Positions 1 to 45,165 of a DNA stretch of 45,165 nt are shown here, piece by piece. Below the pieces are notes generated by a model, which saw nothing but the letters and a program-made list of their open reading frames with translations, had not been told where the DNA came from and did not search any database. The DNA lies in the IMG/VR virus record IMGVR_UViG_3300009085_001296, positions 1 through 45,165 of that record; one strand, 5' to 3'. Position numbers and translations under genes: made by a program. Within the stretch, counting starts at the first letter, position 1, and each line of letters begins with the position of its first letter. This stretch comes from a virus.

Positions 1-320
1 CCAGTATATTTTTTTATCAATTCTATAAATTCCTCTTTATCATATTTTGAACCTTTAAATAAAGTTCCTAAAAATGGAAATAATGGTACTCTCGGAGTAA
101 ATAATTTTGGTACTTTTTCAACATACATTTTTTTAATGGTACTCGCGGGCGTAACGCCTGATGCTAAAACGCCACCAATAACAGCGCCAGTAGAAGTACC
201 ACAAATAAGATCGAAAACGTCACAACACTGTTTACCAATTTTCTTTTCAAAATTTTCTAATATAATTGCCGGTATTATACCTTTCAGGCCGCCGCCATCG
301 ATCTGCAATATTTTTTTCAT
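1..320 (-). CDS. Patatin-like phospholipase, N-terminal part (runs off window)
   Basis: Reading leftward from an ATG at 318-320, the frame stays open to the window edge (106 residues). It begins MKKILQIDGGGLKG, which is the patatin oxyanion-hole motif (DGGGxKG, residues 8-14). The nucleophile elbow GTSTG follows at residues 41-45, with Ser43 as the expected catalytic serine. The catalytic Asp of the Ser-Asp dyad would lie in the missing C-terminal part. Patatin-family enzymes are lipid acyl hydrolases. It is the last visible gene of the leftward replication operon, 11 bp after primase. Its role in a phage (membrane attack at lysis, or modification of host lipids) is inference. Confidence 0.88.
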   Translation of the reverse strand, partial: MKKILQIDGGGLKGIIPAIILENFEKKIGKQCCDVFDLICGTSTGAVIGGVLASGVTPASTIKKMYVEKVPKLFTPRVPLFPFLGTLFKGSKYDKEEFIELIKKYT

Positions 321-331
321 ATTTTATCCTT

Positions 332-1339
332 TTAAAAATAAATTTTATCGAACCAATTATTGGTAAACCAACATTTCAATTCTTCAAAAGTAAAATTTTT
401 ATCTCTATTCATATAAATATATAAATCATTAAAATCCCATTTTTTTCTAAATGGTATATTATTATATTTTAAAAATCTTTTCCAATTAAATATGTATTTC
501 CCTTTTTGCAATAATTCTAAAATTCTTTTTTTAGTTTCTTCTACAGTTTCAAAATCAATCACATAATAACACTGCAATTTATCTAATTCTCTCTCAACAT
601 CTTTACCAAAATTATAACCTAAAACATTAATAGAATTATCAGCAAAAATAGAATCAATATATCCCTCAAAAACTAATATTGGTTTTTGTTTATTTACTTT
701 TTCTAATTGTGATAATATAACTTTAGTTTTATTAACTGAACAATTCATATATTTAGGCTCAAAATTCTTAAATATAGTCCTGCCTTGCCAATAAATAATT
801 TTATTATCCTTATCATAAATAGGTATAATAATTCTATCCCTAAATTTATTATCAAAACAAAAAAACCAATCTTTATAAACGTATTTTGGAATTCTTCTAT
901 CTTGCAAAATCTTTAATGCTATTTTAAAATTTTCAGATTTAAAATCAACATTAGAGAAAGGTATAAAATACTGTAACTGATCGACTTCTATACCTTTCTC
1001 TTTAACATCGAATATTATCTGTTTTGTTACATTTTCTGGTTTTTTTATCCCATCGGTTTGCAAAATTTCTTTTATATACATACTATAAAATTCTGGGAAA
1101 TAAATTTTTAACCATTGTTTTGCAAGCATCGTTGGAGTAGGACAATTCCAACATTTAAAAATCCAAGTACCTTTATATAATAATAACCATCCTCTTTTCT
1201 TTTTCTTAGATTGTTTACTATCACCGCAAATATTGCAGCGAAAATTAAACTTATTTCCCTGATCGTGTTGAGTAGTTTCGGGGAAATAAGTTGAAAGAAC
1301 AATTCCTAAATATTTTTTGAGCAGTGAATTATTTTCCAC
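332..1339 (-). CDS. 61: DNA primase, T4 gp61-like
   Basis: 335 aa, close to T4 gp61 (342 aa). The N-terminal zinc ribbon has Cys pairs at residues 35/38 and 63/66 (CNIC and CWNC). The central TOPRIM motif is VFEGYIDS, with Glu225 and Asp229, followed by an acidic YVIDFE near residue 262. In T4 the primase works with helicase gp41 to make RNA primers for lagging-strand synthesis. The start codon is GTG and overlaps the gene 32 stop (TAGTG), so translation is probably coupled. It lies downstream of gene 32 in the leftward replisome operon. Confidence 0.93.
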   Translation of the reverse strand: MENNSLLKKYLGIVLSTYFPETTQHDQGNKFNFRCNICGDSKQSKKKKRGWLLLYKGTWIFKCWNCPTPTMLAKQWLKIYFPEFYSMYIKEILQTDGIKKPENVTKQIIFDVKEKGIEVDQLQYFIPFSNVDFKSENFKIALKILQDRRIPKYVYKDWFFCFDNKFRDRIIIPIYDKDNKIIYWQGRTIFKNFEPKYMNCSVNKTKVILSQLEKVNKQKPILVFEGYIDSIFADNSINVLGYNFGKDVERELDKLQCYYVIDFETVEETKKRILELLQKGKYIFNWKRFLKYNNIPFRKKWDFNDLYIYMNRDKNFTFEELKCWFTNNWFDKIYF

Positions 1340-2286
1340 TACTTACCCTCGCGAACTTTCTTAATAAAATCGTCGTCATCATCAATAATATTCAAATCTA
1401 AATCTTCAACCTCCTTTTCTTTAATTTCTTCTTTATCTAATTTAACAGTAACTTTTTCTAGTTGAATATCAATTACTTTTTCTGGTTGAATATCAATTAC
1501 TTTTTCTTCTTTCTTTTCTTCATTAACTATAATTTTAGGTGCTGCGCCAAGAACTTTCTGAAACCTTGCGTCTATTTCTTCGTATGTTTTAAAATTACTT
1601 GGGTTTATAAAATCATCCAATTCATATATTTGTTCGTGGACCTTAAGAATCTTTTCTTCATTTCCGTCAAACAACTCCGAAGAATTTCTAAATTTACACT
1701 TATCAAATTGAGTAAAAACGTCCTTCTTATTAGAAATTTTATTCAAAACTTCTTCGACATATAAATTTAGTTTAAAATCGCAACCCTTTAAATAATCAAA
1801 AACATTAATTGGCTTTTCATCCTTATCACTCGGAGCAATTGCCTCCATGATAATATTATGAATTTTTTCACCATATCTAAAAAGAAAAACCTTGCCTTCA
1901 TTCTTCTCATTTTTGGCATCTTTAACAACTATAATGTTGCTAAAATACGTTATCTTCCGTTTACGATGACGAGCCAAATCTTGTTTTCCTGAATTCCACA
2001 ATTCTCCATTAGCTTTACAAATTGGACATTCCTTGCCTATAGTGGTTGGACAATTTTCATTTATATATTTCCCATTAAAATCAAAATTGTGGTTATAAAC
2101 TTTTACGACTGGCAACCCACTTTTAGTTTTTGGAGGCAAAAATCTTATCGTACCCTGAAAAGTCCCGTCCTTCTCTTTATCTGGAGTATAAAATCTTTCA
2201 TCCTTCTTATACTCTTTTTTCTTTTCTTGTTGAGATACTAATCCTTTCTGAATAGCTCCCCAATCAAAATCCATTAATTTAGACAT
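1339..2286 (-). CDS. 32: Single-stranded DNA-binding protein, T4 gp32-like
   Basis: 315 aa from the ATG at 2284-2286, chosen because GAAAGGAG lies 5 bp upstream (about 2291-2299). A longer frame to 2301 would read through that ribosome site. The gp32 zinc site is visible: a His, then 12 residues to a Cys, then CPIC (His66, Cys79, Cys87, Cys90 from this start). The N-terminus MSKLMDFDWGAIQKG resembles the cooperative-binding arm. The protein ends in an acidic tail rich in Asp and Glu, the part that recruits replication partners in T4. Between core and tail is a repetitive EKVIDIQ linker encoded by a tandem DNA repeat. Confidence 0.93.
   Translation of the reverse strand: MSKLMDFDWGAIQKGLVSQQEKKKEYKKDERFYTPDKEKDGTFQGTIRFLPPKTKSGLPVVKVYNHNFDFNGKYINENCPTTIGKECPICKANGELWNSGKQDLARHRKRKITYFSNIIVVKDAKNEKNEGKVFLFRYGEKIHNIIMEAIAPSDKDEKPINVFDYLKGCDFKLNLYVEEVLNKISNKKDVFTQFDKCKFRNSSELFDGNEEKILKVHEQIYELDDFINPSNFKTYEEIDARFQKVLGAAPKIIVNEEKKEEKVIDIQPEKVIDIQLEKVTVKLDKEEIKEKEVEDLDLNIIDDDDDFIKKVREGK
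1451..1498 (-). repeat. Tandem 24-bp repeat in the gp32 linker
   Basis: Two adjacent 24-bp units (1451-1474 and 1475-1498) differ at one base, and a partial third follows. They encode eight-residue repeats of the form EKVIDIQ-P/L between the gp32 core and its acidic tail. Slippage could vary the linker length. Confidence 0.85.
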
Positions 2287-2845
2287 ATAAACTCCTTTCA
2301 AAAAGTTTAATTTGTTTTTTAAATAAAATACAACTATTTCTAAATTTCAAATGTTCAGCACTTTCATCTAAATGAGCTTTAAAAAATTTATCATTCAAAA
2401 TCCAAAAATATACACTAATATAACGTTTAATCTTAATTAATTCATAAATCAATGAAATTCCATTACTGCGTATCATAAAATATTTTTTCAATGAACCCAA
2501 TCTCATTTTATTATCAATTGCTATCAATACCTTTTTATTAAATTCTATATTTTTTTCTGTATATTCTTCTTTTATTGCTAAAACATTCTTTTGATTAATA
2601 TCTTGTTCTTTAACTCTATCATTAAGAATAATTTGATGATAACAAAACAATTTCAAATCAACATACGTATAAAAAGAATTTTCTATTTCGTTATAAATTC
2701 TTTTATAATGTTTTTTTAAAAAATCATGCATCCTTTCCAGTCTTTTAAAAAAAACTAATCTATCTATATCTATTTCTTTATTCTTCTTCAAAGATTCCCT
2801 AATATTACTAATAATTGAAAATACTCTAATAACTGATGATTCCAT
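2279..2845 (-). CDS. Unknown 188-aa protein upstream of gene 32
   Basis: A Lys-, Ile- and Tyr-rich, mostly helical protein with no motif I recognise. Its stop codon overlaps the start of gene 32 by a few bases, so the two are probably translationally coupled. In T4 the gene directly before 32 is 59, the gp41 helicase loader (217 aa, also basic and helical). Position and size would allow that role, but I see no sequence resemblance, so this is a synteny suggestion only. Confidence 0.7.
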   Translation of the reverse strand: MESSVIRVFSIISNIRESLKKNKEIDIDRLVFFKRLERMHDFLKKHYKRIYNEIENSFYTYVDLKLFCYHQIILNDRVKEQDINQKNVLAIKEEYTEKNIEFNKKVLIAIDNKMRLGSLKKYFMIRSNGISLIYELIKIKRYISVYFWILNDKFFKAHLDESAEHLKFRNSCILFKKQIKLFERSLYV

Positions 2846-3637
2846 TTACATTATCCATTTACTTAAATTCTTTTTACTTTCAATTTCCGGTTCTAATTTC
2901 TTAATTCTTTCTTCGGCGATATTACAATAATTTTGACTTATCTCTATACCAATATATCTTCTATCATTCTTAATACAAGAAACAGCTGTTGTGCCCGAAC
3001 CCATAAATGGGTCTAAAATTATATCATTTTTATAAGAAAGTAATTGAATACATTTATTCGCCAAATCAATACTGAAATTGGCTTTAGTTAGCCCTTTTGT
3101 TTCAGTTTTAATATTCCATTTTCCATGAGTTAAATTAATAAAATCATTTTTTGATATATCACTAATACCTTTTTCATGTTTTTTCCAACTATTTTTATAT
3201 AATATTAAAATTCCTTCAATTGGCGAATTTATATAAGGCGCACTTGCAGACATCCAGCTTCCCCATGCAGTTGGAGCACAAATAGTATAATCCATCCATA
3301 ATGCTACAGAATGATGTTTAAATCCTAAATCACAAGCTCTATGATTTAATTCCATTAAAGGAGCAGATCTTTTTTCTGAAGTACCTAACGATAAATAATG
3401 GTTTAAAACAAATCTTCCATCATCTTTTAAAACTTTATATAGTTGTTCCATCCATTTTTCACATTGTCTATAATATTTATGCCACAATAATGAATCATTA
3501 CAACTATCATAATCAATCCCAATATTGTATGGCGGACTTGTAACAACTAAATCTATAGAATTATCCGGAATTTCTTTCATTACTTCCAGACAATCACCAC
3601 AAATTATCTTATTTACAAATTCAGATATATTTTTCAT
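2846..3637 (-). CDS. DNA methyltransferase, TSPPY (N4-C or N6-A) beta class
   Basis: 263 aa from the ATG at 3635-3637. That ATG overlaps the TGA of the preceding methylase as ATGA and matches the start of its paralogue. The catalytic motif IV is TSPPYNIG near residue 35. The S-adenosylmethionine motif DPFMGSGTT is near residue 215, so the order is the beta class. The serine in SPPY is more usual in N4-cytosine enzymes, though some N6-adenine enzymes have it. No restriction endonuclease lies beside it, so it may protect phage DNA or regulate it. The first 20 or so residues are encoded by DNA identical to that in the upstream methylase. Confidence 0.9.
   Translation of the reverse strand: MKNISEFVNKIICGDCLEVMKEIPDNSIDLVVTSPPYNIGIDYDSCNDSLLWHKYYRQCEKWMEQLYKVLKDDGRFVLNHYLSLGTSEKRSAPLMELNHRACDLGFKHHSVALWMDYTICAPTAWGSWMSASAPYINSPIEGILILYKNSWKKHEKGISDISKNDFINLTHGKWNIKTETKGLTKANFSIDLANKCIQLLSYKNDIILDPFMGSGTTAVSCIKNDRRYIGIEISQNYCNIAEERIKKLEPEIESKKNLSKWIM
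3561..3619. repeat. 59-bp perfect direct repeat, copy 1
   Basis: Identical base for base to 4364-4422. It lies inside the start of the TSPPY methylase gene and encodes its N-terminal block up to the residues before the catalytic motif. Confidence 0.95.
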
Positions 3638-4440
3638 TTTATCCAAGTTTTTAAATTAATAGATGGTAATTTTTCTTTAACTGCCTTATCATATCTTTGA
3701 TTTGATATTTCTATATACTTTTCTTCTTTATCTATACATATAAAATTTCTATTTAAATTATGACATGCAACTGCGGTTGTTCCTGAACCGCAGAAACCAT
3801 CAAATACAATATTGCATTCATTTGTGTAAGTTTTAATTAAATATTCAAAAAGTAATAATGGTTTTTGAGTGGGATGCTGTTTATCTTTTTGATTTGCATT
3901 TCCAAAAAACTGTATACTTAATGAAAATCTATCTTTATATTCCTTTTCGCCAGAACTTATTGACGAAAGTAAATTATGCCCAGTTCCATCTATCCTATTA
4001 TTTCTTCTACCACTCCCAATTCTTCTATCCAATTTATCTAATATTGTTTTTTGTGGGTTATAAGTAGTTTTACCTTTACAAAATATCAATATATTTTCGT
4101 GACTTTTTTGAGGTCTTATCATAGCCAACTGTGGTTCGAACCCTCTTCTTTTATCCCATATCAACTCATACTTAAACATATCCAAATTACTCATAATTAA
4201 TTTACTTGTAAATGGTTGAGATGCTGTCATTACTATTGCGCCATTATCTTTAATAATTCTCTTCCATTCCGCCCATAATTCTTCTATTTTAGTCATGATA
4301 TCCCATTCCCACTCGCATGCTATAGAAAAATAAGGCGGGTCTTGAAGTATCATATCAATACTCTTATCCGGAATTTCTTTCATTACTTCCAGACAATCAC
4401 CACAAATTATCTTATTTACAAAATCATTTATATTTTTCAT
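3634..4440 (-). CDS. DNA adenine methyltransferase, DPPY beta class
   Basis: 268 aa. Motif IV is QDPPYFSIA near residue 35, typical of N6-adenine methyltransferases. The SAM-binding motif DGFCGSGTT is near residue 215, followed by FICIDKEEKYIEI. Order and length fit a beta-class solitary methylase. It is the first of two adjacent methylase genes with overlapping ends. Apart from a shared N-terminus (NKIICGDCLEVMKEIPD) the two differ strongly, so they should recognise different sites. Confidence 0.9.
   Translation of the reverse strand: MKNINDFVNKIICGDCLEVMKEIPDKSIDMILQDPPYFSIACEWEWDIMTKIEELWAEWKRIIKDNGAIVMTASQPFTSKLIMSNLDMFKYELIWDKRRGFEPQLAMIRPQKSHENILIFCKGKTTYNPQKTILDKLDRRIGSGRRNNRIDGTGHNLLSSISSGEKEYKDRFSLSIQFFGNANQKDKQHPTQKPLLLFEYLIKTYTNECNIVFDGFCGSGTTAVACHNLNRNFICIDKEEKYIEISNQRYDKAVKEKLPSINLKTWIK
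4364..4422. repeat. 59-bp perfect direct repeat, copy 2
   Basis: Identical to 3561-3619, 803 bp away, inside the start of the DPPY methylase gene. Recombination between the copies would delete one methylase and leave one intact chimeric frame. Confidence 0.95.
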
Positions 4441-4441
4441 A

Positions 4442-4786
4442 TTACAAAAACTTTAAAAACTGTTCTAATTTACTTTTTTCTATTTTTTTATGATATTTTT
4501 TAGCTAATTCTTTTCTTATTATTTCCATCGATTCTCCGTCTAAAATTAACATTATATTTTTCATGTTTGTTAAATCTTCTTCTATATAAGTAATGGAATC
4601 GATTAAATCAAATTCGTCATTCTTTTTTAAATGCCTCAATATAAAATTAAAATCTTCCTTATACGCGAGATTAACTGATTTATTTGGAAAAATATTTTTT
4701 AAAGTTTTAATTGAAAAATCATTTATTCCTTCCAAACAACTATAAAATTCTCTTCTTCTTATTTCCCAAAACAAGTGGTCAGTCAT
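4442..4786 (-). CDS. Unknown 114-aa protein
   Basis: It lies between gp41 helicase (1 bp gap) and the methylases in the leftward operon. The sequence is charged and helical and ends in a hydrophobic EQFLKFL. T4 gp33 and gp55 end in short hydrophobic sliding-clamp-binding tails of similar character, and gp33 is 112 aa. A gp33-like coactivator is therefore possible, but the rest of the sequence shows no match I can recognise. Confidence 0.72.
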   Translation of the reverse strand: MTDHLFWEIRRREFYSCLEGINDFSIKTLKNIFPNKSVNLAYKEDFNFILRHLKKNDEFDLIDSITYIEEDLTNMKNIMLILDGESMEIIRKELAKKYHKKIEKSKLEQFLKFL

Positions 4787-4787
4787 A

Positions 4788-6167
4788 TTAACTCCATTTT
4801 ATAATATCTTTCATCTTGTCGTCTTGTTTAAAATCTTTATCTGAAACTATATTTTTTATTTTTTCTGCTTCTATTTTATCCATTTCTTGAGTAACTTCAT
4901 GGCTATCCAAATTAATTAATTTCATCTTATCATAATTAACACCAACACTCAAATCTTGCATATTTAAACCAAATCTATTTTTCATTATGCTCCAAGAATA
5001 AACCGGTATTGCTAATTCTCGTTGTTCTTCTGTTTGCGTTACTCCAACAACCAAATCAGTTTCCGTAAATATACCAATGGCATCAGCAATATTTTTGGGG
5101 TTTAAAGAAGAAGAACCATAACCAGATCTATTACTTTGTGCTGGAACAACCACTGGTAAATTATATTCGTCAGCAAAAGCCTCTAATTCTTGGCATTTAG
5201 CTATACCTTTTTCGTTGCTACCTGCATCTTTACCTGCTCCCAATGCCGCAAACAAACCCAAATAATCTATCATTACTATATCAGGTTCAAATTTCAATTT
5301 TCCTTCTAATTCTCGCATTAAACTTTTTACCATATTAACATTTAAAACACCGGCGGGATATTTTTTTATTATTAACTTATCTTGAATGCCGCTTTTAACT
5401 TTTTCAAACTTATTAAACAATGATTCTTTCGATAAACCTTTCAAATCTGTTTGTTCTACATTAAAAATATTCTGTATTATTCTCTCTCCTATATACTCTT
5501 CACTCAATTCTAATGTTATATATAGCACTTTATAATTCTGTAAAATCATATTTGCTGAAAATGCACATAATATAAGAGTTTTTCCTTTGCCACCTTCTGC
5601 TAATATAACACTGACAGACTTTTTATGAAAACCGCCTTGTATTTTACTATCAAACTCTTTAATTCCTGTTGGCACAACTATATTATTTGAATGAATGTGC
5701 TGATAAATTCTATCTAAACCGTCTTTCGAAAAAAGATTTAATCCTATTTTAGTATCGAATGTAAATGAAGTTATTTTTTTAATTTCATCAGCAACAATAC
5801 TTATCTTATCAACTTCGCCTTCCTTTAATTGTTCAACGCCATTAGCAAATTCATTAAAAATTAGCTTAACTCTAAAATTATCTTCTAATTCTTTTAGAAG
5901 AAATTCATTCTCATATTCTTTTGTATCAGTATTCAAAACTGATTCTAATCGATCAAGAATATTCGAATCTTTTATAAGTAATTTAAGTTCTTTAATAGAA
6001 GGAAATTTCTTATACTCTTTTTGAAACTTATAAATAATTTTTAATAAACTTTTACACTGTGGGTCATCAAAAATCTTTATAGGTACAAAAGGAAGAACTT
6101 TCCCTCTTACTTTTTCATCTAATATAATGAATTTTAAAAGAACTTTTTCAAAGAAAATCGGATCGAT
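4788..6167 (-). CDS. 41: Replicative DNA helicase, T4 gp41-like (non-AUG start)
   Basis: 459 aa if read from the ATC at 6165-6167 (T4 gp41 is 475 aa). The RecA-type core has Walker A AEGGKGKT at about residues 190-197, and VMIDYLGL as Walker B further on. In-frame codons upstream of the first conventional start (TTG at 5936) are open to a TGA at 6171-6173. They encode a DnaB-like N-terminal domain that includes FFEKVLLKFIILDEKVRGK and a FPSIKELKLL motif. No ATG, GTG or TTG occurs in frame in that stretch. An AAGGG sits about 8 bases before the ATC, so an AUC (or AUU at 6158) start is the simplest reading. A sequencing error or indel near 6170 is the alternative. Confidence 0.88.
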   Translation of the reverse strand: MDPIFFEKVLLKFIILDEKVRGKVLPFVPIKIFDDPQCKSLLKIIYKFQKEYKKFPSIKELKLLIKDSNILDRLESVLNTDTKEYENEFLLKELEDNFRVKLIFNEFANGVEQLKEGEVDKISIVADEIKKITSFTFDTKIGLNLFSKDGLDRIYQHIHSNNIVVPTGIKEFDSKIQGGFHKKSVSVILAEGGKGKTLILCAFSANMILQNYKVLYITLELSEEYIGERIIQNIFNVEQTDLKGLSKESLFNKFEKVKSGIQDKLIIKKYPAGVLNVNMVKSLMRELEGKLKFEPDIVMIDYLGLFAALGAGKDAGSNEKGIAKCQELEAFADEYNLPVVVPAQSNRSGYGSSSLNPKNIADAIGIFTETDLVVGVTQTEEQRELAIPVYSWSIMKNRFGLNMQDLSVGVNYDKMKLINLDSHEVTQEMDKIEAEKIKNIVSDKDFKQDDKMKDIIKWS

Positions 6168-6179
6168 AAATCACGCCCT

Positions 6180-7196
6180 TTAAATTCGGTATTTTTCATT
6201 AATTAATTGCTTAAGATTTGATTTTTCTAATACGTAATTCCAAAAATCTGCATTCATATCTTCGGCATCTACTGAAACTATTTTATCTTCAAATTTTAAA
6301 ACTTTTTCTTTTTCTTCTTTTGTCTTTTCAACAACACCCAATTCTATTGCTAAATCAGATAACCCACTAAATTTATGAATTCCATCTTTCCAAAAAACTC
6401 TAATAGGAATTTTTGATATTTTTTCTTTAACTGTTCTTGATTTCCAAACATTAATGAAAAAATCATATCCTACTATTTCATCGCCGTCTTTTTCTTGTTT
6501 TCTACTTATAATCCAGATTGTGTCACTAGCCAATTGCCCGCCCGATCCACCTCCAACAATATCTTGTTGAATAAAATCTTGTGATTTATACGTATGATTA
6601 ATACAAACTAAAGGTATTTTCAAAAGATTAATATCCATTGTTATAATTCTAAACAATGATTTTAACTGTTTTGCTCTTGTCATATCAACTTTAATATCGC
6701 CTTTTATAGCATCATCAATTTCTTTTTTAGACGCTAAATTTCCAATTGAATCAATAAAAATAAAAACCTTATCATTTTTATTTTTATTGGCTTTGATAAG
6801 TTCTATTTGATTTATAAGTTCTGTTTTTAATATTTCAATTGAATTAACTGGAATATGAATAACTTTCTTCCAATCAACTTCGGCATTTTCTATATACCGC
6901 TCTGTAATTCCCGCTTCTGTATCATAAAAAATACATACACCGTCTTTGTATTTCTTCTGAAACGCAGACATTAAATGCAAACCAAATAGTGTCTTAAATC
7001 TTTTTGTATCACCTGCAATCATAGTAATTCCATGAGTCAATCCACCATCAATTTGACTCGATAATGCTACATTCAACATTGGTATTGAAGTAGGAATAGA
7101 TTCTGTTCCTTTAAAAATTTCAGAATCGCACAGCAAATTTTTATATGGTGATTTTGACGTTTCTAATATTCTATCAAGTAATGAATTTTTACTCAT
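6180..7196 (-). CDS. uvsX: Recombinase UvsX (RecA family)
   Basis: 338 aa, shorter than T4 UvsX (391 aa). The Walker A motif is GDTKRFKT (residues 62-69), parallel to the GxSKSFKS form in T4 UvsX. Walker B is VFIFIDSIGN (Asp149), and the glycine-rich loop GGGSGGQLASD is the DNA-binding L2-type region. UvsX forms filaments on gp32-coated ssDNA and drives recombination-dependent replication with UvsY. It precedes gene 41 in the operon, and its 3' end carries the AAGGG that probably serves gene 41. Confidence 0.94.
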   Translation of the reverse strand: MSKNSLLDRILETSKSPYKNLLCDSEIFKGTESIPTSIPMLNVALSSQIDGGLTHGITMIAGDTKRFKTLFGLHLMSAFQKKYKDGVCIFYDTEAGITERYIENAEVDWKKVIHIPVNSIEILKTELINQIELIKANKNKNDKVFIFIDSIGNLASKKEIDDAIKGDIKVDMTRAKQLKSLFRIITMDINLLKIPLVCINHTYKSQDFIQQDIVGGGSGGQLASDTIWIISRKQEKDGDEIVGYDFFINVWKSRTVKEKISKIPIRVFWKDGIHKFSGLSDLAIELGVVEKTKEEKEKVLKFEDKIVSVDAEDMNADFWNYVLEKSNLKQLINEKYRI

Positions 7197-7211
7197 TAAT
7201 CCTCCTATTAA

Positions 7212-9773
7212 TTAAAACCATTTTTTTAATGAATTTTCTAATGAAATAGCTCCCCAACCTATAGCATCAAAAATCCTTTGAATAACATTTTGAAATGTTT
7301 TTTCCCACTGTACTTTATAGTCAACTCTAAAAATTTCTTTAAATTTCTCTGGATACTCGCCAATAAATCCTATAGCATTATTATTCAATTCATTTTGTTC
7401 AGAAACATATAAATATCTCATTTTAGTACCATTAGAAATTCTTTGTAATTTCAACTTGTATTTATCTATTAAATAATTATAATTAATAGCTGCACGTACA
7501 TGAATCGGGCATGCTTTTGGATACTGTAAACCATTCTTTTCATAAAATTCCATAGATTTGGCATATTTTTTATAATCTGAAATTCCTGTTGGATTAGCAA
7601 TATCGCCAACATTAGAACTTTTAAACTCCTTATAAATTTTCTTCATTAATTCTATAGTTTCGTCTTTATTAGAATTAATAATTTTTTGTACTGTTTCTTT
7701 TATTTTTTCTCTACAAAACTTAGGCGTATCTGTTCTAACAATCTCAACTCCAGTACTGCTAATTTCAGGCTCGTCGAATTTATGACCTTTTTCGTCTGTT
7801 ACAAAATTTATATATCTTTTCTTGGCTATAACTATCATATCACTAATAATTTTTTCGCGCTTAAAATTTATAATAGATTCTACATTATATTTTCCTGCAT
7901 CAATATCTAATATTTTTTTAAAAAATGGTGACAAAAATTCTCTGTCAAAATTCAAAGCCCAATTTCTAAATTCATCGTCATTACTAAATTTCAATCCTAA
8001 CTTTTCTATAACTTCATTAAGGCACAAATAAATCGAATCCGTATCGATAACAACTGATATAGGTTTAACTAATTTATTTTTTTCGTCTATTACACTAAAA
8101 TATTTCTTATTTTTATAAAAATAATTTCGCAAATAATCATTAATATTATTCACTAAATATTTTATCAAAGTCTGTCCGCCTAATGTAATTGTAATAACAT
8201 TATGAATATTATATAAATGAAAATGTCTATTAGCTATAGCGCCATATAAAGAATTTAATTGTATTTTTCTTGCTTTTTGTCTAACATCATATAAATTAGA
8301 ATTGCCTCTTTCTTCTTCAATTTCTTTATATAATTCTAATATTCTATTTTTATCAATATTTAATATTTTTGCAATTTCTTCAATTTCTTTATTTTTAGAT
8401 TTATATTTGCATATTTCTTTTTTTAAATTTAATTTCTTTCTTTCGGCAAAAACTTCTTCAGTAATTGAATTTAACACTCCTTTTTTACTTCCATCATAAT
8501 AAATCCCGCCATATTCTTTAAGCCCATCTACTGTTTCCCATTTTTTATATTCTGATAGAGGGGTTGAAATTAAATTAGTAAAATCTTTTGGATCTTTTCT
8601 TAAAGTTTCTGGCGATATATTATAACGCATAATCATCGAAGGATATTCACTCTCTACGTCATAACTAATTATATTTTTATATATACCTGGTTCAGCAAAA
8701 ACATACGCACCTGGATATTTTTCGTCTTCTTGCTTTTTCTTTTGAGGCATTACCATATTATTTTTATGTAAATATCTCAAAATATAACCAGTATGTAATG
8801 GCAATGTAGAAAAAATATTTTCAAAAGGAATTAATGCATCAAACGACATAATCAAAGCTAATTCAATAAAACGCAATTTATGATCTAATTTATCAACTAA
8901 ATTAACGTCCTGAACATTATATTCAACAAAATTATTCCAATTGTATTGCCATTCATTATTAACAGAACCTTCTAATTTTAATTTTCCTTCTTGCAATTCT
9001 AACATACTTATAGAATGCAACGAATAAGATTCCCTGCTTCCATAAGTAAATTTTTTATATAAATCAATATAATCTAATTGTGAAATACCAAATATAACAT
9101 ACTCGCTAAACTTTTTCTTTTCATTAACTACATTAAATGGCGATAATCTTGTATAATCAATATTTAAATGTTTACATCTATTAACTAAATATGGTATATC
9201 GAATTGATTGATATACCAACCGGTTAAAATATCAATTTTTTTCTTTCTAAAAAAATCTACAAACTCTTCTAACATAGTCTTTTCTTCTGGTATATAATAA
9301 TAATTTTTTACTTTATCGCCAGTATATTCCTCTATACCAAAAGTTGTCATTTCGCCATTAATTTTAACTGAAATTAAATTAATTGGATATTTTTTTGCAT
9401 CTGCAGGAGAAGGAAATTCATCGGGACTTTTAACTTCTATATCAATTTTACATATATTAAAATTTTCTTGTTCGAACTCGATCTTTTCATCTAAATAAAT
9501 CTTATTTAAAAACTTCAATTCACCAGGTAAATCAGCTTCACAACATTCTGCGCCACTATCTAAAACACTTTTTAATTTATTATATTCATCTGTAGTTTTT
9601 CTAATAACACTATTTCCATAAATATCTTTTATATTAGATTTTCCTGTTTTGTCAAAAATATAATATTCTATTTCTGGAGAAACTATCTCACTCTTTCTCT
9701 TACCTTCGTTATCAATATATTTGTGATAAACTTTATTATTAAAAAAATCGTAATTAATTGATAAATATAACAT
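7212..9773 (-). CDS. 43: DNA polymerase, family B, T4 gp43-like
   Basis: 853 aa (T4: 898). Exonuclease motifs: Exo I with Asp111 and Glu113 (IDIEV), Exo II around WYINQFD (189-192), and Exo III with YNVQDVNLVD (285-294). Polymerase motifs: A with DVESEYPS from Asp372, B with KIQLNSLYG (503-511), and C with DTDS (577-580). All catalytic carboxylates are present, so it should have both polymerase and 3'-5' proofreading activity. A promoter-like element and a TATAAATA box lie directly upstream (9786-9823). Confidence 0.96.
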   Translation of the reverse strand: MLYLSINYDFFNNKVYHKYIDNEGKRKSEIVSPEIEYYIFDKTGKSNIKDIYGNSVIRKTTDEYNKLKSVLDSGAECCEADLPGELKFLNKIYLDEKIEFEQENFNICKIDIEVKSPDEFPSPADAKKYPINLISVKINGEMTTFGIEEYTGDKVKNYYYIPEEKTMLEEFVDFFRKKKIDILTGWYINQFDIPYLVNRCKHLNIDYTRLSPFNVVNEKKKFSEYVIFGISQLDYIDLYKKFTYGSRESYSLHSISMLELQEGKLKLEGSVNNEWQYNWNNFVEYNVQDVNLVDKLDHKLRFIELALIMSFDALIPFENIFSTLPLHTGYILRYLHKNNMVMPQKKKQEDEKYPGAYVFAEPGIYKNIISYDVESEYPSMIMRYNISPETLRKDPKDFTNLISTPLSEYKKWETVDGLKEYGGIYYDGSKKGVLNSITEEVFAERKKLNLKKEICKYKSKNKEIEEIAKILNIDKNRILELYKEIEEERGNSNLYDVRQKARKIQLNSLYGAIANRHFHLYNIHNVITITLGGQTLIKYLVNNINDYLRNYFYKNKKYFSVIDEKNKLVKPISVVIDTDSIYLCLNEVIEKLGLKFSNDDEFRNWALNFDREFLSPFFKKILDIDAGKYNVESIINFKREKIISDMIVIAKKRYINFVTDEKGHKFDEPEISSTGVEIVRTDTPKFCREKIKETVQKIINSNKDETIELMKKIYKEFKSSNVGDIANPTGISDYKKYAKSMEFYEKNGLQYPKACPIHVRAAINYNYLIDKYKLKLQRISNGTKMRYLYVSEQNELNNNAIGFIGEYPEKFKEIFRVDYKVQWEKTFQNVIQRIFDAIGWGAISLENSLKKWF

Positions 9774-9785
9774 TTTTTGCCTTTT

Positions 9786-9823
9786 CTATTTATAAAAATA
9801 ATAGATTTAATTTTAAAAACAAG
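9786..9823 (-). promoter_or_regulatory. Phage promoter element plus TATAAATA box before gene 43
   Basis: On the minus strand: CTTGTTTTTAAAATT, then AAATCTATTATTTTT, then TATAAATA (9787-9794), about 13 bp before the gene 43 ATG. It is one of five full copies of the recurring element in this window. Here it is fused to a T4-type late box. Confidence 0.72.
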
Positions 9824-9828
9824 ATAAA

Positions 9829-11037
9829 TTATTTTTTAAAAAATAACTCAACTAATTTATTAACATATTTAGCAGATTCTAAATACCAACCTTTTTCGTG
9901 CATCATTTTGTATTGATTTTCCAGAATTGTATTATACTCTTTCGGTTCACTCAATCTTTCAATACAATCTTCAATATCTTTAACTAAACAATTATGAGGT
10001 ATAGTTACCATTCCTTCATCATAAGGAGAAGGAAAACCATTATTAAACGTACTTCCAATAAAAACTGACCCTGAAGCATACGACTCTTGCATTTTAATAC
10101 AACTTTTAGAATAATTGAAATAATTTGGTACTAAAGGCCCAATTGCAAAATCTGCACCGTATTCTAAAACAGGTAAATGATATTTATAAGAAATAACCCA
10201 TCCAATAGTATGAAAATTACTTCTGCCTTCTAATTCTTTAAAAAAGAAAGGCGCACTTTCACATCCCATTATAGCAAAATCTATTTTATTTTCTTTAACA
10301 TTTTTGATGATATATTCACACCACGCATTATCCATGTCGCCTTTCAATTTTTTAACTTCGTGCCAGTGAGTTGGCGATGCCGTCCATATTATTTTAGGCT
10401 TTTTAATTCTTTCTTTTATGGGTTCTTTTCTTTTATTACCCCAAAAAAACATTGGAACAGTATTTTGAATAACTCTAATTTCATTTTTTATTTTGATTGT
10501 TTCTGTTATATATTTTTTTAAAAATTCTGATGAAACACAAATAATATCACAAAGACTCATTATCTGATTACATGCATTTCTTGCATTATCGTCAAATTTT
10601 TCTCCTCCAAAATTATAATCTGGAATATCTTCTCCTATATTATTTCCCTTCCAAATAAAATCATCAATATCATAAATCATTTTAAATTTTAATTTTTTCT
10701 GAATTTCTTTATAACGCATAACCATCGGTACGAGAATTGGATTCATTGTCCTTTGTAAAAATATTGATCTGGTTTTAACTAAAATATCTTCTTGCGTGCA
10801 GAAAAATGGCATAACAACTGTTTGTAATTTTTGTGATTTACCGAAAACTGAATTGAGATATCCTAATGGCCAGTGACATCTTATGAAACCGCAGCCGCTG
10901 TAGTCACTCGGCACCGCACAGATCAAATTCTTAGTTACTCTAACAATTTGTTGTTGAACTTGCGGAGTAAATTTTTTACCTTCTGTCAGTTGTTTTTTAA
11001 ACTCTTCTAAATTGCTTGTCAGTGATCCGTAATTCAT
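9829..11037 (-). CDS. Glycosyltransferase-like protein (GT-B fold)
   Basis: 402 aa. The middle holds MIYDIDDFIWKG, ICVSSEFLKKYI and IIWTASPTHWHEV, and the C-terminal half has YSKSCIKMQESYASGSVFIGS. This is the layout of phage GT4-like glycosyltransferases, in which the second Rossmann domain binds the nucleotide sugar. There is no signal peptide or membrane segment. It lies upstream of DNA polymerase in the same operon. The acceptor (modified DNA, virion protein or host glycan) is unknown. The window has at least five other glycosyltransferase-like genes. Confidence 0.75.
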   Translation of the reverse strand: MNYGSLTSNLEEFKKQLTEGKKFTPQVQQQIVRVTKNLICAVPSDYSGCGFIRCHWPLGYLNSVFGKSQKLQTVVMPFFCTQEDILVKTRSIFLQRTMNPILVPMVMRYKEIQKKLKFKMIYDIDDFIWKGNNIGEDIPDYNFGGEKFDDNARNACNQIMSLCDIICVSSEFLKKYITETIKIKNEIRVIQNTVPMFFWGNKRKEPIKERIKKPKIIWTASPTHWHEVKKLKGDMDNAWCEYIIKNVKENKIDFAIMGCESAPFFFKELEGRSNFHTIGWVISYKYHLPVLEYGADFAIGPLVPNYFNYSKSCIKMQESYASGSVFIGSTFNNGFPSPYDEGMVTIPHNCLVKDIEDCIERLSEPKEYNTILENQYKMMHEKGWYLESAKYVNKLVELFFKK

Positions 11038-11047
11038 TATTTATCCT

Positions 11048-11446
11048 CTAATATTGTTTTGAGTTATTAACTGCTTGTTGAACCATATTACCAAGAGTAC
11101 TTAAAAGTATTTTTCCTGCATGTTCGGCAAATAGTTCTTTCACGAAATCACTCGGTTTTAGAACATTTCCTTCCCAATCATTAGAAGAAATAGAATCAAG
11201 ATATTGCTTTGCAATTTCCTTTGCTTTTTTCTCTAATTCGCCATAAACTACCTGTTTAAAATTAGACATCCGTTCATAATTTCTATAACCCTCGCGTTCT
11301 ACAAAAAACGCATCAATCTCTTTCTTGACCATCTGTGACCATTGTTCTTCAGGTATCAATGATACATACGTTGCCCGTATCCTATCTCTCACCATTTCCA
11401 TTAATTTCGACGGGTCATATTGTATAATTTGTTTTTCTTCAGACAT
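11048..11446 (-). CDS. Unknown 132-aa protein
   Basis: A soluble, helical protein beginning MSEEKQIIQYDPSKLMEMV and containing PEEQWSQMV and SDFVKELFAEHAGK. I recognise no family. It lies between the glycosyltransferase and the MazG gene with short gaps and its own Shine-Dalgarno (AAAGGAT), so it is part of the leftward operon. Base composition is slightly less AT-rich than its neighbours. Confidence 0.75.
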   Translation of the reverse strand: MSEEKQIIQYDPSKLMEMVRDRIRATYVSLIPEEQWSQMVKKEIDAFFVEREGYRNYERMSNFKQVVYGELEKKAKEIAKQYLDSISSNDWEGNVLKPSDFVKELFAEHAGKILLSTLGNMVQQAVNNSKQY

Positions 11447-11463
11447 ATTATTTATCCTTTAAT

Positions 11464-11802
11464 TTAAAATTTCTTGCCACCGTGTTTATACTCTCTACTT
11501 TTATTGAAATTTATTTTTTCCATTAAAGCTTCTGCTACTTTATATTTTCTCTGTGCTGCAAAATCCATAATTCTAATAATAACATCTGCTAATTCTTCTT
11601 CCACGATTGTAAAATTTAAAATATGATCAGATTGAGGATTATTGTGCCTCATTCCTTCCAAACACTCAGATAACTCTGAATGCATAAGTGCAATCAATTC
11701 GCCGTCATTTCTATCACCATTCCACCAACCTTTTTCTTTTGCGATATCATTTACTGCTTTTGCAATTTTATTAAATTCTTTTATAAAAACTTCATTTTTC
11801 AT
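11464..11802 (-). CDS. MazG-like nucleoside triphosphate pyrophosphohydrolase
   Basis: 112 aa, the size of a single-domain MazG-like enzyme. The metal-binding pattern ExxE...ExxD is present as HSELSECLEGMR followed by EEELADVIIRIMD. Such enzymes hydrolyse (d)NTPs to monophosphates. In phages they are thought to adjust nucleotide or (p)ppGpp pools. The start overlaps the gp47 stop by 4 bp, so it is co-translated with the recombination nuclease. Confidence 0.9.
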   Translation of the reverse strand: MKNEVFIKEFNKIAKAVNDIAKEKGWWNGDRNDGELIALMHSELSECLEGMRHNNPQSDHILNFTIVEEELADVIIRIMDFAAQRKYKVAEALMEKINFNKSREYKHGGKKF

Positions 11803-12845
11803 TTTACCGTACTCACTTTCACTTCTTCATATAATTCATGAATTATTCTTTCTATTTTCTCTTTATTATTAATATCCAATCCCATAATATATTGATCAAT
11901 TAATGACAATATATCAGTTGTTTTGTATTCTTCTACATTTTTTATTTCATCGCCAGTTAAAAAATTATTAATTAATTTCGTACTCACACTAATAGGCGAA
12001 AAAGTTTCTATTTTTTGCAAATAATTTTGAAAATCTGCTTCATTATACTTATCATTATATTCAACTTGAACGTCTACTATATTATTTTTGATTAAATCTT
12101 TATTGATCTCTGTTGGGTATTTTATAAGAATAAACTTAATACTATTTTTATTATTTATAAATTCATAATTATCTTTTTCTAAATCTAATACACAAAATCC
12201 TTTTTCTTCATTAATATCATCTCGTGTAAAAGAATATGGTGTTCCAACATATATTATTTCTGTATTATTCTTGGTTTGACTACTTCTTAAATGATAATGG
12301 CCACTAAAAACTTTTTTAAATCTATGAAAAATTTTATCATTAAATCCCATATCGCAATTCTTAAATTTATTCATCTTAAAACCATTTATATCGAAATGGC
12401 CAAAACAATAATCTGCAGTTACATTATTCAGATATTTTGTAAAATCATTCTCGTCTATTTGCCACGAAGATAATAATATTTTTTTATCGTTTATCTCTAT
12501 TATTTCTTTATCATCGATTAGTTTTATATTTTCAAATTTCTTTAAAAACTTCAACGAATGAATATCATTATTAGTTTTCAAATACATATCGTGATTGCCA
12601 ATTAGAATATATAATTTACTAACTTTTGATAATTCATCGAATAAATGATATACTTCATTAATAATTTTTACATTAATTGAATTTCTATTATCAAAAATAT
12701 CTCCTAAAATAAACACATCATTAATAGTATTATTTTTTAGATAAGGAATAAATTCGTCATTAAAATATTTTAATTGTGAATCTAAAAAAATATTGGAAGA
12801 TTTATGAATACCGAAATGCAAATCTGCAATTAAACCAACTTTCAC
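11799..12845 (-). CDS. 47: Recombination endonuclease subunit gp47 (SbcD/Mre11-like)
   Basis: 348 aa from a GTG at 12843-12845. I chose it because AAGGAG (12852-12857) sits 6 bp upstream. A longer frame would run into the tRNA gene. The N-terminus is MKVGLIADLHFGIH, followed by GDIFDNR and GNHDMY, the calcineurin-type metallophosphoesterase motifs, and later GHYHLRS. It pairs with gp46 as the Mre11-Rad50-like complex that resects DNA ends for recombination-dependent replication. Confidence 0.94.
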   Translation of the reverse strand: MKVGLIADLHFGIHKSSNIFLDSQLKYFNDEFIPYLKNNTINDVFILGDIFDNRNSINVKIINEVYHLFDELSKVSKLYILIGNHDMYLKTNNDIHSLKFLKKFENIKLIDDKEIIEINDKKILLSSWQIDENDFTKYLNNVTADYCFGHFDINGFKMNKFKNCDMGFNDKIFHRFKKVFSGHYHLRSSQTKNNTEIIYVGTPYSFTRDDINEEKGFCVLDLEKDNYEFINNKNSIKFILIKYPTEINKDLIKNNIVDVQVEYNDKYNEADFQNYLQKIETFSPISVSTKLINNFLTGDEIKNVEEYKTTDILSLIDQYIMGLDINNKEKIERIIHELYEEVKVSTVK

Positions 12846-12867
12846 TTTCAACTCCTTCAGAATAAGG

Positions 12868-12943
12868 TAGCAGGGGGTGAGACTCGAACTCACTTAATTC
12901 AGCTTATGAGGCTGAGCTGGTACCTCATCCAGTCCACCCTGCT
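12868..12943 (-). tRNA. tRNA-Met (anticodon CAU), atypical junctions
   Basis: Minus strand, 76 nt. The acceptor stem AGCAGGG pairs with CCCTGCT, with discriminator A followed by CC. The anticodon arm is TCAGC-CTCATAA-GCTGA, with CAT at 12906-12908. The T arm is GTGAG-TTCGAGT-CTCAC. The best D arm is CTGG-ATGAGGTA-CCAG. That leaves four rather than two bases between acceptor and D stems, and one extra C between T stem and acceptor. It could be a functional but odd tRNA, a tRNA-Ile read as CAU, or a decaying copy. The gp55 stop codon TAG overlaps its first two bases. Confidence 0.78.
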
Positions 12944-13394
12944 ATGTTTTATAATAATGAGAAATATATTTTTTAATTTCATTTTCAACAAAGTCTTCAT
13001 CAACTTTATACGTTTCATTATAATCTACATTAACCGAATCTGTTTCATTTAAATTATCCATAGAATTTAAAGAAATTGTGGTTCTATGTGTTTTATGGAA
13101 CTTATTAATATTAGCTAATACGGCGTTCCACGCACATGTAGTAAAATATGAAAATGGATTTGAATATTGTTCACTATCAAAATTATCCATATATTTTACC
13201 ATAAACCAACACGCATCAGAAACAATATTAGTTTTAATATTATCATCATAATTGATGAAACGGGGGCTATATAATAAATGATTAACTATTTCTAAAAAAA
13301 TCTTTCCTATTTGTTCATAATTTTTTTTAGATTTAGTTCTACGATACTCTTTTATTAATAAATAAAAATCATCATTATTTACATATTCAGACAT
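12942..13394 (-). CDS. 55: Late-transcription sigma factor gp55-like
   Basis: 150 aa. It begins MSEYVNNDDFYLLIKEYR and has NFDSEQYSNPFSYFTTCAWNA, which parallels YVNNKELL and the [20 protein letters not shown] region of T4 gp55 (a sigma region 2 remnant). T4 gp55 directs RNA polymerase to TATAAATA late boxes, and such boxes are present in this window. It is shorter than T4 gp55 (185 aa), and the C-terminus (KKYISHYYKT) lacks an obvious clamp-binding LDFL-type tail. Confidence 0.85.
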   Translation of the reverse strand: MSEYVNNDDFYLLIKEYRRTKSKKNYEQIGKIFLEIVNHLLYSPRFINYDDNIKTNIVSDACWFMVKYMDNFDSEQYSNPFSYFTTCAWNAVLANINKFHKTHRTTISLNSMDNLNETDSVNVDYNETYKVDEDFVENEIKKYISHYYKT

Positions 13395-13400
13395 AATACC

Positions 13401-14000
13401 TCAATCACATAATGCTCTAAAATATTTTCTAAAATATTGCAATCCTTTTCTAACATTTCTTAATTTTACTGGATCGCAATAATAAAACTCTTCATTTAAT
13501 AATTCTAATGCTAAAATCATTTTATCTAATATTTGTTTCCATTGTTTAAATCCCATTTCAGTCAATTCTTGTTCTTTTTTATCGTCTAATTTTAAATCTT
13601 TATACCTCATACTTATAGGTATTATTGTCGGATATCCATTAGTCATTTCTCTAAATCTTTTCAACCTCGGTAATAACCAATCAACTATACCATATTCTTG
13701 CCAAAGAAAATAGTTTGTTACTAATTCATTAATCCCTTTATCAATTTCTTTTTCTCTTTCTTCTAATAATCTTTTATAATCATCTATTCCTATATAATCT
13801 AAATAACTTTCATTTAATACTAAATTGAATGCTTTAAATGATTCCACAAATATAAATCTAAATTTAAAATCTTTATTATATAGTTTCAAAAACCATTTAG
13901 AAAATGAATAATCGATACTCCACAAATCACTATCATCCCATCCTCTAAATATTCTCTGAAATAATCTTTCTATTCTTCTAACAATATTTCTAAACATCAT
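13401..14000 (-). CDS. Conserved phage protein of unknown function (199 aa)
   Basis: A Trp-, Arg- and Tyr-rich soluble protein containing FRGWDDSDLWSIDYS near the N-terminus and a C-terminal YCDPVKLRNVRKGLQYF. I remember similar proteins as unannotated genes in many phages, but no function is assigned. It lies between gp46 and gp55 genes in the leftward operon. Two ATG codons in tandem (13995-14000) both fit the AAGGA ribosome site. Confidence 0.8.
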   Translation of the reverse strand: MMFRNIVRRIERLFQRIFRGWDDSDLWSIDYSFSKWFLKLYNKDFKFRFIFVESFKAFNLVLNESYLDYIGIDDYKRLLEEREKEIDKGINELVTNYFLWQEYGIVDWLLPRLKRFREMTNGYPTIIPISMRYKDLKLDDKKEQELTEMGFKQWKQILDKMILALELLNEEFYYCDPVKLRNVRKGLQYFRKYFRALCD

Positions 14001-14007
14001 AATTCCT

Positions 14008-16170
14008 TTAAAAAATTATTTTTGAAAATCCTAATTCTTTTTCTACCTTAATTACATTGTCAAAAATTGAATCATCTTGCAGTTTATGGCTAATTAAATA
14101 AATAGCAATATCTTTTGAATTGACTGACATCTCCTTTAAATTATTTATAAGACTTTCTAACCCATCTGAATCAATACCTGAATCTAACACTTCGTCGAGA
14201 AAATAAATATTACACTGCCAATTAGATATTAATTTCATAGTATCGATAAAACTAAATAATATACTTAAATCTATTCTCTTTCTTTCTCCTGCAGAAAAAC
14301 TAAAATAATTAATACTCGATTCTCTTCCGTCTAAAGTAGAAATTTTTTCTTCCATCTCTTCCGAAAAAACTATACATACTGGTAAATCAAATTTACCTAA
14401 ATAACCATTAACTTTATGATTAAGGATTGGTATTAATTTCTTAAAGAAATATGCCTTAATTCCTTTTTCTGACAATAATTCTTTTGCTATATTGCAGTTA
14501 TCTAAATGATCAGAATTACTCTTATATTTAGTATGTAAATTTTTGTATTCATCACATTTAATTTCAAATTCTTTTTCTATTTCAACAATATTAACATCAA
14601 ATTCTCTTTTTTCTTCATTAACTTTTTTAACTTTTAAACTTTCAATATTCAATAAATTATTTTCAATATTTTTCTCTTCTAATTGTATTTGAGAATCGAC
14701 TTCTTTTTTCTTTACGTTTTGTTTTAATTTATCAATTTCGTGCCCATAATCTTTTACTTTAGAAGATAATTTTATATTTTGAATTTTATTCTCTAATGAT
14801 TGGTTTAAAAATAATATCTTATCACTATATTCTTTTATTAATTTATCATATTTTTCAATATCATTTTTCTTTTTTGTTTCTTCAAATTTCACATTACTTT
14901 CTAAAACCTTCTTTTCATTAATAATTTTTATCTTATTTTCTAATATATCGACTTCTGCCCCAATATTTTTTATATTCTCCAAAATATCTTTTATTTGAGT
15001 ATTTTTTTCTTCTATTTTAATATTCCTTTTTTCTTCACTTATTTTTTCTTCACATTCCGGACAAATATCATTATTCTTAAAAAAATCTACTTTCTTTCCT
15101 ATTCTAATTTTGTCTTTTTCTAATGAATAACTTTCATTTTCCTTAACTTTTATTTGTTTTAAAATTTCTGATTCTTTGTTAATGTCTACCTTTTCATACT
15201 CAATTAAATTCTCTTTTAATTTTTCTATTTTTTCTGTTAATTCATTTTCTAAATTAAGTATTTCCCTTTTAACACTTTCTATTTTTTTATTATATTCAAC
15301 AATTTCATTACTTATATTTTCTTCTACTTTTTTAGTTTGATCTTCAATTTTTTTCGTTTCTTCAATTATTTTTTGTTCATATTCTTTAATAGTTGTTTCA
15401 TTCAATTCATTAATATTTTTTAATAATGTTTTTAATTCTTCGATTTTTTGTTTTGTTTTTTCTATACTTACTATTTTTCTATCAATATCATCTTCAATAT
15501 CAACAATTTCTTCTTTCTTCTTCTTTTCAAAATTTTCTTTACTTTTCTTCAAATTTCCAATTCTTTTCTTCTCTTCTACTATATTATCTTCTTTTATTTT
15601 TACTGTATTTTTATCTATTTCAACATCAGTAGAAAGTATTGATATTTTCTTTTTTAATACTTTTAACATTTCGCCAAAAATATCTACATTAAAAATCAAT
15701 TCAATAATCTCTCTCTTTTCCTGCTTTGATAATTCTAAGAACGGCTTATTATAGTTAATAGCAAGTGAAATAACATTTTTAAACATTTTATAATCTATGC
15801 CAAGAATTTTATCAATTTCTTCCTGCATTAATTTCTTTGACGATAACATATCCAATTCAGTATCGTTCTTCTTTATAATTAATTTATCGGGTTTCATCAT
15901 TCGAATAATTTTATATACATCTTTATTAATTCTAAATTGCGATTCAGTATAAAGACATTTACGGTTTGTTCTATTAATAAGCTCTTCTAATTTAATTTTT
16001 CTGTATGGCTCGCCAAAAAGATTATATGATAAAGCGTCAATAACTGATGATTTTCCTTCGCCATTTTTTGCAGTCAGTAAACTAAATCCTTTTTTAAATT
16101 CGAATTTAGTTTCAGTTGCAGGATAACTTAGAAAATTTTTAAATGAAATATACTCGAAATGAATGTACAT
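14008..16170 (-). CDS. 46: Recombination endonuclease subunit gp46 (SbcC/Rad50-like)
   Basis: 720 aa, well above T4 gp46 (560 aa), the extra length being coiled coil. Walker A AKNGEGKSS is at residues 34-42. A long Lys/Glu coiled coil covers about 165-600, interrupted by a zinc hook CPEC (Cys370, Cys373). The ABC signature FSAGERKR is near 630, and Walker B IYFLDEVLDSG follows. It acts with gp47 in end resection. The longer coils imply a longer reach between the two DNA-bound heads. Confidence 0.95.
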   Translation of the reverse strand: MYIHFEYISFKNFLSYPATETKFEFKKGFSLLTAKNGEGKSSVIDALSYNLFGEPYRKIKLEELINRTNRKCLYTESQFRINKDVYKIIRMMKPDKLIIKKNDTELDMLSSKKLMQEEIDKILGIDYKMFKNVISLAINYNKPFLELSKQEKREIIELIFNVDIFGEMLKVLKKKISILSTDVEIDKNTVKIKEDNIVEEKKRIGNLKKSKENFEKKKKEEIVDIEDDIDRKIVSIEKTKQKIEELKTLLKNINELNETTIKEYEQKIIEETKKIEDQTKKVEENISNEIVEYNKKIESVKREILNLENELTEKIEKLKENLIEYEKVDINKESEILKQIKVKENESYSLEKDKIRIGKKVDFFKNNDICPECEEKISEEKRNIKIEEKNTQIKDILENIKNIGAEVDILENKIKIINEKKVLESNVKFEETKKKNDIEKYDKLIKEYSDKILFLNQSLENKIQNIKLSSKVKDYGHEIDKLKQNVKKKEVDSQIQLEEKNIENNLLNIESLKVKKVNEEKREFDVNIVEIEKEFEIKCDEYKNLHTKYKSNSDHLDNCNIAKELLSEKGIKAYFFKKLIPILNHKVNGYLGKFDLPVCIVFSEEMEEKISTLDGRESSINYFSFSAGERKRIDLSILFSFIDTMKLISNWQCNIYFLDEVLDSGIDSDGLESLINNLKEMSVNSKDIAIYLISHKLQDDSIFDNVIKVEKELGFSKIIF

Positions 16171-16181
16171 ATTTGAAATCC

Positions 16182-16415
16182 TTATGCCCGTCTAAAGTCC
16201 CGTATTAATATTTCTTTTTCTTTCCATATTGGTTCAAATTCAGTTACTGTATTATACGAATTATAAAACGGTTCCGATTCTTGTTTTTCTGAAATAAATA
16301 TTTCTACTAAATTGGCGTTATTTTTATTAATTTCATTCCTTAAATTAGTTAAATAAGTGATAACATTATCAATATTTTTTCTAAATTCCAAAAAGTTATC
16401 TTTCATTTCTTCCAT
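16182..16415 (-). CDS. Small unknown protein (77 aa)
   Basis: An acidic, helical protein (NFLEFRKNIDNVITYLTNLR) that fits in the operon with 11 bp to gp46 and 2 bp to the methylase. I recognise no family. The tight packing and Shine-Dalgarno support its being translated. Confidence 0.65.
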   Translation of the reverse strand: MEEMKDNFLEFRKNIDNVITYLTNLRNEINKNNANLVEIFISEKQESEPFYNSYNTVTEFEPIWKEKEILIRDFRRA

Positions 16416-16417
16416 AT

Positions 16418-16954
16418 TTATTCCATCTCAATAAATGATTTAATTTTTGTATCTTGTGATATATTTTTTACTATACTCCACGAAGTAGGACCTTTATAAT
16501 TTTTCTTAAAATAAACTGCTACTATAATTCTTGAACGGCTCCAAAAAATATACGATCCGACATCATACCATCTAATATGAGGTATACCGCCATATTCAAA
16601 TATTTCGCGTAATAATAGTAACGGATTATAAACTAATTGAATCGGCAGCAAATAAACAATATTATTAGAAATACTAAAACTATGAGTAATCCATTCTCTA
16701 AAAATCGAATATGGTGGATTACCTATAATCCAATCAACATATTTATTATATTCAAAAAAATTAATACCTTCTTGAATTTCACAAAATGGAGAACCTATAG
16801 GCATATATTTATGAAAAACTGCATTAATACCTCGACATGGGTCTAAAATAATACCTGAAGGTTTAAAATATTCTATTATATCCTTCGCTATTAATTCTGG
16901 CGTTAAAACAATATCACTCTTTCTTGCAGTATTTCCAAAACTTTCTATTTTCAT
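16418..16954 (-). CDS. Adenine DNA methyltransferase-like protein, NPPY type
   Basis: 178 aa. The SAM-binding motif LDPCRGINAVF (near residue 37) comes before the catalytic NPPYSIFREW (near residue 80), the gamma-type order. Motif I is DPCRG rather than DPFxGxG, a weak form seen in small phage methylase-like proteins. It also has RSRIIVAVYFKK near the end. It may modify adenine or be a degenerate relative. It is the third methylase-like gene of the leftward block. Confidence 0.82.
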   Translation of the reverse strand: MKIESFGNTARKSDIVLTPELIAKDIIEYFKPSGIILDPCRGINAVFHKYMPIGSPFCEIQEGINFFEYNKYVDWIIGNPPYSIFREWITHSFSISNNIVYLLPIQLVYNPLLLLREIFEYGGIPHIRWYDVGSYIFWSRSRIIVAVYFKKNYKGPTSWSIVKNISQDTKIKSFIEME

Positions 16955-16956
16955 GT

Positions 16957-17403
16957 TTACCTCAAATTATACAAATATAACAACCCAGCCCATCCAGACG
17001 GCATGCATTCAGGCGCTTTTTCTAATTCTTTTCCATATTTAACAGCCATTTCAATAAAATATTTGCAATGAAAAAATGCTTCTAACATTGGTTTCGTTTC
17101 TTTTAACCAATGTTTATTAGTTGTATCTGAATTAAAACGTTTGCACACTCCCTCTATCACTATCTGTTTAAAAAAATCATTAAATTCACATTTTTCGTTA
17201 GGTTTTAACTTCTTTAATACTTCTAACATTTTTTCTGTCTCTGATTGAATATAAAAAACCTTAAATGAATAATGATAAAATCTATATATCAAATCTTCAT
17301 AATGCCAGTGATCGCTTACTCTTTTTAAAGTTTCTTCTAATTCAGGCAAATTTTCTTTAACTTTTTTCAAAAAAGTATCATGAAGTTCAGCATAATTTTT
17401 CAT
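16957..17403 (-). CDS. Conserved unknown protein (148 aa), first gene of leftward operon
   Basis: It contains a HWHYEDLIYRFYHYSFKVFY stretch and ends ECMPSGWAGLLYLYNLR. I recall similar small proteins in bacteria and phages, all without assigned function. It is the promoter-proximal gene of the leftward operon, with a promoter-like element 15-53 bp upstream and AAAAGGAAA before the ATG. Confidence 0.8.
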   Translation of the reverse strand: MKNYAELHDTFLKKVKENLPELEETLKRVSDHWHYEDLIYRFYHYSFKVFYIQSETEKMLEVLKKLKPNEKCEFNDFFKQIVIEGVCKRFNSDTTNKHWLKETKPMLEAFFHCKYFIEMAVKYGKELEKAPECMPSGWAGLLYLYNLR

Positions 17404-17417
17404 ATATTTTCCTTTTC

Positions 17418-17456
17418 TTATAATTAAAAAATAATTGATTTAATTTTAAAAACAAG
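17418..17456 (-). promoter_or_regulatory. Phage promoter element, start of leftward operon
   Basis: Minus strand: CTTGTTTTTAAAATT followed by AAATCAATTATTTTTT and a TTATAA. It is nearly identical to the element before gene 43 and to the plus-strand copy at 17776. It sits just upstream of the first gene of the 17-kb leftward block. Confidence 0.72.
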
Positions 17457-17536
17457 AAAAATTAAAACTTTATTATATTATAATATATGCTCATTATTAC
17501 TATTATATAAAATTATTTTCCTGTTTTCATAGAAAT

Positions 17537-17551
17537 TATAAATAATTAAAA
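17537..17551 (+). promoter_or_regulatory. Late promoter-like box TATAAATAATTAAAA
   Basis: An exact copy of the 15-bp box repeated elsewhere here, matching the T4 gp55-dependent late consensus TATAAATA. It is 46 bp before the 53-aa ORF. Confidence 0.65.
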
Positions 17552-17560
17552 TAGTATTGA

Positions 17561-17576
17561 TTAAATCTATTATTTT
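17561..17576 (+). promoter_or_regulatory. Variant of the phage promoter element
   Basis: The TTAAATCTATTATTTT half of the recurring element is present, but the CTTGTTTTT half is replaced by an AT-rich stretch. It lies about 20 bp upstream of the 53-aa ORF. Confidence 0.5.
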
Positions 17577-17597
17577 ATTAAATAAAAAGGATTTTTT

Positions 17598-17759
17598 ATG
17601 ACTACTAATTCAAAATGTGAAATTGATAATTGCCCAAGAAATGAATTGGGTGAGTGTGAATTAGCAAAATTAGATAAAAAACAAGATGAATATATAGAAC
17701 CTTCCAAATGCTCACATAGATTGTGGAAGATTAAATTAGACGAAAAGAACAAAAAATAA
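17598..17759 (+). CDS. Small Cys-containing protein (53 aa)
   Basis: It begins MTTNSKCEIDNCPRNELGEC and later has PSKCSHRLW. The four cysteines and a histidine could bind a metal ion. AAAAGG lies 7-8 bp before the ATG, and both a late box and a partial phage promoter lie upstream. I recognise no family. Confidence 0.7.
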   Translation: MTTNSKCEIDNCPRNELGECELAKLDKKQDEYIEPSKCSHRLWKIKLDEKNKK

Positions 17760-17775
17760 TAAATTTAAAATAAAT

Positions 17776-17804
17776 CTTGTTTTTAAAATTAAATCAATTA
17801 TTTT
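17776..17804 (+). promoter_or_regulatory. Phage promoter element, rightward
   Basis: CTTGTTTTTAAAATT then AAATCAATTATTTT, just after the 53-aa ORF. It is the mirror copy of the element at 17418-17456. The 17805-17944 stretch that follows is AT-rich and I see no gene in it. Confidence 0.7.
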
Positions 17805-17944
17805 AAAAAGTAAAATTTAATTTTTAGTATGAATTTAAGATATTTTTACTATTTTTAAAAAATATTTTCGCTATATAAATCAATAAATTATAATGAAAAT
17901 TATTACATGTAAAGTAAATTTTAATGATAAAAAAAAATTGTTAT

Positions 17945-17982
17945 TATAAATAATTAAAAACGTCGGTTATAAATAATTAAAA
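17945..17982 (+). promoter_or_regulatory. Tandem late promoter-like boxes
   Basis: Two copies of TATAAATAATTAAAA (17945-17959 and 17968-17982), 23 bp apart, separated by CGTCGGT. The second is followed by GTGAGG and the ATG at 17999, so the transcript leader would be very short. Confidence 0.72.
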
Positions 17983-17998
17983 AGTGAGGTAATTCTGA

Positions 17999-18094
17999 AT
18001 GTCGACTTGTTCAAAAAACCAACTGAATGACAGTAAAGTTGGCTGTCCCTCAAAACTATTTATAAAAGAAATTTCGAATGACAGAAAAATATAA
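17999..18094 (+). CDS. Leader ORF (31 aa) overlapping the 316-aa gene
   Basis: It begins MSTCSKNQLNDSKVGCPS, with GAGGT 8 bp before the ATG, the only good ribosome site in this stretch. It ends 17 bp inside the 316-aa gene, whose own start has no clear Shine-Dalgarno. It probably serves to couple or gate translation of that gene. A functional peptide is also possible. Confidence 0.6.
   Translation: MSTCSKNQLNDSKVGCPSKLFIKEISNDRKI
18019..18083 (+). promoter_or_regulatory. Attenuator-like leader structure
   Basis: CCAACT (18019-18024) pairs with AGTTGG (18037-18042). CTGTC (18043-18047) can pair with GACAG at 18029-18033, or with a second GACAG at 18079-18083 that overlaps the start codon of the 316-aa gene. 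GAATGACAG occurs twice (18025-18033 and 18075-18083). Confidence 0.45.
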
Positions 18095-19028
18095 ATTTTA
18101 CTATAAAGAGCAAATAGATGAAGATAAAGAGCCATTACTCTTTAATCTCCCTATATTGTTCAATAAACTAAATCTACCAAATACTATATTAGATACGTAT
18201 ATACCGTGCATATTTTTAAAAAATAACATCGATCCAAAAAAAATCAAAATATTTCAACAACAAAAATTTAATTATCAACATTCAACACCAACTACTATAT
18301 CACACTTAAAATTATTATCAAAATTTAATTTTATCGAAAAAAACAAATTTGAATATCAATTAAAATCACAAACAAAAACAATATTTGATCTAACTAAAAA
18401 CTATAATATTAAAATTGGTTATCGTAACATATTTAATTTTTATGACTCAAAACTATATCTTTATGAAAATCATACATTTAATGAATTTAAAAAATTAAAA
18501 TACAAAAATTTTAGAGACTTTATATTTACTGAATTAATAGCAAGATTATACTATAATACACCGGTAACAAAATATGAATTACGAAATGATTTAAATCTAT
18601 CATATAATGATTGCACTAATATATCAAAATATTTTATTGGACAAAAATGTAAAAATTATTTTAAAAGTGATGAATTACCATTTAAAAAATACACAGAATA
18701 TGAATTAAATATATGTACTGGAAACTATTATTATAAAAATTATTATGCGACTACAAGCAAATTAAATGAACATATTTTAAATAAATTAATATATAATGAT
18801 TGTAATTATTTTTATGACGATAATGATAAGAAATTTTTAATAAATTATTGGGAAAAAATGGCCAATTTAGAACATGAACATAGTCTTCTACAAGATAAAA
18901 AAAATAAACAAATTAGTCTTGGAACTAGACATGTTGAATATGCATCAGATTGGCGTAAAAAACATATTTTTCCAAAATTAACTGAAAACTCTTATCTTAA
19001 TACTTTAGCTAAAAAAATTAAATTATAA
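18078..19028 (+). CDS. Unknown 316-aa protein
   Basis: An Asn-, Lys- and Tyr-rich soluble protein with no motif I recognise. The middle region (YNTPVTKYELRNDLNLSYND) could be a winged-helix-like segment, and the C-terminus has LGTRHVEYASDWRKKH. It is isolated by non-coding DNA on both sides. Codon use is even more AT-rich than the neighbouring core genes. It sits behind tandem late boxes and a coupled leader ORF. Confidence 0.72.
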   Translation: MTEKYKFYYKEQIDEDKEPLLFNLPILFNKLNLPNTILDTYIPCIFLKNNIDPKKIKIFQQQKFNYQHSTPTTISHLKLLSKFNFIEKNKFEYQLKSQTKTIFDLTKNYNIKIGYRNIFNFYDSKLYLYENHTFNEFKKLKYKNFRDFIFTELIARLYYNTPVTKYELRNDLNLSYNDCTNISKYFIGQKCKNYFKSDELPFKKYTEYELNICTGNYYYKNYYATTSKLNEHILNKLIYNDCNYFYDDNDKKFLINYWEKMANLEHEHSLLQDKKNKQISLGTRHVEYASDWRKKHIFPKLTENSYLNTLAKKIKL

Positions 19029-19140
19029 AAAATTTAATTTTAAAATTTTTACTTTATTGTAAGAATTTTAACCATTATAAAAATCTTATAACGGTATTAG
19101 ACAAGTATTATAATAAACATTAAAATTATTTTTGTTGTTA

Positions 19141-19215
19141 GCAAAATAAAGAATATAGATAATTTGCAGAATAAGGAGTATAAACAATATGCAGAATAAA
19201 GAATATAGAATATAG
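19141..19215. repeat. Three 25-bp iterons
   Basis: Three exactly abutting 25-bp units (19141-19165, 19166-19190, 19191-19215). Each begins GCARAATAARGARTATA, and units differ at a few positions. Looser matches follow near 19231. Confidence 0.8.
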
Positions 19216-19271
19216 AATAAACTTTTGCTTGCAAAAATAAATAGAAAGGTATAATTTTTGTTTACAAAAAT

Positions 19272-19300
19272 AAATTGCTTGAGCATAGCGAAAGCAATTT
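19272..19300. repeat. Hairpin 1 of an inverted pair
   Basis: A perfect 9-bp stem AAATTGCTT/AAGCAATTT with loop GAGCATAGCGA. Its 25-bp core is the reverse complement of the core of hairpin 2, with one mismatch. Confidence 0.8.
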
Positions 19301-19494
19301 AACTTAAAGACTTGATAAAAGTTTATTGTTGCAAAATAAAAGTTTGAAGTTACAAAATTTTAGTTAATATATTTATATATATTTTAAAAGGGGATACTAT
19401 TTTCATTTTTGCTAAATCTATTGTTTTCACTATAAATTTAAATATTTTATTTGCAAAATTGTATATTTATAACTTCTACGCTACACTACGAAGT

Positions 19495-19539
19495 AAAATT
19501 AATTATTGCTTTCGCTACGCTCAAGCAATAATTAATTTT
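19495..19539 (+). terminator. Hairpin 2: 17-bp perfect stem with T-rich tail
   Basis: The perfect 17-bp arms are 19495-19511 and 19523-19539 around the 11-nt loop TCGCTACGCTC. More A+T follows, so it could act as a bidirectional terminator just before the uvsY promoter. It is also the inverted partner of hairpin 1. Confidence 0.55.
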
Positions 19540-19554
19540 TAATTAATTTTTATC

Positions 19555-19583
19555 TTGACTTTTTTCTGCAAATAAGTTATATT
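19555..19583 (+). promoter_or_regulatory. Sigma-70-type promoter for uvsY-uvsW
   Basis: TTGACT (19555-19560), a spacer of exactly 17 bp, then TATATT (19578-19583). It is 56 bp before the uvsY ATG. It is the best host-type promoter in the window and suggests early expression. Confidence 0.8.
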
Positions 19584-19639
19584 AGTATTAACCAAAATCT
19601 TCAGAATATTCTTTAATAAAAAATAAAGGTAATAGTATT

Positions 19640-20050
19640 ATGGATGAAAAAGAATTTCGAATATTACAAGAAAAAGTTAATGATGATGTTAATATAGATA
19701 AAAATAATGTTTTAAATAAATCATTAATAGTTCCAAAATTATACTCTTATTATAGTCAAATCTTTTCCGAACAATTGAAAATATTTCGGAATATGTCTTT
19801 AGAAAAAGAAAAGGTATATGGCCAACTTTACCATTATTATAAACATGAATATCAATTTAAATTAGATAAGAGAACAGATATAGAACCATATATATTTAAA
19901 GACGATAAGTGGTGTTCTTTAATGAAGAACTTTAACGACCAGGAGGTGATTGTCAAATATTTAGAAAAAGTATTAGATGCAGTGAAAAGTATGGGATTTT
20001 CTATTAAAAATTATGTTGATTATCGTAAATTTCTTGAAGGTGGTATATAG
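19640..20050 (+). CDS. uvsY: Recombination mediator UvsY
   Basis: 136 aa (T4 UvsY is 137 aa). The C-terminal LDAVKSMGFSIKNYVDYRKF parallels LDAIKSRGFAIKHIQDMRAF of T4 UvsY. The N-terminus is helical with an early acidic stretch. UvsY loads UvsX onto gp32-covered ssDNA. It is directly followed by uvsW, as in T4, with the uvsW TTG start touching its stop codon. Confidence 0.9.
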   Translation: MDEKEFRILQEKVNDDVNIDKNNVLNKSLIVPKLYSYYSQIFSEQLKIFRNMSLEKEKVYGQLYHYYKHEYQFKLDKRTDIEPYIFKDDKWCSLMKNFNDQEVIVKYLEKVLDAVKSMGFSIKNYVDYRKFLEGGI

Positions 20051-21037
20051 TTGATAAACATATACAAATATAATGAAATTTTTCTAAAATTGGATACTGA
20101 TAATGATATAGAAAGAGAAATTAAGGATTATTTTTCTTGCTATATTGAAAATAGGTGGTTTAATCCTCTTGTTAAAATGAAAAAATGGGATGGAAAAGTA
20201 TCGTTTTATGACATGAAAAATTCTTTGTTGCCGATAGGATTTTATAAAGAATTTCAAAGATTTTGTATTAAAAATGAATATCAATATGAAACCAAATTTG
20301 ATATTAATGAAATAAGAAATGATATATCGATTTCAACATTAGATGAATTTTTACGAAGATTATTTGCAGATAGTAAATTTAAGTTAAGAGATTACCAGGA
20401 TGAATCATTTAAAATAGCCGTAAAGAATAAACGTGGGGTGGTAGTAAGTGCTACGGGTTCAGGTAAAAGTCTAGTTCTTTTTGTTTTAATTAGATACCTT
20501 TTATTATTGCAAAAACAAGTTTTATTGGTAGTTCCTACTACCAATCTTACGCTTCAAATGTTATCAGACTTTAAAGATTATGGATGGGTTGATGCAGATA
20601 AATATGTCTGTACTCTATTTAGTGGACAAGAGTACGACGAACGAAAACCAGTTTTAATTTGTACATGGCAAACTCTGCAAAATAAAGAATCTGGATTTTT
20701 TCAAAGATTTGCAGGATTATTGATTGATGAGTGTTTTCATCCTGATTCTTCAGTTAGAATGGGCGATGATACCATTAAAAAAATAAAGAATGTCAAATTG
20801 GGTGATATAGTTCAATCATATAATTTTAAGACAAAACAAATAGAAAATAAAAAAGTAACTAAAATATTTAAAAATGTGATTAAAAATACAAAAAAGTTAT
20901 ATACGATTGAAGATAATTTTGGAAATATTTGTTTTCATGAAGGAATTACAAAAAATCATAATATTTTTACACCAAAAGGTAAGAAAAAAGTCGAAAAATT
21001 AAAAAAAGGCGATAAAATATTAATAAAAAATTATTAA
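20051..21037 (+). CDS. uvsW: UvsW helicase N-part fused to an N-terminal split intein
   Basis: 328 aa from a TTG start. Residues 1-227 are the UvsW N-terminal domain and the first half of the SF2 helicase core. They include RDYQ (113-116), Walker A ATGSGKS (134-140), VVPTTNL, CTWQTL, and the start of motif II, LLIDE. The frame then enters an intein at Cys228 instead of continuing with the CH of DECH, and stops 101 residues later. Motifs III-VI and the second RecA lobe are absent. No C-terminal part was found in this window. Activity would need protein trans-splicing with a partner encoded elsewhere. Confidence 0.9.
   Translation: MINIYKYNEIFLKLDTDNDIEREIKDYFSCYIENRWFNPLVKMKKWDGKVSFYDMKNSLLPIGFYKEFQRFCIKNEYQYETKFDINEIRNDISISTLDEFLRRLFADSKFKLRDYQDESFKIAVKNKRGVVVSATGSGKSLVLFVLIRYLLLLQKQVLLVVPTTNLTLQMLSDFKDYGWVDADKYVCTLFSGQEYDERKPVLICTWQTLQNKESGFFQRFAGLLIDECFHPDSSVRMGDDTIKKIKNVKLGDIVQSYNFKTKQIENKKVTKIFKNVIKNTKKLYTIEDNFGNICFHEGITKNHNIFTPKGKKKVEKLKKGDKILIKNY
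20732..21034 (+). other. Split intein, N-terminal fragment (101 aa)
   Basis: It begins with the nucleophile Cys in CFHPDSSVRMGD, followed by VKLGDIVQSYN (block A). It contains the block B pattern GITKNHNIFT with the T-x-x-H motif (Thr73, His76 of the intein), and ends KKGDKILIKNY then stop. Length and endpoint match natural split-intein N-fragments (about 90-100 aa). There is no homing endonuclease domain. The insertion point is DE|CH, so the +1 residue of the C-extein would be the Cys of the DECH box. Confidence 0.88.
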
Positions 21038-21060
21038 TATATAGATAGGAGTAAAATAAT

Positions 21061-21369
21061 ATGGGAATTTTATTGAGCGATATAGAAAAAATAATAAAAG
21101 AAGCAGAAAAATATTTAGAATATAAAGATAATTGGGATGGAGAAGGATCTAAAGAATATAAAAAAGAAACTTTAGATAGAGTGGAATCATTTTTAAAATT
21201 ATTTGTTAATTTAGGAAATATATTATATACTCCAAAAATATTGCCGGGCCCAAATGGAAGTTTTGATTTATTGTGGGAAAGAAATAAATTACAATGTTTA
21301 TTAAATATTCCAGAAGATTATAGAAGTATTATAACATTTTTTGGTAAAATGAACGGGAGTAAAATTTGA
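21061..21369 (+). CDS. Conserved unknown protein (102 aa)
   Basis: It contains YKDNWDGEGSKEYKKETLDR and later PGPNGSFDLLW, then NIPEDYRSIITFFG. I remember this pattern from scattered bacterial and archaeal proteins of unknown function. It follows the split uvsW immediately, with GATAGGAG before the ATG. It is not an intein C-fragment. Confidence 0.78.
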   Translation: MGILLSDIEKIIKEAEKYLEYKDNWDGEGSKEYKKETLDRVESFLKLFVNLGNILYTPKILPGPNGSFDLLWERNKLQCLLNIPEDYRSIITFFGKMNGSKI

Positions 21370-21746
21370 AAAATTTAGAAAAATTCATGAAAATGAATGA
21401 TGAAGAAGTAAAAGTTATAAAAAAACAAGAAAATAATATAGAAACTAAAACTAATGATAATTTGCAAGAAAATATAGATAAAATTATTGATAAAAATAAA
21501 AAAATAACAAAAAAAGAAAAAGCAAGCACTGACGGAGTAATTTCCGATAGTGAGAAAAAAATAATAAAAGAATTTGTTAATGGAGCAAAAGATAATTATC
21601 AGAAATTATGTAGTTTTTATGATAAATATAAAGATTACAAATTAAAAAATGATCCATTTTTTGATTATTTGGAGGTTTACTGTACTGAAAAATCAGTAAG
21701 TGCAGAGAAATTTATGAGTATTAAAAGAGCAGTTAAAAGGGGATAA
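21366..21746 (+). CDS. Unknown 126-aa protein
   Basis: It starts at a TTG that overlaps the preceding stop, with CGGGAG upstream. The first half is a low-complexity Lys/Asn/Glu region. The second half (FVNGAKDNYQKLCSFYDKYK to SVSAEKFMSIKRAVKRG) looks folded. I recognise no family. Confidence 0.68.
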   Translation: MKNLEKFMKMNDEEVKVIKKQENNIETKTNDNLQENIDKIIDKNKKITKKEKASTDGVISDSEKKIIKEFVNGAKDNYQKLCSFYDKYKDYKLKNDPFFDYLEVYCTEKSVSAEKFMSIKRAVKRG

Positions 21747-21747
21747 T

Positions 21748-22263
21748 ATGAATGAAAAAACAAAAGAACGTAGTAAAAAACTTCAAGAAATGGGTTTGAT
21801 ATTTGACGGATCATCCTTTATTTATGAAGATATTAATTTTCATTGGACTGATTTATTGTGTATGACAGACGAAGATTTTGAGAAGGCTCCTCAAGGAGCA
21901 TTAAAACGTAAGAAAATTATTAATAAAAATAAAAATGATAATTGTAAAAATGATTTACATGATATTCAAATAAAGGCAGATGGAAGATGTCACTGGTGTG
22001 GTTCTCAAAATTCACGAATGAGTATAAATTTAGATTCATTATCTCTTTCTGTAAGTCATCGCCCCGATATTTTAAACCCAAATAAATGTAAAAATAGATA
22101 TGAAATTCAACATTTTGATTATGAAGATGGCGGAAGAACTTGGCATGTATACGATACTGTAGAACGTTATCATATTCATACTGCAAGTCGCGAGCATCTA
22201 AAAGACGATAAGAGTGTACCGGATTCATGTAAAAAAATTTGCGACGCATTGAATAATTTTTAA
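21748..22263 (+). CDS. Unknown 171-aa protein with a CxxC motif
   Basis: It contains DGRCHWCGSQNSRMS and a His-rich C-terminal half (YHIHTASREHL). The CHWC pair could be half of a metal site. It lies 1 bp after the 126-aa gene in the uvsY operon and is followed by a new promoter element. Function unknown. Confidence 0.72.
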   Translation: MNEKTKERSKKLQEMGLIFDGSSFIYEDINFHWTDLLCMTDEDFEKAPQGALKRKKIINKNKNDNCKNDLHDIQIKADGRCHWCGSQNSRMSINLDSLSLSVSHRPDILNPNKCKNRYEIQHFDYEDGGRTWHVYDTVERYHIHTASREHLKDDKSVPDSCKKICDALNNF

Positions 22264-22270
22264 AATAAAT

Positions 22271-22305
22271 CTTGTTTTTAAATTTAAATCAATTATTTTT
22301 ATAAT
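22271..22305 (+). promoter_or_regulatory. Phage promoter element ending at a start codon
   Basis: CTTGTTTTTAAATTT then AAATCAATTATTTTT then TATAAT (22300-22305), abutting the ATG at 22306. With TATTTT (22294-22299) as -10, transcription would start at or next to the ATG. Confidence 0.7.
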
Positions 22306-22593
22306 ATGAGTTGGATAAGCGTAAAAATATTACCAAATAGAAAAACTCCTTATGCCGGGAAATATGGAGTTCCAGTTTTAATTTTCGATACTAAAGAAGA
22401 TGAAGAATGCGGAGATAAACCGAGGGAAGCACTTTTTGATTTTAGAAAAAAAATATTCAAAAATTATGCGTGTAATCATGCATGTGAGCGTAATGAATTT
22501 AAAAAATATGGAAATTGGTATGAAGAAAAAGCAACGCATTGGCAACCGTTACCAGAAAAACCTTTAATAATAAAAGATATAAGAATAAAATGA
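22306..22593 (+). CDS. DUF551-like small protein (95 aa)
   Basis: It begins MSWISVK and ends with THWQPLPEKP, the WISV...THWxPLPEPP pattern of DUF551, common in phages and of unknown function. There is no Shine-Dalgarno, because a promoter element ends directly at the ATG, so the message may be leaderless. The stop overlaps the queE start as ATGA. Confidence 0.8.
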   Translation: MSWISVKILPNRKTPYAGKYGVPVLIFDTKEDEECGDKPREALFDFRKKIFKNYACNHACERNEFKKYGNWYEEKATHWQPLPEKPLIIKDIRIK

Positions 22594-23276
22594 AAATAAT
22601 AGAATGTTTTAAATCAATTCAGGGAGAAGGAATCAATCAAGGCACTAATTCATTATTTATTAGATTTCCTTCGTGCAATTTGTCTTGTGAAAATTGTGAT
22701 TCTAATTATGCATTAAAAGGAAATATTAAAGATATATCAGATGTTAAATTGAAAAAGTTAATAAAAGATTCAGTTAATATAGTATTTACTGGCGGCGAGC
22801 CGTTACTTAAAAATAATTACCAAAAAATACTTGAAATTTTTTCGTGGTTTCCTTATGTAGAAAATTTAAATAAATTTTATGAGATAGAAACGAACGGCAC
22901 TCAAATAATAGATTCAGTAACATTGAAAAATTTGAAGACATATAGAAATACGGTATTTAATATTTCGCCGAAAGGTAATTTTCAACAAGAGAAAATTCAT
23001 AATACAGATCCAATATTTATTCAACAGTGTCATCAACAAGGTTTAAATTATATAGTTAAATTTTTGTTTTATGACGATAAAGATTTTAATTATGTGAGAG
23101 AATTACAAAAAAAATATTTTATTCCTGATGCATTAGTATATATGCAACCTGTTGGAGTAATGGGAGCCGAAATATTAGATAGATTAAGAGATCATTTTAA
23201 AATAATCATAAATAATGGCTGGAACATTTCTGGTAGATTGCACTGTTTATTATTTGATAATGAAAGGGGTGTATAA
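22590..23276 (+). CDS. queE: 7-carboxy-7-deazaguanine synthase QueE (radical SAM)
   Basis: 228 aa from the ATG at 22590, which overlaps the preceding TGA. IQGEGINQG is near residue 10. The [4Fe-4S] motif is CX3CX2C (Cys29, Cys33, Cys36) in PSCNLSCENCDS, the spacing used by QueE. SAM binding involves TGGEP (67-71). QueE turns 6-carboxy-tetrahydropterin into 7-carboxy-7-deazaguanine, the third step of the preQ0 route. FolE, QueD and a DpdA-like protein are encoded downstream. Confidence 0.92.
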   Translation: MKIIECFKSIQGEGINQGTNSLFIRFPSCNLSCENCDSNYALKGNIKDISDVKLKKLIKDSVNIVFTGGEPLLKNNYQKILEIFSWFPYVENLNKFYEIETNGTQIIDSVTLKNLKTYRNTVFNISPKGNFQQEKIHNTDPIFIQQCHQQGLNYIVKFLFYDDKDFNYVRELQKKYFIPDALVYMQPVGVMGAEILDRLRDHFKIIINNGWNISGRLHCLLFDNERGV

Positions 23277-23590
23277 TGAGAAACGTCGATGTAGATATTT
23301 CCACGACAGTAGATATAGATCCAATTGAAGTTTTAGAACAAATTGATAATGAAGAGATTTTTAAATATCTTGAAGGTAAAATGGAAATTGGTGAAATTTT
23401 ATCTCTTTTTGATGAAGATGATTTAAAATTAGCATTAGACGAAATAGATTTATTTAGCAACGAAAAAGAAGAAGTTGATTATGATTTTCTTGTAGAATCT
23501 TTTTGGAATGGAAAATTTGATATTAATAAGTTAATTGAAAAAATGGGCATTATGGGAAAAGAAGAATTATTAAAAAGAATTGAAAAATAA
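23276..23590 (+). CDS. Unknown acidic protein (104 aa)
   Basis: An Asp/Glu-rich helical protein (VLEQIDNEEIFKYLEGKME, LFDEDDLKLALDEIDLF) that shares one base with the queE stop. The RNA array promoter begins right after its stop codon. I recognise no family. Confidence 0.72.
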   Translation: MRNVDVDISTTVDIDPIEVLEQIDNEEIFKYLEGKMEIGEILSLFDEDDLKLALDEIDLFSNEKEEVDYDFLVESFWNGKFDINKLIEKMGIMGKEELLKRIEK

Positions 23591-23621
23591 CTTGTTTTTT
23601 AAAAATAAATCAATTATTTTA
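23591..23621 (+). promoter_or_regulatory. Phage promoter element for the RNA array
   Basis: CTTGTTTTTTAAAAA then AAATCAATTATTTTA. It lies immediately upstream of the three structured RNA units. Transcription would start near 23628, so the array would be the 5' part of the transcript. Confidence 0.72.
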
Positions 23622-23659
23622 TATGTGGTGTTATTTGTTTTCTCCTTTTTGTTAGATAA

Positions 23660-23725
23660 AGTAGGCCATGATGAAACTTCCTTCTATAAATAATTTGGTA
23701 TTAATAGTTTTATCTATTTCCTACT
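23660..23725 (+). ncRNA. Structured RNA unit 1 of 3
   Basis: Outer stem AGTAGG/CCTACT (23660-23665, 23720-23725). Five-prime linker CCAT, inner 9-bp stem GATGAAACT/AGTTTTATC (23670-23678, 23706-23714), invariant TCCTTCT at the start of the loop (23679-23685), and three-prime linker TATTT. The same geometry is found in units 2 and 3. Confidence 0.75.
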
Positions 23726-23734
23726 GAAAATAAT

Positions 23735-23796
23735 AGAGGCCATAACAAATCTTCCTTCTCTACTATTATTATAACTTAGATTTGTTAATTTCCTCT
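23735..23796 (+). ncRNA. Structured RNA unit 2 of 3
   Basis: Outer stem AGAGG/CCTCT (23735-23739, 23792-23796). Linker CCAT, inner stem AACAAATCT/AGATTTGTT (23744-23752, 23778-23786), TCCTTCT (23753-23759), and linker AATTT. A run of six T follows (23796-23801), so some transcripts may end here. Confidence 0.77.
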
Positions 23797-23811
23797 TTTT
23801 TATAAACTTTA

Positions 23812-23886
23812 AAGGCTATGGTGGTTCTTCCTTCTAAATCTTAAGCGCTTCGGCGCTGCCACGAAATTAGAACTGCCAATTTCCTT
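23812..23886 (+). ncRNA. Structured RNA unit 3 of 3
   Basis: Outer stem AAGG/CCTT (23812-23815, 23883-23886). Linker CTAT, inner stem GGTGGTTCT/AGAACTGCC (23820-23828, 23869-23877), TCCTTCT (23829-23835), and linker AATTT. The loop holds an extra AGCGC-TTCG-GCGCT hairpin (23844-23857) with the very stable UUCG tetraloop. A T-rich run and then the ribosome site of the 709-aa gene follow. Confidence 0.77.
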
Positions 23887-23911
23887 ATTTTTTATTTGTG
23901 AGGAGTTTGAT

Positions 23912-26041
23912 ATGAATGATTTAATTTTGTTGAGAAGAAAGAATAAAGTTATTGTTGAAAAAGGTAATTTCAAATTAACAAATCAATATTTAGCAACTAT
24001 ATTGAAAAATATCGAATCACTCGGTTATGTTTTTTCCAGAAAATTATTAAATAGAGTAAGAACACTTTCAACTTCTGAAGCAACAAATTTCTATAATAAT
24101 TTAATTGCTAATTTAAGAAAAAATATTGGCGCAAATAAAAAATTCAATCCAATGTATTCTAATTTCCCAACACAAGTAATGGAAATGAGCGAAATAGAAT
24201 TATATTTAAATGCATATATCCATTATATAACAACATGGTGTTCTGATATTACTGATGGAAAAATTCAATCAGTTCTTCCAAAATATAAGAAGGAAAAAAG
24301 AGAAGGATTGCGGGATGATATAGAATTGAAAGTTATTGATTTAGGAACAGAACAAGAATTTTTTCAAATTTGTATTAATTTGTTATCGTCAAAAACATCA
24401 CTGTCTGAAACCGATAAAAATGATGTTGAATGGTTTATAAAAGAAAATAGCAAAAACATTAAAGATTTTTTGCCAGAAAGTATACCATTAAAAGAAAATG
24501 TTGCTCTGTTAGCCAATTTATTACTTAAATATGTGCAACACGGAGAATTATATTTATGTAAATATTTTAAAACAGCAACTGACGTATTAAGATTTGCAGT
24601 TTCATTGTCTGACGGTGATATTAGTTTAGCTAAAAATACTAAATTTAAGAAATTTAGCAGAAAAGAAAGAAGATTATTATTAACACTATTAGAAGGATGC
24701 AGAAATATTACTGAAGATATGCTACGATTTAAAACACAATGGATTAAATTAGGAGAATATTTGCATCCTGGTGATTATAAGAACAAATTTTTAGATGTAT
24801 ATGAATCTTTTGATATTTTGAGAAATAATAAGCCATTTGAAACATTTAATTCAAAAGTTGAAAAATTACTAAAAGATCATAATGTTAAAGAAGCCAGTAA
24901 TATTTTGAAAAATAGACCCGGCGATTTTGCTCGTAAATTAGATCATTTATTGCGTTTAACCAGTAATAGAAGTTCAGTTCTCGAAAATTTTGAAGATATT
25001 GCGAACAAAATTTCAACGCCAGTTTTGCTTCAAGTTCATTCGCATTTTAAAAATAGAAATAAAAATACAGAACAAAGAATATTCTTCCCTAAAGGGAATG
25101 TTGCAAAAGGTCATTTAGAAGAAAATAATTTAAAGAAAATAAACGAAGAAACATGCAAAGATGTTGTTTCTATTTGTGAAAAAACATTAATTAAAAAATT
25201 TAGTAATTTATCTGAATTAGGAAATGTATATATTGATGAAAAATTGAAAGAATTTTTAGTGCCATTTTCACAAAGATCTGCAAGCAAAGCATTAAGAACT
25301 ATTGTGAGAGGTAGTAAAATAAATATTCCAGAAGGGAATACGTTAAGATTTTTTCTTTGGTGGAAGAATATTAGCAAAAATGGTTATATTTGGCGCGGGT
25401 TTGATAGGGTAGATATTGATTTAACTGCAGCAACATTTAATGAGAATTGGAAAAGCAAAGAATTTATTAGTTGGACGAATTTGAAAAGTGCATCATTTAG
25501 AGGATATCATAGTGGCGATATAACTAATGCTCCAAATGGGGCTTGTGAATTTATTGATATTGATATAGTTTCTGCTATTGATTCTGATATACGTTATGTA
25601 ATGGCAAATTTATATTGTTATACAAATCAACCGTATAATACTATACCTGAATGTTTTATGGGTTGGATGATAAGACAGAAGCCAAATTCAGGCGAAATAT
25701 TTGAACCAAAAACCGTACAAGATAAAATTGATATATCTGCAGATACTACTATTTGCATACCATTTATATTTGATTTAGTTGAAAGAAAAATGATATGGAC
25801 AGATTTAGCATTAAAAAAGAGTCCGAATTTTAATTGTTATGAAACGAATACAAAAGGTGCCGCATTAATGGGTAAAGCAATGGTTAATTTAGTTAAACCT
25901 AATTTGTATGATTTATTTAATATGCATGCAAAAGGTAGAGGAAAAATAGTTAATGATAAGGAAAAAGCAGATATTATTTTTTCTGTAGATAAAGGAATAA
26001 CGCCTTTTGATATAGATAAAATTATGGCAGAATACCTTTAG
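23912..26041 (+). CDS. Large protein of the MXAN_6230/SCO0854-like family (709 aa)
   Basis: GTGAGGAG precedes the ATG. It begins MNDLILLRRKNKVIV and contains RPGDFARKLDHLLR, STPVLLQVHSHF, VPFSQRSASKALRT and FFLWWKN. It ends with GDITNAPNGACEFIDID, PECFMGWM, GALMGKAM-like and TPFDIDKIMAEYL segments. These match my memory of long bacterial proteins (Streptomyces, Myxococcus) named after SCO0854 and MXAN_6230. Those carry a C-terminal RING-like domain that is missing here. The N-terminal half is helical-repeat-like, and the C-terminal half has a beta-rich region reminiscent of TerD-associated proteins. The function is not established. A three-unit structured RNA array lies directly upstream. Confidence 0.8.
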   Translation: MNDLILLRRKNKVIVEKGNFKLTNQYLATILKNIESLGYVFSRKLLNRVRTLSTSEATNFYNNLIANLRKNIGANKKFNPMYSNFPTQVMEMSEIELYLNAYIHYITTWCSDITDGKIQSVLPKYKKEKREGLRDDIELKVIDLGTEQEFFQICINLLSSKTSLSETDKNDVEWFIKENSKNIKDFLPESIPLKENVALLANLLLKYVQHGELYLCKYFKTATDVLRFAVSLSDGDISLAKNTKFKKFSRKERRLLLTLLEGCRNITEDMLRFKTQWIKLGEYLHPGDYKNKFLDVYESFDILRNNKPFETFNSKVEKLLKDHNVKEASNILKNRPGDFARKLDHLLRLTSNRSSVLENFEDIANKISTPVLLQVHSHFKNRNKNTEQRIFFPKGNVAKGHLEENNLKKINEETCKDVVSICEKTLIKKFSNLSELGNVYIDEKLKEFLVPFSQRSASKALRTIVRGSKINIPEGNTLRFFLWWKNISKNGYIWRGFDRVDIDLTAATFNENWKSKEFISWTNLKSASFRGYHSGDITNAPNGACEFIDIDIVSAIDSDIRYVMANLYCYTNQPYNTIPECFMGWMIRQKPNSGEIFEPKTVQDKIDISADTTICIPFIFDLVERKMIWTDLALKKSPNFNCYETNTKGAALMGKAMVNLVKPNLYDLFNMHAKGRGKIVNDKEKADIIFSVDKGITPFDIDKIMAEYL

Positions 26042-26043
26042 AT

Positions 26044-26100
26044 TATAAATAATTAAAAAATAACTCTTGTTTTTATTTTTAAATCTATTATTTTTATAAT
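26044..26100 (+). promoter_or_regulatory. Late box and phage promoter element before queD
   Basis: TATAAATAATTAAAA (26044-26058) is followed by CTTGTTTTTATTTTT (from 26066) and AAATCTATTATTTTT with TATAAT at its end. Both signal types stand in front of the queD-folE-dpdA gene string. Confidence 0.72.
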
Positions 26101-26123
26101 TGAACAAGTGAAAGGATTTTAGT

Positions 26124-26612
26124 TTGTCTATTCAAAAGATTTTCAAATCAGAAACTGCTCACATAGTAAGAAATTCATTTTCTACTAGATGTAAATTCAA
26201 TATTCACGGTCATTCATATAAGTGGGTTATTGGTTTAGATGGTGATGTCGACCAATCAAACGGCATGTTAATTGATTTTAAATTATTAAAACCCATCAAA
26301 GATTTTGTTGATAAATTCGATCATTCTACTGTTTTATGGAGTAAAGAAGAAAATTCAGTTAAAGAATTCTTTAAAAATAATTTTAAACGTGTTATTATAA
26401 TGGTAAGAAATCCAACTGCAGAGAATATGGCCCGAGCATTATTTAAAAAAGCAGATGATTGGCTAAAAACAGATTTTAAATATGATAAATCTAAAAGAAC
26501 GATATTTGTTTCATATGCTGAAGTATGGGAAACTGAAAATTCTTCAGCGAGAACAAGTGAAGCAGACGCATTTGATGTTATTTCATTTGAGGAGAGTAAA
26601 ATTGAAGAATAG
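26124..26612 (+). CDS. queD: 6-carboxy-tetrahydropterin synthase QueD
   Basis: 162 aa from a TTG start with AAAGGA 7 bp upstream. The zinc ligands are His13, His28 and His30 (HGHSYKW). The catalytic Cys is Cys23, and Asp66-His67 lie in KFDHSTVL. Glu100 is in NPTAENMAR. QueD converts dihydroneopterin triphosphate, made by FolE, into 6-carboxy-tetrahydropterin for QueE. The gene overlaps the next one by 11 bp. Confidence 0.93.
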   Translation: MSIQKIFKSETAHIVRNSFSTRCKFNIHGHSYKWVIGLDGDVDQSNGMLIDFKLLKPIKDFVDKFDHSTVLWSKEENSVKEFFKNNFKRVIIMVRNPTAENMARALFKKADDWLKTDFKYDKSKRTIFVSYAEVWETENSSARTSEADAFDVISFEESKIEE

Positions 26613-27063
26613 ATATTGTGTTACTTGGGATGAAGTAATTGATTGGGTTTATAAAATAGAAATTGAATACCGAGACTATTTAGTTTTTGGTATTCCAAAA
26701 GGCGGAATGATTCTTGCCAGTTGTTTTAAAAATCTTCCAACTATTTCCCATGATTTAGATTTATATTATAATCACGACGAAATCGATAAGATTTTGATCG
26801 TCGACGATATTGTTGACAGCGGCAATACAAAGAAAAAATGGGTAGAAAAATATCCTAATGCAAAATTTGAAGCTTTAATAGATAAACAAAATAATGAAGA
26901 TCACAAAAAATATGGTTGGGTGGTGTTTCCGTGGGAAAATGAAAATATTGATATAGATGAAAATATTGATAGAATCGTTCAATATTATGACAAATGGAAT
27001 AGCGTAAATAAAAAAGATTTTAAAAAATATATTACAAAATATTTTGAAGATTTTATGATTTAA
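26602..27063 (+). CDS. Phosphoribosyltransferase-like protein (153 aa)
   Basis: The start is a TTG at 26602-26604 with GAGGAG (26589-26594) upstream. A frame opening at 26482 would overlap queD and lacks a ribosome site. GIPKGGMILA is followed by the PRPP-binding loop ILIVDDIVDSGNT near residue 70, the signature of type I phosphoribosyltransferases. The protein then diverges, with GWVVFPWENEN near the end. Set between queD and folE, it may act on a 7-deazaguanine or pterin intermediate or salvage a base. That is inference. Confidence 0.85.
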   Translation: MKNRYCVTWDEVIDWVYKIEIEYRDYLVFGIPKGGMILASCFKNLPTISHDLDLYYNHDEIDKILIVDDIVDSGNTKKKWVEKYPNAKFEALIDKQNNEDHKKYGWVVFPWENENIDIDENIDRIVQYYDKWNSVNKKDFKKYITKYFEDFMI

Positions 27064-27075
27064 AGGTGAATAATT

Positions 27076-27624
27076 ATGAATAACGCAGAAGAACATATTA
27101 TAAAATTATTAGAATATATTGGCGAAGACCCTAATAGAGAAGGTTTAGTTAAAACGCCATATAGAGTAATTAAATCATATAGCGAATTATTCTCGGGATA
27201 TAAACAGAACCCAAAAGATATTTTAAGTACGAGATTTAATTCATCTAATGATGAAATGGTATTTTGTAATAATATTGATTTTTATTCAATGTGTGAACAT
27301 CACATGTTACCTTTTTTTGGAAAATGTCATATTGGTTATTTACCACAAGGAAAAGTTGTTGGATTGTCAAAATTAGCACGATTAGTTGAAATTTTTGCAA
27401 GAAGATTACAGATACAAGAAAATATGACTACACAAATAGCAGAAGCTATAATGGATGAATTAAAACCATTAGGCGTTGGAGTAGTAGTTGAAGCACAACA
27501 TTTATGTATGAAAATGCGCGGAGTTAGAAATCATAATTCGTATATGAAAACAAGTAAATTATTGGGAAATTTTCAAACTAATAATAATACAAGAGCAGAG
27601 TTTTTTAGTTTAATAAAAGAATAA
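27076..27624 (+). CDS. folE: GTP cyclohydrolase I FolE
   Basis: 182 aa, full length for the single-domain enzyme. The zinc ligands are Cys73 and His76 in [11 protein letters not shown] and Cys144 in [22 protein letters not shown] and [12 protein letters not shown] are family hallmarks. It makes dihydroneopterin triphosphate from GTP, the entry step to 7-deazaguanines. AAAGGTGAA precedes the ATG. Confidence 0.95.
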
Positions 27625-27626
27625 TT

Positions 27627-27962
27627 ATGAAATCATATATTTGGGTAACCACTCAACAAAGTAACTTTCATTCTTGGAAAGACGCAAAAAATGATGTTGA
27701 ATTTTTAAAATATAAACATCGTCATATATTTTATTTTAAAGTATATATAGAAGTATTTCATGATGATAGGGAAATAGAATTTTTTCAATTCAAAAATTTT
27801 ATTGAGCATAAATTAGAACCAAAAAAATTGTGGGAAAATAAATCTTGTGAGATGATTGCTGATTGGCTATATAATATTATAAGAAAAAAGTTCACAGATA
27901 GAACAATTATAATAGAAGTTAGTGAAGATAATGAAAATGGATGCAGGAATGAATATTTGTAA
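27627..27962 (+). CDS. T-fold-like conserved phage protein (111 aa)
   Basis: It begins MKSYIWVTTQQSNFHSW and contains HRHIFYFKVYIEVFHDDREIEFF, KSCEMIADWLYNII and IIIEVSEDNENG. I recall close relatives in cyanophages without assigned function. The order HRH, then a helix with SCEM, then IIIEVSED echoes QueD (HGH, NPTAEN, a final V-x-E). It may be a divergent T-fold enzyme. It lies 2 bp after folE. Confidence 0.75.
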   Translation: MKSYIWVTTQQSNFHSWKDAKNDVEFLKYKHRHIFYFKVYIEVFHDDREIEFFQFKNFIEHKLEPKKLWENKSCEMIADWLYNIIRKKFTDRTIIIEVSEDNENGCRNEYL

Positions 27963-28851
27963 GAAAAAAATATTAATTTGCGGATTGGGAATTGGAAAAT
28001 TATATTATTCTTTACTAAAAAAAGATTATAATATTATTACAATAGATAGTGATAAAAATAAAAACGCAGATTTTTTGAATATAGAAGATTTTTTAAAAGA
28101 AAATTATAAAATTGATTTAAGTATAATATCTTTACCTAATTTTTTGCATGAAGAGTATATTTATAAATTGAGTAAAATATCTAATGTGATTTTAGTTGAA
28201 AAACCGGGATTGAAAAATATAGAAGATTGGAATGAAGCCTCAAAAAAATGTAAAAAATTGATAATGGTTAAAAATAATTTGTATAGGGATCAATTACAAT
28301 ATATTTATAAAATAATTTTTGAAAAAATAGATAGTATAAAATATATACATTTATATTGGTTAAATAAAAATAGAATTCCATACCCGGGCAGTTGGTTTAC
28401 CAATAAAGAATTAGCTTTTGGCGGCGTCTCTTATGATTTAATGCCTCATTTATTGCATTTTTTATTTGGTATTATTGGAATAAATAATATAAATAAATTA
28501 AAAATCATTAAAAATCATAAATGTCATAATTTTTCATTAGAAGAAATTATACACACCGATTATGGAAATATTAATAAAGATGGTGTATATGATGTAGACG
28601 ATTATAATATAATTTTAATGAAATATCTTAATATAAATATATCATTAATTAGTTGCTGGCAAAATAATATAGAAGATAAAAGAGAAATTGATATTGGATT
28701 TACTGACAATTCAAAATTTAAATATATTTTTGATTTGTGCCCCGATTATGTATATAAAATTATGATAGATGATATTATCTATCCTTCAAAATTAAAATAT
28801 ATCGATCACCAAAAAATTGATAAAAAAATATTGGAGATAATAGGTGGTTAA
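27931..28851 (+). CDS. Gfo/Idh/MocA-like oxidoreductase
   Basis: About 306 aa. Several in-frame ATG codons (27931, 27937, 27949) are possible starts. All precede the Rossmann motif KILICGLGIGKLYYSLL. VEKPG follows, the family's EKP motif, then FGGVSYDLMPHLLHFL, the GGGxxxDxxxH catalytic region. Such NAD(P) enzymes oxidise or reduce sugars or cyclitols. The N-terminal part overlaps the preceding gene, and the stop overlaps the next GTG start. It is probably part of a sugar pathway with the following glycosyltransferases. Confidence 0.85.
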   Translation: MKMDAGMNICKKKILICGLGIGKLYYSLLKKDYNIITIDSDKNKNADFLNIEDFLKENYKIDLSIISLPNFLHEEYIYKLSKISNVILVEKPGLKNIEDWNEASKKCKKLIMVKNNLYRDQLQYIYKIIFEKIDSIKYIHLYWLNKNRIPYPGSWFTNKELAFGGVSYDLMPHLLHFLFGIIGINNINKLKIIKNHKCHNFSLEEIIHTDYGNINKDGVYDVDDYNIILMKYLNINISLISCWQNNIEDKREIDIGFTDNSKFKYIFDLCPDYVYKIMIDDIIYPSKLKYIDHQKIDKKILEIIGG

Positions 28852-30190
28852 GACTGTAGGAATATTTTTTGATAGTAAATTTTTCTATCCTTGTGGTATA
28901 GGAGTATTTTTATTATCATGTGTAAAAATTTTTAAAGAATATAATTGGCGAATATGTTTAATAGTAAATTCGCCCTTTAAAAATTCAATAAAAGATTTAA
29001 ATTTAGAAGATTTAAATATCTATTTTAATGAAAATCCAATTAAAATAACAGAACATAGACAAATTTTTCAATTTGAAGAAGGAATTCAATACGAAAATGT
29101 AATTAATTATAGAAAAAGTTTTACAGAATCTTTAAAGGAAAATATTTTTGATTTATTGATTTGTAATGATGTAGAATCTGTTCTATGCGTGCAAAATTTT
29201 GGTTTGCAAAAATATATTCATGTATTATATTATACTCATTGTCATTCAATTATTCAATATTCTGAAATACATAATTCTAATACAGATGTTTTTTCTAAAC
29301 AATATATAGATTTTTTAAAAAATGTGAAATTATTACCTGGTATAAATTTTGCTACTCAAAGTGAATTGAATAATAAATTATTAGACGGAAATTGTATCGT
29401 ACTTCCGATCCTTTATGAAGAAAAATATAACCCAAATATTTCAGAAAATGAAGGAATTTTATTTATAGGAAGGTGGGACGATAGAAAAAATATTTTATTC
29501 TTTTTCGATGTTATAAATAAATTAAAGAAAAAATATAATTGTGAATATAAAATAAAAATTATTACTAAAGAAAATAATAAGATTAAATTTAAAAATAAAT
29601 TTAAAGAAATAAATTATAATAATTTTGAAATTTATGCTAATTTAAATGAACAAGAAAAAATTAATATTATATCTAATAGTAAGGTTTTATTTTATCCTTT
29701 AAAATTAGAAGCTTATTGCATTGTTATAAAAGAATGCATGCCATATATTCATTGTTTATTAATGAAAGAATATGGTTGGTGGAAAATGTGGGATGGTTTC
29801 GTAAATGTTACAGATAGAGAAGAAGTAGTAGATGATTTATTTAATCTTTATAATGAGCCAATAGATAGAAATACATTGTTAAATAATTCAATTAAGTTGA
29901 ATAATATTGATAAAAATTATTGGGGGGAATATCTATTAAATTTAAGAAATAAAAATATAGAAAATATTGAAATAAATAATAAATCTGCGTTTTATAAATA
30001 TTTATTAAATGGTGGGACGAAGTTAAAAGATTTCTTTACTCGATTAAATAGAGAACCTTATTTAAGTGATTTCTTGCAAATATATAAATTGAAAAATAGA
30101 TTTTATATTAAAGAGAATATTACATTTAATTTTATAAAAGAAAATAAAAAAGAAATATTTATAGGAATTAAAGATGAAAATATTGCATAG
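28844..30190 (+). CDS. Glycosyltransferase, GT4-like (GT-B)
   Basis: 448 aa from a GTG start with TTGGAG upstream. The N-terminal lobe has PCGIGVFLLSCVKIF. The C-terminal lobe has ILFIGRWDDRKNILFF, NEQEKINIISNSKVLFYPLKLEAY and IKECMPY. These correspond to the FxGRxxxxKG and donor-binding ExxG/ECM regions of GT4, with a partly eroded EX7E. No signal or membrane segment. It overlaps both neighbours. Confidence 0.8.
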   Translation: MVKTVGIFFDSKFFYPCGIGVFLLSCVKIFKEYNWRICLIVNSPFKNSIKDLNLEDLNIYFNENPIKITEHRQIFQFEEGIQYENVINYRKSFTESLKENIFDLLICNDVESVLCVQNFGLQKYIHVLYYTHCHSIIQYSEIHNSNTDVFSKQYIDFLKNVKLLPGINFATQSELNNKLLDGNCIVLPILYEEKYNPNISENEGILFIGRWDDRKNILFFFDVINKLKKKYNCEYKIKIITKENNKIKFKNKFKEINYNNFEIYANLNEQEKINIISNSKVLFYPLKLEAYCIVIKECMPYIHCLLMKEYGWWKMWDGFVNVTDREEVVDDLFNLYNEPIDRNTLLNNSIKLNNIDKNYWGEYLLNLRNKNIENIEINNKSAFYKYLLNGGTKLKDFFTRLNREPYLSDFLQIYKLKNRFYIKENITFNFIKENKKEIFIGIKDENIA

Positions 30191-31076
30191 TTTTGGTAAA
30201 AAAAATATAGATAGTTGGTATTATGAAGAAAGAAATGCCTATTCTAATGAAATAAAAATTCAAACCAAATATTGTGGTATTTGTAATTCAGATATTGCAG
30301 TATATGGTGGTTTTGAAACACCAATGTTTTTAGGTAAATTCGGGCATGAGGGGTTGGGTGTAGTAGTTAGTGTGGGAAAAGAAATAAAAAATGTAAAAGA
30401 AGGAGATTTTGTTTCAACTATTTCTGACCCAGCTTATTCTGAATTTTATTTTGCAAAAGAAAACGAGTTCGTTAAAGTCCCAGAATTAAATCAAAAATAT
30501 ATTATACAGCCCGTAGCATGTGCATTAAATATATTGCAAAAAACTTTAAATTATAATAAGAATAATAAAGATATTTTATTGGTGGGTTCTGGATTTATGT
30601 CTTTAATTATTGCGGAATACTGCACTAAAATTCTCAAAATAAAAATTGATATTTGTGGGAGCAGCAACAAAAAAAATTGGGGTAAATTAAATTTAAAATT
30701 AAATAATATAGAAGATATTGAAGAAAATAGTTATGATTATGTTATAGATTTGTCTTCTAAAGCGGAAAATTTTAAAAAAATAACAAACATTTGTAAAAAT
30801 GAAGGTATTATTAATTATGCAAGTACACCTAAGGAAAATATTGTAACTAATTTTTTCGAAAATTGTTGGAAATGTCACACAATTTTAATGCCGAGTCCAA
30901 GAAATTCAGATTTTATTAAAAGTATGGAATTGTCGGTGGAGTTAATAAAAAATAATATTTTAAATACTGAAGAACTTTGGTCTAAAGGATTTAAAATGTT
31001 TAGTGAATATAAAGAAGGATTTGAAGCTGGGTTAAATAGAGATTTTAATTATATTAGAGGTTATTTTTATATATGA
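30174..31076 (+). CDS. Zinc-type alcohol dehydrogenase-like protein (MDR family)
   Basis: 300 aa. YCGICNSDIAVYGG and FGHEGLGVVVSVG are the catalytic-zinc region of medium-chain dehydrogenases (Cys and His-Glu ligands). ILLVGSGFMSLIIAEY is the NAD(P)-binding Rossmann turn. The structural-zinc loop with four cysteines is missing. It probably acts on a sugar alcohol or nucleotide sugar with its neighbours. The substrate is unknown. Confidence 0.83.
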   Translation: MKILHSFGKKNIDSWYYEERNAYSNEIKIQTKYCGICNSDIAVYGGFETPMFLGKFGHEGLGVVVSVGKEIKNVKEGDFVSTISDPAYSEFYFAKENEFVKVPELNQKYIIQPVACALNILQKTLNYNKNNKDILLVGSGFMSLIIAEYCTKILKIKIDICGSSNKKNWGKLNLKLNNIEDIEENSYDYVIDLSSKAENFKKITNICKNEGIINYASTPKENIVTNFFENCWKCHTILMPSPRNSDFIKSMELSVELIKNNILNTEELWSKGFKMFSEYKEGFEAGLNRDFNYIRGYFYI

Positions 31077-32104
31077 TTTATTTAATTACTTTAGAACCCT
31101 CCGAAAAAAGATATACTTCTCAATGGAAAAAATGGGTGTTTGAATATTTTATTGAAAAAAGAACTGATATAATTGAAATTGACGGAATAACCTATGAAGA
31201 AACTAATAATAAAAATTTTTTAAATCCTAATGTTACTAATATTTGGAAGAGTGAACAAATTATAAAAATTAGTAATTTATTTAGATTGAATAAAATTCAA
31301 GAAAATGATAAATTTTTATTTTACGACGCGTGGCATTACGGAATTATAGCTCTTAAGTATATGAGCGATTTAAATAATATACCAGTTAGTATTTATGGAA
31401 TTTGGCATGCAGGAAGTTATGATAGAAATGATTTATTAGGAAAATTTTATAAGAATTATAATTATTTTGAAAAAAGTATTTTTAATATATTAAAAAAATC
31501 ATTTGTCGCAACTGAATATCATAAAGAGATGGTTTTAAAAGAATTTAATTACGAGTTCGAAAAAAAAGTTATTATAACTGGGTTGCCATTTAAATTTGAA
31601 GATTTAGATAAATATAAAAATATTAAAAAGGAAGATATTATAATTTTTCCACATAGAATGAGTAAAGAAAAACAACCAGAAATTTTAAAAGATTTAGAAA
31701 AAGAATTGAATGAAATAGGCATCAAATGTAATTTTTGTCAAGAAAAAAATTATAAAAAAGATGAATATTATAGAGAATTAGCTAAAAGTAAATTATTATT
31801 TTCTGCTAATTTACAAGAAACATGGGGAATAGGAACTTTTGAGGGATTATATTTAAATGTTTTGCCAATTTTACCTAATAGATTAAGTTATGAAGAAATG
31901 TATTATAGAATTTTTAGATATCCAAGTAATTGGACTACTGATTTTATAAGTTATTTAAAAAATAAGAAAAAATTATTAGATTTTATAAAAAAATTATTTT
32001 TAAATTATGATCAAAATTTATTGCAGATGATTTCTAATATAGAAATTATAAAAGAAAAATACTGTTTAATTGATAATATATATACTGAGGTAATTGATGA
32101 ATAA
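31073..32104 (+). CDS. Glycosyltransferase-like protein (343 aa)
   Basis: The ATGA overlap joins it to the dehydrogenase gene. IIFPHRMSKEKQPEILKDL, SKLLFSANLQETWGIGTFEGL and LPILPNRLSYEEM form a GT-B C-terminal lobe, with TFEGL in the position of the donor-binding Glu. VATEYHKEM lies in the first lobe. It overlaps dpdA at its 3' end, which ties it to DNA modification by position only. Confidence 0.75.
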   Translation: MIYLITLEPSEKRYTSQWKKWVFEYFIEKRTDIIEIDGITYEETNNKNFLNPNVTNIWKSEQIIKISNLFRLNKIQENDKFLFYDAWHYGIIALKYMSDLNNIPVSIYGIWHAGSYDRNDLLGKFYKNYNYFEKSIFNILKKSFVATEYHKEMVLKEFNYEFEKKVIITGLPFKFEDLDKYKNIKKEDIIIFPHRMSKEKQPEILKDLEKELNEIGIKCNFCQEKNYKKDEYYRELAKSKLLFSANLQETWGIGTFEGLYLNVLPILPNRLSYEEMYYRIFRYPSNWTTDFISYLKNKKKLLDFIKKLFLNYDQNLLQMISNIEIIKEKYCLIDNIYTEVIDE

Positions 32105-33320
32105 AACTATTTATTTTCCCGCTTATTTTGTGCCACAATTAAAGATGTTCAAAGATAATTTATTTCATAAATATACAAATAAAAGTTTTAAAATTTATGA
32201 AAAAGATAGTGTTTTTAATTATAATTATTTGTTGATTTCTGCCGGGCATAATTATAAAAAAGAAACAAAAAAAGATTTAAATTATGATTTGAATAGAAAT
32301 ATTGTTTTGGGAGATAGCGGTGGGTTTCAATTAGCGACCGGCGTTTTAAAATATGAAAATGATATAGTAGGAAAAATATTTAATTGGTTAGAAAATAATA
32401 CAAATTATGCAATAAATTTAGATTTCCCACCATATGTTTCAAATGAAAACTCGAAAAAAAATTTTAGCGAACACTTTAAAGAAAAAATAAAAATTAGTGT
32501 AAAAAATTTCGAGTACTTTCAGAATAAACAAACAGGCAAAACTAAATATTTAAATGTATTACATGGAAGAGATAAAGAAAAAATTAGTTTGTGGTATGAT
32601 TCAGTTAAAGATTTTTCTTTTGCTGGTGGTTGGGCATTGGGTGGCTGTTCAGTTAATTTATTTTATATATTATATAGTTTTTTCTTTTTGTTTTCAAAAG
32701 GCGAAATTGAAAAGAATAATAATAAACAATGTTTAATACATATTTTAGGATATAGTAAATTATTTTCTTTACCTTATATATTTTATTTACAAAAGAAATT
32801 AAATGATTTGGGTTTGAATATTAATATTTCTTTTGATTCATCAATATTTACAATTTCTGCCGGTTTTGGGAGATATGGCCTATTGTGTAGTAGAGACGGA
32901 ATAAAATATATGTGTATTTCTAACAAAATAAATAGAGAAAAGAGAAAAATTAATTTAGATGTTAATTTGCCTTGTCAGTGTCCAGTTTGTAAGGCGATGA
33001 AATTCTCTGATTTATTAGGATTTGTTGGTAAGAGAGGAACGGGATTAAATATAGATTTTTATAATTATGTTGCTATGCATAATTTATATAAATTTTTAGA
33101 TTATAAAAATATTATGGAAAATACCATTAATGTAGATGAAAAAGAACTTTATGAATCAGTTTTTAATTCAAAAGATTTTATAATTTTTAATTTAATTGAT
33201 AGAGCATTTGAAGAAAAGGACCCATTAAATTTTATTTTAAGAAACAGGGATGTTATATCAGAAATAGATAACAGTAAAGAAGAAGTAACAACTAATTTAA
33301 ATAAGTTTGCACAATTTTAA
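32097..33320 (+). CDS. dpdA: DNA 7-deazaguanine transglycosylase DpdA-like
   Basis: 407 aa from the ATG at 32097 (GAGG 6 bp upstream). LGDSGGFQ holds the general Asp of the tRNA-guanine transglycosylase family (Asp73). SFDSS near 245-249 offers the nucleophile Asp247, and CQCPVC plus a following His gives the zinc site. LHGRD and FAGGWALGG match the DpdA branch rather than tRNA enzymes. DpdA swaps guanine in DNA for a 7-deazaguanine. With FolE, QueD and QueE here, phage DNA is probably modified. QueC was not found in the window. Confidence 0.88.
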   Translation: MNKTIYFPAYFVPQLKMFKDNLFHKYTNKSFKIYEKDSVFNYNYLLISAGHNYKKETKKDLNYDLNRNIVLGDSGGFQLATGVLKYENDIVGKIFNWLENNTNYAINLDFPPYVSNENSKKNFSEHFKEKIKISVKNFEYFQNKQTGKTKYLNVLHGRDKEKISLWYDSVKDFSFAGGWALGGCSVNLFYILYSFFFLFSKGEIEKNNNKQCLIHILGYSKLFSLPYIFYLQKKLNDLGLNINISFDSSIFTISAGFGRYGLLCSRDGIKYMCISNKINREKRKINLDVNLPCQCPVCKAMKFSDLLGFVGKRGTGLNIDFYNYVAMHNLYKFLDYKNIMENTINVDEKELYESVFNSKDFIIFNLIDRAFEEKDPLNFILRNRDVISEIDNSKEEVTTNLNKFAQF

Positions 33321-34186
33321 TGAAACCAATACTTTCAATATCTCACGATGATTTAGACGGAACAGTGTGCCAAATACTTCTCGGAAAAGTATTTCCTAAT
33401 ATTGAATATATTAGCTATAAATTTGGTATTCTTGATGATTTATTAAAGAAAATAGATTATAGTAAATATGAAAAAGTTTTTTTGACTGATATTCATCCAG
33501 AAAATAGAGATAATATTTATTTATCTGACAATATTATTTTAATAGATCATCACGAATCGATTATTGAATGGCACGATCCGAGTATAAATAAATTTGTAAT
33601 AAAGAAATATTGTGGTGCAAAATTAACAAAATTATTTTTAGAGAAGAATTTTAAAGTTGATTTATCGAAATTTAATGAATTAGTTCATTTAACAAACGAT
33701 TATGATATGTGGATTCATAATCATTTTAAATCAAAAGAATTGAATATTTTATTTTGGCATTATTTTCCTCAAAGATTTAGACAGGAATTTAAAGATGGTA
33801 GAGTTGAATGGAATGATTTTGAAAAAGAATTAATACAGAAAGAAAAGGCGAGTTTTCAAAAAGCATTAGATGAATTAGAAATTTTTCCAACAGAAATTAT
33901 ACTTGGTTTAATGTTTTATACTGATAAATTTTATAATGAATTAGCAGAATATTTTTTGAAACAGAGATATAAAATTATTTTTATAATAAGTCAAAGTCAA
34001 AATTCAGTTAGTATTCGTCATAATGTAGATAGTTTGAATATTGGAACATTAATAAAAAAATTACAATGGGGCGGCGGACATGCAAAGGCAGCAGGATTTA
34101 AATTTAGTAGTTTCGAAGATTTGAAAATAAAGATTAAGAAATTAGAGTTAATATTATATAAAAATTTTGAAGAATTGAGGAAATAA
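33320..34186 (+). CDS. DHH-family phosphoesterase
   Basis: 288 aa. SISHDDLDGTV (DxDG motif), LTDIHPE, LIDHHES (DHH motif) and the DHHA1-type GGGHAKAAGF near the C-terminus are all present. The family includes nanoRNase/pAp phosphatases and single-strand exonucleases. In a phage it may degrade short oligonucleotides or cyclic dinucleotides. The start overlaps the dpdA stop. Confidence 0.9.
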   Translation: MKPILSISHDDLDGTVCQILLGKVFPNIEYISYKFGILDDLLKKIDYSKYEKVFLTDIHPENRDNIYLSDNIILIDHHESIIEWHDPSINKFVIKKYCGAKLTKLFLEKNFKVDLSKFNELVHLTNDYDMWIHNHFKSKELNILFWHYFPQRFRQEFKDGRVEWNDFEKELIQKEKASFQKALDELEIFPTEIILGLMFYTDKFYNELAEYFLKQRYKIIFIISQSQNSVSIRHNVDSLNIGTLIKKLQWGGGHAKAAGFKFSSFEDLKIKIKKLELILYKNFEELRK

Positions 34187-34929
34187 TGACCACTTTTGTT
34201 AAATTGCCAATATTAAGAGGTTTTACGGAAATTAAAAAGTTGTATGAATTAATGAAAGATAAGAATGCATATATTTGCGGCGGCTATGCAAGATATTGTT
34301 GTTCTACTACTAAAAAAGTAGCTCAAACTGACGATGTTGATATTTATTGCAAAGATGAAGAAACATTTAATGAACTGAAAAATATTTTAACTTCAAATAA
34401 ATTTGAAAATAAACACGAAAATGAAATATCAGTAGTATTTAAACCGTCAGTTTCTTTTTATCCGTGCCCGAAAGTTAATTTAATAAAACCTAAAGAAGAA
34501 TTTCATGTTAAAACAAACGGTACAGTTGAAGAGATATTAGAAAATTTTGATTTTACAGTAACTCGTATTGCAATAATTAATGAAAACGAATGTATAGCAG
34601 ACGAAGATTTTGCAGAACACGAAAAAATGCAATTTTTAGCAATTAAAAATATTCACTGTCCTGTTTCTTCAGCTTTAAGATTTTGTAAATATTATAAAAA
34701 AGGATATTGGACAAGACCATTACAGATAATGAAGTTGTTTATTGATTGGGATGAAAGAGGAAATGATTATAAAGACAGATTAGCAGATTTATTAGTTAAG
34801 ATAGAAGAAGATAAAAAATTGACTAATAAAATGGGAATAGGCGATGGTTTAGATGCTGCAGAAATTACTAAAAAAACTGAAATTGAAAGTCAAATCCAAG
34901 AATTATACAAGATTATGATGATAGATTGA
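34186..34929 (+). CDS. Nucleotidyltransferase-like protein (247 aa)
   Basis: It contains AYICGGYARYCC followed by TDDVDIYC, the GG...DxD pattern of the polymerase-beta/poly(A) polymerase superfamily. DFTVTRIAI is a further match to the CCA-adding head domain. The C-terminus has ALRFCKYYKKGYW. It may be a tRNA or RNA nucleotidyltransferase, or an inactive relative. It is the last gene before the gap in front of gene 45. Confidence 0.78.
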   Translation: MTTFVKLPILRGFTEIKKLYELMKDKNAYICGGYARYCCSTTKKVAQTDDVDIYCKDEETFNELKNILTSNKFENKHENEISVVFKPSVSFYPCPKVNLIKPKEEFHVKTNGTVEEILENFDFTVTRIAIINENECIADEDFAEHEKMQFLAIKNIHCPVSSALRFCKYYKKGYWTRPLQIMKLFIDWDERGNDYKDRLADLLVKIEEDKKLTNKMGIGDGLDAAEITKKTEIESQIQELYKIMMID

Positions 34930-34952
34930 AAAACACGTTATTTCATACCTAG

Positions 34953-35006
34953 AATTGAGGATAATTTTTGTTGTACTTTGATATTACTTTTCTATTATCC
35001 TTAATT
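34953..35006 (+). terminator. 13-bp stem hairpin after the nucleotidyltransferase gene
   Basis: Arms 34953-34965 and 34994-35006 pair over 13 bp with one G-T wobble, around a 28-nt T-rich loop. It could end the preceding transcript or form a leader structure for gene 45. Confidence 0.5.
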
Positions 35007-35014
35007 GTAGGGTG

Positions 35015-35032
35015 TATTTAAACGTTTAAATA
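35015..35032. promoter_or_regulatory. 18-bp perfect palindrome, candidate operator of gene 45
   Basis: TATTTAAACGTTTAAATA is self-complementary over its full length and lies 48 bp before the gene 45 ATG, flanked by GGTG and GGGT. It is short for a terminator and well placed for a dimeric repressor. Confidence 0.5.
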
Positions 35033-35080
35033 GGGTATATTTCAAGTAAATAATAAACAATTAAAATAAGGAGTTTGTTT

Positions 35081-35803
35081 ATGTCTGATTCTTTGAAGTT
35101 TAAGAAAGATTTTCTTAATTTGGTTAATGATCTTACAACTATTAACCCAAGTATCATTTTTGAGAAAAATGATTCGAAATCAGTTATTGTTAAAAGAACT
35201 GATCCGGCAGTAACTGTTGCGTATGTACTTTCAGCCACATCAGATTCGTTTGATTTTGGTGATGAAGCATTAGCAATTTATAATTATCCAGAATTTCATC
35301 AGTTGTTAAACGTTTTTGACGAACCGAGTATGGTAGTAGACGAAAACAAGATTTTGATTTGTTCTAAAAAATCAAAAGTAAAATATCTAGTGTCTGATGT
35401 TGAAAGTATTCAGAAAGGTCCTAAAGAAATAACATTTCCTCAAGAATTTGTAACATTGAAACTCGATAAAGATATTTTGAGAAATGTTAAGAAAATGATT
35501 GGTTTGATTAAAGCAGAAAAAGTATCATTTAAAATTGACAACGATAATGTTACTATAAGATGTTTTAACGATTCACATTCTAATTCATGGGAAGATGAAT
35601 TTAAGTTGGAGAAAAGTATAGAAAAGAGATTTAATATAACCATTTCAAGTAAAGTTTTTACACTTATACCCGATTATGATTATTCTCTTAATATTGCATC
35701 TGACGGTATCGTTAGATTCGTCTATAATACTGAAAACGTAAATCTTGAAGTTTTTGTGGCATCATTAAATGAAGGTAGCGAAAAAGAAGAAAAAGACGAG
35801 TAA
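35081..35803 (+). CDS. 45: Sliding clamp gp45
   Basis: 240 aa from the ATG at 35081 (TAAGGAG 7 bp upstream; T4: 228 aa). It begins MSDSLKFKKDFLNLVNDL and has the repeated two-domain clamp layout with ALAIYNYPEFHQLLNVF and a second copy in RFNITISSKVFTLIPDYDY. It ends in an acidic tail (GSEKEEKDE). The clamp tethers gp43 and in T4 also activates late transcription through gp33 and gp55. Confidence 0.92.
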   Translation: MSDSLKFKKDFLNLVNDLTTINPSIIFEKNDSKSVIVKRTDPAVTVAYVLSATSDSFDFGDEALAIYNYPEFHQLLNVFDEPSMVVDENKILICSKKSKVKYLVSDVESIQKGPKEITFPQEFVTLKLDKDILRNVKKMIGLIKAEKVSFKIDNDNVTIRCFNDSHSNSWEDEFKLEKSIEKRFNITISSKVFTLIPDYDYSLNIASDGIVRFVYNTENVNLEVFVASLNEGSEKEEKDE

Positions 35804-35805
35804 AA

Positions 35806-35976
35806 ATGGTTGAAGATATTTTAAAAAGTATTTCAAATAAGTGTAAACAAGCTAAAAAAGATTTAAATGTTGTTTACACTTATTTGAATGAAAAACAAAA
35901 GAGATGGAAGAAATTTAAAAGAATTAAAGTAATAAAACCTTTATGGATGGTTCGTATATTGAAAAGGGATAAATAA
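35806..35976 (+). CDS. Small basic protein (56 aa) containing a 19-bp perfect inverted repeat
   Basis: It begins MVEDILKSISNKCKQAKKDL and ends KPLWMVRILKRDK. It starts 2 bp after gene 45, and its stop overlaps the next start as TAATG. The coding DNA includes a 19-bp perfect hairpin (35832-35888), so the segment may matter as RNA as well as, or instead of, protein. Confidence 0.6.
   Translation: MVEDILKSISNKCKQAKKDLNVVYTYLNEKQKRWKKFKRIKVIKPLWMVRILKRDK
35832..35888 (+). repeat. 19-bp perfect inverted repeat (RNA hairpin)
   Basis: Arm TTCAAATAAGTGTAAACAA (35832-35850) and its exact complement (35870-35888), with a 19-nt loop. It lies in the message between genes 45 and 44 and has no T-run after it, so it is not a simple terminator. 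Confidence 0.85.
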
Positions 35977-36437
35977 TGGAACAACAAGAAAATATTTTAT
36001 TGAGTGCAACGCCAAATGATTTATATAAAGAACAGGTTATTTCTGCAAGTTCTGATAGTTTTGATGTTAAAGTGCCAGATTTAAATCAATTTCAAGACGA
36101 ATACGAAGTACCCGAAGAACATGTAGAATATTTAGATCAAAATTCTAAAGAAATTGTTGATAAGAAAAATTTAAATCCATATCAAATAATAAAAGTAATA
36201 GCACAAAAAAATGGAATCAATATTAAAGAACCAAAAAAAGGTTGTAGAAAATGTGGGGGTAGGGGATGGTTGGGGAGGTCTGCAACTACAGGTGAACCAT
36301 TTGCTTGTGGTTGCATTTTTCCTGATTCTGAAAAACAGAAACAGTATTTGCAGGGGTTAAATATTAATATGAACCGCAATCAGAGAAGATTTTATAAAAA
36401 GCAAATAAGAAAACAAATGAAACGCAAAGGAAAATAA
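35976..36437 (+). CDS. Zinc-ribbon protein between clamp and clamp loader (153 aa)
   Basis: The N-terminal half is acidic and unstructured-looking. The C-terminal half has KKGCRKCGGRGWLGRSATTGEPFACGC, a DnaJ-like CxxCGGxG plus CxC zinc motif, and a basic end (NQRRFYKKQIRKQMKRKGK). I recall such genes beside gp45/gp44 in T4-like phages without a named role. Confidence 0.78.
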   Translation: MEQQENILLSATPNDLYKEQVISASSDSFDVKVPDLNQFQDEYEVPEEHVEYLDQNSKEIVDKKNLNPYQIIKVIAQKNGINIKEPKKGCRKCGGRGWLGRSATTGEPFACGCIFPDSEKQKQYLQGLNINMNRNQRRFYKKQIRKQMKRKGK

Positions 36438-36438
36438 T

Positions 36439-37380
36439 ATGAAAGAGTACGATTGTTTTTTGTGGGTTGAACATTTTCGTCCTAAAAATATAAAAAATAT
36501 TATTTTGCCTCGAAAATTGAAAATATATTTTTCAAAAATGATCGAAGCAAGAGAAATTAAGAATATGATCTTCTTTTCGGTTTCGCCTGGAAGTGGTAAG
36601 ACGACTACTGCTAAAGCAATTTGCAATGATATTGATTGCGATTTCATTTATATTAATGCTTCTGAAGAAACTGGTATTGATACTATACGAAATAAAGTTA
36701 AACAATTTGCGACTGTTAAAAGTTTGAATGGAAAACCGAAAGTAGTTATATTAGACGAAATTGATTCTACTTCTAATGTAGCTATGCAAAAAGCATTACG
36801 TGCATTTATAGAGGAATTTCATCAAACGTGTAGATTTATTTTAACATGTAATCAAATTACAAGAGTAATTGATCCTCTTCAATCAAGATGTGAATTAGTC
36901 GATTTCAATATGACAGATAAAAAAGTTGTAGATGAAATGAAACCTAAGATTTTGAAGAGATTAACTGAAATTCTTTCGTATAAAAAAGTAGAATATAAAG
37001 AAGAAGTTATCAATAAAATAATTGATAAAAATTATCCCGATATTCGTTCAATGATAAAACTATTACAGCAATTTTCCAGTATATATGATTGTATTAATGA
37101 ACAAATATTGGATATGCAAGCAGTGAATGACGAATTTTACGATATGATTATGAATGTTGAGTATGCCAAAATAAGAAAATATCTATTAGAAAAGAGTATG
37201 AATTATAGTGAATTATATCGTTTAATATTTGATAATATTATTCCTCGATTGAAAGAGGATAAAAGAGCGCAAGCAATATCTATTATTGCAGAAGGTATGC
37301 GTTGGGATTCTATAGTTATTGACAAAGAAATTAATTTTTGTGCTACATTAATTGAATTTTTTCAGAAGTGTTTAAGGTAA
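36439..37380 (+). CDS. 44: Clamp loader large subunit gp44
   Basis: 313 aa (T4: 319). Walker A SPGSGKTTT, Walker B VVILDEIDST, sensor 1 LTCNQ and the SRC arginine finger in LQSRCELVDF are all present. This AAA+ ATPase loads gp45 onto primer-template DNA with gp62. The gp62-like gene is not next to it but about 2.8 kb downstream. Confidence 0.94.
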   Translation: MKEYDCFLWVEHFRPKNIKNIILPRKLKIYFSKMIEAREIKNMIFFSVSPGSGKTTTAKAICNDIDCDFIYINASEETGIDTIRNKVKQFATVKSLNGKPKVVILDEIDSTSNVAMQKALRAFIEEFHQTCRFILTCNQITRVIDPLQSRCELVDFNMTDKKVVDEMKPKILKRLTEILSYKKVEYKEEVINKIIDKNYPDIRSMIKLLQQFSSIYDCINEQILDMQAVNDEFYDMIMNVEYAKIRKYLLEKSMNYSELYRLIFDNIIPRLKEDKRAQAISIIAEGMRWDSIVIDKEINFCATLIEFFQKCLR

Positions 37381-37382
37381 TC

Positions 37383-37571
37383 ATGAAACAATTAAGTGAA
37401 GATCAAATTAATTATGGTATAACACAAACGAAACAATTTGCTTATAAATATAAAATTACTTACGAACAAGCAATTAAAATTATAGGTGAAGGAATTCATG
37501 ACATAAAAATTTTCTATGATTGGGTTAATGCAAATATTTTTTTAGAAAAAGAATTATGTAAAAAGGATTGA
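37383..37571 (+). CDS. Small unknown protein (62 aa)
   Basis: From the ATG just after the gp44 stop: MKQLSEDQINYGITQTKQFA and later ITYEQAIKIIGEG. It occupies the place where T4 has gene 62, but it is far too short and dissimilar. Unknown function. Confidence 0.65.
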   Translation: MKQLSEDQINYGITQTKQFAYKYKITYEQAIKIIGEGIHDIKIFYDWVNANIFLEKELCKKD

Positions 37572-37579
37572 ATGAGAAT

Positions 37580-38311
37580 ATGATAAAATTTGTAATTGCA
37601 AGAAATAAAGACGATAAAGAAATATATGAAAAATATATTGGCAAATATTTTTCTAATAGAGAAACTGTTTCTTATGATGTTTTTGATAAAGAAGGCGAAA
37701 CATTAACTTTAACAAAAAAATATAATGATGCAATCGAACATATTAAAGATTCTTTAAATGATAATGATATTGTTATTTTTGTACATAACGATGTTGAAAT
37801 ATTAGATAAGTGTTTTGAAGAAAAAGTTGAAATGGTTTTCAGTAATCCAAAAATTGGGTTATTGGGAGTTATTGGTTGTTTAGAATATAAAGAAAATTGT
37901 ATGTGGTGGGCTAACGAGCCAGATAAATTAGTTGGCCATATAGTCCAAGAACATTCCAATAACGAAGAAACACATCTAATAAAGGGAAATATTGGTTATA
38001 GCGATAATGTAATATGTTGTGATGGATTAATGTTAATGATTAGAGGAAAAATATTAAAGGATGGAATGAGATTTGATGAACAATTTGATTTTAATTTTTA
38101 TGATATTTCTTTTTGTTTAGATATGTTGATTAATACTGAATATAAAGTTGCAGTTGCCGATATATTAGTAAAGCATAAAAGCGAAGGATTAGGATCATTA
38201 ACTGACGAGTGGAAAATAGGAAAAGAGAAATTAATACAGAAATATACTAAAAGAGGAATACTGTTTCCTTTTACTATTCAATTAATTGAAAATTTGAAGG
38301 TTAAATCATGA
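37580..38311 (+). CDS. GT-A-like glycosyltransferase (243 aa)
   Basis: It begins MIKFVIARNKDDKEIYEKYI. DIVIFVHNDVEI takes the place of the DxD metal motif of GT2-type enzymes, followed by FDEQFDFNFYDISFCLDML, a pattern of small phage and cyanobacterial glycosyltransferases. An in-frame TTG at 37568 is an alternative start. Acceptor unknown. Confidence 0.72.
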   Translation: MIKFVIARNKDDKEIYEKYIGKYFSNRETVSYDVFDKEGETLTLTKKYNDAIEHIKDSLNDNDIVIFVHNDVEILDKCFEEKVEMVFSNPKIGLLGVIGCLEYKENCMWWANEPDKLVGHIVQEHSNNEETHLIKGNIGYSDNVICCDGLMLMIRGKILKDGMRFDEQFDFNFYDISFCLDMLINTEYKVAVADILVKHKSEGLGSLTDEWKIGKEKLIQKYTKRGILFPFTIQLIENLKVKS

Positions 38312-38568
38312 AAAAAGAAAAATCAGTATTTGTTAAACCAAATAAATGTTGTTATTTCGCTTCAGTTATTGTTAATCCTGGCTGGTCTGGTTTATGCAGA
38401 TGTTGCGGTAGATATCATTATGATGAGGTTCATCGCCAATTGTCAGTAATAGAATCTAAAAAAACATTAGGATTAAATAATTGGTATGCTTTAATGAAAA
38501 TAAAGCCAATTGGGGCAGAAAAAATACCTAAATTAGATAGAGAAAGATTACCATATTGTGGGCATTAA
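38308..38568 (+). CDS. Small Cys/His-rich protein (86 aa)
   Basis: It has KCCYFASVIV, GLCRCCGRYHYDEVH and a final LPYCGH. The Cys pairs suggest a zinc-binding fold. The start overlaps the preceding stop. I recognise no family. Confidence 0.72.
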   Translation: MKKEKSVFVKPNKCCYFASVIVNPGWSGLCRCCGRYHYDEVHRQLSVIESKKTLGLNNWYALMKIKPIGAEKIPKLDRERLPYCGH

Positions 38569-38591
38569 TATTTTAATGACGAGAAATTATT

Positions 38592-39140
38592 ATGAAAAAA
38601 AGTATATTTGCAGAAGCATTAGAATTAGTTTTAAAATTTGAAGGTGGTTATACAAATAATCCCAACGATTCTGGCGGTCCAACAAACTATGGAATTACTC
38701 AATCCGTTTTTGATTCATTTAGAAAAGAAAGAGGGCAATTACCATATTCTGTTAAAAAAATAACTAAATTAGAAGTTAGTGCAATATATTTTCAATTATA
38801 TTGGTTAAAAGGCAAATGCGATAAAATGGAACCGGAAGTTGCAATATTCCATTTCGATACTTGTGTTAATTTAGGAGTTAGACAAGCTAATAAATTATTA
38901 CAGAGATGTATTGGCGCTAAAGATGATGGATTGATTGGAGATATAACATTACAACAAATGAAACAATATCAAGAAGATGAAATTATTATAAAATATATAA
39001 AACTACGTAAAGAATTTTATGAAAAAATAGTTTTGAAAAATAGTAAACTGAATGTATTTTTAAATGGTTGGATGAATAGAGTTAATGAATTAGTATATTA
39101 TTTAGATGATAGAAGCGAAAATTCGCCAATGGAAGATTAG
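38592..39140 (+). CDS. Endolysin, GH108 muramidase
   Basis: 182 aa. KFEGGYTNNPNDSGGPTNYGIT (Glu17 is the expected catalytic acid in EGGY) is the glycoside hydrolase 108 signature, followed by WLKGKCDKM and FDTCVNLGVRQANKLLQ. The C-terminal segment GAKDDGLIGDITLQQM is the peptidoglycan-binding half. No signal peptide is visible, so a holin would be needed. AGAAAT rather than a strong ribosome site precedes the ATG. Confidence 0.92.
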   Translation: MKKSIFAEALELVLKFEGGYTNNPNDSGGPTNYGITQSVFDSFRKERGQLPYSVKKITKLEVSAIYFQLYWLKGKCDKMEPEVAIFHFDTCVNLGVRQANKLLQRCIGAKDDGLIGDITLQQMKQYQEDEIIIKYIKLRKEFYEKIVLKNSKLNVFLNGWMNRVNELVYYLDDRSENSPMED

Positions 39141-39141
39141 C

Positions 39142-39642
39142 ATGAATTTTAAAAAATGGTTATTCGAAAATAAAAGAAATAACATAGTAAATAATATTGA
39201 AAAAATTAAAAAAGTTTTCAATAAATTACAAATTGAATATATGTTTATTGGAAAAGGTGCAGCAATAATGCAAGGATTTCCAGATACATCACAAGATGTT
39301 GATATATATCCTCAAAAAAATTTAGAAAATAATAAAAAAATAGTAAAAGCATTAAAAAAACTTAATTTTGATATTAGTACTTTAACTGAACTTGATATAA
39401 TTAGAGGTAAAGATTTTATTCAGTTCGAAAAACCATTTCAACTCGATATAGTTTTTGCTCCAGATGGGTTTAATAGTTATGACGATGCCAAAAGATATAA
39501 AATTATTGAAGATGGATACCCATTATTGAATTTAGAAGGTATTATTAAAAGTAAAAAGGCAGCAAATAGAAAAAAAGATATATTGAGTATAGATGAATTA
39601 GAGGATTTTTTAAGATATGTTGGACAAAGAAAAAATAAATAG
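39142..39642 (+). CDS. Nucleotidyltransferase-fold protein (166 aa)
   Basis: From the ATG at 39142: YMFIGKGAAIMQGFPDTSQDVDIYP gives the G-G/DxD nucleotidyltransferase core, FQLDIVFAP the third acidic residue, and IKSKKAANRKKDILSIDELEDFL the C-terminal helix common in the DUF6036/AbiEii-like group. Unknown substrate. A separate and distant relative is encoded at 34186. Confidence 0.78.
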   Translation: MNFKKWLFENKRNNIVNNIEKIKKVFNKLQIEYMFIGKGAAIMQGFPDTSQDVDIYPQKNLENNKKIVKALKKLNFDISTLTELDIIRGKDFIQFEKPFQLDIVFAPDGFNSYDDAKRYKIIEDGYPLLNLEGIIKSKKAANRKKDILSIDELEDFLRYVGQRKNK

Positions 39643-39826
39643 ATTCGAACTTTCATTACAGAGAAGTATGAAAGAAAGAATTCAAAGTGGGTATATAAAA
39701 ACATATAGACCAGTTTTAGATGATTGTAATTTAAGAATATTCGACACTATGGTTGAATATAAAAAGTGGTGTAACGAAAAATTACCAAGATTTTTAGGGA
39801 TGTATCAGTATAAGGATAAAATATGA
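39617..39826 (+). CDS. Small unknown protein (69 aa)
   Basis: MLDKEKINRFELSLQRSMKE, then MVEYKKWCNEKLPRFLGMY. It overlaps the nucleotidyltransferase gene by 26 bp and the next gene by 4 bp. Unknown. Confidence 0.62.
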   Translation: MLDKEKINRFELSLQRSMKERIQSGYIKTYRPVLDDCNLRIFDTMVEYKKWCNEKLPRFLGMYQYKDKI

Positions 39827-40176
39827 AACCAGTTTTTAGAAAAGATATTTGGAATTATTATTTGAAAAATTGTTTAAATGAAAAATATAAAACTAAAGAA
39901 TATCGTTTTTATGAAATACACGGATTAATTTATGCACCAAATTATGAAAAAAATAGAATAGTGTATTTTGAACATCAACGTAATTGGTTTGTGTATTATG
40001 AAAAATTATTGAATGATATAGAAGATAGATTTAATATTAAATTTCAAAAAGACAAAAATTGTGATATTGTATGCAGATGTGGCGAATCACAAAAATTTTC
40101 GTCGTATTATGGAGTGTATAAAATTATTTTAAAATGTAATGCGTGTGGAAATAAATTTGTTGCTTATTCAGGGTAA
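39823..40176 (+). CDS. Unknown protein with C-terminal zinc ribbon (117 aa)
   Basis: The N-terminal part is Tyr-rich. The C-terminal part has CDIVCRCGE and LKCNACGNKF, a four-cysteine ribbon. The start overlaps the preceding stop as ATGA. No assigned role. Confidence 0.7.
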   Translation: MKPVFRKDIWNYYLKNCLNEKYKTKEYRFYEIHGLIYAPNYEKNRIVYFEHQRNWFVYYEKLLNDIEDRFNIKFQKDKNCDIVCRCGESQKFSSYYGVYKIILKCNACGNKFVAYSG

Positions 40177-40198
40177 AATTAAAAAAATAGGAATTTTA

Positions 40199-40600
40199 AT
40201 GGAAAATAAAATTAACATTTTTTCTTTTCTTAATGGCATGACCGAAACAAAAGAGATGTTTGATTTCGATAATGACGAAATTAGAAAAGAATATTCGCAG
40301 TTTATGATAAATCGTTTTGTTTCAATGACTGATATTTTTGTTCCAGTAGTAAATCAAATAAATAGGTTTCAAAATATACCAAATCATATTCATTATGAAT
40401 TTTTTCGTTCATTTTTACCCAAAAGAAAACAGTTTTTTAAGTATATTAAAAAAGAAAAAGAAATTAATAACGAACAAAAAGAATGCATAAAGAAGTATTA
40501 TGAAATTGGAGAAAAAGAATTACCAGGATATTTAGAAATTTTAACTAAAGAACAGATAGAAAAAATAGTTAAAAAGTATGAACACGGGAAAACGAGGTAA
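40199..40600 (+). CDS. 62: Clamp loader small subunit, cyanophage gp62-like
   Basis: 133 aa from the ATG at 40199. EYSQFMINRFVSMTD, YEFFRSFLPKRKQFFKYIKK and IKKYYEIGEKELPGYLEILT followed by QIEKIVKK match the short gp62 form I know from cyanophages (FMVNRGLSYF, RPKKRFSKW, VKEYYGYSNRKAKEAL). It partners gp44 in clamp loading. It is displaced from gene 44 by seven small genes and the endolysin. Confidence 0.82.
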   Translation: MENKINIFSFLNGMTETKEMFDFDNDEIRKEYSQFMINRFVSMTDIFVPVVNQINRFQNIPNHIHYEFFRSFLPKRKQFFKYIKKEKEINNEQKECIKKYYEIGEKELPGYLEILTKEQIEKIVKKYEHGKTR

Positions 40601-40602
40601 AA

Positions 40603-40719
40603 ATGAAAAGAATATTTTTAATTGTATTTGGTTTATTTATTGCTTTATTTTTAATTTTTAGATTTTGTATAATAAATAAATATTCAAAAAATATATACTG
40701 TGAAGAAATGTTTATATAA
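40603..40719 (+). CDS. Small membrane protein (38 aa)
   Basis: MKRIFLIVFGLFIALFLIF, one transmembrane helix after two positive residues, then a short polar tail. ACGAGGTAAAA precedes the ATG. Two kb after the endolysin it could be lysis-related, but nothing in the sequence shows that. Confidence 0.62.
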   Translation: MKRIFLIVFGLFIALFLIFRFCIINKYSKNIYCEEMFI

Positions 40720-40731
40720 AGGAGTTTTAGA

Positions 40732-41004
40732 ATGGCTTTTCACGATTATTTGTGTCCTAAATGTGGTTTTAAAAAAGAATATAATAATAGTTTTTCATTA
40801 CCAGAAGATTTCCATCCACCAAAAGATTTGAAATGTCCAAAATGTAATGAAGGAATATTAGAACGTGTCTGTTCCACTCAAAGACAATCATTCGATATTG
40901 TTGGATGGTGTTATATGAACGAATATGGTAAACATGCTTGGAAAAAAAATCTGCCATTAACAGAACAAGCGAGAGTCTTAACGAGAGAAAGAGACCCATA
41001 TTAG
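40732..41004 (+). CDS. FmdB-like zinc-ribbon protein (90 aa)
   Basis: YLCPKCGFKKEY and LKCPKCNEGILERV form a four-cysteine ribbon like FmdB-type regulators, followed by a Trp-containing tail. AAAGGAG lies 7 bp before the ATG. Role unknown. Confidence 0.8.
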   Translation: MAFHDYLCPKCGFKKEYNNSFSLPEDFHPPKDLKCPKCNEGILERVCSTQRQSFDIVGWCYMNEYGKHAWKKNLPLTEQARVLTRERDPY

Positions 41005-41005
41005 A

Positions 41006-41242
41006 ATGAAGGCTGAACAAAGAGCATTAGAATTAATTAATGCGCCAATATCAGATGTGCCTAATTTAGCATACGAATATGTTAAATATATACTATCAAG
41101 TTATGGTAGATGTGGTGAAATATTTATAAAAGCATTTTCTCATTATGCACAAGCAATAGAAAATTTATCATGCGAAGATATTAGAATGGAAATCGATGAA
41201 GAAGGTAAAAGATGGTTTAGAGATCGCGAGGATAAAAAATGA
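41006..41242 (+). CDS. Small unknown protein (78 aa)
   Basis: Helical, MKAEQRALELINAPISDVPN and later YGRCGEIFIKAFSHYAQAI. It sits 1 bp after the zinc-ribbon gene and overlaps the nucleotidase start. No recognised family. Confidence 0.68.
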   Translation: MKAEQRALELINAPISDVPNLAYEYVKYILSSYGRCGEIFIKAFSHYAQAIENLSCEDIRMEIDEEGKRWFRDREDKK

Positions 41243-41790
41243 TTATTGGAATTGACGTTGATGGAACCATGTTTGATAATTATATAATTGAATGTGTTTC
41301 AAAAGAACATGGTTACAATTATACTAAAAAAGATATTATTAAATGGGATTTAACTGGCGTGCCTGATGTTATTAGAGAAGAAGTATTTCGCAGATACAAA
41401 AATCCTATTTATATGTGCAACAAAAAATATACTAAACCAATTAAAAATCTTAAATCTAAATTAGAAGAGTGGAAGAAAAAAGGACATACATTAGTTGTTA
41501 TTTCTGCAAGAGATTCGAGAGTTAGATTAGATACAAAAAGAATGCTGAATAATTATTTTGATAGATTTGATAAAATAATTTTTGTTAATCCAGACAGCCC
41601 AAAAAAATTTCAATTCATTAATGAAAAATTAGATATATGGATTGACGATAATCCTAAAGAGTGCAAATCTGCAGTTGATTTAGGTATTAAAACTTTTCTG
41701 ATTTCTAATTCAAAAACACGTTATAATTATAATACCAGAAAATATAAAAATATTAATGTTGTTGATAATATTTGTAATGTAAAATTGTAG
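41239..41790 (+). CDS. HAD-type 5'(3')-deoxyribonucleotidase-like
   Basis: 183 aa. MIIGIDVDGTMFDN holds the HAD nucleophile Asp6 and acid Asp8. LVVISARDS is motif II, and WIDDNPKECKSA is motif IV. Size and layout fit NT5C-type deoxyribonucleotidases, which dephosphorylate dNMPs. It may balance nucleotide pools with MazG. Confidence 0.87.
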   Translation: MIIGIDVDGTMFDNYIIECVSKEHGYNYTKKDIIKWDLTGVPDVIREEVFRRYKNPIYMCNKKYTKPIKNLKSKLEEWKKKGHTLVVISARDSRVRLDTKRMLNNYFDRFDKIIFVNPDSPKKFQFINEKLDIWIDDNPKECKSAVDLGIKTFLISNSKTRYNYNTRKYKNINVVDNICNVKL

Positions 41791-41818
41791 AAACACAATT
41801 AAAAATTTGGAGATAAAA

Positions 41819-42175
41819 TTGAAAACACCAAAAAAAGTTCATGAAAGAAAACAAAAATCATATACGTGTATATATCCAAATTGTGGTAATACATTTACCT
41901 CGAAGCATACCGCAGCAAAATATTGTCCAAAACATAGAACAAAAGAATTCAAAAATGAAATTTATCATAAAATAGATTTAAATGGAATTAAAGAAAATAT
42001 ATTATTAAATAATCAAATTATTAAACATACATTTATTGATAATCAAATTTTGATTTATAATTGTGAATGTTGTAAAGAGCAATTTCTCATTAAGATTTTT
42101 CCTGGAACTTATATATATCCAAAATATTGCCCAAAACATAGAAATGAATTTAAAAGAAAAATATATAAAAAATAA
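41819..42175 (+). CDS. Protein with two Cys/His zinc modules (118 aa)
   Basis: I chose the TTG at 41819 because TTGGAG (41807-41812) sits 6 bp upstream. YTCIYPNCGNTF with YCPKHR, and NCECCKEQF with YCPKHRNEFK, form two similar zinc modules ending in CPKHR. This looks like an internal duplication. Possibly nucleic-acid binding. Confidence 0.72.
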   Translation: MKTPKKVHERKQKSYTCIYPNCGNTFTSKHTAAKYCPKHRTKEFKNEIYHKIDLNGIKENILLNNQIIKHTFIDNQILIYNCECCKEQFLIKIFPGTYIYPKYCPKHRNEFKRKIYKK

Positions 42176-42178
42176 TCC

Positions 42179-42207
42179 TTGACTTTTTATGTTAATTAAT
42201 ATATTTT
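42179..42207 (+). promoter_or_regulatory. Sigma-70-like promoter
   Basis: TTGACT (42179-42184), 17 bp, TATTTT (42202-42207), with TATAGTATAA just after. It lies 30 bp before the 70-aa gene. Confidence 0.6.
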
Positions 42208-42236
42208 ATAGTATAAAAATATAATGGGAGAAATAA

Positions 42237-42449
42237 ATGCCAGATGTAGTTAAAAAAATAAAACCACTCACGAAGGTGCAAATTAATGGCGAAACATTTG
42301 AAATGGTTGTTTCGCCAAGAAAAGCAATAAAGTTGATGTGTTCAGATTGTATGCCTGATGCAAACCCAAAAGATTGTTCGTCGACTTTATGTCCATTGTT
42401 TTCTTTTAGAGGAAAAACGAACCCAAATAAAAAATATAAAATTAGTTAA
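42237..42449 (+). CDS. Conserved Cys-rich small protein (70 aa)
   Basis: SPRKAIKLMCSDCMPDAN, then DCSSTLCPLFSFRGK, a pattern (CxxC, C-x4-C, CPL-F-R) I know from many small phage proteins of unknown function. GGGAG precedes the ATG. Its last 8 bp overlap the convergent gene 42442-42720. Confidence 0.78.
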   Translation: MPDVVKKIKPLTKVQINGETFEMVVSPRKAIKLMCSDCMPDANPKDCSSTLCPLFSFRGKTNPNKKYKIS

Positions 42450-42720
42450 AATTTTCAGTGTCAAGGTCGTCTATGTTTTCATCGTCTTTGTCAGTATTTT
42501 CTATTTCATTCATGAATTCCTCTAATCTATTTTCGCAGCTGCGAATTATGAATTGCATGAAACCAGAAAATTCCATTGCATTCATATCAGTATATAAATT
42601 AACAGAGATATTTTTAGTAATATCGTCAAGCGTGAAAAGTATAAAACTTTTAGATTTAACTAGATTAGTATTTGCGGCTAATTTTGATTTATTTTCGTCA
42701 GCACTAAAATTACTTTCCAT
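42442..42720 (-). CDS. Lone minus-strand late gene (92 aa)
   Basis: The only leftward gene in the rightward block. MESNFSADENKSKLAANTN, then FTLDDITKNISVNLYTD, and an acidic C-terminus (DKDDENIDDLDTENFN). It has its own AAAGGAG before the ATG and an exact late box 13-27 bp upstream, so it is a real transcription unit and not a shadow. Function unknown. Confidence 0.75.
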   Translation of the reverse strand: MESNFSADENKSKLAANTNLVKSKSFILFTLDDITKNISVNLYTDMNAMEFSGFMQFIIRSCENRLEEFMNEIENTDKDDENIDDLDTENFN

Positions 42721-42732
42721 ATATTTTTCTCC

Positions 42733-42747
42733 TTTTAATTATTTATA
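42733..42747 (-). promoter_or_regulatory. Late promoter-like box TATAAATAATTAAAA
   Basis: An exact minus-strand copy of the 15-bp box, running straight into the ribosome site of the 92-aa gene. Confidence 0.75.
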
Positions 42748-42760
42748 AAAAGAGGTATAA

Positions 42761-42955
42761 ATGAAATTATTTTCAAATTTTTCAGGTTGTATTAAATGTG
42801 GTGCTAATGATGCTTTTACGAGATATGATAGAAATTCAGAAAAAATGATAAGAAAATGCAAAAATTGTGGTTATGAATGGCAAGAAAATCCTTTAGATTT
42901 GGTTAATAAAATTGAAGAAGGCGGAGCAGAAGAAAATGATCTGTTAGTAGAATGA
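42761..42955 (+). CDS. Zinc-ribbon protein (64 aa)
   Basis: SGCIKCGANDAFTRYD and KCKNCGYEWQENP form a four-cysteine ribbon resembling TFIIS-like folds, followed by an acidic tail. AAGAGG precedes the ATG. Role unknown. Confidence 0.75.
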   Translation: MKLFSNFSGCIKCGANDAFTRYDRNSEKMIRKCKNCGYEWQENPLDLVNKIEEGGAEENDLLVE

Positions 42956-43143
42956 TTTTAATATTTGAAATTATTTTGATAATTTTATTATTAATTATTT
43001 TGAAATTTTTAATTAATAATAGAAATGATTTATTAGTAAAAGGGAAAGATGCTAAAAAAATTATCGAAAGAATGAATAATCCAAAAATGGTATCTAAAGA
43101 AGAATATGAACAAGCAAAAATATTATTTGATAAAATGAATTAA
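42952..43143 (+). CDS. Small membrane protein (63 aa)
   Basis: MILIFEIILIILLLIILKFL, one N-terminal transmembrane helix, then a polar helix (DAKKIIERMNNPKMVSKEEY). It overlaps the previous stop as ATGA. Confidence 0.68.
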   Translation: MILIFEIILIILLLIILKFLINNRNDLLVKGKDAKKIIERMNNPKMVSKEEYEQAKILFDKMN

Positions 43144-43156
43144 ATGGAGTTAATTT

Positions 43157-43330
43157 ATGGATGTAATATTATTTGATAAAATTAATAATGGATTTGAAAA
43201 TGCAGGAAAAAGTATAAGGCGAGTTGTTACCAAGGCAACAACGAAGGGTGGAATTTGGACGATTGGTATTATTTTAGCACTACTTTTCGGTGTTATTAGT
43301 TTTTTACGTGGTTGTTTTCAAAAGGATTAA
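43157..43330 (+). CDS. Small membrane protein (57 aa)
   Basis: MDVILFDKINNGFENAGKSI, a basic segment RRVVTKATTKG, then a transmembrane helix (IWTIGIILALLFGVISFL). ATGGAG upstream. The topology is a cytoplasmic N-terminus with a short tail, like many phage small membrane proteins. Function unknown. Confidence 0.68.
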   Translation: MDVILFDKINNGFENAGKSIRRVVTKATTKGGIWTIGIILALLFGVISFLRGCFQKD

Positions 43331-43331
43331 A

Positions 43332-44048
43332 ATGTTACGATTAATTTTATGCGGCTATAATTATAGTTCATACGTTCATAGAACCATAAATTCTATTTTA
43401 AACCAGAATTATGGCGATTGGAAAGCATATATTCGTGATGATTGTTCGAATGATGGAAGCCAATTGTATTTGCAAGATTTAATTAAAAATGATAAACGAT
43501 TTAATTTAATCAGTAATACAAAAAAATTATATGTACCAGGCAATTATTATGAAACAATACAAAATCCTGAAATAAAAGATGATGATGTTTGTGTTTCTAT
43601 TGATTTAGATGATTGGTTGCCAGAAAATGATAAAAGTGTTTTTGATAGAATAGTAAATTATTATAAAAATAATATTTTAATGACATTCGGGCAATTTTTA
43701 ATATATAATAATAAGGATAGCATAATCAAAGGCTTTTCTAAAAAACCGCAACCATTTAATCAATTAAGAAAATTATCATGGTCGTCATCTCATTTAAGAA
43801 CATTTAAAGCATTTCTTTTCAGAAAAATCGATAAACAAAAATTAATAGACCCAGTAACAAATTATTATTGGCGAATGGCTGGCGATGCTGCTATATATAC
43901 TCCAATGATTGAAATGGCTGGAGAAGATAAAATTTTATATACTGAAGATATTAATTATATTTATAACTTGGAAACTAATTTAAATGACCATGATGTTAAT
44001 GTATCGTTGCAACACGATTGTTTTAAAAGAATTATGGAATTGAAATAA
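43332..44048 (+). CDS. Glycosyltransferase family 2
   Basis: 238 aa from MLRLILCGYNYSSYV (ATG at 43332, 1 bp after the previous stop). SILNQNYGDWKAYIRDDCSNDGS and the metal-binding VSIDLDDWLP are GT2 hallmarks, and YYWRMAGDAAIYTPMIE fits the acceptor side. It transfers a sugar from a nucleotide donor to an unknown acceptor. Confidence 0.86.
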   Translation: MLRLILCGYNYSSYVHRTINSILNQNYGDWKAYIRDDCSNDGSQLYLQDLIKNDKRFNLISNTKKLYVPGNYYETIQNPEIKDDDVCVSIDLDDWLPENDKSVFDRIVNYYKNNILMTFGQFLIYNNKDSIIKGFSKKPQPFNQLRKLSWSSSHLRTFKAFLFRKIDKQKLIDPVTNYYWRMAGDAAIYTPMIEMAGEDKILYTEDINYIYNLETNLNDHDVNVSLQHDCFKRIMELK

Positions 44049-44069
44049 ATTAGAATTAGGAGGTTTTTA

Positions 44070-44264
44070 ATGTCAGCAACTTATACTTGTGATCGTTGTG
44101 GAAGAAAAATGGAGAAAAATATATCGATTCTTTATCGCGGAATTAAAACATATCATATATGCGATAAATGTAATAAAGAATATGATACAATGATAAATTG
44201 GTGGTTATCCCAGATTAAAAATATGAAAATAAATATTGTTGATTTTACGATAAAAGTCCAGTAA
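44070..44264 (+). CDS. Zinc-ribbon protein (64 aa)
   Basis: YTCDRCGRKMEKN and YHICDKCNKEYD, a four-cysteine ribbon. TAGGAGG lies 7 bp before the ATG, one of the strongest ribosome sites here. Role unknown. Confidence 0.76.
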   Translation: MSATYTCDRCGRKMEKNISILYRGIKTYHICDKCNKEYDTMINWWLSQIKNMKINIVDFTIKVQ

Positions 44265-44292
44265 TAATATTAATTAAAGAAGTAGAATAAAC

Positions 44293-45117
44293 ATGAATGA
44301 AATAAGATTAAGAGATTCGTCTTTTGCACATACACATTCTATCAGTAATGGCAATTTAAAAGTTATTCCAAAAAACTTTATCTGGAATCGAACTGATACA
44401 AAACAAAAAATAACTTTTTTTACTGGCAATCATATTCATGAAATAGATACTATTAATAATAAAAGTGATATTAATATAGCAACTATTTTTGAGCCGATTT
44501 ATATTAATAGAAGTGGTTATGATTTTTTGTTTAATAATAGTCAAAAATTTACCTATATTTTAACGTATAATAGAGATATTTTAAAGCGCGGAATGAATTT
44601 TAAATTTATTCCTTCTTCAGGCTGTTGGATTGAAGAAAAAGATCAGTTATTATATGAAAAATCTAAAAATTTATCTGTTATTTTTAGTAATAAAAAACAT
44701 ACTGACGGTCATATTTTGAGACATCAAATAATAGAAAAGTTTAAAGATAAAATTGATTTTATTGCCGGAAGAGGATATAAAGAGATTGAGTATAAGTTGG
44801 AAGCTTTGAAAGATTATCGTTATCAAATAGTAGTTGAAAATGGAAGTTTTGATTATTATTTTACTGAAAAAATTATTGATTGTTTTGTTACAGGAGTAAT
44901 TCCTATTTATTGGGGTTGCCCAAGTATCGGTAAATTTTTTAATTTAGATGGTTTTTATCATTTTCGAACATTAGATGAATTAGATGTTATTTTAAAAAAT
45001 ATTAGCGAAAAAGATTATAATGAAAAATTAGAGTATGTTAAGGAAAATTTTGAAGAAGCAAAAAAATATACAGTACCAGAAAATTGGTTATGGGATAATC
45101 TGTTAAAAAAATTATGA
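44293..45117 (+). CDS. GT10-type (fucosyltransferase-like) glycosyltransferase
   Basis: 274 aa. The C-terminal region YQIVVENGSFDYYFTEKIID followed by CFVTGVIPIYWGCPSIGKFF is the GT10 donor-binding motif of alpha-1,3-fucosyltransferases. No membrane anchor. GT10 enzymes add fucose from GDP-fucose. The phage acceptor is unknown. The stop overlaps the next start as ATGA. Confidence 0.87.
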   Translation: MNEIRLRDSSFAHTHSISNGNLKVIPKNFIWNRTDTKQKITFFTGNHIHEIDTINNKSDINIATIFEPIYINRSGYDFLFNNSQKFTYILTYNRDILKRGMNFKFIPSSGCWIEEKDQLLYEKSKNLSVIFSNKKHTDGHILRHQIIEKFKDKIDFIAGRGYKEIEYKLEALKDYRYQIVVENGSFDYYFTEKIIDCFVTGVIPIYWGCPSIGKFFNLDGFYHFRTLDELDVILKNISEKDYNEKLEYVKENFEEAKKYTVPENWLWDNLLKKL

Positions 45118-45165
45118 AATTTTTATATGCTACAGATTTGCACGGCAAAGAAAAACATTATGAAA
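45114..45165 (+). CDS. Metallophosphoesterase-like protein, first residues only
   Basis: MKFLYATDLHGKEKHYE, cut by the window edge. The D-x-H motif (TDLHG) at this place is the first metal-binding motif of calcineurin-like phosphoesterases. Confidence 0.65.
   Translation, partial: MKFLYATDLHGKEKHYE

What the first reader, a model, noticed from the sequence alone, without database searches (positions are those of the whole stretch)
23628..23911. Tandem array of three covarying structured RNAs in front of a 709-aa gene
Three units (23660-23725, 23735-23796, 23812-23886) share strict geometry: AGG, CYAT, a 9-bp stem, TCCTTCT, a variable loop, the stem's other arm, WATTT and CCT. The 9-bp stem sequence differs in each unit, yet pairs fully in all three, with paired base changes at six of nine positions. 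That is the signature of selected RNA structure, and the unpaired linkers and loop are the conserved parts. The loop CCU and the three-prime CCU could compete for the same AGG, so a switch is conceivable. A phage promoter element directly precedes the array and a ribosome site follows it. It could be a tandem riboswitch, a protein-binding RNA for the 709-aa product (Ro60/Y-RNA or type III toxin-antitoxin logic as analogies), or independent small RNAs. I do not recognise it as a known family.
Basis: seen in the sequence. Interest (0 to 1): 0.93.

Follow-up and report, generated by a model that had tools for sequence, protein, structure and literature searches.

The report
New RNA family beside Ro60-like protein
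Three small structured RNAs in this phage belong to an apparently undescribed RNA family that occurs in many bacteria and phages, usually beside a gene for one particular protein shaped partly like Ro60, which suggests a second, unrecognised kind of Ro60/Y-RNA-like particle.

Summary
Each unit has two helices: the reported 9-bp stem and an outer stem closed by the AGG/CCT blocks; both covary. A pattern that demands no pairing found the RNA on 14 viral contigs; 16 of 18 units pair at 7 or more of 9 positions. A model of 17 units finds it near the 709-aa protein's relatives in 76 of 80 bacterial and 75 of 80 viral loci, on the gene's strand in every listed match. In 104 genomes of one Paenibacillus family, RNA and protein coincide in 28, the protein alone is in 1 (a broken remnant), the RNA alone in none. 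No Rfam 15 family matches.

The RNA lies upstream, downstream, inside phage tRNA arrays or tens of kilobases away: a stand-alone RNA, not a riboswitch. The protein, a distant relative of NCBIfam MXAN_6230/SCO0854, has a helical domain whose only whole-length fold matches are Ro60/TROVE structures, plus TerD where Ro60 has vWA. On one Variovorax plasmid it sits beside rtcR, behind a consensus sigma-54 site.

Best reading: a Ro60/Y-RNA-like RNP for RNA surveillance or repair. Linkage, structure and fold are computed; binding and function are inferred. TROVE membership by sequence failed.

The parts
23607..23620 (+). Candidate phage promoter element (AAATCAATTATTTT) directly 5' of the array
   Evidence: exact 14-mer also at 17791+, 22286+ and 17428-; function inferred
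23660..23725 (+). RNA unit 1: outer stem 23660-23665/23720-23725, inner 9-bp stem 23670-23678/23706-23714, UCCUUCU at 23679-23685
   Evidence: R1 lists it (67.3 bits) in the identical contig G014 but not or, with R2, 116, perhaps because its match overlaps that of unit 2 by two bases
23735..23796 (+). RNA unit 2: outer stem 23735-23739/23792-23796, inner stem 23744-23752/23778-23786
   Evidence: model R2, built from bacterial units only, finds it at E 2.2e-12
23812..23886 (+). RNA unit 3: outer stem 23812-23815/23883-23886, inner stem 23820-23828/23869-23877, extra predicted hairpin in the apical loop
   Evidence: model R2 E 1.5e-12
23900..23905 (+). Ribosome-binding site GAGGAG of the 709-aa gene
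   Evidence: sequence
23912..26041 (+). Partner protein gene, 709 aa (phrog_33734; distant relative of NCBIfam NF041916 MXAN_6230/SCO0854)
24356..25246 (+). Helical domain, residues 149-445, TROVE/Ro60-like predicted fold
   Evidence: model pLDDT 94.6; Ro60/TROVE chains Z 6.6-8.6 over 251-270 residues
25304..25891 (+). TerD-like domain, residues 465-660, where Ro60 has its vWA domain
   Evidence: TerD 3ibz Z 15.6, 156 residues, rmsd 3.0; Foldseek E 4.6e-6

Best explanation
The array encodes three copies of a free small RNA, about 60-75 nt each, cut or transcribed as separate molecules. They are the RNA half of a ribonucleoprotein whose protein half is the 709-aa neighbour. The constant lower part of the RNA (outer stem, CYAU/WAUUU internal loop, the last C-G and U-A pairs of the inner stem, and UCCUUCU) is the docking site on the helical TROVE-like domain. 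The variable apical loop is free to tether or gate other RNAs or enzymes, as the variable part of Y RNAs does. The TerD domain, in the place of Ro60's vWA, couples the particle to a signal (metal or nucleotide). In bacteria the system is an accessory, stress-regulated RNA-surveillance or repair particle; phages carry it, often with tRNA or tmRNA and sometimes RtcB genes, probably to keep their own tRNAs working while the host cleaves RNA. Shown by computation: RNA structure, RNA-protein linkage, TerD fold, TROVE-like predicted fold. Inferred: physical binding, processing, and the repair/surveillance role.
For: RNA to protein: of 14 contigs picked by the RNA pattern alone, 11 (one being this same virus) carry the protein family; the other 3 are a 60-kb and a 9.6-kb piece and the chance match L012. 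Protein to RNA: at E <= 0.01, 76 of 80 bacterial loci and 75 of 80 viral loci (68 of 71 without the nine contigs that gave units to the model) have the RNA; all 114 and 221 listed matches (E up to 1) are on the gene's strand. An independent regex-and-pairing scan of the same 160 loci: 223 sense units, 0 antisense, 0 in one block-shuffle of each locus, 0 inside the gene. Whole genomes: family of Paenibacillus tyrfis 28 both, 1 protein only, 0 RNA only, 75 neither of 104 (Fisher 1.6e-24); phylum of Paludisphaera 6, 1, 0, 142 of 149 (5.1e-10). Four of four distant plasmid homologues fetched, of 27 records (26-32% identity; Variovorax, Vibrio, two Streptomyces), and 6 of 8 GenBank phages at E < 0.01 with the bacterial-only model. 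Stand-alone: downstream only in 16 of 72 bacterial loci with a scan hit; next to tRNAs in phages. Fold: Ro60/TROVE entries 9l5y, 9kop, 2nvo rank 1, 3, 4 (Z 8.6, 8.5, 8.2; 251-259 residues), 2i91 and 1yvp rank 14 and 16. Regulation: on one Variovorax plasmid the gene is divergent from rtcR, with three small genes between, and has a 12/12 sigma-54 site 57 nt before its start, 0 of 300 shuffles. In Salmonella RtcR controls rsr-yrlBA-rtcBA (passages of PMC7790460). RtcB within the fetched flanks in L195, L160, L007, L019.
Against: No binding or expression data. TROVE similarity is by predicted fold only: Pfam TROVE does not match P0001 nor any of 22 phage records, hhalign against 12 TROVE proteins gives probability 0.9% (that alignment has low diversity, Neff 1.9), Foldseek gives nothing at E <= 0.001 for the helical domain, and Z 8-9 is within the range the tool calls common for helical repeats; one unrelated chain (2jkr, 92 residues) also has Z 8.5. 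The rtcR neighbourhood was read in one plasmid; tblastn with that RtcR found no second case among the held loci. RtcB was near in only 4 loci of the family. Immediate neighbours in bacteria are not conserved. L213 (Salicola phage SCTP-2) has the protein but no RNA match, and RcXuper only one at E 0.25. The RNA models share some sequences with the genomes tested: R2 was built from units of loci that include members of both tested groups.
Confidence: 0.74

Rival explanations
1. The array is a cis-acting leader: a riboswitch or a protein-binding autoregulatory element that controls translation or transcription of the 709-aa gene.
For: In this window the array ends 13 nt before the ribosome site; 55 of 72 bacterial loci with a scan hit have units upstream only.
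Against: 16 of 72 bacterial loci have units only downstream of the gene and 1 on both sides; in phages units lie in tRNA arrays or far from the gene (the only unit of G002 at 264.8 kb against the gene at 295.7 kb; two of three units of G011 at 145.6 and 148.6 kb against 118.7 kb, the third being beside the gene). Sense strand but no fixed position is what co-transcribed ncRNA genes show.
Confidence: 0.09
2. Type III toxin-antitoxin: the tandem RNA is an antitoxin that neutralises the 709-aa toxin.
For: Tandem RNA repeats directly before a protein gene, accessory distribution (29 of 104 genomes), presence in phages.
Against: No Pfam match of any kind to P0001 at E <= 0.1, so no sign of a ToxN-type nuclease; about 700 aa with TROVE-like and TerD folds instead of a small RNase; units may lie downstream or kilobases away. 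P0001 itself was not scanned against PADLOC.
Confidence: 0.05
3. The RNAs are trans-acting regulatory sRNAs (for instance the conserved UCCUUCU loop pairing with purine-rich ribosome sites) and the protein is only their chaperone or a linked passenger.
For: UCCUUCU is predicted unpaired, nearly invariant and complementary to AG-rich sequence.
Against: UCCUUCU is followed by a variable loop and preceded by near-invariant C-G/U-A closing pairs and a conserved internal loop, a pattern that suits a protein site; near-perfect co-occurrence with one protein.
Confidence: 0.06
4. Inverted-repeat DNA elements (repetitive mobile or binding sites), not RNA.
For: Short near-palindromic units in tandem.
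Against: All listed model matches near genes are on one strand, conserved unpaired blocks are asymmetric, and the genomes with matches have 1-5 copies, nearly all at the gene.
Confidence: 0.02

Closest known systems
Bacterial Ro60 (Rsr) with Y RNAs (YrlA/YrlB), e.g. rsr-yrlBA-rtcBA of Salmonella
   Same: Large helical protein with predicted TROVE-like fold plus a C-terminal domain of another kind, encoded with one to seven small stem-loop RNAs; variable apical loop; one case next to rtcR with a sigma-54 site; a few next to or near RtcB.
   Different: No sequence match to TROVE; TerD instead of vWA; RNA matches no Rfam family and has its own UCCUUCU / CYAU / WAUUU signature. Canonical TROVE genes occur in 18 of the 29 genomes with the protein, so it is a separate system.
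NCBIfam NF041916, MXAN_6230/SCO0854 family RING domain-containing protein
   Same: All 17 scanned members of the family hit it; P0001 E 5e-134.
   Different: P0001 scores 448 bits against a cut-off of 600 and has no RING hit; a Pfam RING hit appears in 1 of 17 members. The model's name mentions no RNA partner.
TerD / tellurite-resistance (Ter) proteins
   Same: C-terminal domain has the TerD fold; Pfam TerD matches 3 of 17 members at E <= 1, best 1.7e-4.
   Different: Fused to a TROVE-like domain and linked to an RNA; no Ter gene among this window's scanned neighbours.
Ro60 of Thermus phage phiLo (PDB 9l5y)
   Same: Phage-encoded Ro60; best fold match of the helical domain (Z 8.6, 253 residues).
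   Different: 461-residue chain with 11% identity over the aligned part; known here only from its PDB title.

Membership tests
Ro60 / TROVE protein | Sequence match to the TROVE domain (PF05731) | tested here: not met
   No Pfam match for P0001; 0 of 22 phage records ring for PF05731; hhalign probability 0.9% against a low-diversity TROVE alignment.
Ro60 / TROVE protein | TROVE HEAT-repeat ring fold | tested here: inconclusive
   Model pLDDT 94.6; five Ro60/TROVE entries among the first 16 rows, Z 6.6-8.6 over 251-270 residues, while other rows mostly align 57-110 residues or at rmsd above 12; but Z below 13 can be a common helical arrangement.
Ro60 / TROVE protein | C-terminal vWA domain with MIDAS motif | tested here: not met
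   The C-terminal domain has the TerD fold.
Y RNA (any Y RNA family held by Rfam) | Match to an existing Rfam covariance model | tested here: not met
   Window at gathering, its array at E <= 10, 16 phage loci and 15 bacterial loci at gathering: no family at the units on their strand.
Y RNA-like RNP (works like) | Small RNA encoded with its own dedicated protein | tested here: met
   28/1/0/75 of 104 genomes and 6/1/0/142 of 149 genomes for both/protein only/RNA only/neither.
Y RNA-like RNP (works like) | Protein binds the RNA | not testable with these tools
   Needs pull-down or gel shift.
NCBIfam NF041916 (MXAN_6230/SCO0854) | Score above the curated cut-off of 600 bits | tested here: not met
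   448.4 bits, E 5e-134: relative, below cut-off.
phrog_33734 | Whole-length profile match | tested here: met
   E 1.7e-101, residues 23-694.
TerD domain | TerD fold | tested here: met
   3ibz Z 15.6, 156 residues, rmsd 3.0.
Riboswitch / cis-regulatory leader | Fixed position 5' of the regulated gene | tested here: not met
   Downstream only in 16 of 72 bacterial loci with a scan hit; distant or in tRNA arrays in phages.
Type III toxin-antitoxin | ToxN-like nuclease partner | tested here: not met
   No Pfam family for P0001; folds found are TROVE-like and TerD.

The most novel reading that the evidence does not exclude
A second, pan-bacterial and phage-borne Ro60-like RNP exists next to the known one: a TROVE-like ring fused to a TerD signal sensor, loaded with a new family of Y-like RNAs, wired in places to the RtcR/sigma-54 RNA-damage circuit, and carried by large phages inside tRNA arrays to protect or recycle RNA during anti-phage tRNA cleavage.
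Probability: 0.5. Interest if true: 0.95.

Novelty: new variant of a known kind. Interest (0 to 1): 0.92.

Why it matters
It joins a widespread protein family of unknown function (324 relatives passed confirmation in one genome scan, whose record titles span many phyla) to a specific small RNA that Rfam 15 does not hold. What bacterial Ro60 particles do is still largely open: PMC7790460 says that their function has been studied only in Deinococcus (passages seen). A parallel particle with a different second domain gives a comparison, and its phage versions next to tRNAs and RtcB make an RNA-repair or anti-defence role directly testable. It also gives a covariance model that would annotate RNA genes now left blank.

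Tried and rejected
Riboswitch, AGG-competition switch, type III toxin-antitoxin and DNA-repeat readings were considered and rejected for the reasons under rivals. A conserved or defence-linked neighbour in bacteria was sought by scanning 96 immediate neighbours of 51 loci with Pfam and PADLOC: no family in more than 3 of 96. Sequence homology to TROVE was tested by Pfam, by whole-record search and by profile-profile comparison and not found. PDB by sequence gave only weak TerD hits (E 0.025 and 0.23; 0.26 and 1.4) and HtpG hits taken as chance; the helical domain alone gave nothing credible. Foldseek did not list Ro60 for the helical domain among its first 50 rows. The variable loop is not generally more folded than shuffles (39 loops, mean z -0.5), though some of the longest are. 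Sigma-54 sites: one search scanned with a faulty offset and missed the L215 site; one search repeated it correctly, and of the 160 relatives' loci and L216-L218 none has 11 or more of 12 within 500 nt upstream. Searches with 'philo' as a term matched unrelated words and say nothing.

Limits of counts. The genome searches with R2 scored only 47 and 33 candidates per genome with stricter filters, so RNA absences there are weaker than presences; the protein limit was 1e-20. R2's training units come partly from genomes of both groups. Dropped rows: L012 left out of A2/R1 because it does not pair; L004, which pairs at 5 of 9, was kept; four ORFs under 640 aa left out; 62 of 80 bacterial loci given; neighbours of 51 bacterial loci used. 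Thresholds of the scan were chosen after seeing the alignment; it finds units in 41 of 80 viral loci, fewer than the model. Several viral loci are near-identical contigs, so 75 of 80 overstates independence. The window and IMGVR_UViG_3300027972_000007 are the same virus. L149 was not held and so not searched. RNA places away from the gene: G024 C26, G213 C8.

Full report
What is there. The two helices are separated by CYAU on the 5' side and WAUUU on the 3' side. RNAalifold draws the same two helices without being told.

Is it more than chance. A pattern that fixes only the unpaired blocks and spacings was run over the IMG/VR contigs. It returned 15 stretches on 14 contigs, one of them this virus. 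Aligned, 14 of 18 units pair at 7-9 of 9 in the inner stem, 2 (both L009) at 8 with one bulged base, L004 at 5 and L012 at 3. L012's record has no model match and is treated as chance. Counting pairs on all 18: 87.8% of cells paired against 61.4% shuffled, 72 double-change cells against 25.4, 0 of 500 shuffles as high, slid controls 39-51%. In bacteria, 84 units show 95.8% paired cells and 434 double-change cells against 121.7; that alignment was made by the model, so it leans towards it. Strong sequence conservation lies mostly outside the helices: GGCUAU exact in 78 of 84 and UCCUUCU in 80 of 84.

Not in Rfam. No family of Rfam 15 reaches its threshold at the units in the window, in 16 phage loci or in 15 bacterial loci; at E up to 10 the array gives three weak matches, all on the other strand.

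Coupling to the protein. P0001, the 709-aa product, is phrog_33734 of unknown function, without a Pfam match, and is related to NCBIfam MXAN_6230/SCO0854 (448 bits, cut-off 600). Starting from the RNA: 11 of the 14 contigs carry this protein family; the others are a 60-kb piece, a 9.6-kb piece and L012. Starting from the protein: of 127 viral and 324 bacterial relatives the best 80 each were kept. Model R1, built from 17 viral units, finds the RNA at E <= 0.01 in 76 of 80 bacterial loci (missing L168, L188, L193, L194, of which the last three end at or within about 115 nt of the match on its 5' side) and in 75 of 80 viral loci (missing L089, L090, L102, L108, L112; recount). Nine of those 80 viral loci lie on contigs that gave units to R1; without them it is 68 of 71. 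All 114 and 221 listed matches (E up to 1) are on the gene's strand. A separate scan with a regular expression and pairing rule, its thresholds set after seeing the alignment, finds 107 viral and 116 bacterial sense units, none antisense, none in one block-shuffle per locus, none inside the gene; 94 of 107 and 113 of 116 lie within 500 nt of it. In 21 whole bacterial genomes 40 matches were listed at E <= 0.01, of which 39 lie at the gene's locus and one on another contig. The strongest test is co-occurrence: in 104 genomes of the family of Paenibacillus tyrfis 29 have the protein and 28 the RNA, and the 28 are a subset of the 29; the odd one is a 265-residue remnant with a stop. In 149 genomes of the phylum of Paludisphaera 7 have the protein (E <= 1e-20) and 6 of those the RNA; none has the RNA alone; the odd one is a 194-residue partial match. 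Fisher 1.6e-24 and 5.1e-10. These searches score only part of the RNA candidates, and R2 was built in part from genomes of these groups. Model R2, built from bacterial units only, finds units 2 and 3 of the window at about 2e-12 (unit 1 is not listed, perhaps because its match overlaps unit 2's), matches beside the gene in 6 of 8 GenBank phages at E < 0.01 (RcXuper only at 0.25, SCTP-2 none) and near it in the 4 distant plasmid homologues fetched of 27.

Stand-alone RNA, not a leader. In bacteria 55 loci have units upstream only, 16 downstream only, 1 both, 8 none by the strict scan. In phages 21 of 107 scan units lie within 100 nt of a same-strand tRNA or tmRNA gene, 0 of 116 in bacteria; several lie within about ten bases of a tRNA gene (L003, L010, L011, L017). 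In G002 the only unit is about 31 kb from the gene; in G011 two of three units are 25-28 kb away and one is beside it. This fits RNA genes co-transcribed with, and perhaps processed like, tRNAs.

The protein. The full model (nine sequences, pLDDT 76.7) has a TerD domain at 465-660 (3ibz Z 15.6). The helical part, refolded alone with 106 sequences (pLDDT 94.6), has as low-rmsd matches over most of residues 149-445 only Ro60/TROVE structures: phage phiLo Ro60 9l5y Z 8.6 over 253 residues, TROVE entry 9kop 8.5 over 251, Deinococcus Rsr 2nvo 8.2 over 259, Ro60 entries 2i91 6.8 over 265 and 1yvp 6.6 over 270. Other listed rows mostly align 57-110 residues at one end or superpose at more than 12 A; one of them, 2jkr, has Z 8.5 over 92 residues. 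The tool warns that such Z values can be a common helical arrangement, Foldseek does not list them in its first 50 rows, and sequence tests for TROVE fail. So I call the fold TROVE-like and do not file the protein as Ro60.

Functional context. On the one Variovorax plasmid read (four similar ones are listed) the gene is divergent from rtcR, with three small genes between, behind a 12-of-12 match to the sigma-54 consensus (recalled) 57 nt upstream, with two RNA units downstream. In Salmonella, RtcR is activated by tRNA fragments and drives rsr-yrlBA-rtcBA, that is Ro60, Y RNAs and the RNA ligase (passages of PMC7790460). RtcB lies within the fetched flanks in L195 (the gene next door), L160, L007 and Weasels2, and beside a canonical TROVE gene in L208. 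TerD domains are proposed to sense nucleotide signals (passages of PMC7824862, and PMC7159879). Canonical TROVE genes are present in 18 of the 29 genomes with the protein and in 14 of 75 without, so the two are distinct and tend to live together. Together this supports, without proving, an RNA-surveillance or repair particle.

What is inferred. Binding of RNA to protein, the docking site (internal loop plus UCCUUCU), tRNA-like processing, the sensor role of TerD and the benefit to phages are inference. In print: searches of the open library (listings only, apart from the passages named) showed no listed paper that joins TerD/SCO0854-type proteins to an RNA; the listings were capped, the library lacks most subscription papers, and the 2016 RNA-repair survey I tried by a recalled DOI was not held.

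Noticed in passing
window 20051-21034 (+): UvsW-like helicase N-terminal part that ends in a Hint (intein N-part) domain (Pfam UvsW_N, ResIII, Hint; phrog_16259 over its whole length): possibly a split intein; the C-terminal half was not found among the ORFs scanned.
   Followed up: partly
window 22539-27624: QueE-like radical SAM, QueD/PTPS, a phosphoribosyltransferase and GTP cyclohydrolase I lie on both sides of the array and gene, suggesting 7-deazaguanine metabolism; not examined in the other loci.
   Followed up: no
window 17428(-), 17791(+), 22286(+), 23607(+): Exact 14-mer AAATCAATTATTTT recurs, each copy apparently in front of genes: candidate phage promoter or regulator site.
   Followed up: partly
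L215 1-5724: rtcR, three small genes including DUF6283, sigma-54 site, RING/TerD Ro60-like gene and two RNA units on a Variovorax plasmid: a possible RtcR regulon without rsr or rtcBA in the fetched stretch.
   Followed up: partly
L032 (G007): Contig G007 has two paralogues of the protein (18408-20570 and 191538-193850); the first carries a cysteine-rich RING-like insert, seen in its translation.
   Followed up: no
G213 C8:80842-80996 and G024 C26:174350-174427: RNA units on contigs other than that of the gene found in these genomes: perhaps second loci or orphan RNAs.
   Followed up: no
genomes G063 and G087: A canonical TROVE gene lies about 16 kb and 38 kb from the new system on the same contig.
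   Followed up: no
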